Positions 1 to 59,441 of a stretch of DNA of 59,441 nt are shown here, in pieces. Below the pieces are notes generated by a model. It saw only the letters and a program-made list of their open reading frames with translations. It had not been told where the DNA came from and searched no databases. Each line of letters begins with the position of its first letter. Position 1 is the stretch's first letter. The stretch lies in the NCBI GenBank assembly GCA_027623205.1, contig JAQBYC010000011.1:1-59441 (forward strand). The letters are read 5' to 3'. This stretch comes from Pseudomonadota bacterium. GTDB taxonomy: Bacteria; Pseudomonadota; Alphaproteobacteria; GCA-2731375. The translations under genes were made by a program, and so were the position numbers.

Positions 1-68
1 ACGTATCAGATAATTTCCGCATCATATCACCCAAGGATTTTCGGGTTCTTAGGTGAGCGGGGTATAAT

Positions 69-1475
69 ATGAAAGCCATGACAAAGAATTGTAACGGGTC
101 GAGTGATACTCCCGGCGAACTACCCATCGAGGCATTGACCGGCAGCGTCAGGGATTTCCAGGAGTTGCGCGGCAGCGACCTGATTGGGCGGGTTCAGCCG
201 TTTTTTGACTGGCAGGATCTACGCCGGCAGCACGATCTCTGGTCCTATTCGAAGGCCACGAATACGGCGCCTACGTCCCATAGCGCGGCCACCAGTGACA
301 GCGGGGTCCGTACTGCTGGCGTCAACTTCGCGTCGCAAGACTATTTAAGCTTGTCGTCCCATGAGGCCGTCAAAGCAGCCGCCAAGGCGGCTATCGATGA
401 ATATGGCGTACATAGCGCCGGCTCCAGCGCATTGCTGGGTAACACCCGGTTTTCCCTCCAGTTGGAGCAAGTTGTTTCAGAATTCCTGGGCTTTGAACAT
501 ACGGTACTGTATCCCACCGGCTGGTCCGCCGGTTTTGGCGTCGTGCAGGGGTTGGTGCGGCCGGACGATCACGTGCTGATGGATATTCTCACGCACTCCT
601 GTCTGCAGGAAGGCGCAAAGGCGGCTACCCGGAACATCCATTTCCATGGTCATCTCAATGTTGACCGCGCCCGGCAAAGGCTTGCGAGGATCCGCGCCAA
701 CGATCCAAACAACGCCATCATGGTGATTACTGAAAGCCAGTTTTCGATGCATGCCGATACACCGGACCTGCGTGGGTTGCATGACGTTTGCCGCGAGTAC
801 AATGCGCTGCTGGTCATCGACGTGGCGCACGATCTTGGATGTGTCGGCGAAACCGGCCATGGGCAACTCGGCCTGCAAAATATGCTTGGCGATGCGGATC
901 TGATTATCGGCAGTTTTTCCAAGACCTTCGCCTCGAATGGCGGTTTCGTCGCCACCCGGTCACGAGCGGTTAAGGAATATCTGAAGTATTATAGCGCCAC
1001 GCAGACCTTCTCCAATGCTATGTCCCCGGCACAGGCGGCGAGCGTCCTGCAAGCTTTCGAGATCGTTCGCTCGGACGAGGGCGCAGCGTTGCGGCGCAAA
1101 CTAATGGACAATGTCCTGTACCTGCGGGCCGAACTGGGAAAGGCCCGGCTGGAAGTTACAGGCGTTCCGGGCGCCGTTGTCCCTGTAAATATCGGGACTG
1201 AAGGCTCGGCCCGTATCGCCGCGCGTCGACTGGCTGAACTCGCCGCGATCGTCAATCTCGTCGAATATCCCGCGGTGCCCAAGGGCAATGCCCGCTTTCG
1301 ACTTCAGGTAATGGCCAACCACAATAAGAAGGACATCGATACGCTGGTTAGGCTGATGGCCACCGCGGTGAAAGAGGCCGAGGTTCTCTTTCGCCCCTAC
1401 GGACAGGAATTGGCGGCAACCGCCATTCCAACCCCAATTCGACAAAGTGCTGCTCGACAAAGTGCTGCGACTTGA
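69..1475 (+). CDS. Alpha-oxoamine synthase-like PLP enzyme (BioF/Kbl/CqsA superfamily)
   Basis: This is a fold-type I PLP enzyme of the family that condenses an amino acid with an acyl-CoA to give an alpha-aminoketone (8-amino-7-oxononanoate synthase, 2-amino-3-ketobutyrate ligase, serine palmitoyltransferase, CqsA-type autoinducer synthase). The sequence shows NFASQDYLSLSSH near residue 90, an aspartate-histidine pair in VIDVAHDLG (usually DEAH-type), and GSFSKTFASNGG with the Schiff-base lysine at K285. An N-terminal extension of about 85 residues precedes the catalytic fold. At 468 aa it is longer than BioF or Kbl (about 390-400). The C-terminus ends in a duplicated RQSAA motif made by a 15-bp tandem repeat. 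The start is uncertain: ATG 69 has only a weak GAGCGGGG upstream, and ATG 78 is an alternative. No biotin, threonine or quorum-sensing partner is adjacent, so the substrate cannot be assigned. Confidence 0.8.
   Translation: MKAMTKNCNGSSDTPGELPIEALTGSVRDFQELRGSDLIGRVQPFFDWQDLRRQHDLWSYSKATNTAPTSHSAATSDSGVRTAGVNFASQDYLSLSSHEAVKAAAKAAIDEYGVHSAGSSALLGNTRFSLQLEQVVSEFLGFEHTVLYPTGWSAGFGVVQGLVRPDDHVLMDILTHSCLQEGAKAATRNIHFHGHLNVDRARQRLARIRANDPNNAIMVITESQFSMHADTPDLRGLHDVCREYNALLVIDVAHDLGCVGETGHGQLGLQNMLGDADLIIGSFSKTFASNGGFVATRSRAVKEYLKYYSATQTFSNAMSPAQAASVLQAFEIVRSDEGAALRRKLMDNVLYLRAELGKARLEVTGVPGAVVPVNIGTEGSARIAARRLAELAAIVNLVEYPAVPKGNARFRLQVMANHNKKDIDTLVRLMATAVKEAEVLFRPYGQELAATAIPTPIRQSAARQSAAT
1440..1469 (+). 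repeat. 15-bp tandem duplication at gene 3' end
   Basis: Two copies of CGACAAAGTGCTGCT (the second ending in G) lie head to tail in frame and duplicate RQSAA at the C-terminus of the PLP enzyme. It looks like a recent slippage event in a non-conserved tail. Confidence 0.85.
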
Positions 1476-1481
1476 ATGTGG

Positions 1482-1507
1482 CTTCAGAAATGCGACGTCG
1501 TCTGAAG
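1482..1507. terminator. Possible hairpin between convergent genes
   Basis: CTTCAGA (1482-1488) pairs perfectly with TCTGAAG (1501-1507), just after the stop of the PLP enzyme and ahead of the convergent response regulator. No T-run follows, so an intrinsic terminator is only a suggestion. The rest of 1508-1692 holds nothing recognisable. Confidence 0.3.
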
Positions 1508-1692
1508 ATTAGCCGCGACAGCTCCTGGGCCGCTAAGGCGGACCGGCGTTGGCGCGACCCCCAAAATCAACTGGCCAGCGGCGCGCCTCCGAGTGCTGGC
1601 CCGCCCGAGTAATGCCCGTCCTGAATTGATGAACATCGAAAAAGGACGCGGCTGATCGGATTCACCGCGGCGGCTACGGACCCATGCGGCCG

Positions 1693-2076
1693 CTAACAAT
1701 TCGCCGATAGCGAGGGATCCAAACAGGCTTTAATTTTTTCGAGCAGGCGTGGCAAATTTATAGGCTTGGTGTCGAAGTCAGCACAGCCGGCCTCGATGCT
1801 CTTCGCCAGATCTGTGGCGAGGGCATGGGCGGTCAAGGCAATGATCGGAATGCCGGCTATTTCAGGATTGGCCTTGATCCGCCGGGTTGCTTCCCAGCCG
1901 TCCATCTCACCCAGCGCGATGTCCATCAGAATTAAATCTGGTTTTTCGCTTGCCGCCATGGCGACTCCGACAGGCCCATCGACCGCGAAGCACATGCTGT
2001 AACCACGCCGCAGCAGTCGGCGCCCAAGCATATCCCTGTTCATTTCGTTGTCTTCGACCAATAGAATTTTTGGCAT
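1693..2076 (-). CDS. Single-domain response regulator (DivK/CheY-like)
   Basis: This stand-alone receiver domain of 127 aa has no output domain. From MPKILLVEDN it carries the acidic pair at E8/D9, the phosphoacceptor D52 in LILMDIALGEMDG, a threonine in ALTAHA and the conserved lysine in DTKPINL, so it should be phosphorylatable. I chose the ATG at 2076 over one 33 bases upstream because receiver domains begin at this point. It starts 26 bases beyond the stop of the hybrid kinase (2102), in the same direction, so the two are probably co-transcribed and cognate. Being a single domain, it would act by protein-protein contact or as a phosphotransfer intermediate, as DivK does. The pathway is unknown. 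Confidence 0.9.
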   Translation of the reverse strand: MPKILLVEDNEMNRDMLGRRLLRRGYSMCFAVDGPVGVAMAASEKPDLILMDIALGEMDGWEATRRIKANPEIAGIPIIALTAHALATDLAKSIEAGCADFDTKPINLPRLLEKIKACLDPSLSANC

Positions 2077-2101
2077 TTTCCGTTTCCCGACTCGCCGAGC
2101 G

Positions 2102-3967
2102 TCAACCATTCCCCGAGATTATCGCCAGCAGGTCATGGGCGATTTGTTGGGGGTCGTTGCCAGAAGCGTCAAGTGTCTTGTCGACCCCGCCTATCCATGC
2201 GTCGGATTTATTGGTGCGGATCGAGACCAATCTAGGCATTGGCTTGGGATCAACGGCATTGGCAAACGCCTTCAGGAAGTCAAAATTATTGTTTGGCGTG
2301 TCGATCTTTCCCAATAGTACGGCATGCGGCCGCGCGATGCGGGCTTGCGCCAATGCGTCATCGACGGAGGCCACTGCGATCACCGCGAGGTTCTCCCGGC
2401 GCAACAGTTCCACTACCTCCACGCTCAATGCACCATTCGCGCCGACGACCAATACCGAGCCCGGCTGATCATCGGAACACGGTGCCGCCAGTTCGTTGTC
2501 GATCACTGGAACGGCTGGACGGTTGCCCGTCATCGATGCCGCCTCGGTTTCGCCTGGCTCCGTGGCTGCTGTTGCGACCGTCGGCGGTCTCGTCGGCAGG
2601 CGAATCGTAAAACATGCACCGTTGCCAAATTCGCTCTCGACCGTGATATCGCCACCCATCAATCGGCACAACTTGCGGCTCACCGCCAAGCCAAGGCCGG
2701 TTCCGCCAAACTCCTGGGCGATGCCCGAATTAACCTGGCTGAAATTCTGAAACAATTGCGGCAGATCGGCTTCACGGATGCCGATGCCTGTATCAGCAAC
2801 GCTGATGGTAAACCATCGGCCCGTCGCGCCGTCCTCCAGCTTGCTTTCGAGCGTGATCCGCCCGTTGGAGGTGAACTTGCCCGCATTGCTCAACAGATTG
2901 ATCACCGCCTGGCGCAGTTTCGTCATGTCGCAGGTAACGGTGCCCAGTCCAGGCCCTTGGTGGATAATGAGTTGGTTGGCATTTTTTGCCAAGACCGGCC
3001 GGCAGGTATATGCCACATCGTCGATGAAGGCGGGCAGTTCGAACGGCTCGGAATAAAGCTCCGTCTTGCCTGCTTCGATCTTCGAAAGATCCAGAACATC
3101 GGTGAGCAATGACAATAGGTGCATGCCTGCCCGGTTGATCTTTTCCAGATCGGCGATCTCCTCGCCGCGGCCACTGAGCTCGGCATCCTCGAGCAGCAAT
3201 TCACTATAGCCGATCACCGCGTTCAGTGGCGTCCTCAACTCATGACTCATCTTGGCCAGGAATTCTGATTTTGCGGTATTCGCCTGCTCCGCCGCATCCT
3301 TGGCTTCGCGCAATTCGGCCAAAGTGATGCGATGGCGGTGGACTTCGCGCTGCATATCAGACTCCGACGCGACGATGTTGGCGTAATAGACTGCCATCAG
3401 TGAAACGTATATCGACGCGCAGAAAATTGAAATCATGCCGACGCCAACGATGTCCGACATCCGCACATGAAAGGGAAAGCCGCCGTTCAGCGCATAAGCT
3501 GCATAAAAGCCCAGCAAGTTGACGCAGAGGATGCCAATCACCGCGATACGAAATCGAAACGCCGCACCCAGATAGTAGAAGGCCAGTAGCGGCACCATCA
3601 GCAACCATGGCATGAATGGCGAACTGACGCCGCCATAAAAGAAGCAACCCCAAAGCGTCGCAAATGTCAGATTTTGCACCGATAATAACGCCAAGGCGTG
3701 GTAGTGGCCGGTCAGCCGGAGCGCCATTGGGAACAGCCAGAACGCCAGGATTGAAAAACCGAGAATAGGCACATGCGGAATCGGGTCGGGATCGATGACT
3801 AAGAGCGATATCGTGATCGGGTGTCCGAGAAACGGTCCGAATAAATGAGAGATAACGAACATCCGCGCCCGTGGCGCCAGATCGATGTCCTGTTTGATCC
3901 ACGAAGGAATGAACCAGTCGACGACCAAATACACCAAACTTAGCGAATTTTTCAGATGCCATGCCAT
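2102..3967 (-). CDS. Membrane hybrid histidine kinase with degenerate C-terminal receiver
   Basis: This sensor kinase has about six hydrophobic segments in the first 210 residues, a short coiled coil (LAELREAKDAAEQANTAKSE), a HisKA domain FLAKMSHELRTPLNAV with phosphoacceptor H242, and a HATPase_c domain with NLLSNAGKF (N box), DTGIGI (G1) and GGTGLGLAVSRKL (G2). The last 115 residues have receiver-like spacing, but the acidic pair and phosphoacceptor Asp are missing: LVVGANG stands where VVEDN is expected and AVLLGKID where LLLDI is expected. Phosphoryl flow therefore probably goes to the neighbouring free receiver. I place the start at ATG 3967, which has GGAG nine bases upstream. ATG 3982 is the alternative. 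The signal sensed is unknown. Confidence 0.88.
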   Translation of the reverse strand: MAWHLKNSLSLVYLVVDWFIPSWIKQDIDLAPRARMFVISHLFGPFLGHPITISLLVIDPDPIPHVPILGFSILAFWLFPMALRLTGHYHALALLSVQNLTFATLWGCFFYGGVSSPFMPWLLMVPLLAFYYLGAAFRFRIAVIGILCVNLLGFYAAYALNGGFPFHVRMSDIVGVGMISIFCASIYVSLMAVYYANIVASESDMQREVHRHRITLAELREAKDAAEQANTAKSEFLAKMSHELRTPLNAVIGYSELLLEDAELSGRGEEIADLEKINRAGMHLLSLLTDVLDLSKIEAGKTELYSEPFELPAFIDDVAYTCRPVLAKNANQLIIHQGPGLGTVTCDMTKLRQAVINLLSNAGKFTSNGRITLESKLEDGATGRWFTISVADTGIGIREADLPQLFQNFSQVNSGIAQEFGGTGLGLAVSRKLCRLMGGDITVESEFGNGACFTIRLPTRPPTVATAATEPGETEAASMTGNRPAVPVIDNELAAPCSDDQPGSVLVVGANGALSVEVVELLRRENLAVIAVASVDDALAQARIARPHAVLLGKIDTPNNNFDFLKAFANAVDPKPMPRLVSIRTNKSDAWIGGVDKTLDASGNDPQQIAHDLLAIISGNG

Positions 3968-4370
3968 TCGCGCATTCTCCATCGCACAAGAAATATTCGC
4001 AATAGCTTATAGTAAGCGGAAACTGTCTGATGATTTCCCGACGATGGCCATAATTTGGTAAACAAAAGGTTAACTGCGAGCCGACGGATCTAGATCTAGG
4101 GGCGATCGAAATTGCCTTGCTTCAGCTGTGAAATCATCTGCCGAACGCGCTCGACCTTCCGCTACCAGGGAAGGCAGCGCAAAGGCGCTGCTTTGCGGAT
4201 CCGCTCTCCCATATCGAAAATGCTCTATCGTCTGTCGCACAGGACAACCCGCTCGACGTTGGCGTCAACAATTGCGGCCGCGGTTGGCTGCCGGTTCAAT
4301 CGTTTCCGGTCTGACCGGCGTCGGCCCGGGGAAGGCCGCGCGGGGCTCAGGCCGTCAATTCGGCGCCGGT
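3968..4370. other. Non-coding stretch between two kinase genes
   Basis: About 400 bases without a convincing gene. The half nearest the hybrid kinase is AT-rich and holds a CtrA-like site (4058-4074), as expected for a minus-strand promoter region. Near 4174-4191 there is a 7-bp stem (GCAGCGC/GCGCTGC) with an AAAG loop. Open frames on the plus strand here match no family I know and start without a ribosome binding site. Confidence 0.5.
4058..4074 (-). promoter_or_regulatory. CtrA-like binding site upstream of hybrid kinase
   Basis: Read on the minus strand, the sequence is TTAA, seven bases, then TTTAC. The alphaproteobacterial CtrA consensus is TTAA-N7-TTAAC, so there is one mismatch. It lies about 90 bases upstream of the hybrid kinase start. 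The site is short, so chance occurrence is possible. Confidence 0.35.
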
Positions 4371-5432
4371 CTACGTTCGGCCATCCAGGACCTCGCGCAC
4401 CCGCTGGGCCAGAATAGCGGACTGATACGGTTTGTATATAAACGCCATATTCTCGTCGATCTGGCCTTGACGACCGAGGACATCCCGGGAGTAGCCCGAT
4501 GAAAATAGCACGCCGGCCGCCGGATATCGTTCGCGGAAGGCGGCGGCGATTTCGCGCCCATTCATCCCACGGGGCAGGATCATATCAGTTAGCAGCAGGT
4601 CGATCTTGCTGGCAGCGGCCATCGCCTCCAGCGCCGCCGGGCCGTCCCCTGCCTCTAGGACGGTGTAGCCGAGGCGGCTGAGCGCCCGCACAAGGTAACT
4701 CCGCAGGTCCGCGTTGTCCTCGACCACAATGATCGTTTCGTCGCCCGTCGGCTTGCTCTTTTGGGGCACCCTAGGGGCGGGTTCGACGTTAACCGTCTGT
4801 TCGGCCCTGGGCAGATGGATCCTGACCGTCGTGCCGTGCCCAATTTCGCTATAAATCGCTACGTGGCCGCCCGATTGTTGGGCGAAGTCAAACACCTTGG
4901 TCAGGCCCAACCCAATGCCTTTACCGCCGTCCTTGGTGGTGAAAAAAGGCTCGAACGCCTGTGCTAAAACGTCCGCCGGCATCCCGATGCCGCTGTCACT
5001 AATAGCGATGGTCACATAGTCTCCAGGCGCCAGGTTCTCTGGTCTTGCAGTATCGTCTTCTTTCAGAATCTGGTTGGCCGTTTCGATCGTTAGCCGCCCG
5101 CCTTCGGGCATGGCATCGCGGGCGTTGACGGCGAGGTTCAAAAGCGCGGTTTTCAAGTGCCCGGCATCGACCATGATCGGCCAAGGATCCGCCGCCGGCT
5201 TAATCTCAATGGCGATGTCTGCCCCAATTTTGAGCGCGGCAAGTTGCTGGAACTGAGGCAGCACCTCGTTGATTCGGGTGAGCGCCACCTCGGTTTGCTG
5301 GCGCTCCGTCGCACGTTGCTCCAACTCGATAATGCATTGGCGGAGTGCCAGCACATCATCGACGAGTTCGTCTTTTTGTTTACAGGCCAGCTTCGATCGT
5401 CCGCTGCCGGACCCGAAAGTTGGCGTTTCCAT
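4371..5432 (-). CDS. Kinase-ATPase/receiver protein lacking the DHp histidine domain
   Basis: This 353-aa protein joins a HATPase_c domain (NLAVNARDAMP, ISDSGIGMP, GKGIGLGLTKV) to an intact receiver (IIVVEDNADL, phosphoacceptor D283 in LLTDMILPRG, conserved K in IYKPYQ). Proteins of this architecture normally carry, after a coiled coil ending in a QxMxALGxL motif, an H-box (AHDFNN) and a dimerisation helix pair. Here the coiled coil (residues about 20-62, ending FQQLAAL) runs directly into KIGADIAIEIKP, which corresponds to the stretch just before the ATPase domain. The roughly 80-residue segment with the phosphoacceptor histidine is absent with the frame intact. The protein may be a non-kinase regulator, phosphorylate in trans, or be decaying. 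A GGGGGCGG precedes the ATG at 5432. Confidence 0.85.
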   Translation of the reverse strand: METPTFGSGSGRSKLACKQKDELVDDVLALRQCIIELEQRATERQQTEVALTRINEVLPQFQQLAALKIGADIAIEIKPAADPWPIMVDAGHLKTALLNLAVNARDAMPEGGRLTIETANQILKEDDTARPENLAPGDYVTIAISDSGIGMPADVLAQAFEPFFTTKDGGKGIGLGLTKVFDFAQQSGGHVAIYSEIGHGTTVRIHLPRAEQTVNVEPAPRVPQKSKPTGDETIIVVEDNADLRSYLVRALSRLGYTVLEAGDGPAALEAMAAASKIDLLLTDMILPRGMNGREIAAAFRERYPAAGVLFSSGYSRDVLGRQGQIDENMAFIYKPYQSAILAQRVREVLDGRT

Positions 5433-5843
5433 GACCGCCCCCTAGATAGACCATGGCAAGACTCATGATCAGACTCAATACGGCACAAAAATTGTGCAAT
5501 AACATTAACCAACGGTGAATCCGTCCTGAATAGGAATGCCAGGAAAATCACCGGATTTCCCGAAACATTTCTTCTTCGGGGCGATGCCTATTCATCGGGA
5601 CGTATCCAGCACCTTGTCAATGCCCACAATTTTAGGTCTGCGGATATTGAAGCAATCTAGCACGGCGGTCAATTCGCCGAAACCCGCTATCAGAAAATGG
5701 AGGTATGAGTGGAATTACCTGTATCGCCGTTCCCGTCTCAGCGGACGATTTGGACCAACCTTGAAATGCCCTGGCGGCAGATCTGCGATTTTGACGCCCG
5801 TATTTCTGAACACAACCAAATGTTTGTCTCGGCCCAGCCGCGC
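5433..5843. other. Non-coding stretch, possible gene remnant
   Basis: About 410 bases between a kinase gene and an SDR gene, both on the minus strand. The part next to the kinase is AT-rich and includes TTAACCAACGG (from 5505), resembling half a CtrA site. At 5705 a plus-strand ATG just after GGAGGT opens a 19-codon frame (MSGITCIAVPVSADDLDQP) that stops at once. It could be a decayed gene start or chance. Nothing else is recognisable. Confidence 0.4.
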
Positions 5844-6584
5844 CTACATCAGAACACCGCCATCGACGGTGTGCAGTTGTCCCGTGATAAAGGCGCTTTC
5901 ATCGGAAGCCAGAAACAGCACCAGATTGGCTACTTCCTGGGCCGTGCCCAGGCGGCCCATGGGCTGACGGGCGATGAAGTCGCGGCGTTGCTGTTGGGGA
6001 TCCTCTGCCGCATTGATACGATCCCCCAAGGAGGGCGTATCGATAGTGCCGGGCGCGATCGCGTTGCAACGTATCCCCTGTCCTACATAGTCGGCGGCGA
6101 TGGATTTGGTCAGGCCGGTGACAGCCGCCTTCGAGGCGCTATAAATACATCGGCTGACGATGCCTTTGGCGGCCGAGGCGATAGAAGATGTGTTGATGAT
6201 GCTACCGCCGCCGTTCTCCAGCATGGCCGGCAGAAAGGCCCGGCAGACCCGGTACATGGATTTCACGTTCAGATCGAACGCAAAGTCCCATTCCTCTTCG
6301 GTGGAGTCCAACAAGGTGCCATTGTGCACAAAGCCCGCGCAGTTGAAGAGAATATCCACCGCGCCATGGCGTTGCGCGGCCTGTCTGATGGCGTCGGGGT
6401 CGCGGGCATCGAGCGTCTCGACAATTACATCACCCTGACCGTTCAATTGGCTCAGGACATCCATATTGATATCCGTAGCGATAACCTGGGCCCCTTCGCG
6501 CAGGAAGGTTTCCGCGGTAGCCCGGCCAATACCCTGTGCGGCGGCCGTGACAAAGGCGCGTTTCCCGTCCAAACGTCCACTCAT
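5844..6584 (-). CDS. Short-chain dehydrogenase, DHRS6/BDH2-like
   Basis: This is a classical SDR of 246 aa with the NAD-binding TAAAQGIGR motif near the N-terminus, an aspartate after beta-2 (ATDIN) that favours NAD over NADP, the NCAG motif, catalytic Ser in NTSSIAS and YSASK as catalytic Tyr-Lys. It matches the pattern of the DHRS6/BDH2 group (type 2 beta-hydroxybutyrate or 4-oxoproline reductase in animals; various sugar-acid dehydrogenases in bacteria) over almost its whole length, including CAGFVHNGT and PGTIDTPSL. AAGGA lies before the ATG at 6584. It follows the D-erythronate dehydrogenase-like gene by 11 bases, so the two are co-transcribed, which suggests a hydroxy-acid substrate. 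The exact substrate is unknown. Confidence 0.85.
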   Translation of the reverse strand: MSGRLDGKRAFVTAAAQGIGRATAETFLREGAQVIATDINMDVLSQLNGQGDVIVETLDARDPDAIRQAAQRHGAVDILFNCAGFVHNGTLLDSTEEEWDFAFDLNVKSMYRVCRAFLPAMLENGGGSIINTSSIASAAKGIVSRCIYSASKAAVTGLTKSIAADYVGQGIRCNAIAPGTIDTPSLGDRINAAEDPQQQRRDFIARQPMGRLGTAQEVANLVLFLASDESAFITGQLHTVDGGVLM

Positions 6585-6595
6585 GGCAATCTTCC

Positions 6596-7573
6596 TTACT
6601 GTAGTTCATCTTCGATATAGGCGGATATTACATCCCCGATGTTGCTGTCGCTAGGGAAACCCAAGCTAGCGGCCTTGACCGACGACGTAGTCTTGGGCCA
6701 ACCGTCGACAATGGCCTGAATTTGCGGATCCACCTGGAATGTAATCCGGCCCCGCGTGCGATTGGTTTCCACCGCCTGCACGGCTGCCGCCACATCACCC
6801 ATGGAGACGGAGAAACCGGACAATAAAATCGCCCGGGACGCGCCCAATCGGGCGCTATCCAATTCATGCATATGCATGAAGCACTCCACCACCGTGCGCG
6901 GCGACATAATCGCCATGCGGGATTCCGGCGTCACCGGGCAAACCATGTCGACGCCGTTCAAGGGTTCGCGGATAATCCCCGAGGCGAAACCAGAGGCCGC
7001 CTTGTTTGGCTTGCCCGGCCGCACCACAATGGTTGGCAGGCGCATGGCCCGGCCATCGATATAGCGCTTGCGGCTGTAGTCCGTGATGAGGAACTCGCCG
7101 ATTACCTTCTGGGCGCCATAGGAGGTTTCCGGTGTGATCGGAGTTTCATCCACCACAGTATCCGGTACCTCGCCGCCATAGACCGCCAGGGATGAGGCGA
7201 AGACCACGCGCGGCGTTCCGTCCGCGGCCCGGGCCGCTTCCAAGACGTTTTGGGTACCGGCCAAATTGACCTGATAGCCCAGATCGAATTCGGCCTCCGC
7301 GCCGGCGCTGACCACGGCGGCGAGGTGAAATACGCTGTTGGTATGGACATCGATGACCTCGGCCACGAGGCCGGCATCGGTGATGTCGCCGGTGATGGCC
7401 CGGACGCGCTCATCCGCCAATTCGCCATCGGATGGCGCTACGGCGTCGAACAAAACCAGATCCGTCACCGGCTCCGCATGTCCCGACGGTCCGATCAGAT
7501 CACCCTGGGCCAATATGCGCTGGGCTAATTTACGGCCGATAAATCCAGCGCCACCCGTAATCACCACTTTCAT
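6596..7573 (-). CDS. denD: NAD-dependent epimerase/dehydratase family, D-erythronate dehydrogenase-like
   Basis: This extended SDR of 325 aa starts MKVVITGGAGFIGRKLAQRIL (Rossmann GxxGxxG) and has the LVLFDAVAPS segment typical of the DenD group, an SLAVYGG region and catalytic Tyr-x-x-x-Lys in YGAQK. DenD enzymes oxidise D-erythronate to 2-oxo-D-erythronate in four-carbon acid sugar catabolism. The start is the ATG at 7573, with AAGGAG eight bases upstream; a TTG one codon earlier is ignored. The usual partners (OtnI isomerase, four-carbon acid kinase) are absent here. Instead the gene sits between an aminotransferase and a DHRS6-like SDR. The family is clear and the substrate is an inference. 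Confidence 0.75.
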   Translation of the reverse strand: MKVVITGGAGFIGRKLAQRILAQGDLIGPSGHAEPVTDLVLFDAVAPSDGELADERVRAITGDITDAGLVAEVIDVHTNSVFHLAAVVSAGAEAEFDLGYQVNLAGTQNVLEAARAADGTPRVVFASSLAVYGGEVPDTVVDETPITPETSYGAQKVIGEFLITDYSRKRYIDGRAMRLPTIVVRPGKPNKAASGFASGIIREPLNGVDMVCPVTPESRMAIMSPRTVVECFMHMHELDSARLGASRAILLSGFSVSMGDVAAAVQAVETNRTRGRITFQVDPQIQAIVDGWPKTTSSVKAASLGFPSDSNIGDVISAYIEDELQ

Positions 7574-7629
7574 CAAATATGCTCCTTGGCATTTGCCCTA
7601 TGGATCAAAAAAATCATCGTCTGCTATCA

Positions 7630-8829
7630 TCACGCCAGCAAGGGTTCCAGGCGGTCCATGGCATCGTCCAGACGGTCCAGGGTTTGGGCGAAACAGAGGC
7701 GGATAAAACCTTCGCCCTGTGGGCCGAACGCCGCGCCGGGCGCCAGGCCGACGCGGCTTCTTAGGAGGATCTCTCTGCATTTGGCCAGGGAATCGTCCAT
7801 GCCGTCCACCGCAAAGAAGGCATAGAACGCCCCTTCTGGGCGATGCACCCGTACCTTTGGCATGCCTTGCAGCCGGTCGATGACCAGATCGCGGGCCAAT
7901 TTGTACTGGGCGACGGTGTTGCGGACGAATGCCTCGCCTTTGCGCACGGCGGTGATGCCGGCTACTTGAGAGAAATGCGCCGGGCAGGAATAGTGGAATT
8001 CGATCATTTTTTCCAAGGTCGGCATCAGGGCTGCTGGCGCGGTCAACCAGCCCAGCCGCCAACCCGTCATGCACCATGATTTGGAGAAGCTGTTGACCAC
8101 CACAAGGCGGTCGTCGGGTTCCGCGATTTCCAAAAACGACGGGGCGACGGGACGATCATAGACGACCCGGGCATAGACTTCGTCACTCAGCACCCAAATA
8201 CCCCTGGCACGGCAAAAATCCAGCACCTCTTTCATTTCATGCCGGGTCATGACCCAGCCGGTGGGATTGGAGGGGGAATTGATCAGGATCGCTCGCGTGC
8301 GGCTATCGACCAGGTCAAACATCTGATCCAAGTCCAAGCTCCAGCCCTGGTTGCCGAACTGCAACCAGGCAAAGCGAGGCTCGCCGCCCATGACGCGGAT
8401 GGTTTCGATCAGATTTGGCCATACCGGCGCCGTAACAACCACATTATCGCCTGGATCCGTCAAAACCTGCTGCATCAGGTTTGTCGCGCTCATGCCAGAG
8501 GCGGTAACGGCAACACGCGTGTAATCGACCGGGCGTTGATACAACTGACTCATATATTCGGCCAGGGCTACGCGTAGACCGGGGATGCCAAAATTTTCGG
8601 TATAAAAAGTATCACCCTGGGCCAGCGAGGCAGCGGCGGCCTGGCAAATAAATTCCGGCGTTGGCAGGTCTGGTTCGCCGTACCAAAGAGCGATAATGTC
8701 TTCCAAACCCATACCTGCGTTGGCCACGTCCCGGATCAGGGAGCCGCCCAACCGTTCCACCGTCGCCCGGGCGCCGGCGGGACCGCTGGACAACTTGTCC
8801 GCGTGGGTAATGTTTTGCATTTTGGTCAT
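7630..8829 (-). CDS. Class I/II pyridoxal-phosphate aminotransferase
   Basis: This 399-aa fold-type I aminotransferase resembles aspartate aminotransferases. It has GEPDLPTPEFI near the N-terminus, substrate and PLP contacts INSPSNPTGWV, LSDEVYARVVYD and the Schiff-base lysine in VVNSFSKSWCMTGWRLGWL. I chose the ATG at 8829 because GGGGAG lies five bases upstream; a longer frame to 8877 would overlap the divergent CDF gene. It is the first gene of a minus-strand set with the DenD-like and DHRS6-like dehydrogenases. A substrate route through a keto or hydroxy acid is plausible but unproven. The 41-base gap to the divergent CDF gene must carry both promoters. Confidence 0.88.
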   Translation of the reverse strand: MTKMQNITHADKLSSGPAGARATVERLGGSLIRDVANAGMGLEDIIALWYGEPDLPTPEFICQAAAASLAQGDTFYTENFGIPGLRVALAEYMSQLYQRPVDYTRVAVTASGMSATNLMQQVLTDPGDNVVVTAPVWPNLIETIRVMGGEPRFAWLQFGNQGWSLDLDQMFDLVDSRTRAILINSPSNPTGWVMTRHEMKEVLDFCRARGIWVLSDEVYARVVYDRPVAPSFLEIAEPDDRLVVVNSFSKSWCMTGWRLGWLTAPAALMPTLEKMIEFHYSCPAHFSQVAGITAVRKGEAFVRNTVAQYKLARDLVIDRLQGMPKVRVHRPEGAFYAFFAVDGMDDSLAKCREILLRSRVGLAPGAAFGPQGEGFIRLCFAQTLDRLDDAMDRLEPLLA

Positions 8830-8870
8830 ACCGCTCCCCAATGTCAGGCGCCTTGGTATAGCATGGCCGA

Positions 8871-9782
8871 ATGGCAAGTGGTTCCTCGAAATTGGCGGTA
8901 TATGCGGCGTTGGCGGGCAACCTGGCCATCGCCGTGATCAAGTTCGCGGCGGCTATGTTCACGGGCTCATCCGCCATGCTGTCCGAGGCTATTCACAGCC
9001 TGGTGGATACGGTCAATCAGACACTGTTGCTGTATGGCATGCATAGAGCCGCGTTGCCGGCCGATGCGCAGCACCCTTTTGGTTACGGCAAGGAGCTCTA
9101 TTTTTGGAGCTTCGTGGTTGCCATTTTAATTTTCGGCCTGGGCGCAGGATTTTCGATTTATGAAGGGCTGCACGGTATTCTACGGCCCAGGCCGATCGAA
9201 AATGTTGGGATCAGTTACCTGGTTCTGTGCCTGGCCCTGCTGTTCGAAGGCGGCGCGGGATTCCTGGCCCTGCGCCAGTTCCTGGCGGAAAAGGGTGATC
9301 TGGGCTTTTTCGCCGCTGTGCGGCGGGGCAAGGATCCTGCCCTGTTCACGGTGTTGTTCGAAGACGGCGCGGCGATCCTGGGCCTGATGATTGCCATGAC
9401 GGGCATTTTTCTGGGCCAGCAATTGCAGTTGCCCTGGCTGGATGGTGCTGCGGCCATCGTCATTGGGCTGGTGCTGGCCGGGGTTGCCGTGTTTCTGGCT
9501 TATGAATGCAAGGCGCTACTGATCGGTGAGGCGGCGGAGCCGCAAATCGTGGAAAGTTGCCGGGCGCTTTTGAATGGCGATCGCCGGGTGGTGCGGGTAG
9601 CTGGTATCCGGACCATGCATTTAGGCCCGCGGGAAATTCTGTTGGTGGCGGACCTGGATTTTGCCGATGGTCTGGTCTCGGATCAGGTGGAAGCCGCGAG
9701 CGCCGAATTGGAGATCAAATTGCGCGCGAATTTCCCTGAAATCCGTCACATCTATTTGGAATCCAGAAGTTTGGCGCCCTAA
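8871..9782 (+). CDS. Cation diffusion facilitator family metal transporter
   Basis: This 303-aa inner-membrane protein shows the CDF pattern: SEAIHSLVDTVNQ with the HxxxD metal site in TM2, the cytoplasmic HPFGYGKELYFWSF segment, LFEDGAAILGL in TM5 as the second half of the transport site, and a C-terminal cytoplasmic domain ending in IYLESR. Such proteins exchange Zn, Fe, Co or Cd ions for protons. There is no His-rich loop, so the metal cannot be predicted. It is transcribed divergently from the aminotransferase. No strong ribosome binding site is visible before the ATG. Confidence 0.9.
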   Translation: MASGSSKLAVYAALAGNLAIAVIKFAAAMFTGSSAMLSEAIHSLVDTVNQTLLLYGMHRAALPADAQHPFGYGKELYFWSFVVAILIFGLGAGFSIYEGLHGILRPRPIENVGISYLVLCLALLFEGGAGFLALRQFLAEKGDLGFFAAVRRGKDPALFTVLFEDGAAILGLMIAMTGIFLGQQLQLPWLDGAAAIVIGLVLAGVAVFLAYECKALLIGEAAEPQIVESCRALLNGDRRVVRVAGIRTMHLGPREILLVADLDFADGLVSDQVEAASAELEIKLRANFPEIRHIYLESRSLAP

Positions 9783-9896
9783 ACATGGGTCCCGGGCGGG
9801 GTCAAATCTGGCGCGAAATGATAAGGCGCCGTTAACCCTATTGAAACCCACGTTTGGCAAACTGCATCCAACTCATTCCGAGGTGGTTTTCTGGTT

Positions 9897-11132
9897 ATGA
9901 CGCATCTGTTTATCCTCGCTTCCTATGCGGTGGTTTCTGCCGCGGCCGGCTTTGTGCTGTCGCAGTCGTTGACTCAACTCGCACCGACGACCTGCTATCT
10001 GATTGCCGGAGCTGGTTTTTTCACTGCCGCCCTGGCCCACGAAATTTTCTCTCGCCGCATCGAGCAGCGCGATATGATAAGCCAGTTGGACGCGGCCTTT
10101 GACGAAATTGATGAAATGCGCGAGTCCAATCTCGATCTGACGGAGAACCTGGTCCGGGCCCGCGAGGAAATGGTGGTCTTGAGCGTGGCGGTCGAATCCG
10201 CCGCCGCCGGTACCAATGAGGCGTTGGTCCGGGAAATGAAAGTGTTGCGATCGCAATTGGGTCATATGCAAAAGGTGGAACGGCCCAGGGCAAAGCGGTC
10301 AGGCCGGGAATGGCCAGGCGATAGGCCAGAGATTATGCCGTCGGCATCTGATCCGAGCGGCGTAGAAGCGACGATCAATAGACAGGAAATCCTTGGCCAT
10401 ATCCGCGAGGCTTTGGAAACCAACCGCATTGATCTATATTTGCAGCCGATCGTCAGCCTGCCACAGCGGCGCACCCGGCACTACGAAGCGTTCTCGCGCA
10501 TCCGGACCAGCGACGGCCGAATTGTTGCGGCGCAGCAGTATCTGGAAGTGGCCAAGCAGGAAGGTTTGATTGGAACCATAGATAATCTGTTGTTAATGCG
10601 TTGCGTCCAGCTTCTGCGGCGAAACGAAAAGCGGCAAACGGAGTCCAGCTTTTTCGTCAATATCTCGCAACACACGTTGAACGATGAGGGTTTCCTGGCG
10701 CAGTTCATCGATTTCATGGCAAGCAATCCCACTCTTGCCGCGCGCTTGATTTTTGAAATCGCCCAGCAGGATGTTGCCGCGCTGTCCAAGGTGGCGTTGG
10801 CGCAGTTGGGTCGCCTCGGCGAATTAGGTTTCCGCTTTTCCATGGATCAAGTCGATACCTTGGAGATCGATTTCCAGGATCTGGCGCAGTCCCATTTCCG
10901 TTTCATAAAAATTCCCATCAACCTGTTGCTGACCCTGCCGGAAGACGGCATGAATTGGGTGCATCCGCGCAACTTGAAAGCCAAGTCGGCGGTCTCGGAA
11001 ATCAATCTGGTGGTGGAACGGATCGAACAGGAATCGGACGTTATCGAAATGCTGGAATATGGCTTTGACTATGGCCAGGGTTTTCTGTTCGGTGCGCCAC
11101 GGCCAAGCCGCGAAGCGGCCCGCGCGGCATAG
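9897..11132 (+). CDS. tipF: TipF-like membrane EAL-domain protein, partly degenerate active site
   Basis: This 411-aa protein has two hydrophobic N-terminal segments (residues 1-45), a coiled coil (about 50-125), a linker and an EAL domain (about 160-400). The same order is found in Caulobacter TipF, a c-di-GMP receptor needed for flagellum assembly. The EAL signature reads YEAFSR (E197), QPIV and FVNIS are kept, and FEIAQQD, FRFIKIP and DYGQGF keep the Glu, Lys and Gln. However, the DDFG loop is SMDQVD, losing one metal-binding Asp. It may therefore bind c-di-GMP without hydrolysing it. GAGGTGG precedes the ATG, and a TTAACC half-site for CtrA lies about 65 bases upstream. No flagellar genes are in the window, so the name is tentative. 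Confidence 0.6.
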   Translation: MTHLFILASYAVVSAAAGFVLSQSLTQLAPTTCYLIAGAGFFTAALAHEIFSRRIEQRDMISQLDAAFDEIDEMRESNLDLTENLVRAREEMVVLSVAVESAAAGTNEALVREMKVLRSQLGHMQKVERPRAKRSGREWPGDRPEIMPSASDPSGVEATINRQEILGHIREALETNRIDLYLQPIVSLPQRRTRHYEAFSRIRTSDGRIVAAQQYLEVAKQEGLIGTIDNLLLMRCVQLLRRNEKRQTESSFFVNISQHTLNDEGFLAQFIDFMASNPTLAARLIFEIAQQDVAALSKVALAQLGRLGELGFRFSMDQVDTLEIDFQDLAQSHFRFIKIPINLLLTLPEDGMNWVHPRNLKAKSAVSEINLVVERIEQESDVIEMLEYGFDYGQGFLFGAPRPSREAARAA

Positions 11133-11151
11133 GCTCGGATAGAGCCCATTC

Positions 11152-11913
11152 TTATAAAGCCCAGATTCTAGGGAACCGCAGCAGTATCATCTCAAGACCC
11201 TCGGCGCCTGCCTTGATCTCGACCTCGCCTTCTTCCGTAGAGGCAAATTCTACCGACAGGGGCGGCAAGCCTTTGCCCGCCCGCAGTAGCGATCCGGACA
11301 GGACAACGTGATATTGCCCACCACCGTCCGCGGCGTCCGGTAGTGTGGTTTTGGTCCCAGGCGAAAGCGCTAACCACTGCGCCACTAGCCCGTCCGCCGT
11401 CGGCTCGATCAGAAATTCCGCTCTCGTGGCACTTTCCCCGCGCGGCATTTCGCCCGCCTCATAAGCTGACTTCACGCCGATCACTTGCCGCTGTTGCCCT
11501 TTCACCAGCATTTTGTTCATGGCGGGCAGGTATTTGGCGCCTGAATCCCAAGCTTGGCGCAGGGTGAAATATTGAATGCCATCGCCGTCCGCCACGATCG
11601 GGCCGTAGGGCGTATTGCCGCCAGCATATTGCACTGTCAGTGGATCGGTGCGCAATTTCCCGACGCTTCCCCCACCGCCGACAAAAAGCTGGAACTGATT
11701 GGTCTGATGAAAATGCGGGCGGGTCGTCGAGTGAGGCGGTTGCGTGACCAGATATGCCTGGGGTTCGTTGCCACCCGTGATATCCAGCCCATAATCCGCT
11801 GTTCCTGGTTTTGGCGCCGAGCCAATATATTCCCGCCCCTTGTAGGGCTGACCATCGACGAGATGGGTAGCCTCGCGTTGCAGGGCGGTTTCGGCGTCGG
11901 TTGAAATCAGCAT
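11152..11913 (-). CDS. Bicupin-like protein of unknown function
   Basis: This 253-aa soluble protein contains RPHFHQTNQFQLFVGGGG, which fits the first cupin motif (HxH, then Gln instead of Glu, then Gly), so one metal site is likely. The second half (LSPGTKT, then GQYHVVLSGSL, AGAEGLEMILLRFP) has a second cupin-barrel pattern without the metal-binding histidines. It is convergent with the EAL gene (19 bases apart) and divergent from an acyl-CoA dehydrogenase. No substrate can be named. Confidence 0.7.
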   Translation of the reverse strand: MLISTDAETALQREATHLVDGQPYKGREYIGSAPKPGTADYGLDITGGNEPQAYLVTQPPHSTTRPHFHQTNQFQLFVGGGGSVGKLRTDPLTVQYAGGNTPYGPIVADGDGIQYFTLRQAWDSGAKYLPAMNKMLVKGQQRQVIGVKSAYEAGEMPRGESATRAEFLIEPTADGLVAQWLALSPGTKTTLPDAADGGGQYHVVLSGSLLRAGKGLPPLSVEFASTEEGEVEIKAGAEGLEMILLRFPRIWAL

Positions 11914-12082
11914 TCCGGTACCCCATGGTATTTTTGTGGCATCGCGACCGATACGCTTCTATCACGAATGCGGCCGGGAAAGGGAATGGCATATCCCCCT
12001 CTAAAATCCTCGACCTTTAGGAATTGGCAATAGTGTTCTAGGCTTGCCTGTCCTTTTCTTGGAATGGAGAACGGTGCCTGCC

Positions 12083-13297
12083 ATGGATATGACCTTCAGC
12101 GCTGAAGACGCGGCCTTTCGGACAGAAGTGCGAAGTTTTCTGGCCGAGGCGATACCCACGGAGCTAAAATACAAGGTCGAGAATGGTATCGAGATGCAGC
12201 GTGCGGACGTGGTCGGCTGGCATCGGATCCTTTATGAAAGAGGCTGGGTGGCACCGAACTGGCCAAAGGCGTATGGCGGCCCCGGTTGGAGCCTGACGCA
12301 AAAGTACATTTTCGACGAAGAACTGGGTCTGGCCGGCGCCCCGCGACTGGTCGTCTTTGGCATCAACATGTGCGGGCCGGTTCTGATCGGGTTTGGTACC
12401 GAGGCGCAGCGGCAACGCTTCCTGCCGCCGATGCTTTCCGGCGAACAGATTTGGTGCCAGGGTTACTCCGAGCCGGAAGCCGGCTCCGACCTTGCCTCGC
12501 TTCGTACCATGGCGGTTCGCGATGGCGATGAATGGGTGATCAATGGAGTTAAGACCTGGACCACCAAAGCGCATTGGGCGGATTGGTGTTTCTTATTGGC
12601 GCGCACCAGGACCGGGGTTAGGAAACAGGAGGGCATCAGTTTCATTCTGGTGGATTTGAAAACGCCGGGTATCGAAACCCGGCCGATCTATCTGTTGGAT
12701 GGTCTGCATGAAACCAACCAGGTCTATTTCACCGATGTCCGGGTGCCGGTCGAAAATACCATTGGGGAAATCAACAATGGCTGGTCCATCGGCAAATATT
12801 TGCTGGCCCATGAGCGCATGTCGGGCGGCTCTCTGGGTCAGCATAAAACCCTGTTGCGGCAATTGAAACAGATCGCGGCGCTCGACGAAAGCAACGGGGG
12901 GCGGCCCCTGGCCAAGGATCCGGATTTCGCCCGCCGAATTGCCGAAATCGAGTTGGCACTGCGCAGCCTGGAAGCTTTCAATATGCGCGCGGTCGATAAA
13001 TTTTCCCGCGACGGCGAAATGGGCAGCAAGGCGTTGGGCGTGGAAGCCAATATCTTTAAATTGCGCAACTCGGAAATTCAGCAACGACTGACCGAACTAA
13101 AGGTCGAGGCGATCGGCAATTATGCTATGCCCTATCAAATCTCTGCCCTGAAACATGGTTGGAACGAACCTCCGGTTGGGGCCGAATACGCCAACGGCTG
13201 CACCCCCGCCTATCTGCATTTTCGCAAGGTTTCGATTTATTCCGGCTCGAACGAAATTCAGCACAACATAATCGCCAAGGCGCGGCTCGGATTATAG
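12083..13297 (+). CDS. Acyl-CoA dehydrogenase
   Basis: This FAD flavoenzyme of about 404 aa introduces the alpha-beta double bond into an acyl-CoA. It has the N-terminal helical domain (MDMTFSAEDAAFRTEVR), the middle-domain signature QGYSEPEAGSDLASLRT, VINGVKTWTT, and the C-terminal domain ending SIYSGSNEIQHNIIAK. The start is either ATG 12083 or GTG 12074, both downstream of GGAGA at 12066. The next gene, a quinone reductase, begins 53 bases later on the same strand. Chain-length or branched and aromatic specificity cannot be read from the sequence. Confidence 0.9.
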   Translation: MDMTFSAEDAAFRTEVRSFLAEAIPTELKYKVENGIEMQRADVVGWHRILYERGWVAPNWPKAYGGPGWSLTQKYIFDEELGLAGAPRLVVFGINMCGPVLIGFGTEAQRQRFLPPMLSGEQIWCQGYSEPEAGSDLASLRTMAVRDGDEWVINGVKTWTTKAHWADWCFLLARTRTGVRKQEGISFILVDLKTPGIETRPIYLLDGLHETNQVYFTDVRVPVENTIGEINNGWSIGKYLLAHERMSGGSLGQHKTLLRQLKQIAALDESNGGRPLAKDPDFARRIAEIELALRSLEAFNMRAVDKFSRDGEMGSKALGVEANIFKLRNSEIQQRLTELKVEAIGNYAMPYQISALKHGWNEPPVGAEYANGCTPAYLHFRKVSIYSGSNEIQHNIIAKARLGL

Positions 13298-13350
13298 GGC
13301 GTGCGGCTCAGCGCCATGGATTTACGCCTTGGTCTAGAAGGGACAACATT

Positions 13351-14340
13351 ATGAAAGCAATGATCATCCGCGAAAGCGGTGAACCAGGGGTTTTTCAAGC
13401 GGCGGATATCGAAACGCCCCAATTCGCGTCTGGTCAGGTTCTGGTCCGGGTCGCGGCGACCTCGGTTAACCCGGTGGATTGGAAGATACGCAAGCTGAAT
13501 CCTCCCCTGGCGCCTATTCTGCCGGCCGTGTTGCATGGCGATGTGGCCGGTGTGGTCGAGGCCGTTGGCGCGGGCGTCCATGATTTTGCCGTTGGCGACG
13601 AAGTCTATGGCTGCGCTGGCGGGGTCAAGGGTACGGGCGGTGCCTTGGCCGAATTCATGGCTTGCGATGCGGAATTTCTGGCGCCGAAGCCAACCAATCT
13701 TTCATTTGTAGAGGCTGCGGCCCTGCCTCTCGTCTGTCTGACGGCCTGGGAGGGCTTGGTCGATGGCGCGAACATAGGCTGGGGCCAAACCGTATTGGTG
13801 CATGCCGGCGCGGGGGGGGTCGGTCACGTCGCCGTACAGATCGCGATTGCCCGCGGCGCCAAGGTGTTCGCCACGGTTTCCAGTCCGGAAAAAGCTGCAG
13901 TGGTCGCTGGGCTTGGCGCCATTCCCATCAACTATAAGGAAAACGATGTCGAAGATTATGTTCGCAATCATACAGGCGGGATGGGCTTTGACATCGTCTA
14001 CGACACGGTGGGAGGCGACAATATTCCGAAATCCTGGGCCGCCGCAAAATTAAGGGGTACGGTGATCAGTTGCCAAACCAATTCTACCCAGGATTTGACG
14101 CCGCTGCATTTAAAAGGCCTGCAACATATCGGCGTCCTGATGCTGATCCCGCTGTTGCACGGTATTGGCGGCGCCCGGCATGGCCAAATCATGCGCGAGA
14201 TCACGGCCCTTGCGGAGTCGGGGCAATTGCGCCCTATCCTGGATGGCGATCCATTCGCCCTGGAAGATGTGGCGGCGGCGCATGCCCGTTTGGAGTCTGG
14301 TCGGGCCGTGGGAAAAATTGTCGTACAGGTTAGCGGCTGA
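13351..14340 (+). CDS. Zinc-independent MDR-family NADPH:quinone oxidoreductase
   Basis: This medium-chain dehydrogenase of 329 aa has a GroES-like N-terminal domain (SVNPVDWKIRK, LHGDVAGVVEAVGAGV) and a nucleotide-binding domain with GAGGVGHVAVQIA and YDTVGG. The structural and catalytic zinc cysteines of alcohol dehydrogenases are absent, so it belongs to the quinone reductase or enoyl reductase group. The start is ATG 13351, with AGAAGGGA upstream. It follows the acyl-CoA dehydrogenase, and its 3' end overlaps the convergent thermonuclease-fold gene by 11 bases. Confidence 0.88.
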   Translation: MKAMIIRESGEPGVFQAADIETPQFASGQVLVRVAATSVNPVDWKIRKLNPPLAPILPAVLHGDVAGVVEAVGAGVHDFAVGDEVYGCAGGVKGTGGALAEFMACDAEFLAPKPTNLSFVEAAALPLVCLTAWEGLVDGANIGWGQTVLVHAGAGGVGHVAVQIAIARGAKVFATVSSPEKAAVVAGLGAIPINYKENDVEDYVRNHTGGMGFDIVYDTVGGDNIPKSWAAAKLRGTVISCQTNSTQDLTPLHLKGLQHIGVLMLIPLLHGIGGARHGQIMREITALAESGQLRPILDGDPFALEDVAAAHARLESGRAVGKIVVQVSG

Positions 14341-14806
14341 CAACTGCGTTGTTGACGGCTTTCGGGAACTCCCCGCGCCACAAACCGCGGCGGCGATTGC
14401 GCGCGCTTTTCTCAACCTCATGGTATCGGGCGGTGGCCCTTTGGTCCGGTCGGGCCCAACCGGTGTAGATCATGCCTTCCGAAAGATCATAGCCGGACGC
14501 GGCGCAGGTCGCCAATATGACGCCAGAGACGCCAGACGGGCCATGGGTTTGGCAGCTCACTTCCGCCCCCGCCGTCAGGTCCATCAGCGCTGTTGTGGCG
14601 ACGCGGCCACAGGCAAAATTCATGCCGCGCAGCGTGCATTGATCGTCGGGGCCGGGCGCGGCGATGCCGCTCAGGCGAACGATTTTTCCACCGACGCGCA
14701 ACGTCGCGGCATCAATAACCTCGACGGGGCCAGAAATGGTTCCGGCCAAGGTCGGGGCAATAATCAGGTGACTTAGGACAAATAGCAGGATTAGTCTCAT
14801 GGCCAT
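14330..14806 (-). CDS. Secreted thermonuclease-fold (SNase-like) protein, probably inactive
   Basis: This 158-aa protein has a signal peptide or membrane anchor (MRLILLFVLSHLIIAPTLAG) followed by a staphylococcal-nuclease-like beta-barrel: VIDAATLRVGGKIVRLSGIAAPG, then a CxxxG-type central part and LSEGMIYTGWARPDQ. In active members the barrel segment reads GIDAPE, with the calcium-binding Asp and catalytic Glu. Here both are replaced (A and G), so nuclease activity is unlikely. Several cysteines suggest disulfides in the periplasm. The start may be ATG 14806 or 14800. It is convergent with the quinone reductase and divergent from the ligase gene at 14872. Confidence 0.75.
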   Translation of the reverse strand: MAMRLILLFVLSHLIIAPTLAGTISGPVEVIDAATLRVGGKIVRLSGIAAPGPDDQCTLRGMNFACGRVATTALMDLTAGAEVSCQTHGPSGVSGVILATCAASGYDLSEGMIYTGWARPDQRATARYHEVEKSARNRRRGLWRGEFPKAVNNAVVSR

Positions 14807-14871
14807 TATTATGGAGGTAACCCTGGCTCGCGGGAAGTCAAACAAACGCGAGCGCGGTCATAGGAGCAGCC

Positions 14872-16710
14872 ATGTCAGAAATTTCGGCCCCGGTCACCGC
14901 CCCGGAATTGCATTTTTTACAGCCCAAGGTTGGCGTGGAACGGCGGGATGATGGCAGCATTGTACTCTCTTCGCCCTACCCGCTGGGCGCAGGGGTGGTG
15001 CAGTTGGGGGTGTATCTGCGCCATTGGGCCGAGGCGGCGGCGGAGCGGACATTTTTGGCCGAGCGGAAGGACCCTTCGCAAGATGGTGACTGGCGCGGGA
15101 TAACTTTCGGTTCGGCCCGCAAACAGGTTGATGCCATTGCTCAGGGATTGCTGGACCGAGGACTTGGTCCAGATCGGCCACTGATGATCCTCTCGGGCAA
15201 TTCGCTGCAACACGCATTGCTAACATACGGCGCCATGCAGGTGGGCATTCCCGTGTCACCGGTGTCGCCGGCTTATTCCCTGATGAGCAAGGATTTTTCG
15301 AAACTGCGCCATATCTGCGAGTTGGTGCGGCCCGCCGTGATCTATGTGGAAACCAAGGGGCCATTTGCCCGTGCGCTGGACAGCCTGGAGCTTGGGCATG
15401 TGGAAATTTTGGACGGCGGCGAAGCGGCATTTGGCGCATTGCGCGCGACGCGACCCGGGGCTGCGGTGGAATTAGCTTTTGCCTCGGTCGGGCCGGATAC
15501 GGTTGCGAAATATCTCTTCACCTCCGGCTCCACCGGTCTGCCGAAGGGGGTGATCAACACCCAGCGCATGTTATGCGCGAACATACAGCAATTGCGCCAG
15601 GTCTGGCCGTTCCTTTTAGAACAGCCACCAATCCTGTGCGACTGGCTACCCTGGAACCATACCTTTGGCGGCAATGTCGTCATCAACAACGCACTTGCCA
15701 ATGGCGGCACTCTTTATATCGATGGCGGTAAACCGGCGCCGGGCCTAATTGATATCACAGTCGATAATCTTCGCCGTACCTCGCCGACACTCTATTACAA
15801 CGTGCCCGCAGGATTTGCCGCCCTGCTGCCTTTCCTGGAGAATGATGCCGCGTTGCGCGACAATTTCTTTCGCCATTTGCGGTTGATTTTTTACGCCGGC
15901 GCCGCCTTGCCCCAGGACACCTGGCGACGCCTGGAGGCGGTTTCCATGCAGTCTCAGGGGCGGACGATAGCAATGGTGTCGGCCTGGGGCTCGACTGAGA
16001 CCGCGCCCATGGCGACTGCGGTACATTGGGCAATCGACCGGGCCGGGGTGATCGGGCTGCCGGTGCCGGGTACGGAAGTCAAAATGGTGCCGAACGGTGG
16101 CAAGATGGAACTGCGTGTCCGCGGTCCCAATGTCACGCCGGGCTATTTGAAACGGCCCGACCTGACGGCCGCGGCGTTTGATGATGAAGGGTTTTACCGC
16201 ATTGGCGATGCGGGCAAATTTGCGGACGTGGCGGATCCGGTCAAGGGCCTGGTTTTTGATGGCCGGGTGGCGGAAGATTTCAAGCTGACTACGGGCACCT
16301 GGGTTAACAGCGGGGCATTGCGCGTCGCCGCGTTGTCTGCCGCATCACCGGTATTGCAGGATGCGGTGGTGGCTGGCCATGATCGCGATTTTGTCACCCT
16401 GCTGGCCTGGCCGAACCTGGCCGGTTGTCGTTCCGTGTGTGGCAGCGATGATCTTGAGGTGGCGGGAGCCATGGCCTCGGCGACCATTCGCCAACATATT
16501 CGTGATGCTCTGGCTGCCTATAATCTGGCCAACGCCGGCTCGTCCACCCGGATCCAACGGCTGTTGCTATTGTTTGAGCCGCCCGCCATTGACGCCAACG
16601 AAATTACGGACAAAGGCTATATTAACCAACGAGCGGTGTTGGATAATCGGGCGGCGGACGTGGCGCGCCTTTATGCCGATGTCTCCGATGAGGACGTCAT
16701 CCAGCTATAG
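14872..16710 (+). CDS. Feruloyl-CoA synthase-like acyl/aryl-CoA ligase
   Basis: This 612-aa member of the adenylate-forming superfamily activates a carboxylic acid as acyl-AMP and then its CoA thioester. It shows the AMP-binding P-loop FTSGSTGLPKGVINTQ, WNHTFGGN, a SAWGSTETAP motif, and YRIGDAGKF for the hinge region. The N-terminus (VGVERRDDGSIVLSSPYPL) and the C-terminal EITDKGYINQRAVL match the feruloyl-CoA synthase subgroup, whose catalytic lysine lies in this ITDKGY motif. AGGAG precedes the ATG. The other ferulate genes (enoyl-CoA hydratase/aldolase, vanillin dehydrogenase) are not present, so a different aromatic or long-chain acid is possible. Confidence 0.8.
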   Translation: MSEISAPVTAPELHFLQPKVGVERRDDGSIVLSSPYPLGAGVVQLGVYLRHWAEAAAERTFLAERKDPSQDGDWRGITFGSARKQVDAIAQGLLDRGLGPDRPLMILSGNSLQHALLTYGAMQVGIPVSPVSPAYSLMSKDFSKLRHICELVRPAVIYVETKGPFARALDSLELGHVEILDGGEAAFGALRATRPGAAVELAFASVGPDTVAKYLFTSGSTGLPKGVINTQRMLCANIQQLRQVWPFLLEQPPILCDWLPWNHTFGGNVVINNALANGGTLYIDGGKPAPGLIDITVDNLRRTSPTLYYNVPAGFAALLPFLENDAALRDNFFRHLRLIFYAGAALPQDTWRRLEAVSMQSQGRTIAMVSAWGSTETAPMATAVHWAIDRAGVIGLPVPGTEVKMVPNGGKMELRVRGPNVTPGYLKRPDLTAAAFDDEGFYRIGDAGKFADVADPVKGLVFDGRVAEDFKLTTGTWVNSGALRVAALSAASPVLQDAVVAGHDRDFVTLLAWPNLAGCRSVCGSDDLEVAGAMASATIRQHIRDALAAYNLANAGSSTRIQRLLLLFEPPAIDANEITDKGYINQRAVLDNRAADVARLYADVSDEDVIQL

Positions 16711-16751
16711 GGCGCCTGCAGAACAAGCAGGTCAATTGCACCGGGATATTC

Positions 16752-17525
16752 CTATTCGGTTCGGCCGCGGGCAAGAAAATGGGGATTTTCAAAGCCGTTT
16801 TTACCATAGCGTAACGGCCCACCGTCCAGGCGGCGGACGCTACCCCCGGCACATGCCAAGACAGCGTGACCGGCCGCGGTGTCCCATTCCATGGTGCGGC
16901 CCAGGCGGGGATATAAATCGGCGGCGCCTTCCGCCAGTCGGCAGAATTTCAGGCTGCTGCCCGCAGCAATGCATTCCTTAATGTCAAAATCCGCCAGAAA
17001 ATCATCGGTTTCCGGCGAACCGTGTGAACGGCTGACCATGGCGACCAGACCGTCGCCGGCCGGCGCCCGGGCGCGGATCGCCTGTGCCGCGTCTGCGCCG
17101 CGCCGACGGCTGACCTGGCCGTACCCGGCCGCGGTATAGGTTTCCGCCTTGACGGGTACATGTACCGTGCCCAGGACTGGTTCGCCGCCGCGAATGAGGG
17201 CGATATTGACCGTGAAATCACCATTCCGCGACACGAATTCCCGGGTGCCATCCAGGGGATCGACCAGCCAGAACGGTCCGGCGCCAACCTCGGGTCGATG
17301 ACCGGCAGAGACCTCTTCCTCCGCCACGACGGGAATATCCGGCGTCAGTTCCCGCAGGGCGGTAACAATAATTGCCTCGGCGACGCGGTCGGCCTCGGTC
17401 ACGGGCGATGCGTCCGCCTTGCTCTCGACCGAGAAACCCCGGCCATAGATCTTCATGATGGCGCCGCCGGCCTGTAAAGCGATGGCCTCGATCGCAGCCG
17501 CCAGATCACCGTCATCCGCCGCCAT
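16752..17525 (-). CDS. cysQ: 3'(2'),5'-bisphosphate nucleotidase CysQ
   Basis: This 257-aa member of the inositol monophosphatase superfamily hydrolyses 3'-phosphoadenosine 5'-phosphate to AMP during sulfate assimilation. It has the metal-binding EEEVSAGH segment, the DPLDGTREFV signature, MVSRSHGSPET and the C-terminal EWDTAAGHAVL motif. The start is ATG 17525, with GGAGGG eight bases upstream inside the end of the SDR gene, whose stop codon begins three bases away. The two are therefore tightly coupled. It is convergent with the CoA ligase gene; only 41 bases separate the stops, with a weak CCTGC/GCAGG stem there. Confidence 0.88.
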   Translation of the reverse strand: MAADDGDLAAAIEAIALQAGGAIMKIYGRGFSVESKADASPVTEADRVAEAIIVTALRELTPDIPVVAEEEVSAGHRPEVGAGPFWLVDPLDGTREFVSRNGDFTVNIALIRGGEPVLGTVHVPVKAETYTAAGYGQVSRRRGADAAQAIRARAPAGDGLVAMVSRSHGSPETDDFLADFDIKECIAAGSSLKFCRLAEGAADLYPRLGRTMEWDTAAGHAVLACAGGSVRRLDGGPLRYGKNGFENPHFLARGRTE

Positions 17526-17527
17526 CG

Positions 17528-18274
17528 CTAGCGCCCTCCGGTTGCTTCGATGGTCGTCGAGGTGATGTAGGACGCATCCTCGCTGATCAACCACAGAGCT
17601 GTCCGGGCTATTTCTTCCGCCGTGCCCGCGCGGCCCAAGGGGGAGGCCCCACCCAGTTCCGCCACCCGTTCAGGCATGCCCATGCGGGCATGAATTTCTG
17701 TGTCGATGACACCGGGCTGCACGCCGACGACGCGAATGCCGTCCGCCGCGATTTCCAGGCCCAGGCCCTTGGTGAAGGTTTCCAGGCCGCCTTTTGATGC
17801 CGCGTAGTGCAGATATTGGTTGGCGCCACCCAGCCTCGCGGCCGCTGAAGAGATGTTGACGATTACACCGCCCTGACCGCCATGTTTGATGGACATGCGT
17901 TTGATCGCTTCGCGGGCGCACAAAAAGGGCCCGATCAGGTTGAGGCGAAAGACCGCTGCCATGTCGGCCTCTTCCATCGCCTCAAGGCGGCAGACGGTGC
18001 CGGTCATGCCGGCATTGTTGATCAATGCGGTGACCGGGCCCAGGGCCGCATCAACCTGTTCGAAGAGGGCGGTTATATCCTTTTCGCGCCCCATATCGCC
18101 GCCAACGGCGATCGCCCGTCCACCGGCCGCGGCAATCTCTCCGACCACCGCTTCGGCCCGGTCCGGGCTGCTGTGATAATTGACGCAAACCCTGAAACCC
18201 CTGGCGGCGCCTAAAATGGCGCAGGCCGCGCCAATGCCACGGCTTGACCCGGTAACCACTAAAACACCTGGCAT
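17528..18274 (-). CDS. Short-chain dehydrogenase/reductase (YgfF-like)
   Basis: This 248-aa SDR has the TGSSRGIGAA cofactor motif, an arrangement around NYHSSP that permits NADP, NNAGMTG, NISSAAARLGG and YAASK with the catalytic Tyr and Lys. It ends in IEATGGR, as in many glucose-1-dehydrogenase-like or YgfF-like SDRs. GAGGAG lies about nine bases before the ATG. It is coupled to cysQ downstream. The substrate is unknown. Confidence 0.88.
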   Translation of the reverse strand: MPGVLVVTGSSRGIGAACAILGAARGFRVCVNYHSSPDRAEAVVGEIAAAGGRAIAVGGDMGREKDITALFEQVDAALGPVTALINNAGMTGTVCRLEAMEEADMAAVFRLNLIGPFLCAREAIKRMSIKHGGQGGVIVNISSAAARLGGANQYLHYAASKGGLETFTKGLGLEIAADGIRVVGVQPGVIDTEIHARMGMPERVAELGGASPLGRAGTAEEIARTALWLISEDASYITSTTIEATGGR

Positions 18275-18392
18275 TTAAATCGTCTCCTCGCCTAGCGTCC
18301 ATTTGATCCAGATGTACTCGGAATCTTCAGGATGGGGAAATTGAACCAATTACTCGGATCACTAAAGCGAATCCAACCGATTGAAAACTGCT

Positions 18393-18854
18393 CTAGCTGG
18401 GCGGTATAGGTTCGACGCGCAGCGTGGCGCCCATGACCGCGGTGACCCGCACCCTGACGCCAGCGGGAAGGTCCGGTCCTTCTACCTGCCAGGTGCCGTC
18501 GTCGACCCGCATGCGGCCGTGACCGCCTGCTATGGCGTTGTCCAAAACAAAATCACGGCCCACATATTGCGCACCGCGCCGGTTCAAGTCGGGATGATCG
18601 GTGGCCAGGGGGTTACCCTTCAGATAACGGCGCGAGACGACAATGGAGACGACGGCAAGCACCGCGAACATGGCAAACTGCCATTTCCAATCCAACTCCG
18701 GTGCAATGAAAACGACGGCGCCGACCACGCCGGCGGCGATGCCCAGCCACATGAACACGGCGCCGGGCGCGAAGATCTCGAGAATTACCAAGACCAGGGC
18801 GGCGATAAACCAATCCCAATAGGCCAAGGTTTCCAAATAGAGAAGCACCTGCAC
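18393..18854 (-). CDS. NfeD-family membrane protein
   Basis: This 153-aa protein has two or three membrane helices (DWFIAALVLVILEIFAPGAVFMWLG; then PELDWKWQFAMFAVLAVVSIVV) and a C-terminal OB-fold domain (VGRDFVLDNAIAGGHGRMRVDDGTW). NfeD proteins pair with SPFH-domain proteins in membrane microdomains. The start is GTG 18854 because GGAGG lies eight bases upstream, and this leaves a four-base gap after the stop of the SPFH gene. A longer frame reaching back into that gene has no such support. The pairing with a slipin or QmcA-like protein is the standard operon. Confidence 0.88.
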   Translation of the reverse strand: MQVLLYLETLAYWDWFIAALVLVILEIFAPGAVFMWLGIAAGVVGAVVFIAPELDWKWQFAMFAVLAVVSIVVSRRYLKGNPLATDHPDLNRRGAQYVGRDFVLDNAIAGGHGRMRVDDGTWQVEGPDLPAGVRVRVTAVMGATLRVEPIPPS

Positions 18855-18858
18855 GTGA

Positions 18859-19851
18859 TTATCCTCCGCTACGCGGGATGGGAGAGCCGCCCCCGCTACC
18901 GCTGCTGCTGCCACCATCGTCGGCACGGTCACGGAAGCTTTCACGGGCAATTTCGGCAATACCGCTAATGGCGCCAATCACGGAGGAAGCTTCCAATGGC
19001 AGCATGAGGATTTTTTGGTTGCGGGACGTGGCGATCTGGCCCAGGGCCTCGATATATTTTTGGGCGACGAAATAGTTGATCGCCTGCACGTCGCCCTTGC
19101 TGATGGCTTCGGAAACCATGGTCGTCGCCTGTGCCTCCGCCTGGGCCTCCCGCTCCCGGGCTTCGGCATCGCGGAACGCCGCTTCGCGCCGGCCCTCGGC
19201 CTCCAGAATGGCGGCCTGTTTCTCGCCTTCCGCCCGCAGGATTGCAGCCGCCCGGAAGCCTTCCGCTTCCAGAATATTGGCGCGCTTCTCCCGCTCCGCC
19301 TTCATCTGCCTGGCCATGGCATCGACCAGATCCCGCGGCGGCGCGATATCCTTGATCTCGATTCGCGTTACCTTGATGCCCCAGGGCGAAGTGGCGCCGT
19401 CAACGACGGTGAGCAGGCGTGCATTAATTTCATCCCGTTTGGATAACAGCTCGTCTAAATCCATGCTACCCATGACCGTGCGGATATTGGTCATGGTCAG
19501 GTTCAGGGTTGCCCGCTCTAACTGACTGACTTCATAAGCGGCGGATGCGGCATCCAAGACCTGGAAGAAAACCACCCCGTCGACCGCCACCATGGCGTTG
19601 TCCTTGGTGATGACTTCCTGGGTGGGGACGTCCAGCACCTGTTCCATCATGTTCATTTTGGCGCCGAGCCGATCGACGATCGGTACGATTAAATGCAAGC
19701 CCGGCGGCAAGGTACGGGTATAGCGGCCAAACCGTTCGACGGTGTATTCCATGCCTTGGGGCACCACCTTCACCCCAGCGATAACCAAGATGATGGCAAG
19801 CAATACCAATACGAAAACAAAGATGGTCGAGCCATCAAAGCTAAAATACAT
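18859..19851 (-). CDS. qmcA: SPFH/Band 7 protein (QmcA/paraslipin-like)
   Basis: This 330-aa protein has one N-terminal membrane helix ([20 protein letters not shown]), the SPFH domain ([45 protein letters not shown]) and a long helical region ([15 protein letters not shown], repeated EA-rich coiled coil). It ends with a glycine-serine-rich tail. Such proteins oligomerise in inner-membrane microdomains and modulate proteases. The ATG at 19851 has AAAGGAT six bases upstream and is preferred to a TTG six codons earlier. It is first in an operon with the NfeD gene. Confidence 0.9.
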
Positions 19852-19953
19852 GCTAATATCCTTTGACAACTAAATTTGGCGTAATCGCATTATTGTATAG
19901 TTTTACATCGCAGGTATCCACGATAAGCGGAAGTAGTGGGACGAAATCCGGAT

Positions 19954-20442
19954 ATGAGCAATAAAAGTAGAATTCATTCGTTTCATCCCGAACTCTACGG
20001 CGATGTCAAATCGGCCGTGCGGGCCTTGCTGCATGCGATCGGCGGCGAGGCCAAGGCGGCGGCGGTCTGCCGGGTCTCCAAGTCCACACTGTCCGAATAT
20101 GGCAATCCGCGCTACGGCGAACGGCACATGCCCGTGGATGTCGTTCTGGCCTTGGAACGCGCGGCCGGTGAAATGCCGGTCACCGAGCATCTGGCCGCCG
20201 AGCATGGTGCACTTCTGTTGCACTTGCCTGCGGTCGAGGCGGTGGGTAGCTGGCTTGATCATCTCACGTCCATCGGCAAGGAGGCGGGTGATGTCTTCCA
20301 TCGGGCTGGCGAATATCTGGCCAACGACGGCGATATCGATGCCCATGAAGCGCCCGCGTTACTGAGAGAGGTGGATGAATTGCTAGCCGCCGTCGCCGCC
20401 ATGCGGGTCTCGGTGCGGGCCCGAATTCCCCAGGAGGAATAA
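19954..20442 (+). CDS. Small helix-turn-helix protein, phage-regulator-like
   Basis: This 162-aa protein has a likely DNA-binding helix-turn-helix near residues 25-50 (EAKAAAVCRVSKSTLSEYGNP) followed by a helical region rich in Ala, Glu and His (LERAAGEMPVTEHLAAEHGALL). The pattern is reminiscent of phage CII-type regulators that are fixed in many alphaproteobacterial chromosomes, but no other phage gene is nearby. It is divergent from the SPFH gene by about 100 bases and convergent with a peroxiredoxin, separated by a strong hairpin. The start at ATG 19954 is favoured over GTG 19936. The target is unknown. Confidence 0.65.
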   Translation: MSNKSRIHSFHPELYGDVKSAVRALLHAIGGEAKAAAVCRVSKSTLSEYGNPRYGERHMPVDVVLALERAAGEMPVTEHLAAEHGALLLHLPAVEAVGSWLDHLTSIGKEAGDVFHRAGEYLANDGDIDAHEAPALLREVDELLAAVAAMRVSVRARIPQEE

Positions 20443-20446
20443 ACAG

Positions 20447-20475
20447 ACGCCCCGGCGAGGAACTCGCCGGGGCGT
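20447..20475. terminator. Strong bidirectional hairpin terminator
   Basis: A perfect 13-bp GC-rich stem with a GAA loop lies between the convergent HTH and peroxiredoxin genes, five bases after one stop and 18 before the other. T-runs are short on both sides, but position and strength fit a shared terminator. Confidence 0.75.
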
Positions 20476-20493
20476 TGCGCAGTCGAAGGTTTC

Positions 20494-20979
20494 TTACAGA
20501 AGGTTCAGGATCGCCTGGGCGCCGGTCTTTTCGATGCCGCCCGGATTTTCCTCGATCTGAACAGCACTGACGACGCCATCGTCCACGACAATGGCGAAAC
20601 GCTGGCAACGGACACCCATGCCGCGCGCCGTCAAATCCAACTCCAGACCCAGGGCCTTGGTATAGGCCGCGCTGCCGTCGGCCAGCATGGTTACATTTTT
20701 GCCAACCTGTTGATCCTTGCCCCAGGCGCCCATGACAAAGGCATCGTTGACCGACATGCAGCCGACTGCGTCAACCCCCTTGGCTGCCAACGCGGTATGA
20801 TTTTTCACATAGCTGGGCACATGCTGGGCCGAGCAGGTCGGCGTGAAGGCGCCAGGCAGGCCAAACAACACCACTTTTTTGCCGCCAAACCATTCGTCCG
20901 TTGAAACAGGCTCCGGACCGCCGTCGCCCATCGTCATCAAAGTACCCGAAGGCATCTTATCGCCAACCGAAATTGTCAT
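20494..20979 (-). CDS. Peroxiredoxin, Prx5 type
   Basis: This 161-aa thioredoxin-fold peroxidase has the peroxidatic cysteine in PGAFTPTCSAQHVP and the catalytic Arg region RGMGVRCQRFAIVVDDG; a second Cys (CMSVNDAF) is also present. It reduces hydroperoxides with glutathione/glutaredoxin or thioredoxin. The start at ATG 20979 has GGGAG eight bases upstream, better than the ATG 18 bases earlier. Confidence 0.92.
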   Translation of the reverse strand: MTISVGDKMPSGTLMTMGDGGPEPVSTDEWFGGKKVVLFGLPGAFTPTCSAQHVPSYVKNHTALAAKGVDAVGCMSVNDAFVMGAWGKDQQVGKNVTMLADGSAAYTKALGLELDLTARGMGVRCQRFAIVVDDGVVSAVQIEENPGGIEKTGAQAILNLL

Positions 20980-21070
20980 GGTCACATCTCCCGTCATTTA
21001 GTGATTGTTAGGGCCCTGATTTTAGGCGGGCGGCACCGCACCCGATAACATCCCCAAAAGCATATAGCTC

Positions 21071-21106
21071 TAATGGGGACGGATGCAATAATGGGGACGG
21101 ATGCAA
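21071..21106. repeat. 18-bp perfect tandem duplication
   Basis: TAATGGGGACGGATGCAA occurs twice, head to tail, in the gap between the peroxiredoxin start and the end of the DsbD N-domain gene. Its origin is not recognisable. Confidence 0.9.
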
Positions 21107-21125
21107 TGTGCGGCGCGCGGCTTTT

Positions 21126-22076
21126 TCATTGACCCAGGATTACCCGGCGTTCCACCGCGCGAGGGCCGTCGACCATGGTGAGCGTAAGCGCCTGGGTCGC
21201 CAGCTTTGCCTTGCCGGTGCCCGCGTAAACCGGCAGCGCCATGGTCACCTTTTGACGCCCTGCGCCATAGGTCGTTTTAGGGCGGCCAAATCCAAAAGGC
21301 TCGGGCCCTTCGACCATCAGATCAGGCGCTGCGAAAGGCACCTCGGAATGGCCAGTTATGTGCAAAATCTGTTTGCCCGGCGGTCCGCTCACCACCGCGC
21401 TTTTGATATTGAGGCCGGCTTTGGACTCCGGTTGGGGCACCCGATCCAGATAGCGCCGGATGAGGGGCGCAAAGGCGCTTGGTTCCGCCTTGGTCCCGGT
21501 GGCGCCCGTGAGAATAGCGGGCAGACCCAGGGCCAATTCAGCCCGTATGGGAATGCAGACCTGGGCGCATATTAAGTAATCCAGGCTCAGCCGGGCGGTT
21601 GCAGGCTGAGCAGGCGCCGCCAACTTGAGCAATACCGGCAAAACAACTTCGTCATGATAGCCAAAGCTGTCGAAGCCAAAGGCGCTGAAACGTTGCGGCG
21701 CGGGCCAACGCACTTCGATCATGTCCAGATTGTCCGATGCGCTCCAATCCAAGCGGGGGGGCGCCCCCGATTCGCCTGGACTGCGCCAATATGTCTTCCA
21801 GCCCGAACCAAGCTTGATTTGTACCCCCAGCCATATGCGGCCCGCGCCATCCACCCGGCTTTGTCCGGCGATCAGGCGCGCCGCAGCTTCCTCTGTCCCT
21901 TGCCACGCTCCAGATGCGGTCTCTGCCCGAACGGGGCCGATTGCCAGGGGAGCTGCCATGATCGAGACGGCCAGCGCCACAACCGCAAGCCCGGAAAACG
22001 AGCAATTGCGGAATTTTGAACTCAATAACCGCAAATTCTCCACCTTTTGCCGAGTTCTTCGAGTATATTTGATCAT
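21126..22076 (-). CDS. Secreted protein with DsbD N-terminal-like domain
   Basis: This 316-aa protein has a signal peptide (FSGLAVVALAVSIMAAPLAIGPVRA) and then an immunoglobulin-like domain as in the periplasmic alpha domain of DsbD: IWLGVQIKLGSGWKTYWRSPGESGAPPRLDW, FSAFGFDSFGYHDEVVLPV, and a Cys pair in LDYLICAQVCIPIRAEL, which matches the redox CxxxC position. It has no DsbD transmembrane or thioredoxin domain, so a separate partner would be needed. It may take part in periplasmic thiol transfer or cytochrome and copper chemistry. It is divergent from YqgE. Confidence 0.8.
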   Translation of the reverse strand: MIKYTRRTRQKVENLRLLSSKFRNCSFSGLAVVALAVSIMAAPLAIGPVRAETASGAWQGTEEAAARLIAGQSRVDGAGRIWLGVQIKLGSGWKTYWRSPGESGAPPRLDWSASDNLDMIEVRWPAPQRFSAFGFDSFGYHDEVVLPVLLKLAAPAQPATARLSLDYLICAQVCIPIRAELALGLPAILTGATGTKAEPSAFAPLIRRYLDRVPQPESKAGLNIKSAVVSGPPGKQILHITGHSEVPFAAPDLMVEGPEPFGFGRPKTTYGAGRQKVTMALPVYAGTGKAKLATQALTLTMVDGPRAVERRVILGQ

Positions 22077-22095
22077 GCGTAGCCTACAATATAGG

Positions 22096-22107
22096 GGTTA
22101 ATTAACC
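22096..22107. promoter_or_regulatory. 12-bp palindrome in a divergent promoter region
   Basis: GGTTAATTAACC is a perfect palindrome, flanked by ATAG and TAT, in the 84-base gap between the DsbD N-domain and YqgE genes. It is a candidate operator or overlapping promoter element. The regulator is unknown. Confidence 0.35.
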
Positions 22108-22160
22108 TATATGTGCTGACAATAGCGTGAGAGTTTGAACTCCCTTGCAAATATCACCAT

Positions 22161-22787
22161 GTGAATTTTATGGAATCTGACAAAGATAGTGTTGACATGC
22201 CAGACGACGCTGCGGGTAAGGCTGCGGACGATGACGGCTACCTGACCGGTCAGCTATTGATCGCCATGCCCACAATGGGCGATCCTCGGTTCGAAAGGAC
22301 CGTGATCTATATGTGCGCCCATTCCGCCGATGGCGCCATGGGTTTGGTGGTTAATAGAAAGGCCAGCGAAATCGACTTTCCCGGACTGTTAAAGCAGTTG
22401 GAGATCGAGACCGGGAGCATCAAGAATCCGATCCCGATCCTGGTGGGGGGACCGGTGGAAACCGGCCGGGGGTTCGTCCTGCATTCCCTGGATTACCGCC
22501 AGGATTCGACCCTGGAAGTGACCAGCGAAGTGGGCCTGACGGCGACGGTGGATATTCTACGCTCCATCGCCGAAGGTGAAGGTCCGGCCCATAGTCTGCT
22601 GACACTGGGTTATGCCGGTTGGTCCGCCGGCCAGTTGGATAACGAAATTCAGGCCAATGGTTGGCTCAACGTTACGGCGGACGCTGGACTGCTGTTTGAT
22701 GAGGATTTGAGCGAAAAATGGGATCGTGCCGTGCGCAAGGTTGGGATTGATCCGTCATTCCTGTCCGTCGAAGCGGGGCATGCGTAG
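22161..22787 (+). CDS. YqgE/AlgH family protein
   Basis: This 208-aa UPF0301 protein has the family core [44 protein letters not shown] and [18 protein letters not shown]. It is widespread in proteobacteria and its function is unsettled; AlgH has been linked to alginate regulation in Pseudomonas. The start is either GTG 22161 or ATG 22170; neither has a clear ribosome binding site. The first 27 residues are acidic and non-conserved. Confidence 0.88.
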
Positions 22788-22828
22788 GCAAAATGTAATT
22801 CTTTAATTCCATAATTCTAGAAATGTAG

Positions 22829-22856
22829 TTGCATTTATCTCTGGGCGCCTTATATT
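22829..22856 (+). promoter_or_regulatory. Putative promoter giving a leaderless arsR transcript
   Basis: TTGCAT (22829-22834), a 16-base spacer and TATATT (22851-22856) resemble a sigma-70 promoter. Transcription would start at about 22863-22864, the A of the arsR ATG. No Shine-Dalgarno sequence is present. Confidence 0.5.
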
Positions 22857-22863
22857 GACCTTC

Positions 22864-23250
22864 ATGAATGAGATAATTGCACTTCCCGATACAAGCCAAC
22901 TGCAAACGACTGCTGACGCCATGGAGGCATTGGGCAACGAAACCCGCCTGGCTATTTTCACACAATTAGTGCCGGCGGGACGGGCCGGATTGACCGTGGG
23001 CGAGATCCAGACACGCCTTGGGGTGCCGGCCTCAACCCTATCCCATCATCTGGCGCGGCTGATCCAAGTCGATTTGGTGGGCCAGGAACGCCGGGGGCGA
23101 AAGCTGATTTGCCGGGCCAACTACCAGCGCATGGATGGGGTCTTGCAGTATTTGACCCGGAATTGTTGTGCCGCCGATGGCGCTGTCCACGACGTCAATG
23201 CAGGACACGATCATCGGGATCCGGAATTTCAGGAAGGATCGGCAGCATGA
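22864..23250 (+). CDS. arsR: ArsR-family metalloregulator, possible organoarsenical sensor
   Basis: This 128-aa winged-helix repressor has MEALGNETRLAIFTQL, the recognition helix VPASTLSHHLARL and a beta-wing VGQERRGRKLICRANY. Cysteines are at 83 (LICRAN) and at 101-102 (RNCCAADG), followed by a His/Asp-rich tail (HDVNAGHDHRD). As I recall, the methylarsenite-selective ArsR of Shewanella putrefaciens binds MAs(III) with Cys83 and Cys101, so the same placement here is suggestive. It overlaps the permease gene by an ATGA, so the repressor and exporter are coupled. ATG 22864 is chosen because the promoter sits directly before it. Confidence 0.85.
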   Translation: MNEIIALPDTSQLQTTADAMEALGNETRLAIFTQLVPAGRAGLTVGEIQTRLGVPASTLSHHLARLIQVDLVGQERRGRKLICRANYQRMDGVLQYLTRNCCAADGAVHDVNAGHDHRDPEFQEGSAA

Positions 23251-24284
23251 GCGATATTTCCCTCTCCATCGTCGGTGCGGCGCGCCGGGTCTCCGGTATC
23301 GACCGGGTATGGCTGGCGGTGGCCGCCGCCTTGCTGCTTGGCGCCCTGGTAGCGCCACAACAGACGATGTCCAGCGTCAATTTTGCTGGAAACGGTTTAT
23401 TGCAAATCGCACCCTTCCTAGCTATTTCAATCGGTCTGGCCGCTTACGCCAAGGCCTCGGGCGCCGATAATCTGATCGCCAATGTGTTTCAGGGCCGGGC
23501 GGTGCAGATGGTTTTTGCCGCCTCGCTGTTTGGCGCCCTTTCGCCATTTTGTTCTTGCGGCGTGATCCCCCTGATTGCCGCCCTGTTGGCCATGGGTGTG
23601 CCGCTGGCGCCGGTCATGGCGTTCTGGCTGGCGTCGCCCTTGATGGATCCCCAGATGTTTTTGTTGACCATGGGCGCATTGGGCCTGCCCTTTGCTGTCG
23701 GCAAAACAGCCGCCGCGTTGGGTATTGGCCTATTGGGCGGCTTTGCCACGCTATTGCTACAGCGGGTGGGCGTTTTCGCCATGCCCCTGCGTGCAGGCGT
23801 GGGCGACGGCGGTTGCGGCGCCGGTTCGGTGCGCAGCGAAGGGAAAGTGTTTTGGAAATTCTGGCGGGACGGCGAGCGCCGGGCGAAATTCGCCGATGAA
23901 GCCTGGAAGACCTTGTTGTTCCTGGGTAAATGGCTGCTGGTGGCCTTTCTGCTCGAAAGTGTCATGTTGGCGTATATTCCCGCCGAGGCCGTCGCCGGTC
24001 TACTTGGCGGCGACAGTATCTGGGCTATTCCACTGGCGGCTGTTGTCGGCGTGCCGGCCTATCTGAACGGCTTCGCGGCTATACCATTGGTCGCGGGCCT
24101 GATGGATCTGGGCATGGCGCCGGGCGCCGCAATGTCTTTCATGGTAGCGGGGGGGGTGTCCTGTATTCCGGCTGCCATTGCGGTCTTTGCCCTGGTCCGT
24201 CTGCAGGTTTTTGCCTGGTATCTGGGCTTGGCTCTGGTTGGCTCCTTGGCGGCCGGTTTGAGCTTTCAATTTCTTATGGCCTGA
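23247..24284 (+). CDS. arsP: ArsP/DUF318-type permease (organoarsenical efflux)
   Basis: This 345-aa polytopic membrane protein has about eight to ten helices. It carries the family motif SPFCSCGVIPLIAALLAMGVPLAP, LASPLMDPQMFLLT and, in the second half, VGVPAYLNGFAAIPLVAGLMDLGMAPG with an internal-repeat look. Proteins of this family include ArsP, which exports trivalent organoarsenicals, with the CSC-type cysteines implicated. Its start overlaps the arsR stop by four bases. A long cytoplasmic loop with GDGGCGAG lies between the halves. The substrate is inferred from ArsR pairing and the motif; other metals cannot be excluded. Confidence 0.8.
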   Translation: MSDISLSIVGAARRVSGIDRVWLAVAAALLLGALVAPQQTMSSVNFAGNGLLQIAPFLAISIGLAAYAKASGADNLIANVFQGRAVQMVFAASLFGALSPFCSCGVIPLIAALLAMGVPLAPVMAFWLASPLMDPQMFLLTMGALGLPFAVGKTAAALGIGLLGGFATLLLQRVGVFAMPLRAGVGDGGCGAGSVRSEGKVFWKFWRDGERRAKFADEAWKTLLFLGKWLLVAFLLESVMLAYIPAEAVAGLLGGDSIWAIPLAAVVGVPAYLNGFAAIPLVAGLMDLGMAPGAAMSFMVAGGVSCIPAAIAVFALVRLQVFAWYLGLALVGSLAAGLSFQFLMA

Positions 24285-24325
24285 TTGCCGGTCGGCTACG
24301 GCATGAGGAATTCTCGTCAATTGCC

Positions 24326-24354
24326 TTGGCTTTGGTCATGGTGTTGGCCATATT
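24326..24354 (+). promoter_or_regulatory. Possible promoter close to fdhD start
   Basis: TTGGCT (24326-24331), a 17-base spacer and CATATT (24349-24354) would start transcription within a base or two of the fdhD ATG. No ribosome binding site is seen before it. The match to consensus is moderate. Confidence 0.35.
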
Positions 24355-24360
24355 GCGGCC

Positions 24361-25227
24361 ATGAAGGAATTTCAACTGGCCCCGATGCCCGAGGATGAAC
24401 GCCTGACACAACAGGTTGGCGGTATCGATCAGACCGGCGCCCAGGTCACTACCCGCGTGGTGATCGAACAGCCCCTGACCCTGTATCTGAACGGCCAGGA
24501 AATCGTCACAATGATGACCATCGGCGATCATCCCGATTGTCTGGCAGTGGGTTATCTATTGAACCAGAACATGTTGCGCGCGGACGACAAGCTGACCGGT
24601 ATTGACTACGACGAGGAACTGGCGGTCGTCGTGGTGCGCACCGAACGGATCACGGATTTCGAAGAAAAGCTGAAGAAGAAAACCTTGACCTCCGGCTGCG
24701 CTCAAGGGACCGCCTTTGGCGACATCATGGAACATTTTGACGAAATCCAACTGCCGGGCGATGCGGTATTGAAGACCTCGTGGATCTATACCCTCAGCCG
24801 CAAAATCAATCAACAACCCAGCCTGTATCTGACCGCCGGCGCCATCCATGGCTGTGTGCTTTGCGAAGAAGACCGGCCCCTGGTCTATATGGAGGACGTC
24901 GGCCGGCATAACGCCATCGATAAGATCGCCGGCTGGATGTTCCTGAATAACGAGCATGCGGCGGGTAAGATTTTTTATACCACCGGGCGCCTGACTTCCG
25001 AAATGATTATCAAGACCGTGCGCATGGGCATTCCAATTCTGATCTCTCGCTCAGGCTTCACGGCCTGGGGGGTTGATCTGGCGCGGCAAGCCAAACTAAC
25101 CGTGATCGGTCGCGCCAAGGGCAAACGCTTCTTGTGTCTGGCAGGCGAGGATCGGCTGATCTTCGATGCAGCTTTCGATGGTGATGGCAAAGGCGATGCT
25201 CAAAAACGTGTCAACGACGATGAATGA
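24361..25227 (+). CDS. fdhD: Formate dehydrogenase accessory sulfurtransferase FdhD
   Basis: This 288-aa protein passes sulfur from IscS to the molybdenum cofactor of formate dehydrogenase. It has HPDCLAVGYLLNQ, TSGCAQGTAFGD with C113 at the catalytic loop, AIHGCVLC and EDVGRHNAIDKIAGW. The enterobacterial enzyme has a CxxC pair in that loop; here only one Cys is present. Downstream mobA overlaps it by eight bases, so the two molybdenum-cofactor steps are coupled. The formate dehydrogenase itself is not in the window. Confidence 0.93.
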   Translation: MKEFQLAPMPEDERLTQQVGGIDQTGAQVTTRVVIEQPLTLYLNGQEIVTMMTIGDHPDCLAVGYLLNQNMLRADDKLTGIDYDEELAVVVVRTERITDFEEKLKKKTLTSGCAQGTAFGDIMEHFDEIQLPGDAVLKTSWIYTLSRKINQQPSLYLTAGAIHGCVLCEEDRPLVYMEDVGRHNAIDKIAGWMFLNNEHAAGKIFYTTGRLTSEMIIKTVRMGIPILISRSGFTAWGVDLARQAKLTVIGRAKGKRFLCLAGEDRLIFDAAFDGDGKGDAQKRVNDDE

Positions 25228-25834
25228 CGCTGGCGCCATCGTGGGGTTGCTGTTGGCGGGGGGCGGGGCCCGGCGCATGGGAGGCGGGGACAAATGCCTG
25301 CGGCCTCTGGGCGGGCGGCCTCTGTTGGCCCATGTGATCGAGCGGTTGCACGGCCAGGTCGGTAAGCTGGTTTTGAACGCCAATGGCGATAAAACGCGAT
25401 TCGCCGAGTTTGGTTTGCCGGTGGTGGCCGATAGCATTCCCGGCATGGCGGGACCTCTTGCCGGCATTCTGACTGGCATGGAATGGGTGCTATCGCACGG
25501 CGTGGGTGGCGCCACGATGCTGTCTGTACCCACCGACGGGCCCTTTCTGCCCCTTGATCTGGTTCCGCGCCTGGCTGCGGCCAAGGCGGCTGCGGGCGCG
25601 CGTATCGCCTGTGCCCGGTCCGGCGGGCGGACGCATCCGCCGATTGGCCTGTGGGATGTTGATCTGGCTGGTGATTTGCGCCGGGCCATGGAAGTTGAGG
25701 GCTTGCGTAAAATTGATGCCTGGACGGTGCGCCATGCCCTGGTGCATGTGGATTGGCCGGTGCAGCCGTTCGACCCATTCTTCAATGCCAATCGGCCTGA
25801 AGATCTTGATCGGGCCGAGAGTCTGCTGGCGTGA
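25220..25834 (+). CDS. mobA: Molybdenum cofactor guanylyltransferase MobA
   Basis: This 204-aa nucleotidyltransferase attaches GMP to molybdopterin to make MGD. It has the nucleotide-binding motif LLAGGGARRMGGGDKCL, a loop VVADSIPGMAGPLAGI and a metal-site region PTDGPFLPLDL. The start is taken at ATG 25220 inside the fdhD end; in-frame ATGs upstream at 25166-25196 would only add non-family residues. It is followed by an amidase with a GTGA overlap. Confidence 0.88.
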   Translation: MNDAGAIVGLLLAGGGARRMGGGDKCLRPLGGRPLLAHVIERLHGQVGKLVLNANGDKTRFAEFGLPVVADSIPGMAGPLAGILTGMEWVLSHGVGGATMLSVPTDGPFLPLDLVPRLAAAKAAAGARIACARSGGRTHPPIGLWDVDLAGDLRRAMEVEGLRKIDAWTVRHALVHVDWPVQPFDPFFNANRPEDLDRAESLLA

Positions 25835-26502
25835 TCGTTGAGCGGCCATCGCCCAATCATGATGCCCGCCCGGCGGGAGGAGATATCGATATCCTGCTGC
25901 TCCATTACACTGGCATGACCAGTGCCGAGGCGGCGTTGTCGCGTCTGTGCGATGCGGCGGCCCTGGTCTCTGCCCACTATCTGATTGACGAAGAGGGCAC
26001 GGTTTTCGCGTTGGTCGCCGAGGACCGCCGAGCCTGGCACGCCGGGGTCGCCCGTTGGGCGGGACACGCAGATATAAACGGCTGTTCCATTGGTGTCGAA
26101 TTGGTTAATCCGGGTCATGAATTCGGCTACCGCGCCTTTCCCAAGGCGCAAATGGCTGCCTTGTTGGATCTTTGCACGTGCATCTTGCGGCGCCATGCTA
26201 TTCCCGCTCATCGGGTGCTGGGTCACGCGGATGTGGCGCCCGCGCGCCGGGAGGATCCTGGCGAACTGTTCGACTGGGCCGCCTTGGCGGCAGCGGGGGT
26301 TGGCTTGTGGCCGCCACCGAAGCAAGGCAACGGCCTATCGGCGGCGGCGGCGCTCGCCAACTTCGGCTATGACGTCCAAGGCGCTGGACTGGACGCTTGC
26401 GCAACGGCGTTTCAGCGCCATTGGCGCCCAAAAATTATAGACGGCCGGATGGACGCTGAGTGCCTGGACCGGCTTGCCGGATTGCTTGATTTAATCGCCT
26501 GA
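25831..26502 (+). CDS. N-acetylmuramoyl-L-alanine amidase (AmiD/AmpD-like)
   Basis: This 223-aa amidase_2-family zinc hydrolase cleaves the bond between muramic acid and L-Ala. It has ILLLHYTGM with the first zinc His, SAHYLIDEEG, WHAGVARWAG, SIGVELVNPGH with catalytic Glu, and HADVAPARREDPG with the second zinc His. A C-terminal helical region (LANFGYDVQGAG) may be a peptidoglycan-binding repeat. No signal peptide is seen, so it could act in cytoplasmic wall recycling (AmpD-like). The GTG start overlaps the mobA stop. Confidence 0.88.
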   Translation: MIVERPSPNHDARPAGGDIDILLLHYTGMTSAEAALSRLCDAAALVSAHYLIDEEGTVFALVAEDRRAWHAGVARWAGHADINGCSIGVELVNPGHEFGYRAFPKAQMAALLDLCTCILRRHAIPAHRVLGHADVAPARREDPGELFDWAALAAAGVGLWPPPKQGNGLSAAAALANFGYDVQGAGLDACATAFQRHWRPKIIDGRMDAECLDRLAGLLDLIA

Positions 26503-26559
26503 GGAAACGGCTTGGCCGGACCGCTTGACCAAATTGCCCAATCGGCCCATTTTGTCCGG

Positions 26560-27004
<445 letters not shown>

Positions 27005-27360
27005 GCCCCTATCGGTGCCGCTTGTTGTAATTTGCGGAGCAGCGGTCCGCAGGTTAGCTCGCGCTACGCGATGCAAAAGATAACAATAAGAACATACAAA
27101 GAACAAGATCTCGCCTTATTGTTCCCCTAAACCATCCGAAAATTTGCGGATCAAGCCTAATTTGATCGGTTACGGCATTTGGTGAAACACCTTCATTGCC
27201 CAATTTTGACTTTGAAGCCGTCGATTAATTATTTGTTAAATAATTGACGGGCATATAAAGGCATGATATCCCATAAAAACCCAAATTAGGTATCGTGGCG
27301 GAAAGTGTTAATCGCATGGCATGACAACTCGTTACGATAACATGGATCGGGAGATTGGTC
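27005..27360. other. Non-coding stretch between rnpB and mraZ
   Basis: The first 60 bases hold TGCGGA/TCCGCA (27033-27051). At 27082-27123 a 9-bp inverted repeat AACAATAAG/CTTATTGTT brackets a 24-base loop. After about 27130 the region is AT-rich (TTGACT at 27206, TTGACG at 27244) and must include the promoter of the dcw cluster, though no -35/-10 pair with good spacing stands out. A possible MraZ box lies at 27269-27283. Confidence 0.5.
27269..27283 (-). promoter_or_regulatory. Possible MraZ box (TGGGN repeats)
   Basis: On the minus strand TGGGT and TGGGA are separated by five bases, the spacing of the TGGGN-N5 repeats bound by MraZ upstream of mraZ in enterobacteria. A third repeat is lacking. 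It lies about 80 bases before the mraZ start. Confidence 0.4.
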
Positions 27361-27837
27361 GTGGCGCTGTTTTTGTCGCGGTTTGATAACAAGGTGGACA
27401 GTAAGGGGCGGGTTTCCGTGCCGGCATCGTTTCGCGCCGACCTGACCAGCGATGCTTTCGCGGGCGTTATCGTATTTCCCTCGCCGGTGAACAGCGGCGC
27501 CTTAGATGCTTGCGACATCGGCCGGATGAAATCCCTCGCCGAGGGGATTGACAGCTTTAATCCGTTCTCCAACGAATACGGCGATCTTGCCACTGCCATC
27601 CTGACCAAGTCGCACCGTTTGCCCTTTGACGGCGAGGGTCGGGTTATCCTGCCGCAACAGTTGTTGGCGCACGCGGGCATTGCCGCCATGGCCACCTTCG
27701 CTGGCCGTGGTGCGACTTTCCAGATCTGGGCGCCGGAGGCCTATGAAGCTTACGAGGTGGAGGCTTCGGATCGGGCCAAGAGCCAGGCCGCGAAATTTGA
27801 ACTGCACCGCCGCGATCAGTTGGAGGGCGGTAAATGA
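27361..27837 (+). CDS. mraZ: Transcriptional regulator / division cluster protein MraZ
   Basis: This 158-aa protein has two AbrB-like SpoVT/MraZ domains: [25 protein letters not shown] at the N-terminus and [18 protein letters not shown] in the second half. MraZ represses the dcw operon it heads. The GTG at 27361 is chosen because the family starts at MALFLS and GGGAG lies seven bases upstream. The stop overlaps rsmH by ATGA. It is the first gene of the cluster. Confidence 0.95.
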
Positions 27838-28793
27838 CTGCGGCGCCTCACGTTCCGGTGATGCTTGCAGAAGTGCTGGACGCTCTGGCCCCGGCGGATG
27901 GCGGTCTTTATCTGGACGGCACCTTTGGGGCCGGCGGCTATGCGCGGGCGATTTTGGATGCAGCGGACTGCCGGGTGATCGCAATCGACCGCGACCCGGA
28001 TGCGGTGGCGGCAGGCGCCTCGGTTGTGGCGCATTATGGCGAACGCCTAACCTTGGTTCAGGGTCGTTTTTCGAACATGGCGCAATTGGCCGTCGCGGCT
28101 GGTGTGTCACAGGTACAGGGCGTCGCCCTGGATTTAGGCGTTTCTTCGATGCAGTTGGATCAGGCCCGGCGCGGCTTTTCGTTTGCCGCCGACGGCCCTT
28201 TGGATATGCGCATGGGCCAAGCCGGGGAAAGCGCGGCAGATGTAGTCAACAGCCGTGGCCAGGAAGAGTTGGCCGATATTATATATCAGTTCGGCGACGA
28301 GCGGCGCTCCCGCGCGGTGGCGCGCGCCATCGTTAGGGCCCGGGGCATCGCCCCGATTGAGCGGACAATGATGTTGGCTAATATCGTTGCCAAGGTTATC
28401 GGCCGGGGGGCCGGGCGCGCCCATCCCGCCACCCGCACCTTTCAGGCTCTGCGTATCTTTGTGAACAGCGAAATCGACGAACTGCGCCAGGGCTTGCGCG
28501 CCGCTGAACGCCTGTTGGCGCCCCAGGGCTGGTTAGCCGTGGTTTCCTTCCATTCATTGGAAGACCGGGAAGTTAAGCAGTTCCTGGCCGAACGGGCTGG
28601 GCTGCAACCCAGCCCCTCGCGTCATCGCCCGCCGGATAGTGACCAGAGCCCCGTTACCTTCCATCTGCCCCGACGTGGCGCGGCCAAGCCCACGGCGGCC
28701 GAAATCGCCGCCAATCCCAGGGCCCGTTCAGCCCGTTTACGGGTGGCGCAGCGCACCGCCCTCACCATATTGGACGGGGAGGCGGCGGCATGA
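27834..28793 (+). CDS. rsmH: 16S rRNA (cytosine-1402-N4)-methyltransferase
   Basis: This 319-aa SAM-dependent enzyme (MraW) methylates C1402 in the decoding centre. The N-terminus [13 protein letters not shown], the SAM loop [33 protein letters not shown] and the C-terminal [15 protein letters not shown] match the family along the full length. It is coupled by ATGA overlap to mraZ upstream and to ftsL downstream. Confidence 0.96.
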
Positions 28794-29233
28794 GATGGCC
28801 CATCACCGTTGTTGTTCTGTCGCTGGTGCTAGCGATCTCCCTGAGCCTGTACCGCCTGAAATCCGAGGTGCAGCGGTTGGAGCGGCGCTTGGCCGTGGCA
28901 ATGGTCCAGTTGGAAGATAACCGCCGCGACAGCCGCATCCTGGCGGCGGAATGGAGTTTCCTGAGCCAGCCCAGCCGCTTGCAGGACCTGGCGGGGCGTT
29001 ACCTTGCCCTGCGTCCCCTGGCGCCTGAACAGATCGGCAGACTGGCCAGTCTGCCAACGAAAGCCAGCGGTCGGCGCGGAACTGGCAAAACACTGGACGA
29101 CGACGCCAGGGATGGCGCTGTCCGAAGCGATGACGAGGACCAATTGAGCGCACCGCCGGTGCCGGGTTGGAAGCCTGCCAAGCCAAGTCGCGCCGAGCGG
29201 ATTGTCCTGGCCAGCAGCGGGAGGCAGCCATGA
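28790..29233 (+). CDS. ftsL: Cell division protein FtsL
   Basis: This 147-aa bitopic protein has one N-terminal helix ([19 protein letters not shown]) followed by a leucine-zipper-like coiled coil ([18 protein letters not shown]) and [20 protein letters not shown], the FtsL signature. A Pro/Ser/Asp-rich tail follows. It joins FtsB and FtsQ in the divisome. The position between rsmH and ftsI supports the call; both junctions are four-base overlaps. Confidence 0.9.
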
Positions 29234-30990
29234 TACAGACCGATTTGCCTGTCAAGGCGCGGGATATCGAGGCCGAAATTGGATCGGATAGCGGCATCCT
29301 TTTGGTTGGCAGCAAAGCCCAGGCAATACGCATCGGCCGTATCCGGCTGTTGACCGTGGCGCTGGTTTTTGCCATCAGCTTCGTTGTCTTGGCCGGCCGG
29401 CTGATCGAGTTGACCGTCATTCGAGAACCGAGTCCTTCCCTGGCTTTCATGTCCGCCAGCCCCACGAAGTACACCGCCGGCAGGGCCGACATCGTGGACC
29501 GAAACGGAATTCTGCTGGCGACCAATTTGTTGACCGCGTCGTTATACGCCGACGCGAGGGTGGTGCCCGATGCCCCCGAGGCGGCCCGCCGGTTAGTCAC
29601 GGTTTTACCCGAATTGAGCCCGTCGGCGGTTCAGGAGCGTCTGGCCTCGGGCCGTTCGTTCGTCTGGCTGAAACGCAACCTGACCCCATCGCAACAGGCG
29701 GCGGTTAATGGGCTGGGTATTCCGGGTCTGTATTTTCGTGACGAACAGCGCCGCCTGTATCCCCAGGGCGCTCTGGACTCCCATGTCCTCGGCTTTACCG
29801 ATGTTGATGGCAACGGCATCGCCGGCGTTGAAAAATATTTTGATCAGGAAATGCGGGATCGCGGCCCCCAAGGACGGGCCCTGCAATTATCCCTGGATGT
29901 CAGGGTTCAGCATGCGCTGCGCGATGAATTGATGGCAGCCATGGTCCGCTTTCGTGCGGTTGGCGCCGCCGGCGTGGTGCTGAATGCCGATACAGGTGAA
30001 GTACTGGCACTCGCCTCACTACCTGATTTTGATCCCAATCATCCCACCGCTGCGCCCGCCTTGGCCCGTTTCAACCGCGCAACCAAAGGGGTGTATGAAT
30101 TGGGCTCGGTTTTCAAAGTGTTGACCGTGGCCATGGCGCTGGACAGCGGCGCGACCAAATTGCGCGGCGGTTATAATGCGACGGAACCGATCCGCGTGGC
30201 CCGGTTCACCATTCGCGACAGTCACGCTAAAAAACGCTGGTTGTCGGTGCCGGAAATTCTGATCTATTCCTCCAACATTGGTGCCGCCAAGATGGCCTTG
30301 GATGTTGGCCGCGATGGTCAGCATAAATACCTTGAACGATTTGGTCTGCTGAGCCAAGCCAGCCTGGAACTGCCCGAGGTCGGGATGCCGATTGTCCCGG
30401 CCCGCTGGGGCGAAATTAGCACCATGACCGTCGCCTACGGACACGGCCTGGCCGTTAGTCCGGTACAATTCGCCACGGCCTTCGCGGCAACGGTGAATGG
30501 CGGCGTGCTACTACCCGCCACCTTGATCAAGCGCAAGCCGGGCGCGCGTGCGCTTGGTGTACAGGTGATCCGCGCCCAGACCTCGAACCAATTGCGCCGC
30601 CTGCTCCGCGCGGTGGTCGAAAAGGGCACCGGGCGCAAGGCTGAGGCACCGGGTTATCTGGTTGGCGGCAAAACCGGTACTGCGGAAAAAGCCGGCGTGG
30701 GCGGCTACCTCCGCAATGCCTTGATCTCTTCCTTTGTTGCGGCCTTTCCCATGACGGCGCCGAAATATGTCCTGTACCTGTTGCTGGACGAACCGCAGGG
30801 TGACGAGGAAACCCACGGCTACGCCACTGCCGGCTGGACCGCGGCGCCGCTGACCGGGCGGGTCGTTAGCCGGATTGCGCCAATCCTGGGGGTTCGACCC
30901 GTTGACGACGGGGGCGCGCTTATCCAGCGGGCGATGGCGTTGCCGCTTGCGTCCATGCAGGGCAGAGGCCAGGACGTTGCGGTTAACTGA
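29230..30990 (+). CDS. ftsI: Division-specific transpeptidase FtsI (PBP3)
   Basis: This 586-aa class B penicillin-binding protein has a cytoplasmic tail, one helix (LLTVALVFAISFVVLAGRLIEL), a dimerisation/pedestal domain (RADIVDRNGILLATNLL) and a transpeptidase domain. The motifs are SVFK (nucleophile S293), SSN (347-349) and KTG (481-483). It crosslinks septal peptidoglycan with FtsW as the glycosyltransferase. Its ATG overlaps the ftsL stop. murE begins inside its last codons. Confidence 0.96.
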   Translation: MIQTDLPVKARDIEAEIGSDSGILLVGSKAQAIRIGRIRLLTVALVFAISFVVLAGRLIELTVIREPSPSLAFMSASPTKYTAGRADIVDRNGILLATNLLTASLYADARVVPDAPEAARRLVTVLPELSPSAVQERLASGRSFVWLKRNLTPSQQAAVNGLGIPGLYFRDEQRRLYPQGALDSHVLGFTDVDGNGIAGVEKYFDQEMRDRGPQGRALQLSLDVRVQHALRDELMAAMVRFRAVGAAGVVLNADTGEVLALASLPDFDPNHPTAAPALARFNRATKGVYELGSVFKVLTVAMALDSGATKLRGGYNATEPIRVARFTIRDSHAKKRWLSVPEILIYSSNIGAAKMALDVGRDGQHKYLERFGLLSQASLELPEVGMPIVPARWGEISTMTVAYGHGLAVSPVQFATAFAATVNGGVLLPATLIKRKPGARALGVQVIRAQTSNQLRRLLRAVVEKGTGRKAEAPGYLVGGKTGTAEKAGVGGYLRNALISSFVAAFPMTAPKYVLYLLLDEPQGDEETHGYATAGWTAAPLTGRVVSRIAPILGVRPVDDGGALIQRAMALPLASMQGRGQDVAVN

Positions 30991-32440
30991 ACTCATGGGG
31001 AATGGAATGGGCCAGTTGGCGGATAGGGAAATTGTTGGGCTGACGGCTGATAGCCGGTTGGTCAAGCCCGGCTATTTGTTCGCCGCCCTGCCTAGCAGTG
31101 TTGCCGATAGTTCGATCAATGGCGCCGATTTCATAGCCGACGCGGTCCGCCGTGGCGCCGCCGCGTTATTGGGACCACCCGGTATGGCGGCCACTTTAAA
31201 GACATCCGTCGATGTTCCCGTTATTGAGGACGAAGAACCACGCCGCCGGCTATCCCAACTGGCGGCGCGCTTCTTTGCCGACCAGCCTAAAACCATCGTG
31301 GCCGTGACCGGCACCGCCGGAAAAAGCTCCATTGTTGAATTTGTCCGGCAGATCTGGGTTGCCTTGGGCCGTTCTGGCGCCAGCCTTGGAACCCTAGGTG
31401 TCAATTCAGCGCCCCTCCAGCGCAAACTGGCCCATACCACACCAGATCCGATTATCCTTCATAAGGCGTTGCGGGATCTGGCTGTCGCGGGCGTTGATCA
31501 TCTGGCGCTCGAGGCCTCCAGCCACGGCCTGGAACAACGGCGGCTCGATGGGGTAAAGGTGATCGCGGCCGCTTTTACCAATCTCTCCCGCGATCATCTG
31601 GATTATCATCCCGACGAGGAGGCCTATTTTCAGGCAAAAACGTACCTGTTCAAAACGGTCATGGCGCCGGGCGGTACGGCTGTATTACCCATGGGGTCCG
31701 ATCTGACCGAGCGCTTGCGCGAACTATGTCAGGCCCGGGGCCATCGCATCGTCACCTTCGGTACGGGTGGCGATATCAATCTGTTGCAGCGCCGGATCGT
31801 TGGCGATGGTCAACGCCTGTCTATCGCAGCCTTGGGCCAACAGGCCGAAATGGAGCTGCCGTTGATCGGCGCCTTTCAGGCCGAAAACGTTTTGTGCGCC
31901 ATTGCACTTGTTCTGGCCTGTGGCGAAGATCCGGATGCGGTACTGACCGCCGCTGCCCGCTTGACCGGCGCGCCGGGCCGCCTTCAGGCAGTCGGTGCCA
32001 AGGCAAATGGCGGCCGCGTCTATGTGGATTATTCCCATAAGCCGGAAGCCTTGCGCGCCGCCATTACCGCTCTGCGTCCCCATACGGAAGGTCGGTTGAT
32101 TGTGGTGTTCGGTTGCGGCGGCGACCGGGACCGGGGCAAACGCCCGCAGATGGGCGCTATCGCCGCGGAACTGGCTGACAAGACAATAGTCACCGATGAT
32201 AATCCCCGCAGTGAAGATGCGGCTGCCATCCGGGCCGAGATTCTGTGCGGTTGTCCCAATGCGACGGAGATCGGAGACCGCCGCCAGGCGATCAGCACCG
32301 CGATCTCCTGGTTGGGTGCCGGCGATGTCTTGCTGATCGCTGGCAAAGGCCATGAGACGGGACAGGAAATTGCCGGAGCCATCCATCCCTTTGACGACAG
32401 TGATGTGGCTCGCCGGGTCCTGTCGGGGTCGAGCCCATGA
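30977..32440 (+). CDS. murE: UDP-MurNAc-L-Ala-D-Glu:meso-diaminopimelate ligase
   Basis: This 487-aa Mur ligase adds meso-diaminopimelate. It shows EIVGLTADSRLVKPGYLFAAL, the ATP loop VTGTAGKSS, the carbamylated lysine in YFQAKTYLF, and DNPRSED, the motif specific for diaminopimelate. The P-loop reads AGKSS where most MurE have NGKTS/T. A TTG start at 30977 with AGAGG eight bases upstream gives the usual LRLTELMG beginning; ATG 30995 is an alternative. It overlaps ftsI by 14 bases and murF by four. Confidence 0.93.
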   Translation: MRLTELMGNGMGQLADREIVGLTADSRLVKPGYLFAALPSSVADSSINGADFIADAVRRGAAALLGPPGMAATLKTSVDVPVIEDEEPRRRLSQLAARFFADQPKTIVAVTGTAGKSSIVEFVRQIWVALGRSGASLGTLGVNSAPLQRKLAHTTPDPIILHKALRDLAVAGVDHLALEASSHGLEQRRLDGVKVIAAAFTNLSRDHLDYHPDEEAYFQAKTYLFKTVMAPGGTAVLPMGSDLTERLRELCQARGHRIVTFGTGGDINLLQRRIVGDGQRLSIAALGQQAEMELPLIGAFQAENVLCAIALVLACGEDPDAVLTAAARLTGAPGRLQAVGAKANGGRVYVDYSHKPEALRAAITALRPHTEGRLIVVFGCGGDRDRGKRPQMGAIAAELADKTIVTDDNPRSEDAAAIRAEILCGCPNATEIGDRRQAISTAISWLGAGDVLLIAGKGHETGQEIAGAIHPFDDSDVARRVLSGSSP

Positions 32441-33873
32441 TTGCCCCCATGCTTTGGCAAGCCGCGGAAGCTGCTGCCGCGACAGACGGTCAGGGCCAAG
32501 GCGATTGGCGGGCCAGCGGTGTCTCCATCGATAGCAGAACCGTCCGGCCCGGCGATCTCTTCGTGGCGATCCAAGGGCCGAATTTCGACGGTCATGGCTT
32601 CGTTTTTGATGCCCTGGCACGGGGCGCCGCCGCGGCCATGGTCAGCCATCGTCCCGATAATCTGGGTCCGGGCGCTCCCTTGTTGCTGGTCGGCGATACC
32701 TTGGCCGGATTGCAAGCCCTGGGCCGCGCTGCGCGCGACCGCAGTGCTGCCCGGATCGCCGCCGTGACGGGTAGCGTGGGAAAGACGGGCACCAAAGAGG
32801 CGCTTTATATGGCCCTGGCGCGAAGCGCCTCCACCCATGCCTCGCTGGGCAATTTGAACAATCATTGGGGCGCGCCTCTCAGCCTGGCTCGGATGCCACC
32901 CCAGTGCCGCTATGGGGTTTACGAATTAGGTATGAACCATGCCGGTGAGATCATGCCGCTTAGCCGACTGATCCGTCCCCACGTGGTCATCATCACCAAC
33001 GTAGAGCCCGTGCATCTGGAGTTTTTCTCGTCGCTCAGCCAGATCGCTGACGCGAAGGCGGAAATCTTTGCGGGCCTGGAGCCTGGCGGGGTCGCCATCC
33101 TGAACCGCGACAATGCACATTATGGCCACCTGGAAGCGGCTGCCAAGACGGCAGGCGTCGGCCGGATCATTTCTTTTGGCGCGCATGAGGATGCCCAGGC
33201 GCGCTTGATCGGTTTGGCCCAGCATCCCACCTGCAATTGTATCTCTGCCGATATTGAAGGTCAGGCCGTGACCTACAAGGTGGGCGCACCGGGTCGCCAT
33301 TGGGCCATCAACAGTCTGGCGGTTCTGGCCGCCGTCCGTGCCCTGGGCGCGGATCTGGGACTGGCTGCGTTGGCCATGGCCGAAGTTACGGCGCCCGCGG
33401 GACGCGGGCAACGCCATCGTATCATCCTTGGTGATGGCGCGTTGTTGATGATTGATGAAAGCTACAACGCGTCGCCCGCCGCCATGACGGCAGCGATTGA
33501 AATGCTTGGCGCGGTTGAGGTCGAGCCCCGGGGCCGGCGTATTGCTGTCCTGGGTGATATGTTGGAATTGGGTTCAACGGCTCCTGATCTGCATGCTGCA
33601 TTGGCCCCGGCGCTGGTGGCGGCCGGAGTTGACCTGGTCTTTGCCTGCGGCCCCAACATGGCGCGGCTGTTTGATGCCTTGCCCAAGTCCATGCGCGGGG
33701 ATCACGAGCCAACATCGGCGCAATTGCTGCCAAAGGCCGTGGCCGCGGTCCGACCTGGCGATACGGTGTTGGTCAAGGGCTCTCTGGGCTTGGCGATGGC
33801 GCCCATCGTTCAGGCGCTGCGAGGCCTGGGCGAGGCGGAAACGACGACAAACTCTTCTACGGCCATCGGATAG
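32437..33873 (+). CDS. murF: UDP-MurNAc-tripeptide:D-Ala-D-Ala ligase
   Basis: This 478-aa ligase completes the pentapeptide precursor. It has SIDSRTVRPGDLFVAIQG, the ATP loop VTGSVGKTGTKEAL, NLNNHWGAPLSL, ELGMNHAGEI and DESYNASPAAM. It is coupled by ATGA overlap to murE. The last ten residues are polar and non-conserved, and mraY follows after nine bases. Confidence 0.95.
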   Translation: MIAPMLWQAAEAAAATDGQGQGDWRASGVSIDSRTVRPGDLFVAIQGPNFDGHGFVFDALARGAAAAMVSHRPDNLGPGAPLLLVGDTLAGLQALGRAARDRSAARIAAVTGSVGKTGTKEALYMALARSASTHASLGNLNNHWGAPLSLARMPPQCRYGVYELGMNHAGEIMPLSRLIRPHVVIITNVEPVHLEFFSSLSQIADAKAEIFAGLEPGGVAILNRDNAHYGHLEAAAKTAGVGRIISFGAHEDAQARLIGLAQHPTCNCISADIEGQAVTYKVGAPGRHWAINSLAVLAAVRALGADLGLAALAMAEVTAPAGRGQRHRIILGDGALLMIDESYNASPAAMTAAIEMLGAVEVEPRGRRIAVLGDMLELGSTAPDLHAALAPALVAAGVDLVFACGPNMARLFDALPKSMRGDHEPTSAQLLPKAVAAVRPGDTVLVKGSLGLAMAPIVQALRGLGEAETTTNSSTAIG

Positions 33874-33882
33874 GGGGCAGGC

Positions 33883-34971
33883 ATGCTTTTCAACCTACTT
33901 TACCCCCTGGCTGATGAATTTAGCCTGTTCAATCTGTTCCGTTATCTGACTTTCCGAACTGGTGCGGCGGTGATGACGGCGTTGCTTATCAGCTTTATTC
34001 TTGGCCCGCCCTTGATCCGCTTGCTGCGCAGCAAGCAGGGCAGGGGACAGCCAATCCGCGAAGACGGACCCGCGCGGCATATCGTGGCCAAGCAGGGCAC
34101 ACCCACCATGGGTGGCTTTTTAATCCTGTTGGCGCTCTCGGTGTCGACCTTGTTGTGGGCTGATTTAAGCAACCGCTTCGTCTGGGCTGTACTGTTGGTC
34201 ACTGCCGGTTTCGGTTTGATCGGTTTCGCCGATGACTATCTGAAGGTGACCCAGGCAAACGTGCGTGGACTGCCGGGTAAATTGAAGCTGGTGCTGGAAC
34301 TGATTGTCGCCGCGGTCGCGGCTCTGTGGATCACGTCGTTTCAACCTGGCGCAATCGCCACACATTTGGCCCTGCCGTTTGCCAAGGATCTGCTACTCAA
34401 TCTGGGCATCTTTTTCATCCCGTTTGCGGCCTTGGTCGTTGTGGGATCGTCCAACGCCGTGAACCTGACCGACGGCCTGGATGGCCTGGCCATTGGGCCT
34501 TTGATTATTGCTGGCTCTGCTTTTGCCCTGATCGCGTATTTGACGGGCAACGTGGTGTTTGCCTCCTATCTGCAATTGCACACGGTGCCGGGCGCCGGCG
34601 AACTAGCTGTCTATTGCGGCGCGCTGGTTGGGGCCGGGTTGGGATTTCTGTGGTTCAACGCGCCGCCGGCCATGGTGTTCATGGGGGATACGGGCAGCCT
34701 GTCTCTTGGCGGTGGACTGGGCGCGGTCGCCGTGGTCACCAAGCACGAGTTAGTGCTCGCCATCATTGGCGGCTTGTTCGTGCTGGAGACAGTATCGGTC
34801 ATTGTGCAGGTCGCTTCGTTCAAGATGACCGGTCGCCGGGTTTTTCGCATGGCGCCCTTGCATCACCATTACGAGCAAAAGGGCTGGGCCGAACCTACCA
34901 TCGTGATCCGTTTTTGGATTATTGCCGTTATCCTGGCCCTGATCGGCCTCGCCACCTTGAAGTTGCGTTGA
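33883..34971 (+). CDS. mraY: Phospho-MurNAc-pentapeptide transferase
   Basis: This 362-aa membrane enzyme forms lipid I. It has about ten helices, the FADDYLKV aspartate pair, [26 protein letters not shown] and the [11 protein letters not shown] motif. A short gap of nine bases follows murF and three bases separate it from murD. Confidence 0.96.
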
Positions 34972-34974
34972 GCG

Positions 34975-36420
34975 ATGATCCCGATTGCCACATATCGAGA
35001 TAAGACCGTGGCCGTCTTTGGCCTGGGGCGCACCGGTCTGTCCGCGGTTAAGGCTCTGGTGGCGGGCGGTGCGGGGGTGCTGGTTTGGGACGACGAACCG
35101 AACCGGCGCCTGGACGCGGTCAGCCTTGGCGCCGAAGCCGTGGCGCCGTCGCCCGAGACCTGGAGGGGTATCGCCGCCCTGGTCTTGAGCCCCGGCGTGC
35201 CTTTGACGCACCCGCGACCTCACATGGTGGTCGACCTGGCCAATCGCCTGGGCGCCGAAATACTGGGTGATGTGGAATTGTTTGCCCGTACCCGTCCCGT
35301 GGCGGCAATAGCGGCGGTGACCGGCACCAACGGCAAATCCACGACCACTTCGTTGCTGGGTCATATAATATCCAGCACTGGTCGCGCCGTGGAGGTTGGC
35401 GCCAATCTGGGCCGCCCGGTACTGGACTTCGATGTCCTGGACGGCGCGGGTGCTTACATTTTGGAGCTGTCGTCCTATCAGATCGATTTGACTAAGGGGC
35501 TGCGGCCCCAGGTGGTCGCATGGTTGAATATTAGTCCTGATCATCTGGACCGCCATGGCGGCATGGACGGATATATCGCGGCAAAACGCCGCCTGCTGGA
35601 AATGGCCCGCCCCGATGCCACGCTGGTAATTGGCAGCGACGATGAATGGTCGGCACGGCTGTGCCAGGTCATGCGGGCGGCCGGGCGAAAGGTCGTGGAG
35701 ATATCCATTACCCGCGAAGTGGCGGACGGCATTTTTGCCCACGAGGGTAGGCTGTATCGCGCCGGTCCTGAAATGCCAACCACGCCAATTGCGAACCTGA
35801 ATGGTATCGAGACCTTGCGTGGCACGCACAATTGGCAAAATGCGGCGGCGGCCTTTGCTGTGGCCGAGGCATTGGGGTTGGCGCCGGAGCAAATTGTCTC
35901 GGCGATGGGCGGTTATCCCGGTTTGCCCCATCGTATGGAAGTGGTGGCGCGCCAGGGTGATATCGTCTTTGTCAATGATAGCAAAGCGACCAATGCCGAG
36001 GCCGCGGCCCATGCCCTTGCGGCGTACCGGCGGATTTACTGGATTGCCGGAGGCATTGCCAAACAGGGCGGCATTGCCTCGCTGGCGCCCTATTTCTCCA
36101 ACGTTGTCCGGGCCTTTCTGATTGGCGAGGCAGCAACTGATTTTGCCGGCGGCCTGGGAACGAATCTGGCCCACGAGATATCCGGCGATTTGGCAACCGC
36201 CGTGCATGCGGCCTATGACGCAGCAGTTGCGGGGAGGGGCGGGACCGTTCTGTTGTCGCCGGCCTGTGCCAGTTTTGATCAATTCGAGAGCTTCGAAGAT
36301 CGCGGTGATCAGTTTCGAGCGCTGGCCCGGGAAATTTCCGGCCGGGACAACAGTGGCGGCGATGGTGGCGGCAGTGGCGACAAAAAATATCCGCAGCGTG
36401 CATCGGGAGGGGGCCGGTGA
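34975..36420 (+). CDS. murD: UDP-MurNAc-L-alanine:D-glutamate ligase
   Basis: This 481-aa ligase adds D-glutamate. It has VAVFGLGRTGLS, LSPGVPLTHP, the ATP loop TGTNGKSTTTSLLGHI, ELSSYQID, NISPDHLDRHGG, and VNDSKATNAEAAAHAL. It starts three bases after mraY and its stop overlaps ftsW by GTGA. The C-terminus has an Asp/Gly/Ser-rich tail. A long open frame on the opposite strand mirrors it and is not a gene. Confidence 0.95.
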   Translation: MIPIATYRDKTVAVFGLGRTGLSAVKALVAGGAGVLVWDDEPNRRLDAVSLGAEAVAPSPETWRGIAALVLSPGVPLTHPRPHMVVDLANRLGAEILGDVELFARTRPVAAIAAVTGTNGKSTTTSLLGHIISSTGRAVEVGANLGRPVLDFDVLDGAGAYILELSSYQIDLTKGLRPQVVAWLNISPDHLDRHGGMDGYIAAKRRLLEMARPDATLVIGSDDEWSARLCQVMRAAGRKVVEISITREVADGIFAHEGRLYRAGPEMPTTPIANLNGIETLRGTHNWQNAAAAFAVAEALGLAPEQIVSAMGGYPGLPHRMEVVARQGDIVFVNDSKATNAEAAAHALAAYRRIYWIAGGIAKQGGIASLAPYFSNVVRAFLIGEAATDFAGGLGTNLAHEISGDLATAVHAAYDAAVAGRGGTVLLSPACASFDQFESFEDRGDQFRALAREISGRDNSGGDGGGSGDKKYPQRASGGGR

Positions 36421-37541
36421 TTTCATTTGCCCGCACCGACACCTCTATCGTTGGCCGCTGGTGGTGGACGGTTGACCGTTGGACCTTGCTGGCGGTTGCC
36501 TTGTTGATTGCCATTGGCGCCTTGCTGACCCTGGCCGCCAGCCCAGCCGTGGCGGAACGCCTGCAACTGCAAAGTCAGCATTTCGTTCTGCGCCAGGCGG
36601 TTTTTCTGCCCATGGCCATTGCCGTAATATTCGTTATCTCGTTGATGAGCCCACGCGGCGTGCGGCGTGTTTCAGTGGTCGGTTTTGCCATTAGCCTATT
36701 GCTCGTAGTGGCAACCCTGTTTCTGGGACCGGAGATCAAGGGCGCGACCCGTTGGCTACAAATTGCCAGCCTGTCCATTCAGCCATCGGAATTCGTTAAG
36801 CCCTGTTTCGCTGTTGTGGCGGCCTGGATGTTGGCGGAACAGCGACGGCGCGAGGGGATGACAGGTGGATTGATCTGCTGCGCCCTGTTTGCTCTGGTAG
36901 TGGGGCTATTGATCATGCAACCGGATTTCGGCATGACGGCGGTGGTCGCCGTCGTGTGGTTCGGTCAATGTTTCATCGCCGGCCTGCCGATGATCTGGAT
37001 TGCGGCACTAGCCGGGCTGGGCCTGATCGGCGCAATCTTGGCCTATGCCTTGATCCCCCATGTGGCCAGCCGTATTGACCGATTTCTGGATCCAGCCAGT
37101 GGCGACTCTTATCAGATCGACCGGGCCATGGATGCTTTTGGCCAAGGTGGCTTTTTGGGCCGGGGACCGGGCGAAGGCATGGTCAAACGGGTCCTGCCCG
37201 ATGCCCATACCGACTTCGTCTTCTCGGTCGCGGGCGAAGAGTTTGGCCTGATCCCCTGCCTGATCATTATAGCCTTGTTCGGCTTTATTACCCTGCGAGG
37301 TTTTGCCAGGCTGCTGCGTGAAGAAGATTTCTTCGTTCTATTAGCTACAGCCGGCCTGTTGACTCAGTTTGGTCTGCAGGCAGTGATCAACATCGGCGTC
37401 AACCTGAACCTGTTGCCCACCAAGGGTATGACATTACCCTTCATCTCCTATGGCGGGTCGTCCATGCTGGCGCTGGCATTGGCCATGGGTATGGTGTTGT
37501 CCCTGACCCGGCGGCGCCCCAATCTCGGGGGGCTGCCATGA
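36417..37541 (+). CDS. ftsW: Peptidoglycan glycosyltransferase FtsW
   Basis: This 374-aa SEDS-family membrane protein polymerises lipid II at the septum with FtsI. It has ten predicted helices, GATRWLQIASLSIQPSEFVK, MQPDFGMTAVV, HTDFVFSVAGEEFGLI and LPTKGMTLPFISYGGSSM. The GTG start overlaps the murD stop. Its stop overlaps murG. Confidence 0.96.
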   Translation: MISFARTDTSIVGRWWWTVDRWTLLAVALLIAIGALLTLAASPAVAERLQLQSQHFVLRQAVFLPMAIAVIFVISLMSPRGVRRVSVVGFAISLLLVVATLFLGPEIKGATRWLQIASLSIQPSEFVKPCFAVVAAWMLAEQRRREGMTGGLICCALFALVVGLLIMQPDFGMTAVVAVVWFGQCFIAGLPMIWIAALAGLGLIGAILAYALIPHVASRIDRFLDPASGDSYQIDRAMDAFGQGGFLGRGPGEGMVKRVLPDAHTDFVFSVAGEEFGLIPCLIIIALFGFITLRGFARLLREEDFFVLLATAGLLTQFGLQAVINIGVNLNLLPTKGMTLPFISYGGSSMLALALAMGMVLSLTRRRPNLGGLP

Positions 37542-38668
37542 GTGGCGCGGCGATGGGATCTATCATGTTGGCGGCGGGTGGAACCGGCGGTCATGTTTTT
37601 CCGGCCCAGGCCCTGGCAGCGGAACTGGACCGGCGCGGCCGGGCGGTGGATATCGTGACCGACCGCCGTGGCGTCGATTTCAGTGGCCGCTTTCCGGGTC
37701 AGGCCGTCCATCGTATTACTTCCGCCACACCGTCGGGGCGCGCCGGTTTTGGCAAGGTAGTGGCCGTGGCGCGCGTTGCCCTTGGCACCATTCAGGCGCG
37801 ATGTTTGATTCGCCGGATCAATCCGGCCGCTGTCGTTGGTTTTGGCGGCTATCCGTCCCTGCCCACCATGTTGGCTGCGATATCGCTGTCTGTTCCCCGC
37901 GCGGTACATGAACAGAATGCTGTCCTGGGCCGTGTTAACCGCCTGATTGCCTGTCGGGTCGACGCCATAGCGACCTCGTTCCCGGCCACCAAAGGGCTGC
38001 CCAGAACTTGCCGCCAGCCAAAACTGGTCACCGGCAATCCAGTTCGCGCTGATGTTCTGGCCTTGGTTGATCAGCCCTATCAGGCGCCGACTCCGGAGGG
38101 GCGGTTCCAATTACTGATTTTCGGCGGCAGCCAGGGCGCTCGCCGGTTTAGCGAGGTCATCCCCCAGGCCCTGCTGGCGTTGGCGCCGGAACAACAGCAG
38201 CGCCTGCGGGTGGTGCAACAGTGCCGGGCCGAGGACTTGGAGCCGGTGCGCCAGATTTATGCCAAGGCGGGAATCGAAGCTGAAACCGCGGCGTTCTTTA
38301 GCGATCTACCGGCCCGCCTGGCTGCTGCGCATCTGGTCATCGCCCGTAGCGGCGCCGGCACCGTCAGTGAGTTGGCGGCTGCGGGCCGACCAAGTCTGCT
38401 GGTGCCTTATGCCCATGCCACCGATGATCATCAAACCAGCAACGCTAAGGTTTTAAGTTCGGCTGGTGGCGCCTGGCTGTTGCCCGAGGCGGACCTGACC
38501 GTGTCCGAATTGACGGCGCATCTGGTGAAGCTGATGCGGACGCCTGAATTATTGATCGAAGCGGCCCAGGCGGCGCGCGGCAGAGCGCAACCGAATGCCG
38601 CAGCGTTGCTGGCTGATCTGGTCTTGGCTTTGGCCGCCGGTGGCGTGCACGGGAGGGCGGCGGCATGA
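37538..38668 (+). CDS. murG: UDP-GlcNAc:lipid I GlcNAc transferase
   Basis: This 376-aa GT28 enzyme converts lipid I to lipid II on the cytoplasmic face. It has [54 protein letters not shown] and [26 protein letters not shown] overlaps join it to ftsW and murC. Confidence 0.96.
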
Positions 38669-40101
38669 GGGCATTGCCACTGGATATCGGGGTTATCCAT
38701 TTCGTCGGAATCGGCGGGATCGGCATGAGCGGTATTGCAGAGGTCATGCATAATCTGGGTTATCGCGTACAGGGCAGCGATCAGTCGGAAGGCGCCAATG
38801 TCAGCCGCCTGCGCGCCTTGGGCGTTAAAGCGAAAATCGGCCATGTGGCGGCGAATTTGGGCGAGGCACGGGTCGTGGTGATCTCGTCGGCGGTACAGCC
38901 CGACAACCCGGAGGTCCTGGCGGCGCGCGAAGCAATGATCCCGGTGGTGCGCCGGGCCGAGATGCTGGCCGAACTGATGCGCCTGAAATGGGCTATTGCC
39001 GTTGGCGGCACACACGGCAAAACAACCACTACATCGATGATCGCGGCGATCCTTGATCAGGCTGCCTATGATCCGACGGTAATCAACGGCGGCATTATCA
39101 ATGCCTATGGTACCAACGCCAGGTTAGGCGATGGCGACTGGATGGTGGTGGAAGCCGACGAAAGCGATGGCAGTTTCACCAAGTTACCGGCGACCATCGC
39201 CGTGGTTACAAATATAGATCCTGAACATCTGGATTTCTATGGTGACTTCGAGACCGAGCGGGCGGCCTTTCAAGGTTTCATCGAAAACATCCCATTCTAT
39301 GGCTTCGCGGTGATGTGTCTGGATCACACGGAGGTGCAGGCGCTGATCGGACGAATTTCGGACCGGCGCATCGTGACTTATGGCTTTAGTCCCCAAGCCG
39401 CGGTGCGCGCCGTTGATGTTAGTGCGGACCCGACCGGTATGCGGTTTGATGTCGTTCTGACTGACCGGGCCAGCAATGAAACCCGTGTGGTGCAAGGGTT
39501 CCACCTGCCGATGCATGGGAAACACAACGTCTTGAATGCGTTGGCGGCGATTTCCGTCGGTCACGAAATGAAGATCGCCGATGATGTCCTGCGCTCGGCC
39601 CTGGCGGGTTTCGCAGGGGTGAAGCGTCGCTTCACCAAAACTGGCGTGGCGGGCGGCGTTTCAGTGATCGACGATTATGGCCATCATCCGGTCGAAATCG
39701 CAGCCGTCTTGCAGGCTGCCCGCGCCGCCTGTGACGGTCACGTCATCGCCGTGGTTCAGCCTCACCGTTTCACCCGACTGCGCGATTTGTTTGAAGAATT
39801 CTGCACTTGCTTCAATGACGCCGACACAGTGGTGGTGGCCCACGTGCATGCCGCCGGCGAAACGGCGATCGAAGGCGTGGACCGTGATGCCCTGGTCCAG
39901 GGACTGACTGCCCGGGGGCATCGCCGGGTGTTGGCCTTGGATAAGCCGGAAGATTTGCCGGCTTTGATCGCCCCCCATGCGCGCGCCGGCGACATGGTGG
40001 TCTGCCTGGGTGCCGGCACAATTACCACCTGGGCCAACGCTTTGCCGGCGCAACTGGCGCCCTTGCTCGCGGCGTGCAAGACGTCGGGCGGTGCCGGATG
40101 A
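38665..40101 (+). CDS. murC: UDP-MurNAc:L-alanine ligase
   Basis: This 478-aa ligase starts the peptide stem. It has [30 protein letters not shown], the ATP loop [35 protein letters not shown] and [12 protein letters not shown]. It overlaps murG upstream and murB downstream by four bases. Confidence 0.96.
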
Positions 40102-41075
40102 TGGCGGCCCGGCTTCCTGACGCCACTTTGGTATGCCGCCTGCCGTCGGTGCGTGGCCGCTATATCGAGAACGTGGATCTGTCCGGCAGCACATGGTTCC
40201 GGGCGGGCGGGTCAGCGGATGTCGTCTTCCGTCCCGCCGATACGGCCGATCTGGCGGCATTCCTGACGGCCTGTCCCGGCGATGTCCCCCGCACAGTACT
40301 GGGACTTGGTTCAAATTTGTTGATCCGGGATGGCGGCGTGCGGGGCGTGATCATTCGGTTGGACAAATCCTTTAGCGGGATTGAGGTCGACGGCACAACA
40401 GTCACGGCTGGAGCTGGCGCCTTGGATGTGAATTTGGCCCGGGTCTGCCGCGATGCCGGACTGGTCGGGTTTGAGTTTTTGCGCGGCATTCCGGGCACTG
40501 TAGGCGGCGGTTTGCGCATGAATGCGGGCGCCTATGGCCGGGCGATTCGTGATGTGCTGGTTTGGGCAGAGGCGGTCGATGGAGCCGGAACCTTGCGCCG
40601 GGTAGCGGTCGATGAGTTGGACTTGAGCTATCGCCATTGTGGCGCGCCGGAGGATTGGATATTTACTGCTGCCGGGTTCCAGGGTGAGTTGGGCGACCGC
40701 GCGGACATCAGCATCCGCATGCAGGACATACGCCAGGCACGTAAAGCTAGCCAGCCGGTCAATACCCGCACCGGCGGCAGTACTTTCAAGAATCCAGACG
40801 GCGACAATCCCAACAGCAGCAAAGCTTGGGAACTGATCGATCAGGCCGGCTGCCGGGGCTTGGTGCGTGGCGGCGCCAAGGTGTCGGAGCTGCATTGCAA
40901 TTTCCTTATCAATACCGGCGGCGCGACCGCCGCCGATCTGGAAGCTCTGGGCGAAGAAGTCCGCCGCCGGGTTCAGGCGCACAGCGGCGTCATGTTGCAA
41001 TGGGAAATTCGCCGAATTGGCGAACATGCTCCTGATCGCGCCCCTGAATTGATCTTGACAGAGGTGGCGCCATGA
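40098..41075 (+). CDS. murB: UDP-N-acetylenolpyruvoylglucosamine reductase
   Basis: This 325-aa FAD enzyme reduces UDP-GlcNAc-enolpyruvate with NADPH. It has [46 protein letters not shown], a YRHC tyrosine, GGSTFKNP with the proton-donating Ser and the C-terminal catalytic Glu in [13 protein letters not shown] 40098 overlaps the murC stop, so it is preferred over an upstream GTG inside murC. It is a type I-like MurB. Confidence 0.95.
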
Positions 41076-41983
41076 ATGGCCATGTCGCGGTGCTGATGGG
41101 CGGTTGGTCTGCCGAACGCGAGGTGTCGCTAAGCTCCGGCGCGGCCTGCGCCAGGGCACTGCGCGATGGTGGCTATCAGGTAAGCGAAATCGATGCCGGG
41201 CCCGATTTGGCCAACCGCTTGACGGAAATGAAGCCCGAAGTCGTATTCAACGCCCTTCATGGCCGCTGGGGTGAGGACGGCTGTGTCCAGGGTCTATTGG
41301 AGTTCATGGGTTTGCCCTACACCCATTCCGGTGTTCGCGCCTCGGCCGTCGCGATGCACAAACCATCGTCGCTGGAGGTTTTTCGGGCCCATGGCATCCC
41401 CTGTGCTGAAAGCCGTCTGACAACGGCGGCCGCGGTTAACGCGCAAGACCCGCTGCCCCGTCCTTACGTAATCAAGCCGCCCAGCGAAGGTTCCACCTTT
41501 GGCGTCCGGATTATCCGCAGCGGCGACAATGCCCCGCCCATCGGCGCGGACTGGCGATTTGGCGATGCGGTTCTGGCAGAGCGCTTCATCCCTGGGCGGG
41601 AACTGACCGTCGCAGTGATGGACGGCCGGGCCCTTGGCGTCACCGAGATCAAGACCAATGACGGTTTCTACGACTATGATGCGAAATATTCCGTGGGCGG
41701 ATCACAGCACCTGATACCGGCGCCAATTCACGCGGAATGCTACGCTCTGGCCGTGGCCTTGTCCGAACGGGCCCATAATGCATTGGGCTGTCGTGGGGTT
41801 AGCCGCGCTGATTTTCGCTATGACGATACCCAGGGAGAGCCTGGTGCGCTCTATATGTTGGAGGTCAATACCCAACCGGGCATGACGCAGACGTCGCTGG
41901 TGCCGGAGCTCGCCGCCTATTGCGGTATCGACTTCACTGCCCTGGTGGCTTGGATGGTGGAGGATGCCGGATGCGCGCGTTGA
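41072..41983 (+). CDS. ddl: D-alanine:D-alanine ligase
   Basis: This 303-aa ATP-grasp enzyme makes the D-Ala-D-Ala dipeptide used by MurF. It has VLMGGWSAEREVSLSSG, FNALHGRWGEDGCVQGLLE, PYVIKPPSEGSTFGV, DYDAKYSVGG and MLEVNTQPGMTQTSLVPE. The usual MDK of the central region reads MHK here. It overlaps murB by ATGA and ftsQ by 13 bases. Confidence 0.95.
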   Translation: MNGHVAVLMGGWSAEREVSLSSGAACARALRDGGYQVSEIDAGPDLANRLTEMKPEVVFNALHGRWGEDGCVQGLLEFMGLPYTHSGVRASAVAMHKPSSLEVFRAHGIPCAESRLTTAAAVNAQDPLPRPYVIKPPSEGSTFGVRIIRSGDNAPPIGADWRFGDAVLAERFIPGRELTVAVMDGRALGVTEIKTNDGFYDYDAKYSVGGSQHLIPAPIHAECYALAVALSERAHNALGCRGVSRADFRYDDTQGEPGALYMLEVNTQPGMTQTSLVPELAAYCGIDFTALVAWMVEDAGCAR

Positions 41984-42858
41984 TGCAACCATTCAGGCAG
42001 GCGAACGGCAAGGCTGGACCAACGCGTCGGCGTGCCGTGCGCGGACGGACGCAGCGTTGGTCGCCGTGGCGGCGCAAAGCGGTGCTGCTGCTGATCCCCG
42101 TCATGATGGCGGCGTGGGGTTTCGGTGCCTGGGAGCTTAAACAAAGCGGGATTGTAGCCTCGGCGATGTCAACGGCAAGCGCCAAACTGGCGGTCTGGGG
42201 TGACCGCCAGATGGTGCGGGCAGGGTTGACCGTCCGGCATGTGTTTGTCACCGGGCGGGGTGAAACCAGCAAGCCGCAAGTATTGGGCGCGATGGGTGTG
42301 CGCAACGGCCAATCGATCCTGAGTTTTAATCCGGTCGAGGCACGGCGGAAATTGCTGCAATTGGGCTGGATCGAGACAGCCCGGGTCGAACGCCGGCTGC
42401 CCGATACCATCGTGGTGCATTTGAGTGAGCGCAAGGCGTTGGCCCTTTGGCAGCACAAGGGCCGGCATGTTCTGATAGATCGTGGCGGTAAACCAATCAC
42501 CCGATACAACCTCGCGCGCTTTGCCCATCTGCCGGTTGTCGTGGGCCAGGACGCACCAGCTGCGGCAGCCGCCCTGATCGATATGCTGGCGCAAAAGCCG
42601 GCGTTGTTTGCCCGCGTCCAAGCGGCGGTGCGGATTGGCTCACGTCGTTGGGACGTGCGTTTGAAGAATGGCATCAACGTGCATCTGCCCGAGACTCAAG
42701 CCGCGGATGCCTGGGGTCGATTGGCCGAGTTGGTCGCCGAGCACCGTATCTTTGAACGGGATGTGGCGGCCATCGACCTGCGTCTGCCCGATCGCCTTGT
42801 TTTGCGTCTGACACCAGAAGCCGCAGCCAAGAAAAATAAGAACGGGAAGGAAACCTGA
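41971..42858 (+). CDS. ftsQ: Cell division protein FtsQ
   Basis: This 295-aa bitopic protein has a basic cytoplasmic tail (RRRAVRGRTQRWSPWRRK), one helix (AVLLLIPVMMAAWGFGAWEL), a POTRA domain (VRHVFVTGRGETSKPQVLGAMGV) and a beta domain with WIETARVERRLPDTIVVHLSER. It recruits FtsBL and regulates the divisome. ATG 41971 has GGAGG seven bases upstream; ATG 41983 is possible. It lies two bases ahead of ftsA. Confidence 0.93.
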   Translation: MRALMQPFRQANGKAGPTRRRAVRGRTQRWSPWRRKAVLLLIPVMMAAWGFGAWELKQSGIVASAMSTASAKLAVWGDRQMVRAGLTVRHVFVTGRGETSKPQVLGAMGVRNGQSILSFNPVEARRKLLQLGWIETARVERRLPDTIVVHLSERKALALWQHKGRHVLIDRGGKPITRYNLARFAHLPVVVGQDAPAAAAALIDMLAQKPALFARVQAAVRIGSRRWDVRLKNGINVHLPETQAADAWGRLAELVAEHRIFERDVAAIDLRLPDRLVLRLTPEAAAKKNKNGKET

Positions 42859-42859
42859 T

Positions 42860-44110
42860 ATGGCCGTTGGCAAAAATGACCTGATCACTGCATTGGATAT
42901 TGGCAGTACCAAGGTCTGTTGCTTTATCGCCCGGTCTGACGGCGTCGGCGGCATGCGGGTAATTGGCATAGGCCACCAGGTCGCGAAAGGCATGCGCGCA
43001 GGCACCGTTGTGAATATGGACGCAGCCGAGGAGGCAGTGCGTGGGGCAGTGGACGCGGCCGAGCGCATGGCCAAGGAGCGAGTTGACCGTGTGCTGTTGA
43101 GTTTTTCCGGCGGTCGACCCGCCTCACGTCTGATCGATGTGGAAACCGATATTGCCGGCCATGAGATCGGTGAGCGCGACCTGAAGCGCGCCGTAGCCCA
43201 GGCTCATCTGTTGGCGCGGCGCGGTAGTGAAGGGCGGGAAATATTGAACGCCATTCCCGCCGGTTATTCCATCGATGGCACGCCAGGCTATCGCGAGCCG
43301 CTCGGCATGTTCGGTTCCCGGTTGGGGTTGCGTCTGCATGTTGTATCCGTCGCCGCGGGTCCGCTGCGAAACTTAAGGCTTTTAGCTGAACGCTGCCATC
43401 TGGAAATAGTCGCTCTGGTGGTGGCGCCTTATGCCTCTGGTCTATCGACTCTGGTTGAGGATGAAATGGATTTGGGCGTGACCTTGATTGATATGGGCGG
43501 CGGCAGCACCGATGTCGCGGTTTTTTACGACGGTCATATGATCCATACGGATCAGGTGCCCGTCGGCGGCAATCATGTCACCAATGATATCGCACGTGGC
43601 CTTTCCACCTCCAGCGCCCATGCCGAGCGACTGAAGACGTTGCACGGCAGTGCTGTTGCGGGACCGGATGATGAACATGCCATGGTCAGCGTGCCCAGGG
43701 TCGGGGAAAGCGGCGCAGATGCGGAGCAACAAATTCCTCGCTCGATGCTAATTGGCATTATTCAACCCCGGATCGAGGAAACCCTAGAACTGGTGCGCGA
43801 TCGTTTGCAGGCCTCAGGCCTGGCGCGGACCGCTGGGCGGCGCGCGGTGTTGACGGGCGGTGGCGCCCTGTTGACCGGGGTGCGGGAACATGCGGCCCGG
43901 GTTTTGGACAAGCAGGTTCGGGTCGGCCGCCCACTGGGCGTCCATGGCCTGGCGGAAGCGACTGAAGGGCCGGCTTTCGCCTCTGCCGCGGGACTGCTGG
44001 CCTATGCCGGGCATGGTCCCGGCCAGCAGCATATGGAACCGGTCGGCGAAGCCGCCACGGGAGCGGGGCGGATACACCGCTTGGGCCGCTGGTTCAAGGA
44101 GAACTTTTAG
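42860..44110 (+). CDS. ftsA: Cell division protein FtsA
   Basis: This 416-aa actin-fold ATPase tethers FtsZ to the membrane. It has DIGSTKVCCFIAR, the SHS2/1C domain region (VSFSGG-type VLLSFSGGRPASR), LIDMGGGSTDVAVF, VGGNHVTNDIARGLSTS, LTGGGALLTGV and a C-terminal amphipathic helix WFKENF. It follows ftsQ after one base. Between it and ftsZ are 181 bases. Confidence 0.96.
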   Translation: MAVGKNDLITALDIGSTKVCCFIARSDGVGGMRVIGIGHQVAKGMRAGTVVNMDAAEEAVRGAVDAAERMAKERVDRVLLSFSGGRPASRLIDVETDIAGHEIGERDLKRAVAQAHLLARRGSEGREILNAIPAGYSIDGTPGYREPLGMFGSRLGLRLHVVSVAAGPLRNLRLLAERCHLEIVALVVAPYASGLSTLVEDEMDLGVTLIDMGGGSTDVAVFYDGHMIHTDQVPVGGNHVTNDIARGLSTSSAHAERLKTLHGSAVAGPDDEHAMVSVPRVGESGADAEQQIPRSMLIGIIQPRIEETLELVRDRLQASGLARTAGRRAVLTGGGALLTGVREHAARVLDKQVRVGRPLGVHGLAEATEGPAFASAAGLLAYAGHGPGQQHMEPVGEAATGAGRIHRLGRWFKENF

Positions 44111-44112
44111 CC

Positions 44113-44277
44113 GTGAAAATTTTAATTACGCAGATGTCAACAGCAAGCCGGGTGGACCAGAAGATGAAGCCGTTAGCCAAATTAGCAGTAGACCACGATT
44201 TAACAGAGTTCGCCGAAATCAATCCCATTTCAACCAACCGACGCAATATCGCATTGCGCACCGGAGCCGATAGGTAG
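44113..44277 (+). CDS. Possible 54-codon ORF filling the ftsA-ftsZ gap
   Basis: A GTG at 44113 opens a 54-codon frame that stops with TAG at 44275-44277, just before the ribosome binding site of ftsZ. AAGGAG lies about 11 bases upstream, inside the end of ftsA. The product would be basic and hydrophilic (starting VKILITQMSTASRVDQKMK, ending ALRTGADR), with no recognisable domain. Against it, third codon positions are AT-rich compared with its neighbours, and a frame of this length can occur by chance. The region might instead be a ftsZ leader or promoter. Confidence 0.3.
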   Translation: MKILITQMSTASRVDQKMKPLAKLAVDHDLTEFAEINPISTNRRNIALRTGADR

Positions 44278-44291
44278 AGGAGACCTGAGCC

Positions 44292-46028
44292 ATGACCATC
44301 AACCTAAATGCCCCACAATTGACAGAGCTGAAGCCACGTATCGTGGTGATTGGGGTCGGCGGTGCCGGCGGTAATGCTGTCAACAATATGATTTCCTCCG
44401 GCCTGGAGGGGGTCGAATTTATTGTCGCCAATACCGATGCTCAAGCGCTTTCGCAAAGCACGGCGGAACGGCGCATCCAGTTGGGTGCGAGCATCACACA
44501 GGGCCTGGGCTGTGGTGCCCGCCCAGACGTTGGCCGCGCTGCCGCGGAAGAAGCGATCGATCAGATCCTAGATCATATGGCCGGCACCCATATGGCCTTC
44601 ATCACCGCTGGTATGGGGGGAGGCACCGGTACCGGCGGCGCACCCGTTATCGCCGAGGCCTTGCGCGCCCAGGGCATTCTAACCGTGGGCGTGGTGACCA
44701 AGCCATTTCAATTCGAAGGCGGGCAGCGTTTGCTGGCTGCGGAGCGCGGCATTGATGAACTGCAATCCTTTGTCGATACTCTGATCGTGATCCCGAACCA
44801 AAACCTATTCCGGATCGCCAATGAAAAAACCACCTTTGCCGATGCCTTCGCCATGGCCGACAATGTACTGCATTCCGGTGTCCGGGGCATCACCGATCTA
44901 ATGGTCTTGCCCGGCTTGATCAATCTGGATTTCGCCGACGTCAAGACGGTGATGGCGGAGATGGGTAAAGCCATGATGGGCACGGGCGAGGCGGAAGGCG
45001 AAAACCGCGCTATCGAAGCAGCCGAGGCGGCGATCTCAAATCCGTTGCTTGATGATGTTTCCATGCAGGGGGCCCGTGGCGTTTTGATCAACATCACCGG
45101 TGGCATGGACTTGACCTTGTACGAGGTTGACGAAGCCGCCAACCGAGTCCGTCAGGAAGTGGATCCGAGCGCGAACATTATCGTCGGTTCGGCGTTGGAT
45201 GACAGTCTCAATGGCCGCATGCGGGTCTCTGTGGTGGCGACCGGGATCGAGATCGAGGAAGGCGCCCGACGCCCGCTGATTACGCTGCCGCGTCTTGCCG
45301 CGGTAGCTGGGCGCCCCATATCGAGCGAAATGACAGTGGCACCTTTAGAGGCCGCATCAGTTGCGGTGGCATCCGAATCGCCATCTTTGCCTGCCGTTGA
45401 AGCCGAGGCCGCGGTGGCGGTCGCGGCTGCGGTGGCAGCCATCGCAGAGGCCGTGCCTGAAACCGCCGCAAATTTGGCGCCGCCAAAGATGGAAATGTCG
45501 CCAGCCTTGCCGTCGAACTTGGCCCAGCGGGTCCCGGCGCCGAAGCCACCTCAGGCGGAGCCGGAGCCCATGGCCTCACGGGTCCCGCATGCCGCGGACG
45601 TCAATGTAGCGGATGCGCCCTTTATCGCGCCGCCTGCCAACCGCCCGGAGAAGGACCGCAGCGTGTTGCATCGACCCGACCCGCTGGCGGAGGCGGAAGC
45701 CCTGAATCCTACGGACCAGCCAACTAGGCGCAAGGGCCGGGGTTTCTCTCTATTCCGGCGCAAAAACGCGACCGAATCGTCGTCACTGACGGCAACAGTC
45801 CAAGTGCAGCCCCGGTTCGAATCGCCCGGACCGGAAAGAATGCGCCCGGCGACGGCGCCCGATATCAATCGGGAGACCCCGCCGCCCGCGCCGCGCGAGG
45901 CTGCGGAACAAACCCTTGCGACGACGCCGGAAAGGACATTCCCGGACCCGGCCCGGCCCCTGGCGCCGCTGCAAACCGAAGAGGACCTGCTTGAAATTCC
46001 GTCATTTTTACGTCGGCAGGCCAATTAG
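44292..46028 (+). CDS. ftsZ: Cell division GTPase FtsZ
   Basis: This 578-aa tubulin homologue forms the Z-ring. The GTPase domain (about 1-320) has [32 protein letters not shown] (tubulin signature) and [11 protein letters not shown] (T7 loop). A disordered Pro/Ala/Glu-rich linker of about 240 residues follows, then the conserved C-terminal peptide [12 protein letters not shown] that binds FtsA. The long linker is typical of alphaproteobacteria. AGGAGA lies upstream of the ATG at 44292. Confidence 0.97.
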
Positions 46029-46343
46029 GGCACAGGCGGCGCCCGGCCACCGTATTAACCATGTTTCGTGGGATTGGCGCCGTAATGAAATGTAACAAAG
46101 TTTGATTTGAGCATCTTGGGATCGGTTGCTAATAACCTGACCCAAGGTGTTCTCTTTTAAGGATAATTCGATTTCGTGCAGGTATCCGAACGCGCAGCTT
46201 AATGGATGCGGTCAGGAAAATTAGCGCGAAATGTAAAGCAGTCGACAGAGTGACGATAGTACAGAGTGGCGACAGTGTAGAGCGTAAAGCGCATTCCGAA
46301 TACTCAAAATGCGAAATACAAATATTAGAACTGGTGAGTAAGT
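46029..46343. other. Non-coding leader between ftsZ and lpxC
   Basis: About 315 bases with no gene. It holds TTAACCATG (from 46060, CtrA half-site-like) and an imperfect 16-base tandem repeat at 46245-46276 (ACAGAGTGACGATAGT, then ACAGAGTGGCGACAGT). Its AT-rich 3' half suggests lpxC has its own promoter, but I could not fix a -35/-10 pair. Confidence 0.5.
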
Positions 46344-47387
46344 GTGAAGCGGATTGAAGACGTGGACCCTAAGCAGCAACATACACTGAAGAATGCGATC
46401 AATTGCTCAGGCGTGGGCCTGCACAGTGGCATTAAGGTTACCATGTGTCTGCGTCCGGCTCCGGCCCATACGGGGATCGTCTTTCACCGCACAGATATTT
46501 GCGTGGCGGCCGTGGATACTCTTAAGGATGCAGTAGCGGCGGTCCCTGGGGATACTGTCAAAAGCGCCGACGTATTGGCCGGCTGGGATACGGTCAGCGA
46601 TACCGTCATGTCGACCACGGTACAAAATGCCGCTGGCGTGAAAGTAAGCACCATTGAGCATCTGATGGCGGCGCTGGCCGGGTGCGGCATCGATAATGTC
46701 CGGGTTGAGTTGGATGGCCCAGAGGTGCCCATCATGGATGGATCTTCCGCGCCATTCGTATTCTTGATCGAATGTGCTGGTCTGGCGCCGCAACAGGCGC
46801 GTCGCCGGTGGATCCGTGTTTTACGCCGGGTGGAGATCGAGGATGGTAAATGCCGGGCTGCGCTGGTGCCCTCCGATGGGTTTTCGGTTTCGCTGCAGAT
46901 TGATTTCGACAGTCCGGCAATCGTGGAGCAATCCGGCTTCTTCGATCTGCACAACGGCGGCTTCAAACGGGATATTTGCCGCGCCCGTACTTTTGGTTTC
47001 GAGCACGACGTCAGCCGCCTGATGGATCTTGGTTTAGGCCAAGGCGGTTCGCTGGACAATGTTGTGGTGGTTGGACGGGACAACGAAATCATGAACGAAG
47101 GCGGCCTGCGCTATGGCGATGAATTCGTCCGTCACAAAGTATTGGACTGCGTTGGCGATTTTTACCTCGCCGGGGGGCCCATGTTGGCGCATTTCGCGGG
47201 CCAATGTACCGGTCATAGCAGCAATAATCAGCTTTTGCGGAAACTATTTTCCGATCCGTTGAACTGGGAATACAGCTACGAACGAGCCCTGCCATCCAGT
47301 AGTCCCATCGAGGTCTGGACCCAGCCTATGGCTGCGACGGGCAGCGCCGTTGACAACGAAGACGCCGTGATCGCGGCTACGGCCTGA
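46344..47387 (+). CDS. lpxC: UDP-3-O-acyl-N-acetylglucosamine deacetylase
   Basis: This 347-aa zinc amidase catalyses the committed step of lipid A synthesis. Motifs are CSGVGLHSG, STIEHLMAALAG with zinc H106, HKVLDCVGDFYLAG with zinc H264 and D268, and GHSSNNQL with the catalytic His. It is longer than E. coli LpxC (305 aa) because of a short N-terminal extension and an insertion in the first domain. The GTG start has GGTGAG about six bases upstream. It is the last gene of the wall/division set; the bamD gene that often follows in alphaproteobacteria is missing. Confidence 0.96.
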   Translation: MKRIEDVDPKQQHTLKNAINCSGVGLHSGIKVTMCLRPAPAHTGIVFHRTDICVAAVDTLKDAVAAVPGDTVKSADVLAGWDTVSDTVMSTTVQNAAGVKVSTIEHLMAALAGCGIDNVRVELDGPEVPIMDGSSAPFVFLIECAGLAPQQARRRWIRVLRRVEIEDGKCRAALVPSDGFSVSLQIDFDSPAIVEQSGFFDLHNGGFKRDICRARTFGFEHDVSRLMDLGLGQGGSLDNVVVVGRDNEIMNEGGLRYGDEFVRHKVLDCVGDFYLAGGPMLAHFAGQCTGHSSNNQLLRKLFSDPLNWEYSYERALPSSSPIEVWTQPMAATGSAVDNEDAVIAATA

Positions 47388-47395
47388 ACCGGTTC

Positions 47396-47440
47396 ACTTC
47401 TGCCTTGGTCGCTCCCGCGACGGAAGTCAGTTCATTTTTT
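47396..47440 (+). terminator. Possible terminator after lpxC
   Basis: A two-part stem (ACTTC/GAAGT enclosing GTCGC/GCGAC with a TCCC loop) is followed a few bases later by TTTTTT (47435-47440), 15 bases before the DUF2889 gene. Confidence 0.4.
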
Positions 47441-47454
47441 AACGCAACATTTAT

Positions 47455-48030
47455 GTGAAGTACCACCAGGAGCCTCCATTGCCCCTAAGCGATCCCGCGC
47501 CGCGCGCCCTGTCCCATACCCGTGTTCTTGATTTAAGAGCTTACGAACGCCAGGATGGCCTGTGGGATATTGAAGGTCATATTACCGACATGAAGGAGGA
47601 CGACTATAGCATGCTGGATAGCGAACGCACGGCGGATCAACCGGTGCACGATATGTGGCTGCGTCTTACCATCGATACTGATTTAGTGGTCCGCGCGGCG
47701 GAAGCCCAGATGGACGTGGGCGCCCATGGCCCTTGTCCACTGGCGGCGCCAAATTACAGCCGCTTGCAGGGTTTGAAAATGGGGTCTGGCTGGAACCGTG
47801 CTGTTCGTGAGCGTTTGGGCGGAGTGACAGGCTGCACTCATTTGAACGAGCTGCTGGCGCAAATGGCCACCACGGCCATGCAATCCCTTTTCGAGGTCGT
47901 GGAAAATATGGACCCCAATGACACCGGCCGCCGTTCCCTCAGCCCCAGTCTGCGCAATTCATGCTATGCCTATGCGTTGAATAGTCCCTACGTCCGCGAT
48001 TATTTTCCGGATGATTATCAAGCCGACTAG
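47455..48030 (+). CDS. DUF2889 family protein
   Basis: This 191-aa soluble protein has RVLDLRAYERQDGLWDIEGHITD, LRLTIDTDLVVRAAEAQMD, GVTGCTHLNELL and a C-terminal NSCYAYALNSPYVRDYFP, which match the DUF2889 family of unknown function. It starts with GTG 47455 without a strong ribosome binding site. Its TAG stop (48028-48030) coincides with the TA-G of the left end of a short repeat element, so the original C-terminus may have been altered by insertion. Confidence 0.8.
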   Translation: MKYHQEPPLPLSDPAPRALSHTRVLDLRAYERQDGLWDIEGHITDMKEDDYSMLDSERTADQPVHDMWLRLTIDTDLVVRAAEAQMDVGAHGPCPLAAPNYSRLQGLKMGSGWNRAVRERLGGVTGCTHLNELLAQMATTAMQSLFEVVENMDPNDTGRRSLSPSLRNSCYAYALNSPYVRDYFPDDYQAD

Positions 48031-48117
48031 ACTATTTTCGAGGTTGACTTACCCACACTCACGCCCTCCCGACCACCCCCAGTAGCTTTTGGCATCATAG
48101 TCTTGTGGGGGGTCGGA
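48028..48117. mobile_element. Truncated copy of the TA-flanked palindromic element
   Basis: This stretch resembles 49188-49277 over its left two-thirds: TAGACTATTTTCGA (one change from the intact end), the adjoining GGTTGACTTACCCA identical, and the central CCCGACCACCCCC-loop-GGGTCGG arm at roughly 85 % identity. The right inverted end is absent. The element donates the DUF2889 stop codon and runs into the ubiG end. See the findings for detail. Confidence 0.7.
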
Positions 48118-48844
48118 CGGCATAGGCCAAATAATTCACCCTGGCATCACGCGATAGTTGCCATTCCCCCTGGCGGGGCAAATAGCGCATGCCGGCGATA
48201 TGCCGCAATTCCGCGCCGGACCGGCGCAAATATCGGCCCAGTTCCGCCGGCTTACGGAAACGTTGCCAGTCGTGGGTGCCCACGGGTAACCAGCGCAGCA
48301 CATATTCGGCGCCCAGTATGGCGGTAATGAAAGATCGCGGCGTACGGTTCAAAGTTGCCAACAGCAATACGCCGCCAGGTCGAGTCAGATCGACCAGCGC
48401 CGCAATAAAACCGGCGACATCTGCTGTATGTTCAATTACCTCCATGCTGACGACGGCATCGAATTGCGCTCCCGAGGCGGCCAAATCTTCCGCCGCCATG
48501 GTCCGGTAATCCACCTCGACTCCCAACGCTTGAGCATGTGCATTAGCGGTGGCAATATTCTCGGCCCCCGCATCAATGCCCATAACCGACGCGCCCATAC
48601 GGGCGAATGGTTCCGCTAGCAGGCCGCCACCACAGCCCACATCCAACAGCCGCAGTCCGGTCAGGGGGCGGAGGTCACCGACGTCCAGGTCAAAATGGTG
48701 GCATAGGCGCATTCGGCTGTACTGCAAGCGCGTCGGGTTGAGGCGATGCAGGGGCGCCATGGGTCCATCGGCGTCCCACCATTGCGCCGCCATCCGCTCG
48801 AAGCGGTCGATTTCTGTTGGGTCGATGCTGGCGGCCTGGCCCAT
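48095..48844 (-). CDS. ubiG: Ubiquinone biosynthesis O-methyltransferase UbiG
   Basis: This 249-aa SAM-dependent methyltransferase performs both O-methylations of ubiquinone synthesis. It has SIDPTEIDRFERMAAQWWD, HRLNPTRLQYSR, the SAM motif LLDVGCGGGLLAEPFARMG, SMEVIEHTADVAGF and GTHDWQRFRKPAEL. The start is ATG 48844, with AAGG nine bases upstream; another ATG is 18 bases earlier. Its last six residues (RPPTRL) are encoded by the truncated repeat element. It is divergent from the small winged-helix-like gene. Confidence 0.94.
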   Translation of the reverse strand: MGQAASIDPTEIDRFERMAAQWWDADGPMAPLHRLNPTRLQYSRMRLCHHFDLDVGDLRPLTGLRLLDVGCGGGLLAEPFARMGASVMGIDAGAENIATANAHAQALGVEVDYRTMAAEDLAASGAQFDAVVSMEVIEHTADVAGFIAALVDLTRPGGVLLLATLNRTPRSFITAILGAEYVLRWLPVGTHDWQRFRKPAELGRYLRRSGAELRHIAGMRYLPRQGEWQLSRDARVNYLAYAVRPPTRL

Positions 48845-48918
48845 AATTTCTGCCTTTTGCATTCAGCTACTGTACTATCCGAGGACGATTGTCGGCGCAA
48901 GCGATGGAGGGCGCGGAG

Positions 48919-49152
48919 ATGGCGGCGGCGGAGGTATTGATACTGGATCTTGTTGAATGGATAGGTGTTCAACCAAGAAGCTATGACGACGTCATGGCGG
49001 CTTGGCGGACATCCTGCCCCCGGCTCACGATTTGGGAGGATGCGGTTGACCGGAAACTGTTGACCCGCGAGTATCGGCATGGCATCGGGGCAATGGTGCA
49101 TATTACCCCGGCAGGCCGAACGCTGCTCGCTGCCGCGGGACGTATGCCCTAA
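48919..49152 (+). CDS. Small winged-helix-like protein near lysC
   Basis: This 77-aa protein (LDLVEWIGVQPRSYDDVMAAWRTSCPRL, WEDAVDRKLLTREY, VHITPAGRTLLA) looks like a small winged-helix fold, similar to uncharacterised alphaproteobacterial proteins found beside ubiG and lysC. The start at ATG 48919 has GGAGGG seven bases upstream. Function unknown; DNA binding is possible. Confidence 0.7.
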   Translation: MAAAEVLILDLVEWIGVQPRSYDDVMAAWRTSCPRLTIWEDAVDRKLLTREYRHGIGAMVHITPAGRTLLAAAGRMP

Positions 49153-49494
49153 ATGCCCGGCCTTTGGATGGCTCGCCACCGCGGCTCTAGACCATTTTCG
49201 AGGTTGACTTACCCATCCGTTCCCTCTCCCGACCACCCCCGGTAGCGCTTGGGATCATAATCCTGTGGGTGGTCGGGAGGGGGAACGGATGGCACGGCAA
49301 CTCGATGAGTATCGAAAATGGTCTATTAGCAGCTTTGCGAGTTAATTTGGCCTTGGGTATGACGAATCGCATGGTACAGCACTGTCTCCATCACTTGTAA
49401 GCGTTAAGACCTTTGAGTATGTATAGCCGCCCCACCGGCGGCGCAGATCCGGTGGGTGCGCGGCATTGGGCGGCTGGAACCGCCGGGTGAGGGT
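49153..49494. other. lysC leader with a palindromic element
   Basis: About 340 bases without a gene. The first third holds the intact palindromic element (49188-49325). The rest, before lysC, has an 8-bp stem CCCACCGG/CCGGTGGG with a ten-base loop (49431-49456) and GGCGG/CCGCC (49469-49484) overlapping the translation start region. It does not match the lysine riboswitch as I know it. Confidence 0.5.
49188..49325. mobile_element. Intact TA-flanked palindromic element (MITE-like)
   Basis: The 138-base unit has perfect 14-bp inverted ends TAGACCATTTTCGA and TCGAAAATGGTCTA. Inside, 49213-49238 pairs with 49267-49292 to form a 26-bp stem (one G-T pair) closing a 28-base loop. It has no coding capacity. 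A TA at each end fits the TA target duplication of Tc1/mariner and IS630 transposases, so a non-autonomous derivative (MITE) is likely. No transposase is in the window. A truncated relative begins at 48028. Confidence 0.75.
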
Positions 49495-50715
49495 ATGGCA
49501 CGTATTGTTATGAAATTTGGCGGCACGTCGGTAGCAGACGTGGAGCGCCTGCGGCGTGTTGCTGAAACGGTGTCAAAGGCGGTTGCCGCCGGCGATCAGG
49601 TCGCTGTGGTATTGTCGGCCATGGCTGGCACCACCAATCAGCTGGTTGAATGGACCCAGGCCATCAGCAAGCTGCATGATGCGCGGGAATATGACGTAGT
49701 GGTTTCTTCCGGCGAACAGGTTACCATCGGGCTGTTGGCAATAGCGCTGCACGAAAAGGGTATATCAGCGCGTTCCTGGCTGGGCTGGCAAATACCGGTC
49801 CGCACCGATGGCGTGCATGGCAGCGCCCGTATCGAAGACATTGATGGCGCTGAAATCATCCGGCGCATGGAGTTGGGTGAGGTTGCCGTTGTAGCGGGCT
49901 TCCAGGGGGTGGCCGCGACCAATCGCGTTACTACATTGGGGCGGAGCGGTTCCGACACCACGGCCGTCGCCCTGGCCGCCGCGCTTAAGGCAGACCGCTG
50001 TGACATCTACACGGATGTTGATGGTGTCTATACCGCCGATCCCCGCATCGTGACGGCGGCCCGAAAGCTTGATAGAATTACCTACGAAGAAATGCTGGAA
50101 ATGGCATCCCAGGGCGCCAAGGTGCTGCAAACCCGATCGGTCGAACTGGCCATGAACCACCGGGTGCGGGTGCAGGTACTTTCCAGTTTTAACAATACCC
50201 CCGGTACGTTAGTCGTTGACGAGGATGAAATCGTGGAACAAGCGGTAGTCAGTGGTATTACCTATGCCAGCGACGAGGCCAAGGTAACCCTTTTGCATGT
50301 GTCCGACCGGCCCGGTGTGGCGGCGGCGGTTTTCGGGCCATTGGCAGCGGCTAATGTTAATGTGGACATGATCGTCCAAAGCGCCTCGCCCGATGGTTCC
50401 CGCACCGATATTACCTTTACCGTGACGCGGGGCGAACTGCCCCGGGTCGAGGCAATTTTGGCTCAACATCAGGCGGCTATCGGCTTTCAGGAGATTATCT
50501 CCGACGGTGATGTCGTCAAGGTCTCCGTGATCGGCGTCGGCATGCGCAGCCATGCTGGCGTGGCCCAGAAAATGTTCGCCGCGCTGGCCGAGAAAGGCAT
50601 CAATATCCATGCTATCTCGACCTCCGAAATTAAGATCTCGGTTCTGATCGGCGCGGAATATACTGAGTTGGCCGTGCGCAGCTTGCATTCTGCATACGGG
50701 TTGGACGCGGTTTGA
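49495..50715 (+). CDS. lysC: Aspartate kinase
   Basis: This 406-aa enzyme phosphorylates aspartate in lysine, threonine and methionine synthesis. It has MARIVMKFGGTSVAD, VVSSGEQVTIGLLA, TLGRSGSDTTAVALAAAL, CDIYTDVDGVYTADPR and two ACT domains (LLHVSDRPGVAAAVFGPLA; VSVIGVGMRSHAGVAQKMF), the lysine/threonine feedback site. ATG 49495 follows a GAGGG one base away, so its ribosome binding site is unusual; a frame to 49456 lacks support. DAP from this pathway feeds MurE. Confidence 0.94.
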   Translation: MARIVMKFGGTSVADVERLRRVAETVSKAVAAGDQVAVVLSAMAGTTNQLVEWTQAISKLHDAREYDVVVSSGEQVTIGLLAIALHEKGISARSWLGWQIPVRTDGVHGSARIEDIDGAEIIRRMELGEVAVVAGFQGVAATNRVTTLGRSGSDTTAVALAAALKADRCDIYTDVDGVYTADPRIVTAARKLDRITYEEMLEMASQGAKVLQTRSVELAMNHRVRVQVLSSFNNTPGTLVVDEDEIVEQAVVSGITYASDEAKVTLLHVSDRPGVAAAVFGPLAAANVNVDMIVQSASPDGSRTDITFTVTRGELPRVEAILAQHQAAIGFQEIISDGDVVKVSVIGVGMRSHAGVAQKMFAALAEKGINIHAISTSEIKISVLIGAEYTELAVRSLHSAYGLDAV

Positions 50716-50776
50716 GCGCGTTTACAAAATTCTTGCCGATCCCTGATTCGGATCGGTTCCGGCGGGGGCGGCACAC

Positions 50777-53050
50777 TTGAACACCGCGGTACCAACGGCG
50801 CCATCGGGACCACGTATTCTGCTGCGCCGGTTGCGCCAGGTGATGGCCGGTCCGGGCACCGCCCAGGAGCGGATGAATCAATTAGTCGTCGCCATCGCCG
50901 CCAACATGGTGGCTGAAGTCTGCTCGATCTATTTATTGCGCGATGGGGCGTTGGAATTATTCGCCACCGAGGGTTTGAAGCGGAGCGCCGTACACGAAAC
51001 CACCCTGCGGATTGGCGAAGGCCTGGTTGGCCAGATCGCACAATTGGCCAGGCCCGTGGCCTTGTCCGACGCACGCTCCCACCCCAATTTCGCCGCCCGC
51101 CCGGAAACAGGCGAAGAAGAGTATCATTCCCTTATGGGGGTGCCGGTGTTGCGTGGCGGTCGAGTGGTGGGCGTGCTTGTGTTGCAAAACCGGACAAACC
51201 GGACCTATTCCAATGACGAGGTTGAGGTCATGCAGACCATCGCCATGGTCCTGGCGGAGATGGTTGGCGGCGCTTTGCAGGAAGAAATTCCAGGTGCTGG
51301 TACGCTGGGTACCGATGGTTTGCCGAGGCGTCTGGCCGGACTGTCCCTGAATGAGGGTTTGGCCCGTGGCGTAGCTGTATTGCACGAACCCCGCATCGTA
51401 GTGGAGCAGCACGTTGCCGACGATATCGACGTTGAGGCAAGGCGCCTGAATACGGCCGTTGCCGAGCTTCGCATCCAGGTTGATGGCATGTTGCAGGCGG
51501 CCATTGCGGAACCTAGTGGTGAATCTCGGGATATCCTAGAGACCTACCGGATGTTCGCCCATGACAAGGGCTGGATGGCCCGTATGCACGAAGCTGTTCA
51601 AAGCGGCTTGACGGCCGAGGCGGCTGTGGAACGGGTTCAGGTCGAAACCCGTGTCCGGATGTCGGAAATTGCCGATGCCTATTTGCGCGAGCGGTTGCAC
51701 GATTTGGAAGATCTGTCTAATCGGCTTATGCGCCATTTGACCTATAGCGGCGGGCAAAAGACCGATGACGATTTGCCTGACCAGGCCGTCGTGGTGGCCT
51801 GGAACATGGGGCCGGCGGAATTGCTGGACTACGACGTCACCAGGGTCAAGGCCTTGGTGTTGGAAGAGGGCTCGCCGACCTCGCACGTTGCAATCGTTGC
51901 ACGGGCTTTGCAAATCCCTGTCATTGGCCGCTTGGATCATTTGCTCGACATAGTGGAAAGCGGCGACGATTTGGTCGTCGACGGCGATAATGGGCAGCTA
52001 TTTGTACGCCCCGGCGCGGATGCCTTGGCTGCCTTCAGTGCTAATCTGGAATTGCGCCAGGCCAAGGCGGCGCAATATGCCGCGCTGCGGGACCAGCCGG
52101 CGGTAAGCAAGGACGGCACCCGAATTCAGCTTAACTTGAACGCCGGATTGCTGACGGATCTACCGCATTTGGATGAGACCGGGGCCGATGGTATCGGTCT
52201 GTATCGAACTGAACTACATTTCATGGTCCGAGCCACCCTGCCCACGGTGTCAGTACAGACCGAGTTCTATAGCCAGGTTATGGATCAGGCCCGCGACCGG
52301 CCAGTGGTTTTTCGTACACTTGATGTGGGGGGCGACAAGATGTTGCCCTACTTGACCCGCCATGACGACGAACAGAACCCGGCCATGGGTTGGCGCGCGA
52401 TCCGCCTATCCCTGGACCGACCAGTCTTGCTGCGCATGCAAATCAGGGCTTTGTTGAAGGCGGCCGCAGACCGGCCGTTGGCCATCATGTTTCCCATGAT
52501 CGCTGAAGTTGCCGAATTTAGGGCGGCGCGCGGTTTGCTGCAGCGCGAGGTCGAACGTCAGCACCGTATGGGTGAATTGGGTCCCTCATCCCTTCAGGTT
52601 GGGACCATGTTGGAAGTGCCTAGTTTGGCCTGGCAGTTGGGCGCCCTATTGCCGATGGTCGATTTCGTCTCTATCGGCAGCAATGATTTGATGCAGTTTC
52701 TTTTTGCCTCGGATCGGGGCAATCCACGGCTGGCCAACCGCTATGACGAATTAAGCCCGGCGGCCCTGTCGATCGTGCGCGACATCGTGCAGCGTTGTAA
52801 TGCCGCTGATGTGCCCGTCAGCCTATGTGGCGAGGCGGCGGGGCGGCCAATCGATGCCATGGCTTTTATTGGTTTGGGTCTGCGAAGTATTTCCATGCGC
52901 GCGGCCTCCATTGGTGCGGTAAAAATGATGATCCGCAGTCTGGATCTGCCCACTTTGCAGGCGTTTATGGAGGATGTTTATAATTCGCCGGAGCACAGCC
53001 TGCGCGCGGCCTTGACGAAGTTTGCGGAAGACCAGGGCGTTGCCATATAA
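50777..53050 (+). CDS. ptsP: Phosphoenolpyruvate-protein phosphotransferase PtsP (EI-Ntr)
   Basis: This 757-aa enzyme begins the nitrogen phosphotransfer chain to NPr and EIIA-Ntr. It has an N-terminal GAF domain (about 15-165; EVCSIYLLRDGALELFATEGL, GEGLVGQIA), then the EI core with phosphorylated H370 in EEGSPTSHVAIVARALQIP, TDLPHLDETGADGIGLYRTE, RTLDVGGDKMLPY and SIGSNDLMQFLF, and SLCGEAAGRP. The start is TTG 50777 after GGGGGCGG. The later PTS-Ntr genes are not in the window. Confidence 0.94.
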   Translation: MNTAVPTAPSGPRILLRRLRQVMAGPGTAQERMNQLVVAIAANMVAEVCSIYLLRDGALELFATEGLKRSAVHETTLRIGEGLVGQIAQLARPVALSDARSHPNFAARPETGEEEYHSLMGVPVLRGGRVVGVLVLQNRTNRTYSNDEVEVMQTIAMVLAEMVGGALQEEIPGAGTLGTDGLPRRLAGLSLNEGLARGVAVLHEPRIVVEQHVADDIDVEARRLNTAVAELRIQVDGMLQAAIAEPSGESRDILETYRMFAHDKGWMARMHEAVQSGLTAEAAVERVQVETRVRMSEIADAYLRERLHDLEDLSNRLMRHLTYSGGQKTDDDLPDQAVVVAWNMGPAELLDYDVTRVKALVLEEGSPTSHVAIVARALQIPVIGRLDHLLDIVESGDDLVVDGDNGQLFVRPGADALAAFSANLELRQAKAAQYAALRDQPAVSKDGTRIQLNLNAGLLTDLPHLDETGADGIGLYRTELHFMVRATLPTVSVQTEFYSQVMDQARDRPVVFRTLDVGGDKMLPYLTRHDDEQNPAMGWRAIRLSLDRPVLLRMQIRALLKAAADRPLAIMFPMIAEVAEFRAARGLLQREVERQHRMGELGPSSLQVGTMLEVPSLAWQLGALLPMVDFVSIGSNDLMQFLFASDRGNPRLANRYDELSPAALSIVRDIVQRCNAADVPVSLCGEAAGRPIDAMAFIGLGLRSISMRAASIGAVKMMIRSLDLPTLQAFMEDVYNSPEHSLRAALTKFAEDQGVAI

Positions 53051-53100
53051 ACTGTTGCGTTTGCTTGAGTTTTTTTTAACTGTTAGAACTTATTATGAAG

Positions 53101-53109
53101 TTATCCACA
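53101..53109 (+). promoter_or_regulatory. Perfect DnaA box
   Basis: TTATCCACA is an exact strong-affinity DnaA box in the intergenic space between ptsP and rodZ, directly after an AT-rich run containing TTTTTTTT. No second box is visible nearby, so it is more likely a regulatory DnaA site, or a chance hit, than an origin. Confidence 0.4.
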
Positions 53110-53201
53110 GGGGCTTGCCGCCAAGATGATAAGCGGTGCGCGGACTGTGGGACGCGGTGTCATTGACTCCGCCAGCAGGACTTAATCTGAAAGAAGTTGC
53201 C

Positions 53202-54860
53202 ATGACTGATCGAAAGATTATGGATGAATGGCCTGGGAATGAACCACGAGGCGGCAAGGATGGCTGGCGGCGCGGGAACGCGCGCGGCCTCCATTTGCAA
53301 CAGATTGTGGAACCGGGTGATGAGGAAGTCTACAGCGGCATCGGCACTGAATTACAAGCCGAGCGGCAACGGCAGAAGCTTTCCTTGGCGGAAATTGCGA
53401 ATGCGTTGCGTATCCAGCAGGCGCACTTGCTGGCGTTGGAAGAAGGCCGCACCGATGATTTGCCGGGGCCGACCTATGCTATCGGCTTTCTCCGCACTTA
53501 TAGCGAATTTCTAAATCTTGATGGCGATGAAGTCATCCGCCAGTTCAAGCGCGAGGCAACTTTTGTCTCAGTGGAACGTCGTTTAGCATTACCCGAACCA
53601 CTCGATGAAGCCCGCCGTCCGGGCCTGCGGTTGGCGCTGGTATCATTGCTGGTCGCGGGTACAGTCTACGGCGGTTGGATTTTTTTGGAGCGACAGGGGC
53701 TATTGCCGATTGAAGTGGTGGCCGAACCGCCGGAACGTTTGGTACCCTATCAGACAGCGACGGATACTGCAGCGACGGCGGATAAGAAGAATGCCGCAGA
53801 TCCATCCGCGACACAGCCCGCATCGACGCCCGCGCACGAGGCGGTTGCTGATAATACCATTAGCAACAGTATTTCCACGGCGACGCCCAATATTGGTCCT
53901 GTCGCAAACACCGTCGACACAGGAACCGAGGAACCTCAGGCAAGCGAGTCTGATCCCAAGATTGCCAACGCTGACACGAGGGCGCCGGAGGTCGCACCTG
54001 ACGCAACGCCAGAGGCGACAGCGGAGGTTGCAGACGGGACGCGGCCTATTGAACCGGCCCAGTCCGCGCCGCCGCTGGTCGCTGAGGAGGCGGTGGGTCA
54101 GACGGCGATCACGGCGATACCGGGGCCGGGCGAGGGTGGACGCGCTGCTGCGCCGGACGTCAGCGGCCCGGTCAACACCGCTGAGATGCCAGTATCTGCG
54201 AGTATGGCGGCAACAGCGGACTCCTCGGCTGCTCCCGTTTCTCCCGATGCCATGGTCAGGACGGGCAAGCCGGCGCCCGAGGATCCAACCGGCCCCGCCT
54301 TGGCTGTGGACGACTCCGTGCGGGCGCAATCTGTCGCGCCAGAACCTGCAGCACCATTGCCTGATGCCGGTGGGGTGGATGCCGTCCCGGCCATGCCATT
54401 GGTCCAGACGGCCATTGATCCGCCGCCGGCGCCTGCCGCGCCTTCAGCATCGGTCCGTTCTCTGACGCAAGGAGCCCGCGAAGATGCGTCCAACAGTGAT
54501 GCGAACGGTACATTCAAGGCGGCTGTGCCGGTCGGCTTGAGCTATCGTCCGCAAGTCTATGGTGCCTCGAACCGCGATGTTCGGGTGGTGCTTCGCGCGC
54601 GGGCCGAATCCTGGGTCCAGGTCCAGGGTGCGAATAATGAGTTGCTTCTGACCCGTATGTTACGGGCTGGCGATAGTTATCACGCTCCGAACCGCGATGA
54701 TTTAATACTGATGACGGGTAATGCGGGGGCTATCGAGGTCATGGTGGATGGTGTGTCCATAGGCGCTCTGGGGCCAATTGGGCAGGTTCGCCGCGACATT
54801 AGATTGAGTGCAGACTCTCTGCATGTGGAATTGCGACCCACGTCCGACTCCAGTCCTTAA
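53202..54860 (+). CDS. rodZ: RodZ-like cytoskeletal HTH-membrane protein
   Basis: This 552-aa bitopic protein has an N-terminal HTH_25 domain (GTELQAERQRQKLSLAEIANALRI, HLLALEEGRTDDLPGPTYAIGFLRTYSEFL), one helix (LALVSLLVAGTVYGGWIFL), a long disordered Ala/Pro/Glu-rich linker (about 200-440) and a C-terminal DUF4115 domain (VVLRARAESWVQVQGANNELLLTRMLRAGDSY). RodZ links MreB to the elongation machinery and sets rod shape. ATG 53202 has GAAAGAAG upstream. It precedes ispG in the usual rodZ-ispG-hisS order. Confidence 0.9.
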   Translation: MTDRKIMDEWPGNEPRGGKDGWRRGNARGLHLQQIVEPGDEEVYSGIGTELQAERQRQKLSLAEIANALRIQQAHLLALEEGRTDDLPGPTYAIGFLRTYSEFLNLDGDEVIRQFKREATFVSVERRLALPEPLDEARRPGLRLALVSLLVAGTVYGGWIFLERQGLLPIEVVAEPPERLVPYQTATDTAATADKKNAADPSATQPASTPAHEAVADNTISNSISTATPNIGPVANTVDTGTEEPQASESDPKIANADTRAPEVAPDATPEATAEVADGTRPIEPAQSAPPLVAEEAVGQTAITAIPGPGEGGRAAAPDVSGPVNTAEMPVSASMAATADSSAAPVSPDAMVRTGKPAPEDPTGPALAVDDSVRAQSVAPEPAAPLPDAGGVDAVPAMPLVQTAIDPPPAPAAPSASVRSLTQGAREDASNSDANGTFKAAVPVGLSYRPQVYGASNRDVRVVLRARAESWVQVQGANNELLLTRMLRAGDSYHAPNRDDLILMTGNAGAIEVMVDGVSIGALGPIGQVRRDIRLSADSLHVELRPTSDSSP

Positions 54861-55027
54861 TATTCTGACGAAGAAATGTTCATCTGTTATTTCCCGCCTC
54901 GAATTCCGATATTGCCTGTTATCGGGAACAATTAGTTGCTATTGCATCGGTCAGGCTGGAGCGTACCGTTTTATCTGGCCGATTTCATGCGCGCCACATT
55001 TATTCACCCAGTGTCTGGGATCAAATT

Positions 55028-56155
55028 ATGAGCCTACGTCCCTATCGCGATATCCAACGCCGGAACTGCCGCCAGGTTCAGGTTGGCAACGTTTCCGTCG
55101 GCGGCGACGCTCCGATTTCCGTGCAATCCATGACCACTACGCTGACCCACGATGTCACCGCCACGGTGGCCCAGATTAAAGCGCTGGAGGCGGCCGGCGC
55201 GGATATGGTCCGGGTTTCCTGCCCGGATGAAGCGTCGTCCGCCGCCCTGCGCGACATCGTCGATCAGGTCAGCGTGCCGATCATCGCCGATATTCATTTC
55301 CATTACCGCCGGGCGTTGGAAGCTGCTGACAACGGAGCTGCTTGTTTGCGCATCAATCCGGGCAATATTGGCGCCGAAAGCCGTGTGCGGGACGTGGTGC
55401 GCGCGGCCCAGGCCAATGGATGTTCCATGCGCATTGGCGTCAATGCGGGCAGTCTGGAACGCGAATTGCTAGAGCGTTATGGTGAACCCTGTCCGGAAGC
55501 GATGGTGGAAAGCGCCCTCAATCATGCCCGTCTGCTGGAAGACAATAATTTTGGCGATTTCAAAATTTCCGTCAAGGCATCGGATGTATTTCTTTGTGTT
55601 GCCGCCTATCAGGCCTTGGCGGACGCCTGCGATTATCCCTTGCACCTGGGCATAACCGAGGCGGGCGCTTTGCGGGGCGGTACAGTCAAGTCGTCCATCG
55701 GCATTGGTAACCTGTTGTGGGCCGGTATTGGCGATACCATTCGGGTTTCCCTGTCCGCCGACCCGGTTGAGGAAATCCACGCCGGTTTTGAGATATTGAA
55801 AGCCCTCGGCTTGCGCCATCGTGGGGTCTCCATCATTAGCTGTCCGTCCTGCGCGCGCCAGGCCTTTCCCGTGATCAAGACGGTGGAGACGCTGGAACAA
55901 CGTCTGGCCCATATCGCTACCCCGCTGACCCTGTCCATCATGGGTTGCGTGGTAAATGGCCCGGGCGAGGCACGGGAAACCGACATCGGGGTCACCGGGG
56001 GCGGCAATGGCACCCATTTGGTATATCTAAGTGGCGTCGCCGATCACAAGATGGGCGATGCGGGCTTTGTCGATCATGTGGTCAAATTGGTTGAGGCCAA
56101 GGTGGCGGAAATGGAAGCCGGCCAAGAACGGATCGCCGTGGTCCGGGCGGAGTAA
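55028..56155 (+). CDS. ispG: 4-hydroxy-3-methylbut-2-enyl diphosphate synthase
   Basis: This 375-aa [4Fe-4S] enzyme catalyses the penultimate step of the MEP pathway to isoprenoids. It has a TIM-barrel N-terminal part ([52 protein letters not shown]) and Fe-S cysteines in SCPSC and [11 protein letters not shown]. The ATG at 55028 has GGGATC upstream. hisS follows after seven bases. The preceding 167 bases hold no clear element. Confidence 0.95.
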
Positions 56156-56162
56156 GACGAGC

Positions 56163-57410
56163 ATGGCCAAAATTCAATCGGTGCGCGGCACTCATGATAT
56201 TGTCGGCGCGGCGGCGGCGGGCCATCGCAATGTGGTGGAGGTGGCGCGGAACTGTGCCCACCGTTACGCCTTTGGCGATATCGATACACCGATCTTCGAA
56301 TTCACGCCCGTCTTTGCCCGCACCATGGGCGAGGGCTCGGACGTGGTGCGCAAGGAGATGTATACTTTTACTGATCGCGGTGGCGAGGATATTACTCTGC
56401 GCCCGGAATTTACCGCCGGTATCTGCCGCGCCTTTATCTCGGGCGGGATGCAGCAGGATTTGCCCCTGAAATTTTTCGCGCATGGTCCTGCCTTTCGCTA
56501 TGAGCGGCCGCAAAAAGGCCGATTGCGGCAGTTCCATCAGATTGATGCCGAGATCCTGGGCGTGAAGGAACCCGGTGCCGATATCGAGATCATCGCCCTG
56601 GGCGCCGAGATTTTACACGACCTGGGCGTTCTGGACCGCTGTGTGCTGGACCTGAACACCTTGGGCGACCACGACAGCCGGCAGGCCTATCGCGAGGCCT
56701 TGGTAACCTATTTCTCTGACCATCGGGACCGCCTCTCGGAAGACAGCGTCGATCGGTTGGACCGCAATCCGCTGCGCATCCTGGATTCCAAGGATGAGGG
56801 GGACCGTGCGATCATCAATGATGCACCTTTGATGGCCGACTATTTGAACCCGGCGTCGCAGGATTTTTTTGCCACCGTCTGTGAAGGATTGAATGTTCTG
56901 GGGATTGCCTGCAATCTGAATCAACGACTGGTGCGTGGTTTGGATTATTACACCCATACCGCCTTTGAATTTGTCACGGACGCCTTGGGCGCCCAGGGCG
57001 CGGTCATCGCGGGAGGCCGATATGACGGCCTGATCGAGATGTTGGGCGGACCAGCCACGCCGGGTATCGGCTGGGCCGGTGGCATCGAACGCTTGGCCAT
57101 GCTGGCCCTGCACATGCCGCAACCGGATCGGCCCATCGCACTGGTGCCCCTGGGTATCACGGCCGAGCCTATGGCCCTGCGGCTGTGCCATGCCCTGCGC
57201 CGGGACGGTTTCATGGTGGACATGGGCTTTCGCGGCGATATAAGCCGGCGGCTGAAACGTGCCAACAAACTGAACGCCCGTGCGGCATTGATCCTGGGTG
57301 ATGACGAAATTGCCAAGGGTATGATAACCCTGCGCGATCTGGACGATGGCAGCCAACAGGATGTAGCCCTGGACGCCGTAGCGGCGCATCTGCGAAAATT
57401 GGTCACATGA
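56163..57410 (+). CDS. hisS: Histidyl-tRNA synthetase
   Basis: This 415-aa class II aminoacyl-tRNA synthetase has RGTHDI at the N-terminus, motif 2 [20 protein letters not shown], the histidine-binding [13 protein letters not shown], motif 3 [14 protein letters not shown] and an anticodon-binding domain at the C-terminus. It starts at ATG 56163 and overlaps prfA by ATGA. Confidence 0.95.
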
Positions 57411-58486
57411 TCGGTGGAGAACAGATCGCCGGTATTCTGAAGCGCCTGGCGGAGCTTGAGGCCACCATGGCAGAGGGTGGCTCGAACGACGATTTTGTCC
57501 GTCTGTCCAAGGAATATGCCGAACTTGCCCCGGTAGCTAAGACGGCGGTTGCCGTGCGCGACCTGCGCGCCGAGATTGCCGGCTTGGCGGCGATGATTAT
57601 TGATCAAGACAGCGACCCTGAAATGCGTGCGCTGGCAACCGAGGAAATGGCCGCGGCGCGGGAGAGATTGCCGGCATTGGAAAATGTTCTGCGGATTGCC
57701 CTGTTACCCAAGGACGCTGCAGATACCAAGAATGCCATTCTGGAGGTTCGGGCAGGCACGGGTGGTGATGAGGCGGCCCTGTTCGCGGCTGACCTGCTGC
57801 GCATGTATCAACGCTATGCCGAGATCAACGGCTGGAAGTTTGAACTGTTGAGTGTTAGTGAATCTGATCTTGGCGGTATTCGGGATGCCGTGGCAGAGAT
57901 CGCGGGCCGGGGCGTGTTTGCCAAATTGAAGTTCGAATCCGGTGTCCATCGGGTACAGCGGGTGCCCGAAACGGAATCGCAAGGCCGCATACATACCTCT
58001 GCCGCCACCGTTGCCGTATTGCCTGAGGCCGAAGAGATTGATATTGAAATCGACCCCTCGGACCTGCGCGTCGATACCTATCGCGCCCAGGGGGCCGGGG
58101 GCCAGCATGTTAATAAGACAGATTCAGCAATCCGCATCACCCATTTACCCTCAGGCATAGTGGTGCAGCAGCAGGACAACAAGTCCCAGCATAAGAACCG
58201 CGCCAAGGCCATGAAGGTATTGCGTGCCCGTCTGTACGACGCCGAACGGAAGAAGGCGGACGGCGAGCGGGCCTTTGCCCGGAAGGAACAGGTTGGCAGT
58301 GGCGATCGTTCCGAGCGCATCCGTACCTATAATTTCCCCCAGGGCCGGGTCACTGACCATCGTATCAATCTGACCTTGTACAAGTTGGATAAAATGATGA
58401 GCGGCGAAGCGGTCGACGAGGTGATTGACGCTCTCATTTCAAATCATCAGGCAAATTTGCTGGCAGACTTGGAAGATCATGGCTAA
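57407..58486 (+). CDS. prfA: Peptide chain release factor 1
   Basis: This 359-aa release factor recognises UAA and UAG. It has the PET tripeptide in [15 protein letters not shown] (PxT type as in RF1), the GGQ motif at 231-233 ([15 protein letters not shown]) whose Gln is methylated by PrmC, and [15 protein letters not shown]. It is followed by prmC overlapping by eight bases, which links substrate and modifying enzyme. Confidence 0.96.
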
Positions 58487-59354
58487 TGACGCCCGTCCGG
58501 CTTCAGGGCCTACTTTGCGTCGGGCTCTGGCGGCGGCAGGCCAAAAGTTACTGTCGGCAGGAGTCGATGATGGCCTGCTGGATGCCGGAGTGTTGTTGGC
58601 CCATGTGCTTGGTGGTGATCGCTTGACTCTGATACGGGACGGCGACCGCAGGCTATGCGATCAGGAAACTCAGGCTTTCGCTAAATTGATCGCGGCCCGA
58701 GCCGCGCGGCAACCAGTATCGCGCCTGCTAGGACGCCGGGAATTCTGGAGCCTTGATATGCAAATTGGGCCAGCGGTTCTGGACCCCCGCCCTGACAGTG
58801 AAACCATTGTCGCCGCCGCCCTGGAACTACTGGCGCAAGCCGATGGAGCCTATCGGATTGCCGATCTTGGCACCGGCTCGGGTTGCCTGTTGTTGGCGCT
58901 ATTGCAGGAACGGCCCCAATCCTGGGGACTCGGCCTGGATATCAGCATGGCCGCCGCCCGGCAGGCGCGGGACAATGCGTATGCCCTGGGCCTCTCTGGC
59001 AGAGTTGATTTCATGGTTGGCGATTGGAGCCAGTCATTGGCGGGTCGGTTTGATTTGATCGTCGCCAACCCGCCCTATATTGCGACGGCCGAGATCGCTG
59101 GCCTGGCGCCGGAAGTGCGTTGCCATGACCCGGGGTTGGCCCTTGATGGCGGAAGGGATGGTCTGGCTGCCTACCGCGCTCTACTGCCCGACCTGCCGCG
59201 GCTGTTACGGCCAAACGGCAAAGTGGCCTTGGAGTGCGGCCAGGGTCAGGCTTATGCGCTCGCCCAGATCATCGCGGCCAGCGGTTTGTGCGTTGAAAGC
59301 CGCCACCGTGATTTGGCCGGGGTTGAGCGCTGTTTCATTGTTTCTGCCAAATAG
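58479..59354 (+). CDS. prmC: Release factor glutamine methyltransferase PrmC
   Basis: This 291-aa methyltransferase modifies the GGQ glutamine of RF1 and RF2. It has an N-terminal helical domain, [16 protein letters not shown], the SAM motif [16 protein letters not shown] and the catalytic NPPY beginning at N197 ([10 protein letters not shown]). The start at ATG 58479 lies in the prfA end. An ATG 54 bases upstream is inside prfA and rejected. Confidence 0.95.
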
Positions 59355-59377
59355 GAAAATAAAGAGGAAAAAAAAGA

Positions 59378-59441
59378 GTGTCAATGACACATACAGATGT
59401 CCGGTTTTTGTAGCACATTAAATGTCCGCTTTTATTTGCTA
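59378..59441. mobile_element. Possible insertion-sequence end
   Basis: After an A-rich stretch (59355-59377) come GTGTCA-A-TGACAC (59378-59390) and two copies of ATGTCCG at 59397 and 59422, each followed by a T-rich stretch (25-base period). Such repeats at the edge are typical of insertion-sequence termini. The window ends before any transposase, so this is only a suggestion. Confidence 0.35.

Follow-up and report, generated by a model that had tools for sequence, protein, structure and literature searches.

CckA-type hybrid histidine kinases, known in NCBIfam as PRK13557 / HisKinCckA, carry PAS, HisKA, HATPase and receiver (REC) domains in that order. They are the nearest described relatives of the short protein reported here, both by sequence (282 bits to PRK13557 and 251 bits to CckA) and by fold, since Foldseek ranked the catalytic/ATP-binding (CA) domain of CckA (5idm) first for its ATP-binding domain. 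The receiver of the short protein also has an FxSGY motif. Unlike CckA-type kinases, the short protein has no PAS domain and no HisKA, and its gripper, G2-box and beta5 residues are changed. It scored below the curated cut-off in all 25 NCBIfam families shown, which were the best 25 of the 99 matched.

In the available text of PMC3591291, the split kinases CheA3/CheA4 of Rhodobacter likewise include a catalytic-type protein without its own phosphoacceptor. Those proteins belong to the CheA family, whereas the short protein has changes at its docking and gamma-phosphate residues and an attached receiver. CheA4 retains its dimerisation domain. DivL keeps its DHp domain, with Tyr in place of His, keeps its PAS domains and has no receiver. 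It acts by binding a receiver protein (PMC4211667), while the laboratory-evolved ChrS pseudokinase is broken in its CA domain and still forms heterodimers (PMC9491836); as far as the accessible parts of these two reports go, both likewise reuse the histidine-kinase fold without autokinase activity. The opposite half of a split from that of the short protein is also on record: according to the available text of PMC3591291, 1556 of 42417 HisKA proteins in SMART have no HATPase domain.

The FATGUY proteins MrrA, SdrG and CpdR (PMC9981736) and Osp (PMC9430884) are free receivers that accept phosphate from hybrid kinases or bind to them. In the accessible portions of these sources, Osp is a single-domain protein and MrrA, SdrG and CpdR are described as Rec-only, whereas the receiver of the short protein is fused to an ATP-binding domain. 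The stas_STYK, SpoIIAB/RsbW-type serine/threonine kinases resemble the short protein in having HATPase without HisKA, but they target STAS proteins and their HATPase is PF13581, not PF02518 followed by a receiver (PMC9239204, partial text). We found no described HATPase-receiver protein without HisKA among the open-licence papers searched, and such proteins may well exist unannotated.

The window, that is, the whole stretch of 59,441 nucleotides analysed here, encodes such a protein on the minus strand at 4371..5432. From its sequence, we give even chances to the view that a kinase became, after the loss of its PAS and phosphoacceptor domains, an ATP-binding, response-regulator-like accessory protein that is phosphorylated in trans.

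Architecture and distribution of the short protein

The open reading frame runs from 5432 to 4371, starts with ATG and encodes 353 residues, exactly as in the original prediction. An orthologue, L075:10261-11319(-), was found in G002, another species of the genus. Pfam detected HATPase_c (89-210) and Response_reg (234-345) alone and no HisKA, in agreement with the predicted absence of the histidine domain. Translation of window positions 3983-5843 in all six frames showed no H-box motif, nor did the matching stretch of the orthologue, and Pfam and the motif scan gave no DivL-type altered-acceptor DHp in the short protein. When the HisKA region of a relative was compared with the same two stretches by tblastn, only the start of the ATPase part matched at E <0.1; in G002, this match possibly includes the tail of the second DHp helix. 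In both species an in-frame stop lies four codons 5' of the ATG, so there is no hidden longer N-terminus. Thus, the HisKA/DHp domain with its phosphoacceptor His is absent, flanks included. The other two features of a hybrid kinase are present: a HATPase_c domain with its predicted nucleotide-binding residues (N103, D146, F163), and a receiver with the acidic pair (E238, D239), Lys (K334) and the phosphorylatable Asp, which is D283 as predicted.

The product can be divided into three parts. The N-terminal header helix/coil comprises residues 1-51 (5280..5432, minus strand), the CA region residues 54-213 (4794..5273, minus strand), in which N103, D146 and F163 are kept and I173, K179 and D182 are altered, and the receiver residues 232-353 (4374..4739, minus strand), in which D283, S312 and K334 are kept and F331 occupies the beta5 switch position. 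The FATGUY-type motif F/Y-x-S/T-G-Y at beta4 reads FSSGY in the window and YASGH, with the final residue changed, in the orthologue. A loss of the receiver Ser/Thr in the orthologue (A311) was considered and ruled out, because the FxSGY motif places the functional Ser at S312, which both proteins keep. The AlphaFold2 model (9-row alignment; mean pLDDT 76.9, pTM 0.50) showed a helix at 10-47 followed by CA and receiver folds, the arrangement of the domains being unreliable. Of the seven registers for residues 11-48, the best has hydrophobic residues at 7 of 11 core positions in each of the two orthologues, an uncontrolled count that is compatible with a coiled coil.

The G002 protein matched over residues 1-352 and is a 355-residue open frame, 68% identical to the window protein. 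It shares the architecture and the gene neighbourhood of the short gene, and G002 was the sole genome with such a match besides the window's own among the 11 genomes of the genus. A search with residues 1-100 gave full-length matches in 2 of the 15 family genomes, which are also the 15 genomes of the order. In a sample of 385 genomes from the class it again gave 2, although a distant case could be missed there because at most 12 candidates were scored per genome. A scan of the contigs of named relatives gave only 8 distant loci, 28-37% identical in the structure-model alignment. A clade of homologues without HisKA, as the original prediction had envisaged, does exist, with two known members; this architecture with this origin is known from these two sequences. 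The prediction would have been overturned if all homologues carried the histidine domain; the orthologue is without it, and 66 of the 70 collected rows (window included) have an H-box.

Probable origin from a multi-PAS hybrid kinase

A two-sequence profile of the N-terminal 51 residues aligned with the very start of a G009 protein (E 1.3e-7) that consists of a header, three PAS domains, HisKA, HATPase and a receiver. Since the N-terminus matches this three-PAS kinase, about 470 residues are missing relative to the G009 protein, and the lost stretch probably comprised the PAS array and HisKA. The loss had been put at some 80 residues including AHDFNN. The AHDFNN region is indeed missing, but the loss appears larger, and the similarity of the header to the start of a multi-PAS kinase speaks against a deletion of just 80 residues. 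For the same reason, the coil does not correspond to the linker before the H-box, as first proposed. The join can be placed only inexactly, between residues 37 and 52; either the header coil or the last part of DHp helix 2 could be the source of the segment 37-51.

A tree built from 35 ATPase-receiver regions joined the short proteins of the two species as a 100/100 pair. Another branch with 100/100 support holds this pair within 25 rows, 22 of which have an H-box; the three without it are the two short proteins and L026, whose sequence breaks off at the end of a contig. The tree did not resolve the nearest kin of the pair within the 25-row clade. The data indicate that the short pair forms a clade nested in a radiation of hybrid kinases that carry HisKA. 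One relative in the window's own genome, an 869-residue protein on contig C75, is 64% identical in the ATPase-receiver region and carries AHDFNN, and other HisKA-bearing relatives in this genome are 37-48% identical. We propose that the ancestral gene encoded a multi-PAS hybrid histidine kinase, that its PAS array and whole phosphoacceptor/dimerisation domain were lost in the common ancestor of the two species, and that the product was then retained. An in-frame deletion, one of the options of the original prediction, fits this origin, but not as a recent defect or a misassembly, given the orthologue in G002. If the domain-loss reading is true, the locus documents how a kinase can become a regulator through the loss of a domain.

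ATPase-receiver relatives are numerous in the genus. At E 1e-20, 9-20 were found in 10 of the 11 genomes (G000-G010) and 2 in G001, and a tight subset of them is closely related in the tree.

Conserved gene neighbourhood

The adjacent gene (2102..3982, minus strand) encodes a multi-TM histidine kinase with both HisKA and HATPase_c, a candidate partner whose orthologue in G002 is 85-86% identical and lies in the same place. It is overlapped by the gene of a single-domain response regulator (1693..2109, minus strand; 85% identical in G002). The order short gene, kinase, regulator and BioF-like gene is common to both species, with protein identities of 68, 86, 85 and 84%, respectively. Of the 15 family genomes, the 2 with the short gene are also the 2 with the close kinase orthologue. 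Matches to the adjacent kinase at 1e-60 were present in 7 of the 15, the next best being 35-50% identical.

The C-terminus of the adjacent kinase (window 2102-2500) looks receiver-like by eye, without a recognisable phosphoacceptor Asp, and Pfam finds no domain there; the G002 kinase orthologue (492 residues) has no such C-terminal extension. Within window 69-3982, a gene for a PLP acyltransferase of the BioF/Kbl family adjoins the multi-TM kinase and the single-domain regulator, an arrangement conserved in G002. The acyltransferase scored 257 bits with bioF, 217 with serine palmitoyltransferase and 169 with alpha-hydroxyketone autoinducer synthase, all below the cut-off. A distant BioF-like gene (25-26% identity) adjoins 2 of 6 paralogous TM kinases (L135 and L138) in the stretches examined. 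The CqsA/CqsS and LqsA/LqsS autoinducer systems have a similar layout. Further along the window, an open reading frame of 411 residues (9897-11132, plus strand) is EAL-domain-like by eye, with EAF replacing EAL, and its product is possibly a non-catalytic relative of c-di-GMP phosphodiesterases.

Residue changes relative to HisKA-bearing kinases

The aligned set comprised 70 ATPase-receiver regions from 80 sources. Each row had the N-box motif plus 225 further residues, duplicates were dropped, and the sample consists of the retrieved loci, which are a part of all matches in the genus search. Because rows were selected by the N-box motif, which requires N at 103 and permits N or E at 99, these two positions are not independent evidence. 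The positions discussed below were chosen after inspection of the alignment, without correction.

D146, F163, D239, D283 and K334 were invariant in all 66 H-box kinases and in both short proteins, and position 312 was S or T in the 66 and S in the pair. The ATPase boxes, said at first to be intact, are so at N103, D146 and the FEPFFTT box of the window protein, but not at the G2-box: position 173, the gamma-phosphate Ser/Thr, is S/T in 66/66 H-box kinases, I in the window and R in the orthologue. The gripper at position 179, which docks on the histidine domain, is uncharged in all 66 (M in 65, T in one) and is K in the window and R in the orthologue. Both short proteins have D at position 182 (G in 65, N in one), K at position 94 (E in 64, D in one, Q in one) and F at position 331, the receiver beta5 switch (L/V/M/I in 65, F in one). 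The orthologue additionally shows N99E and Y314H, which could be drift. The number of changes is unremarkable, because shared clade-specific changes number 6 (5 identical) in the sister kinases L031/L065 and 8 (5 identical) in the short pair; the argument rests on which residues changed.

In a HMMER alignment to 9qjg, positions 163, 173 and 179 correspond to F330, T340 and V346 of LvrB (CA chain 9qjg, numbered with an offset of 209 from 8vc9), and the three letters agree. The G2-box Ser/Thr is not universal: PhoQ and CheA are active kinases with Val in its place. In the available text of PMC13269768, autophosphorylation was abolished or substantially lowered in LvrB mutants at F330, T340 and V346. 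Judged by its spacing of three residues from the conserved lysine that follows, and not by direct alignment, position 331 corresponds to CckA F670; this residue is aromatic at the receiver switch position, yet CckA shows no allosteric change (PMC9981736).

These positions bear on a rather unlikely explanation, in which the freed CA domain serves in trans as the kinase for a partner's histidine, and the receiver either reclaims the phosphoryl group or regulates the complex. The kept D146 and F box would suit a split kinase of this kind, as would the HisKA-bearing relatives in the same genome, among them the one with 64% identity; in the available text of PMC3591291, EnvZ domains remain functional as separate pieces and CheA4/CheA3 is a naturally occurring example. 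However, the I/R at position 173 and the charged gripper at 179 have no counterpart among the 66 H-box relatives, and, the short coil aside, the dimerisation domain is absent. With gamma-phosphate and docking residues changed in both orthologues, the earlier idea that the protein phosphorylates a partner kinase seems disfavoured.

Selection on the short gene

The window and G002 proteins align over 352 columns with zero gaps, and the genes are stop-free at a dS of about 0.7. The dN/dS (NG86) was 0.28 for the short pair, 0.134 for the adjacent kinase and 0.129 for the BioF-like gene. Within the short pair it was 0.26 for CA (bootstrap 0.15-0.41) and 0.14 for REC (bootstrap 0.08-0.24), with 0/300 replicates at or above 1 in either domain. 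Seven full-length pairs gave ranges of 0.12-0.24 for CA and 0.10-0.20 for REC. The receiver is therefore constrained as in intact kinases, its value lying within their range, and the relaxation of CA is modest, its value lying just above. At the most similar dS, the CA dN was 0.223 in the short pair (dS 0.85) and 0.108 in the full-length pair L011/L013 (dS 0.88), whereas the REC dN was alike (0.104 and 0.103). The short gene is under purifying selection in both domains.

The difference between the domains would fit a protein in which REC alone matters, as a phosphate sink or pure receiver, with the ATPase domain a passenger or a scaffold on its way out: REC evolves like the neighbouring genes and CA faster. 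We consider this improbable, since the CA value is far below 1 (bootstrap 97.5% limit 0.41), the 352 columns are gap-free, and D146 and F163 are kept. It is very unlikely that the gene is a decaying remnant of a deleted hybrid kinase. The architecture did arise via domain loss, and at the 116 positions that hardly vary among 22 full-length kinases, where the full-length rows keep 91-100%, the window protein departs at 13 and the orthologue at 19; a second truncated copy in G002 (L080, see below) may itself be such a remnant. A decaying gene is nevertheless hard to reconcile with a gap-free and stop-free alignment between two species at this dS and a dN/dS of 0.28, with the conserved gene order and with the kept receiver site residues. 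An assembly artefact that removed the HisKA coding stretch has a negligible probability, for although the genome is a draft of 228 contigs, the same junction in a second genome (G002, 389-kb contig) rules out misassembly, and a collapse with a paralogue at the junction is implausible because the closest own-genome paralogue is 73% identical in DNA.

The same stripped gene with matching changes in a second species is thus probably a working accessory regulator and not a broken gene. The shared architecture and neighbourhood, together with purifying selection, bear out the suggestion of a real non-canonical regulator in the original prediction.

Proposed function

We believe that the accessory protein phosphorylated in trans would work as follows. 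Because it has no DHp domain, it should be unable to phosphorylate itself. Its CA domain would no longer dock on a histidine domain as a kinase, and the changed docking and gamma-phosphate residues suggest that it does not serve as kinase for other DHp domains. Since CA is still constrained and its nucleotide residues are kept, we infer that it is an ATP/ADP-dependent binding module on a coiled-coil scaffold. Since the receiver is constrained as it is in full-length kinases, a histidine-bearing kinase probably phosphorylates it in trans at D283. The simplest donor would be the adjacent membrane kinase, as conserved linkage and co-occurrence, these alone, point to it; HisKA-bearing relatives elsewhere in the genome may also contribute. 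Phosphorylation would alter the binding of the short protein, for which a partner is possible, and make it a response-regulator-like modulator or a phosphate sink of the pathway.

A more specific version of this proposal is tentative. Domain loss may have turned the hybrid kinase into a regulator that gained an aromatic switch and lost the docking and gamma-phosphate residues of CA, so that a receiver-gated ATP-binding output would modulate the pathway of the neighbouring kinase.

The locus is a natural, conserved experiment on a histidine kinase minus its defining domain. Two orthologues and 66 H-box relatives from the family show which residues were released or newly fixed once CA was without its own histidine. 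The role of a free catalytic domain with a receiver is directly testable, with intact relatives as controls.

Other short-looking loci

An N-box/H-box frame scan covered 20 loci, L006 and L007 included. Five frames had an N-box and no H-box (L076, L077, L079, L080 and L105), four loci (L104, L108, L109 and L111) had no motif-matching frame, and, L075 aside, the other scanned loci had an H-box. The orthologue locus L075 was missed by the frame motif because of N99E. L076 and L079 are cut by a contig end. At L077:6611-9166 (+), on contig C64 of G010, an in-frame stop separates PAS-HisKA (6611-8197) from HATPase-receiver (8198-9166); the interruption is a sequencing error, a pseudogene or a real split. 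At L105:3613-4428 (+), on contig C400 of G008, a HATPase-receiver frame of 272 residues without an H-box begins inside the ATPase domain.

A second HisKA-less HATPase-receiver ORF, of 343 residues, lies at L080:8434-9465 (+) on contig C30 of G002. It falls outside the 25-row clade and has the canonical residues at positions 173, 179, 182 and 331, and its origin evidently differs from that of the short pair. By eye, a PAS-like coding remnant is seen just upstream of its start, and L080 may be a recent truncation.
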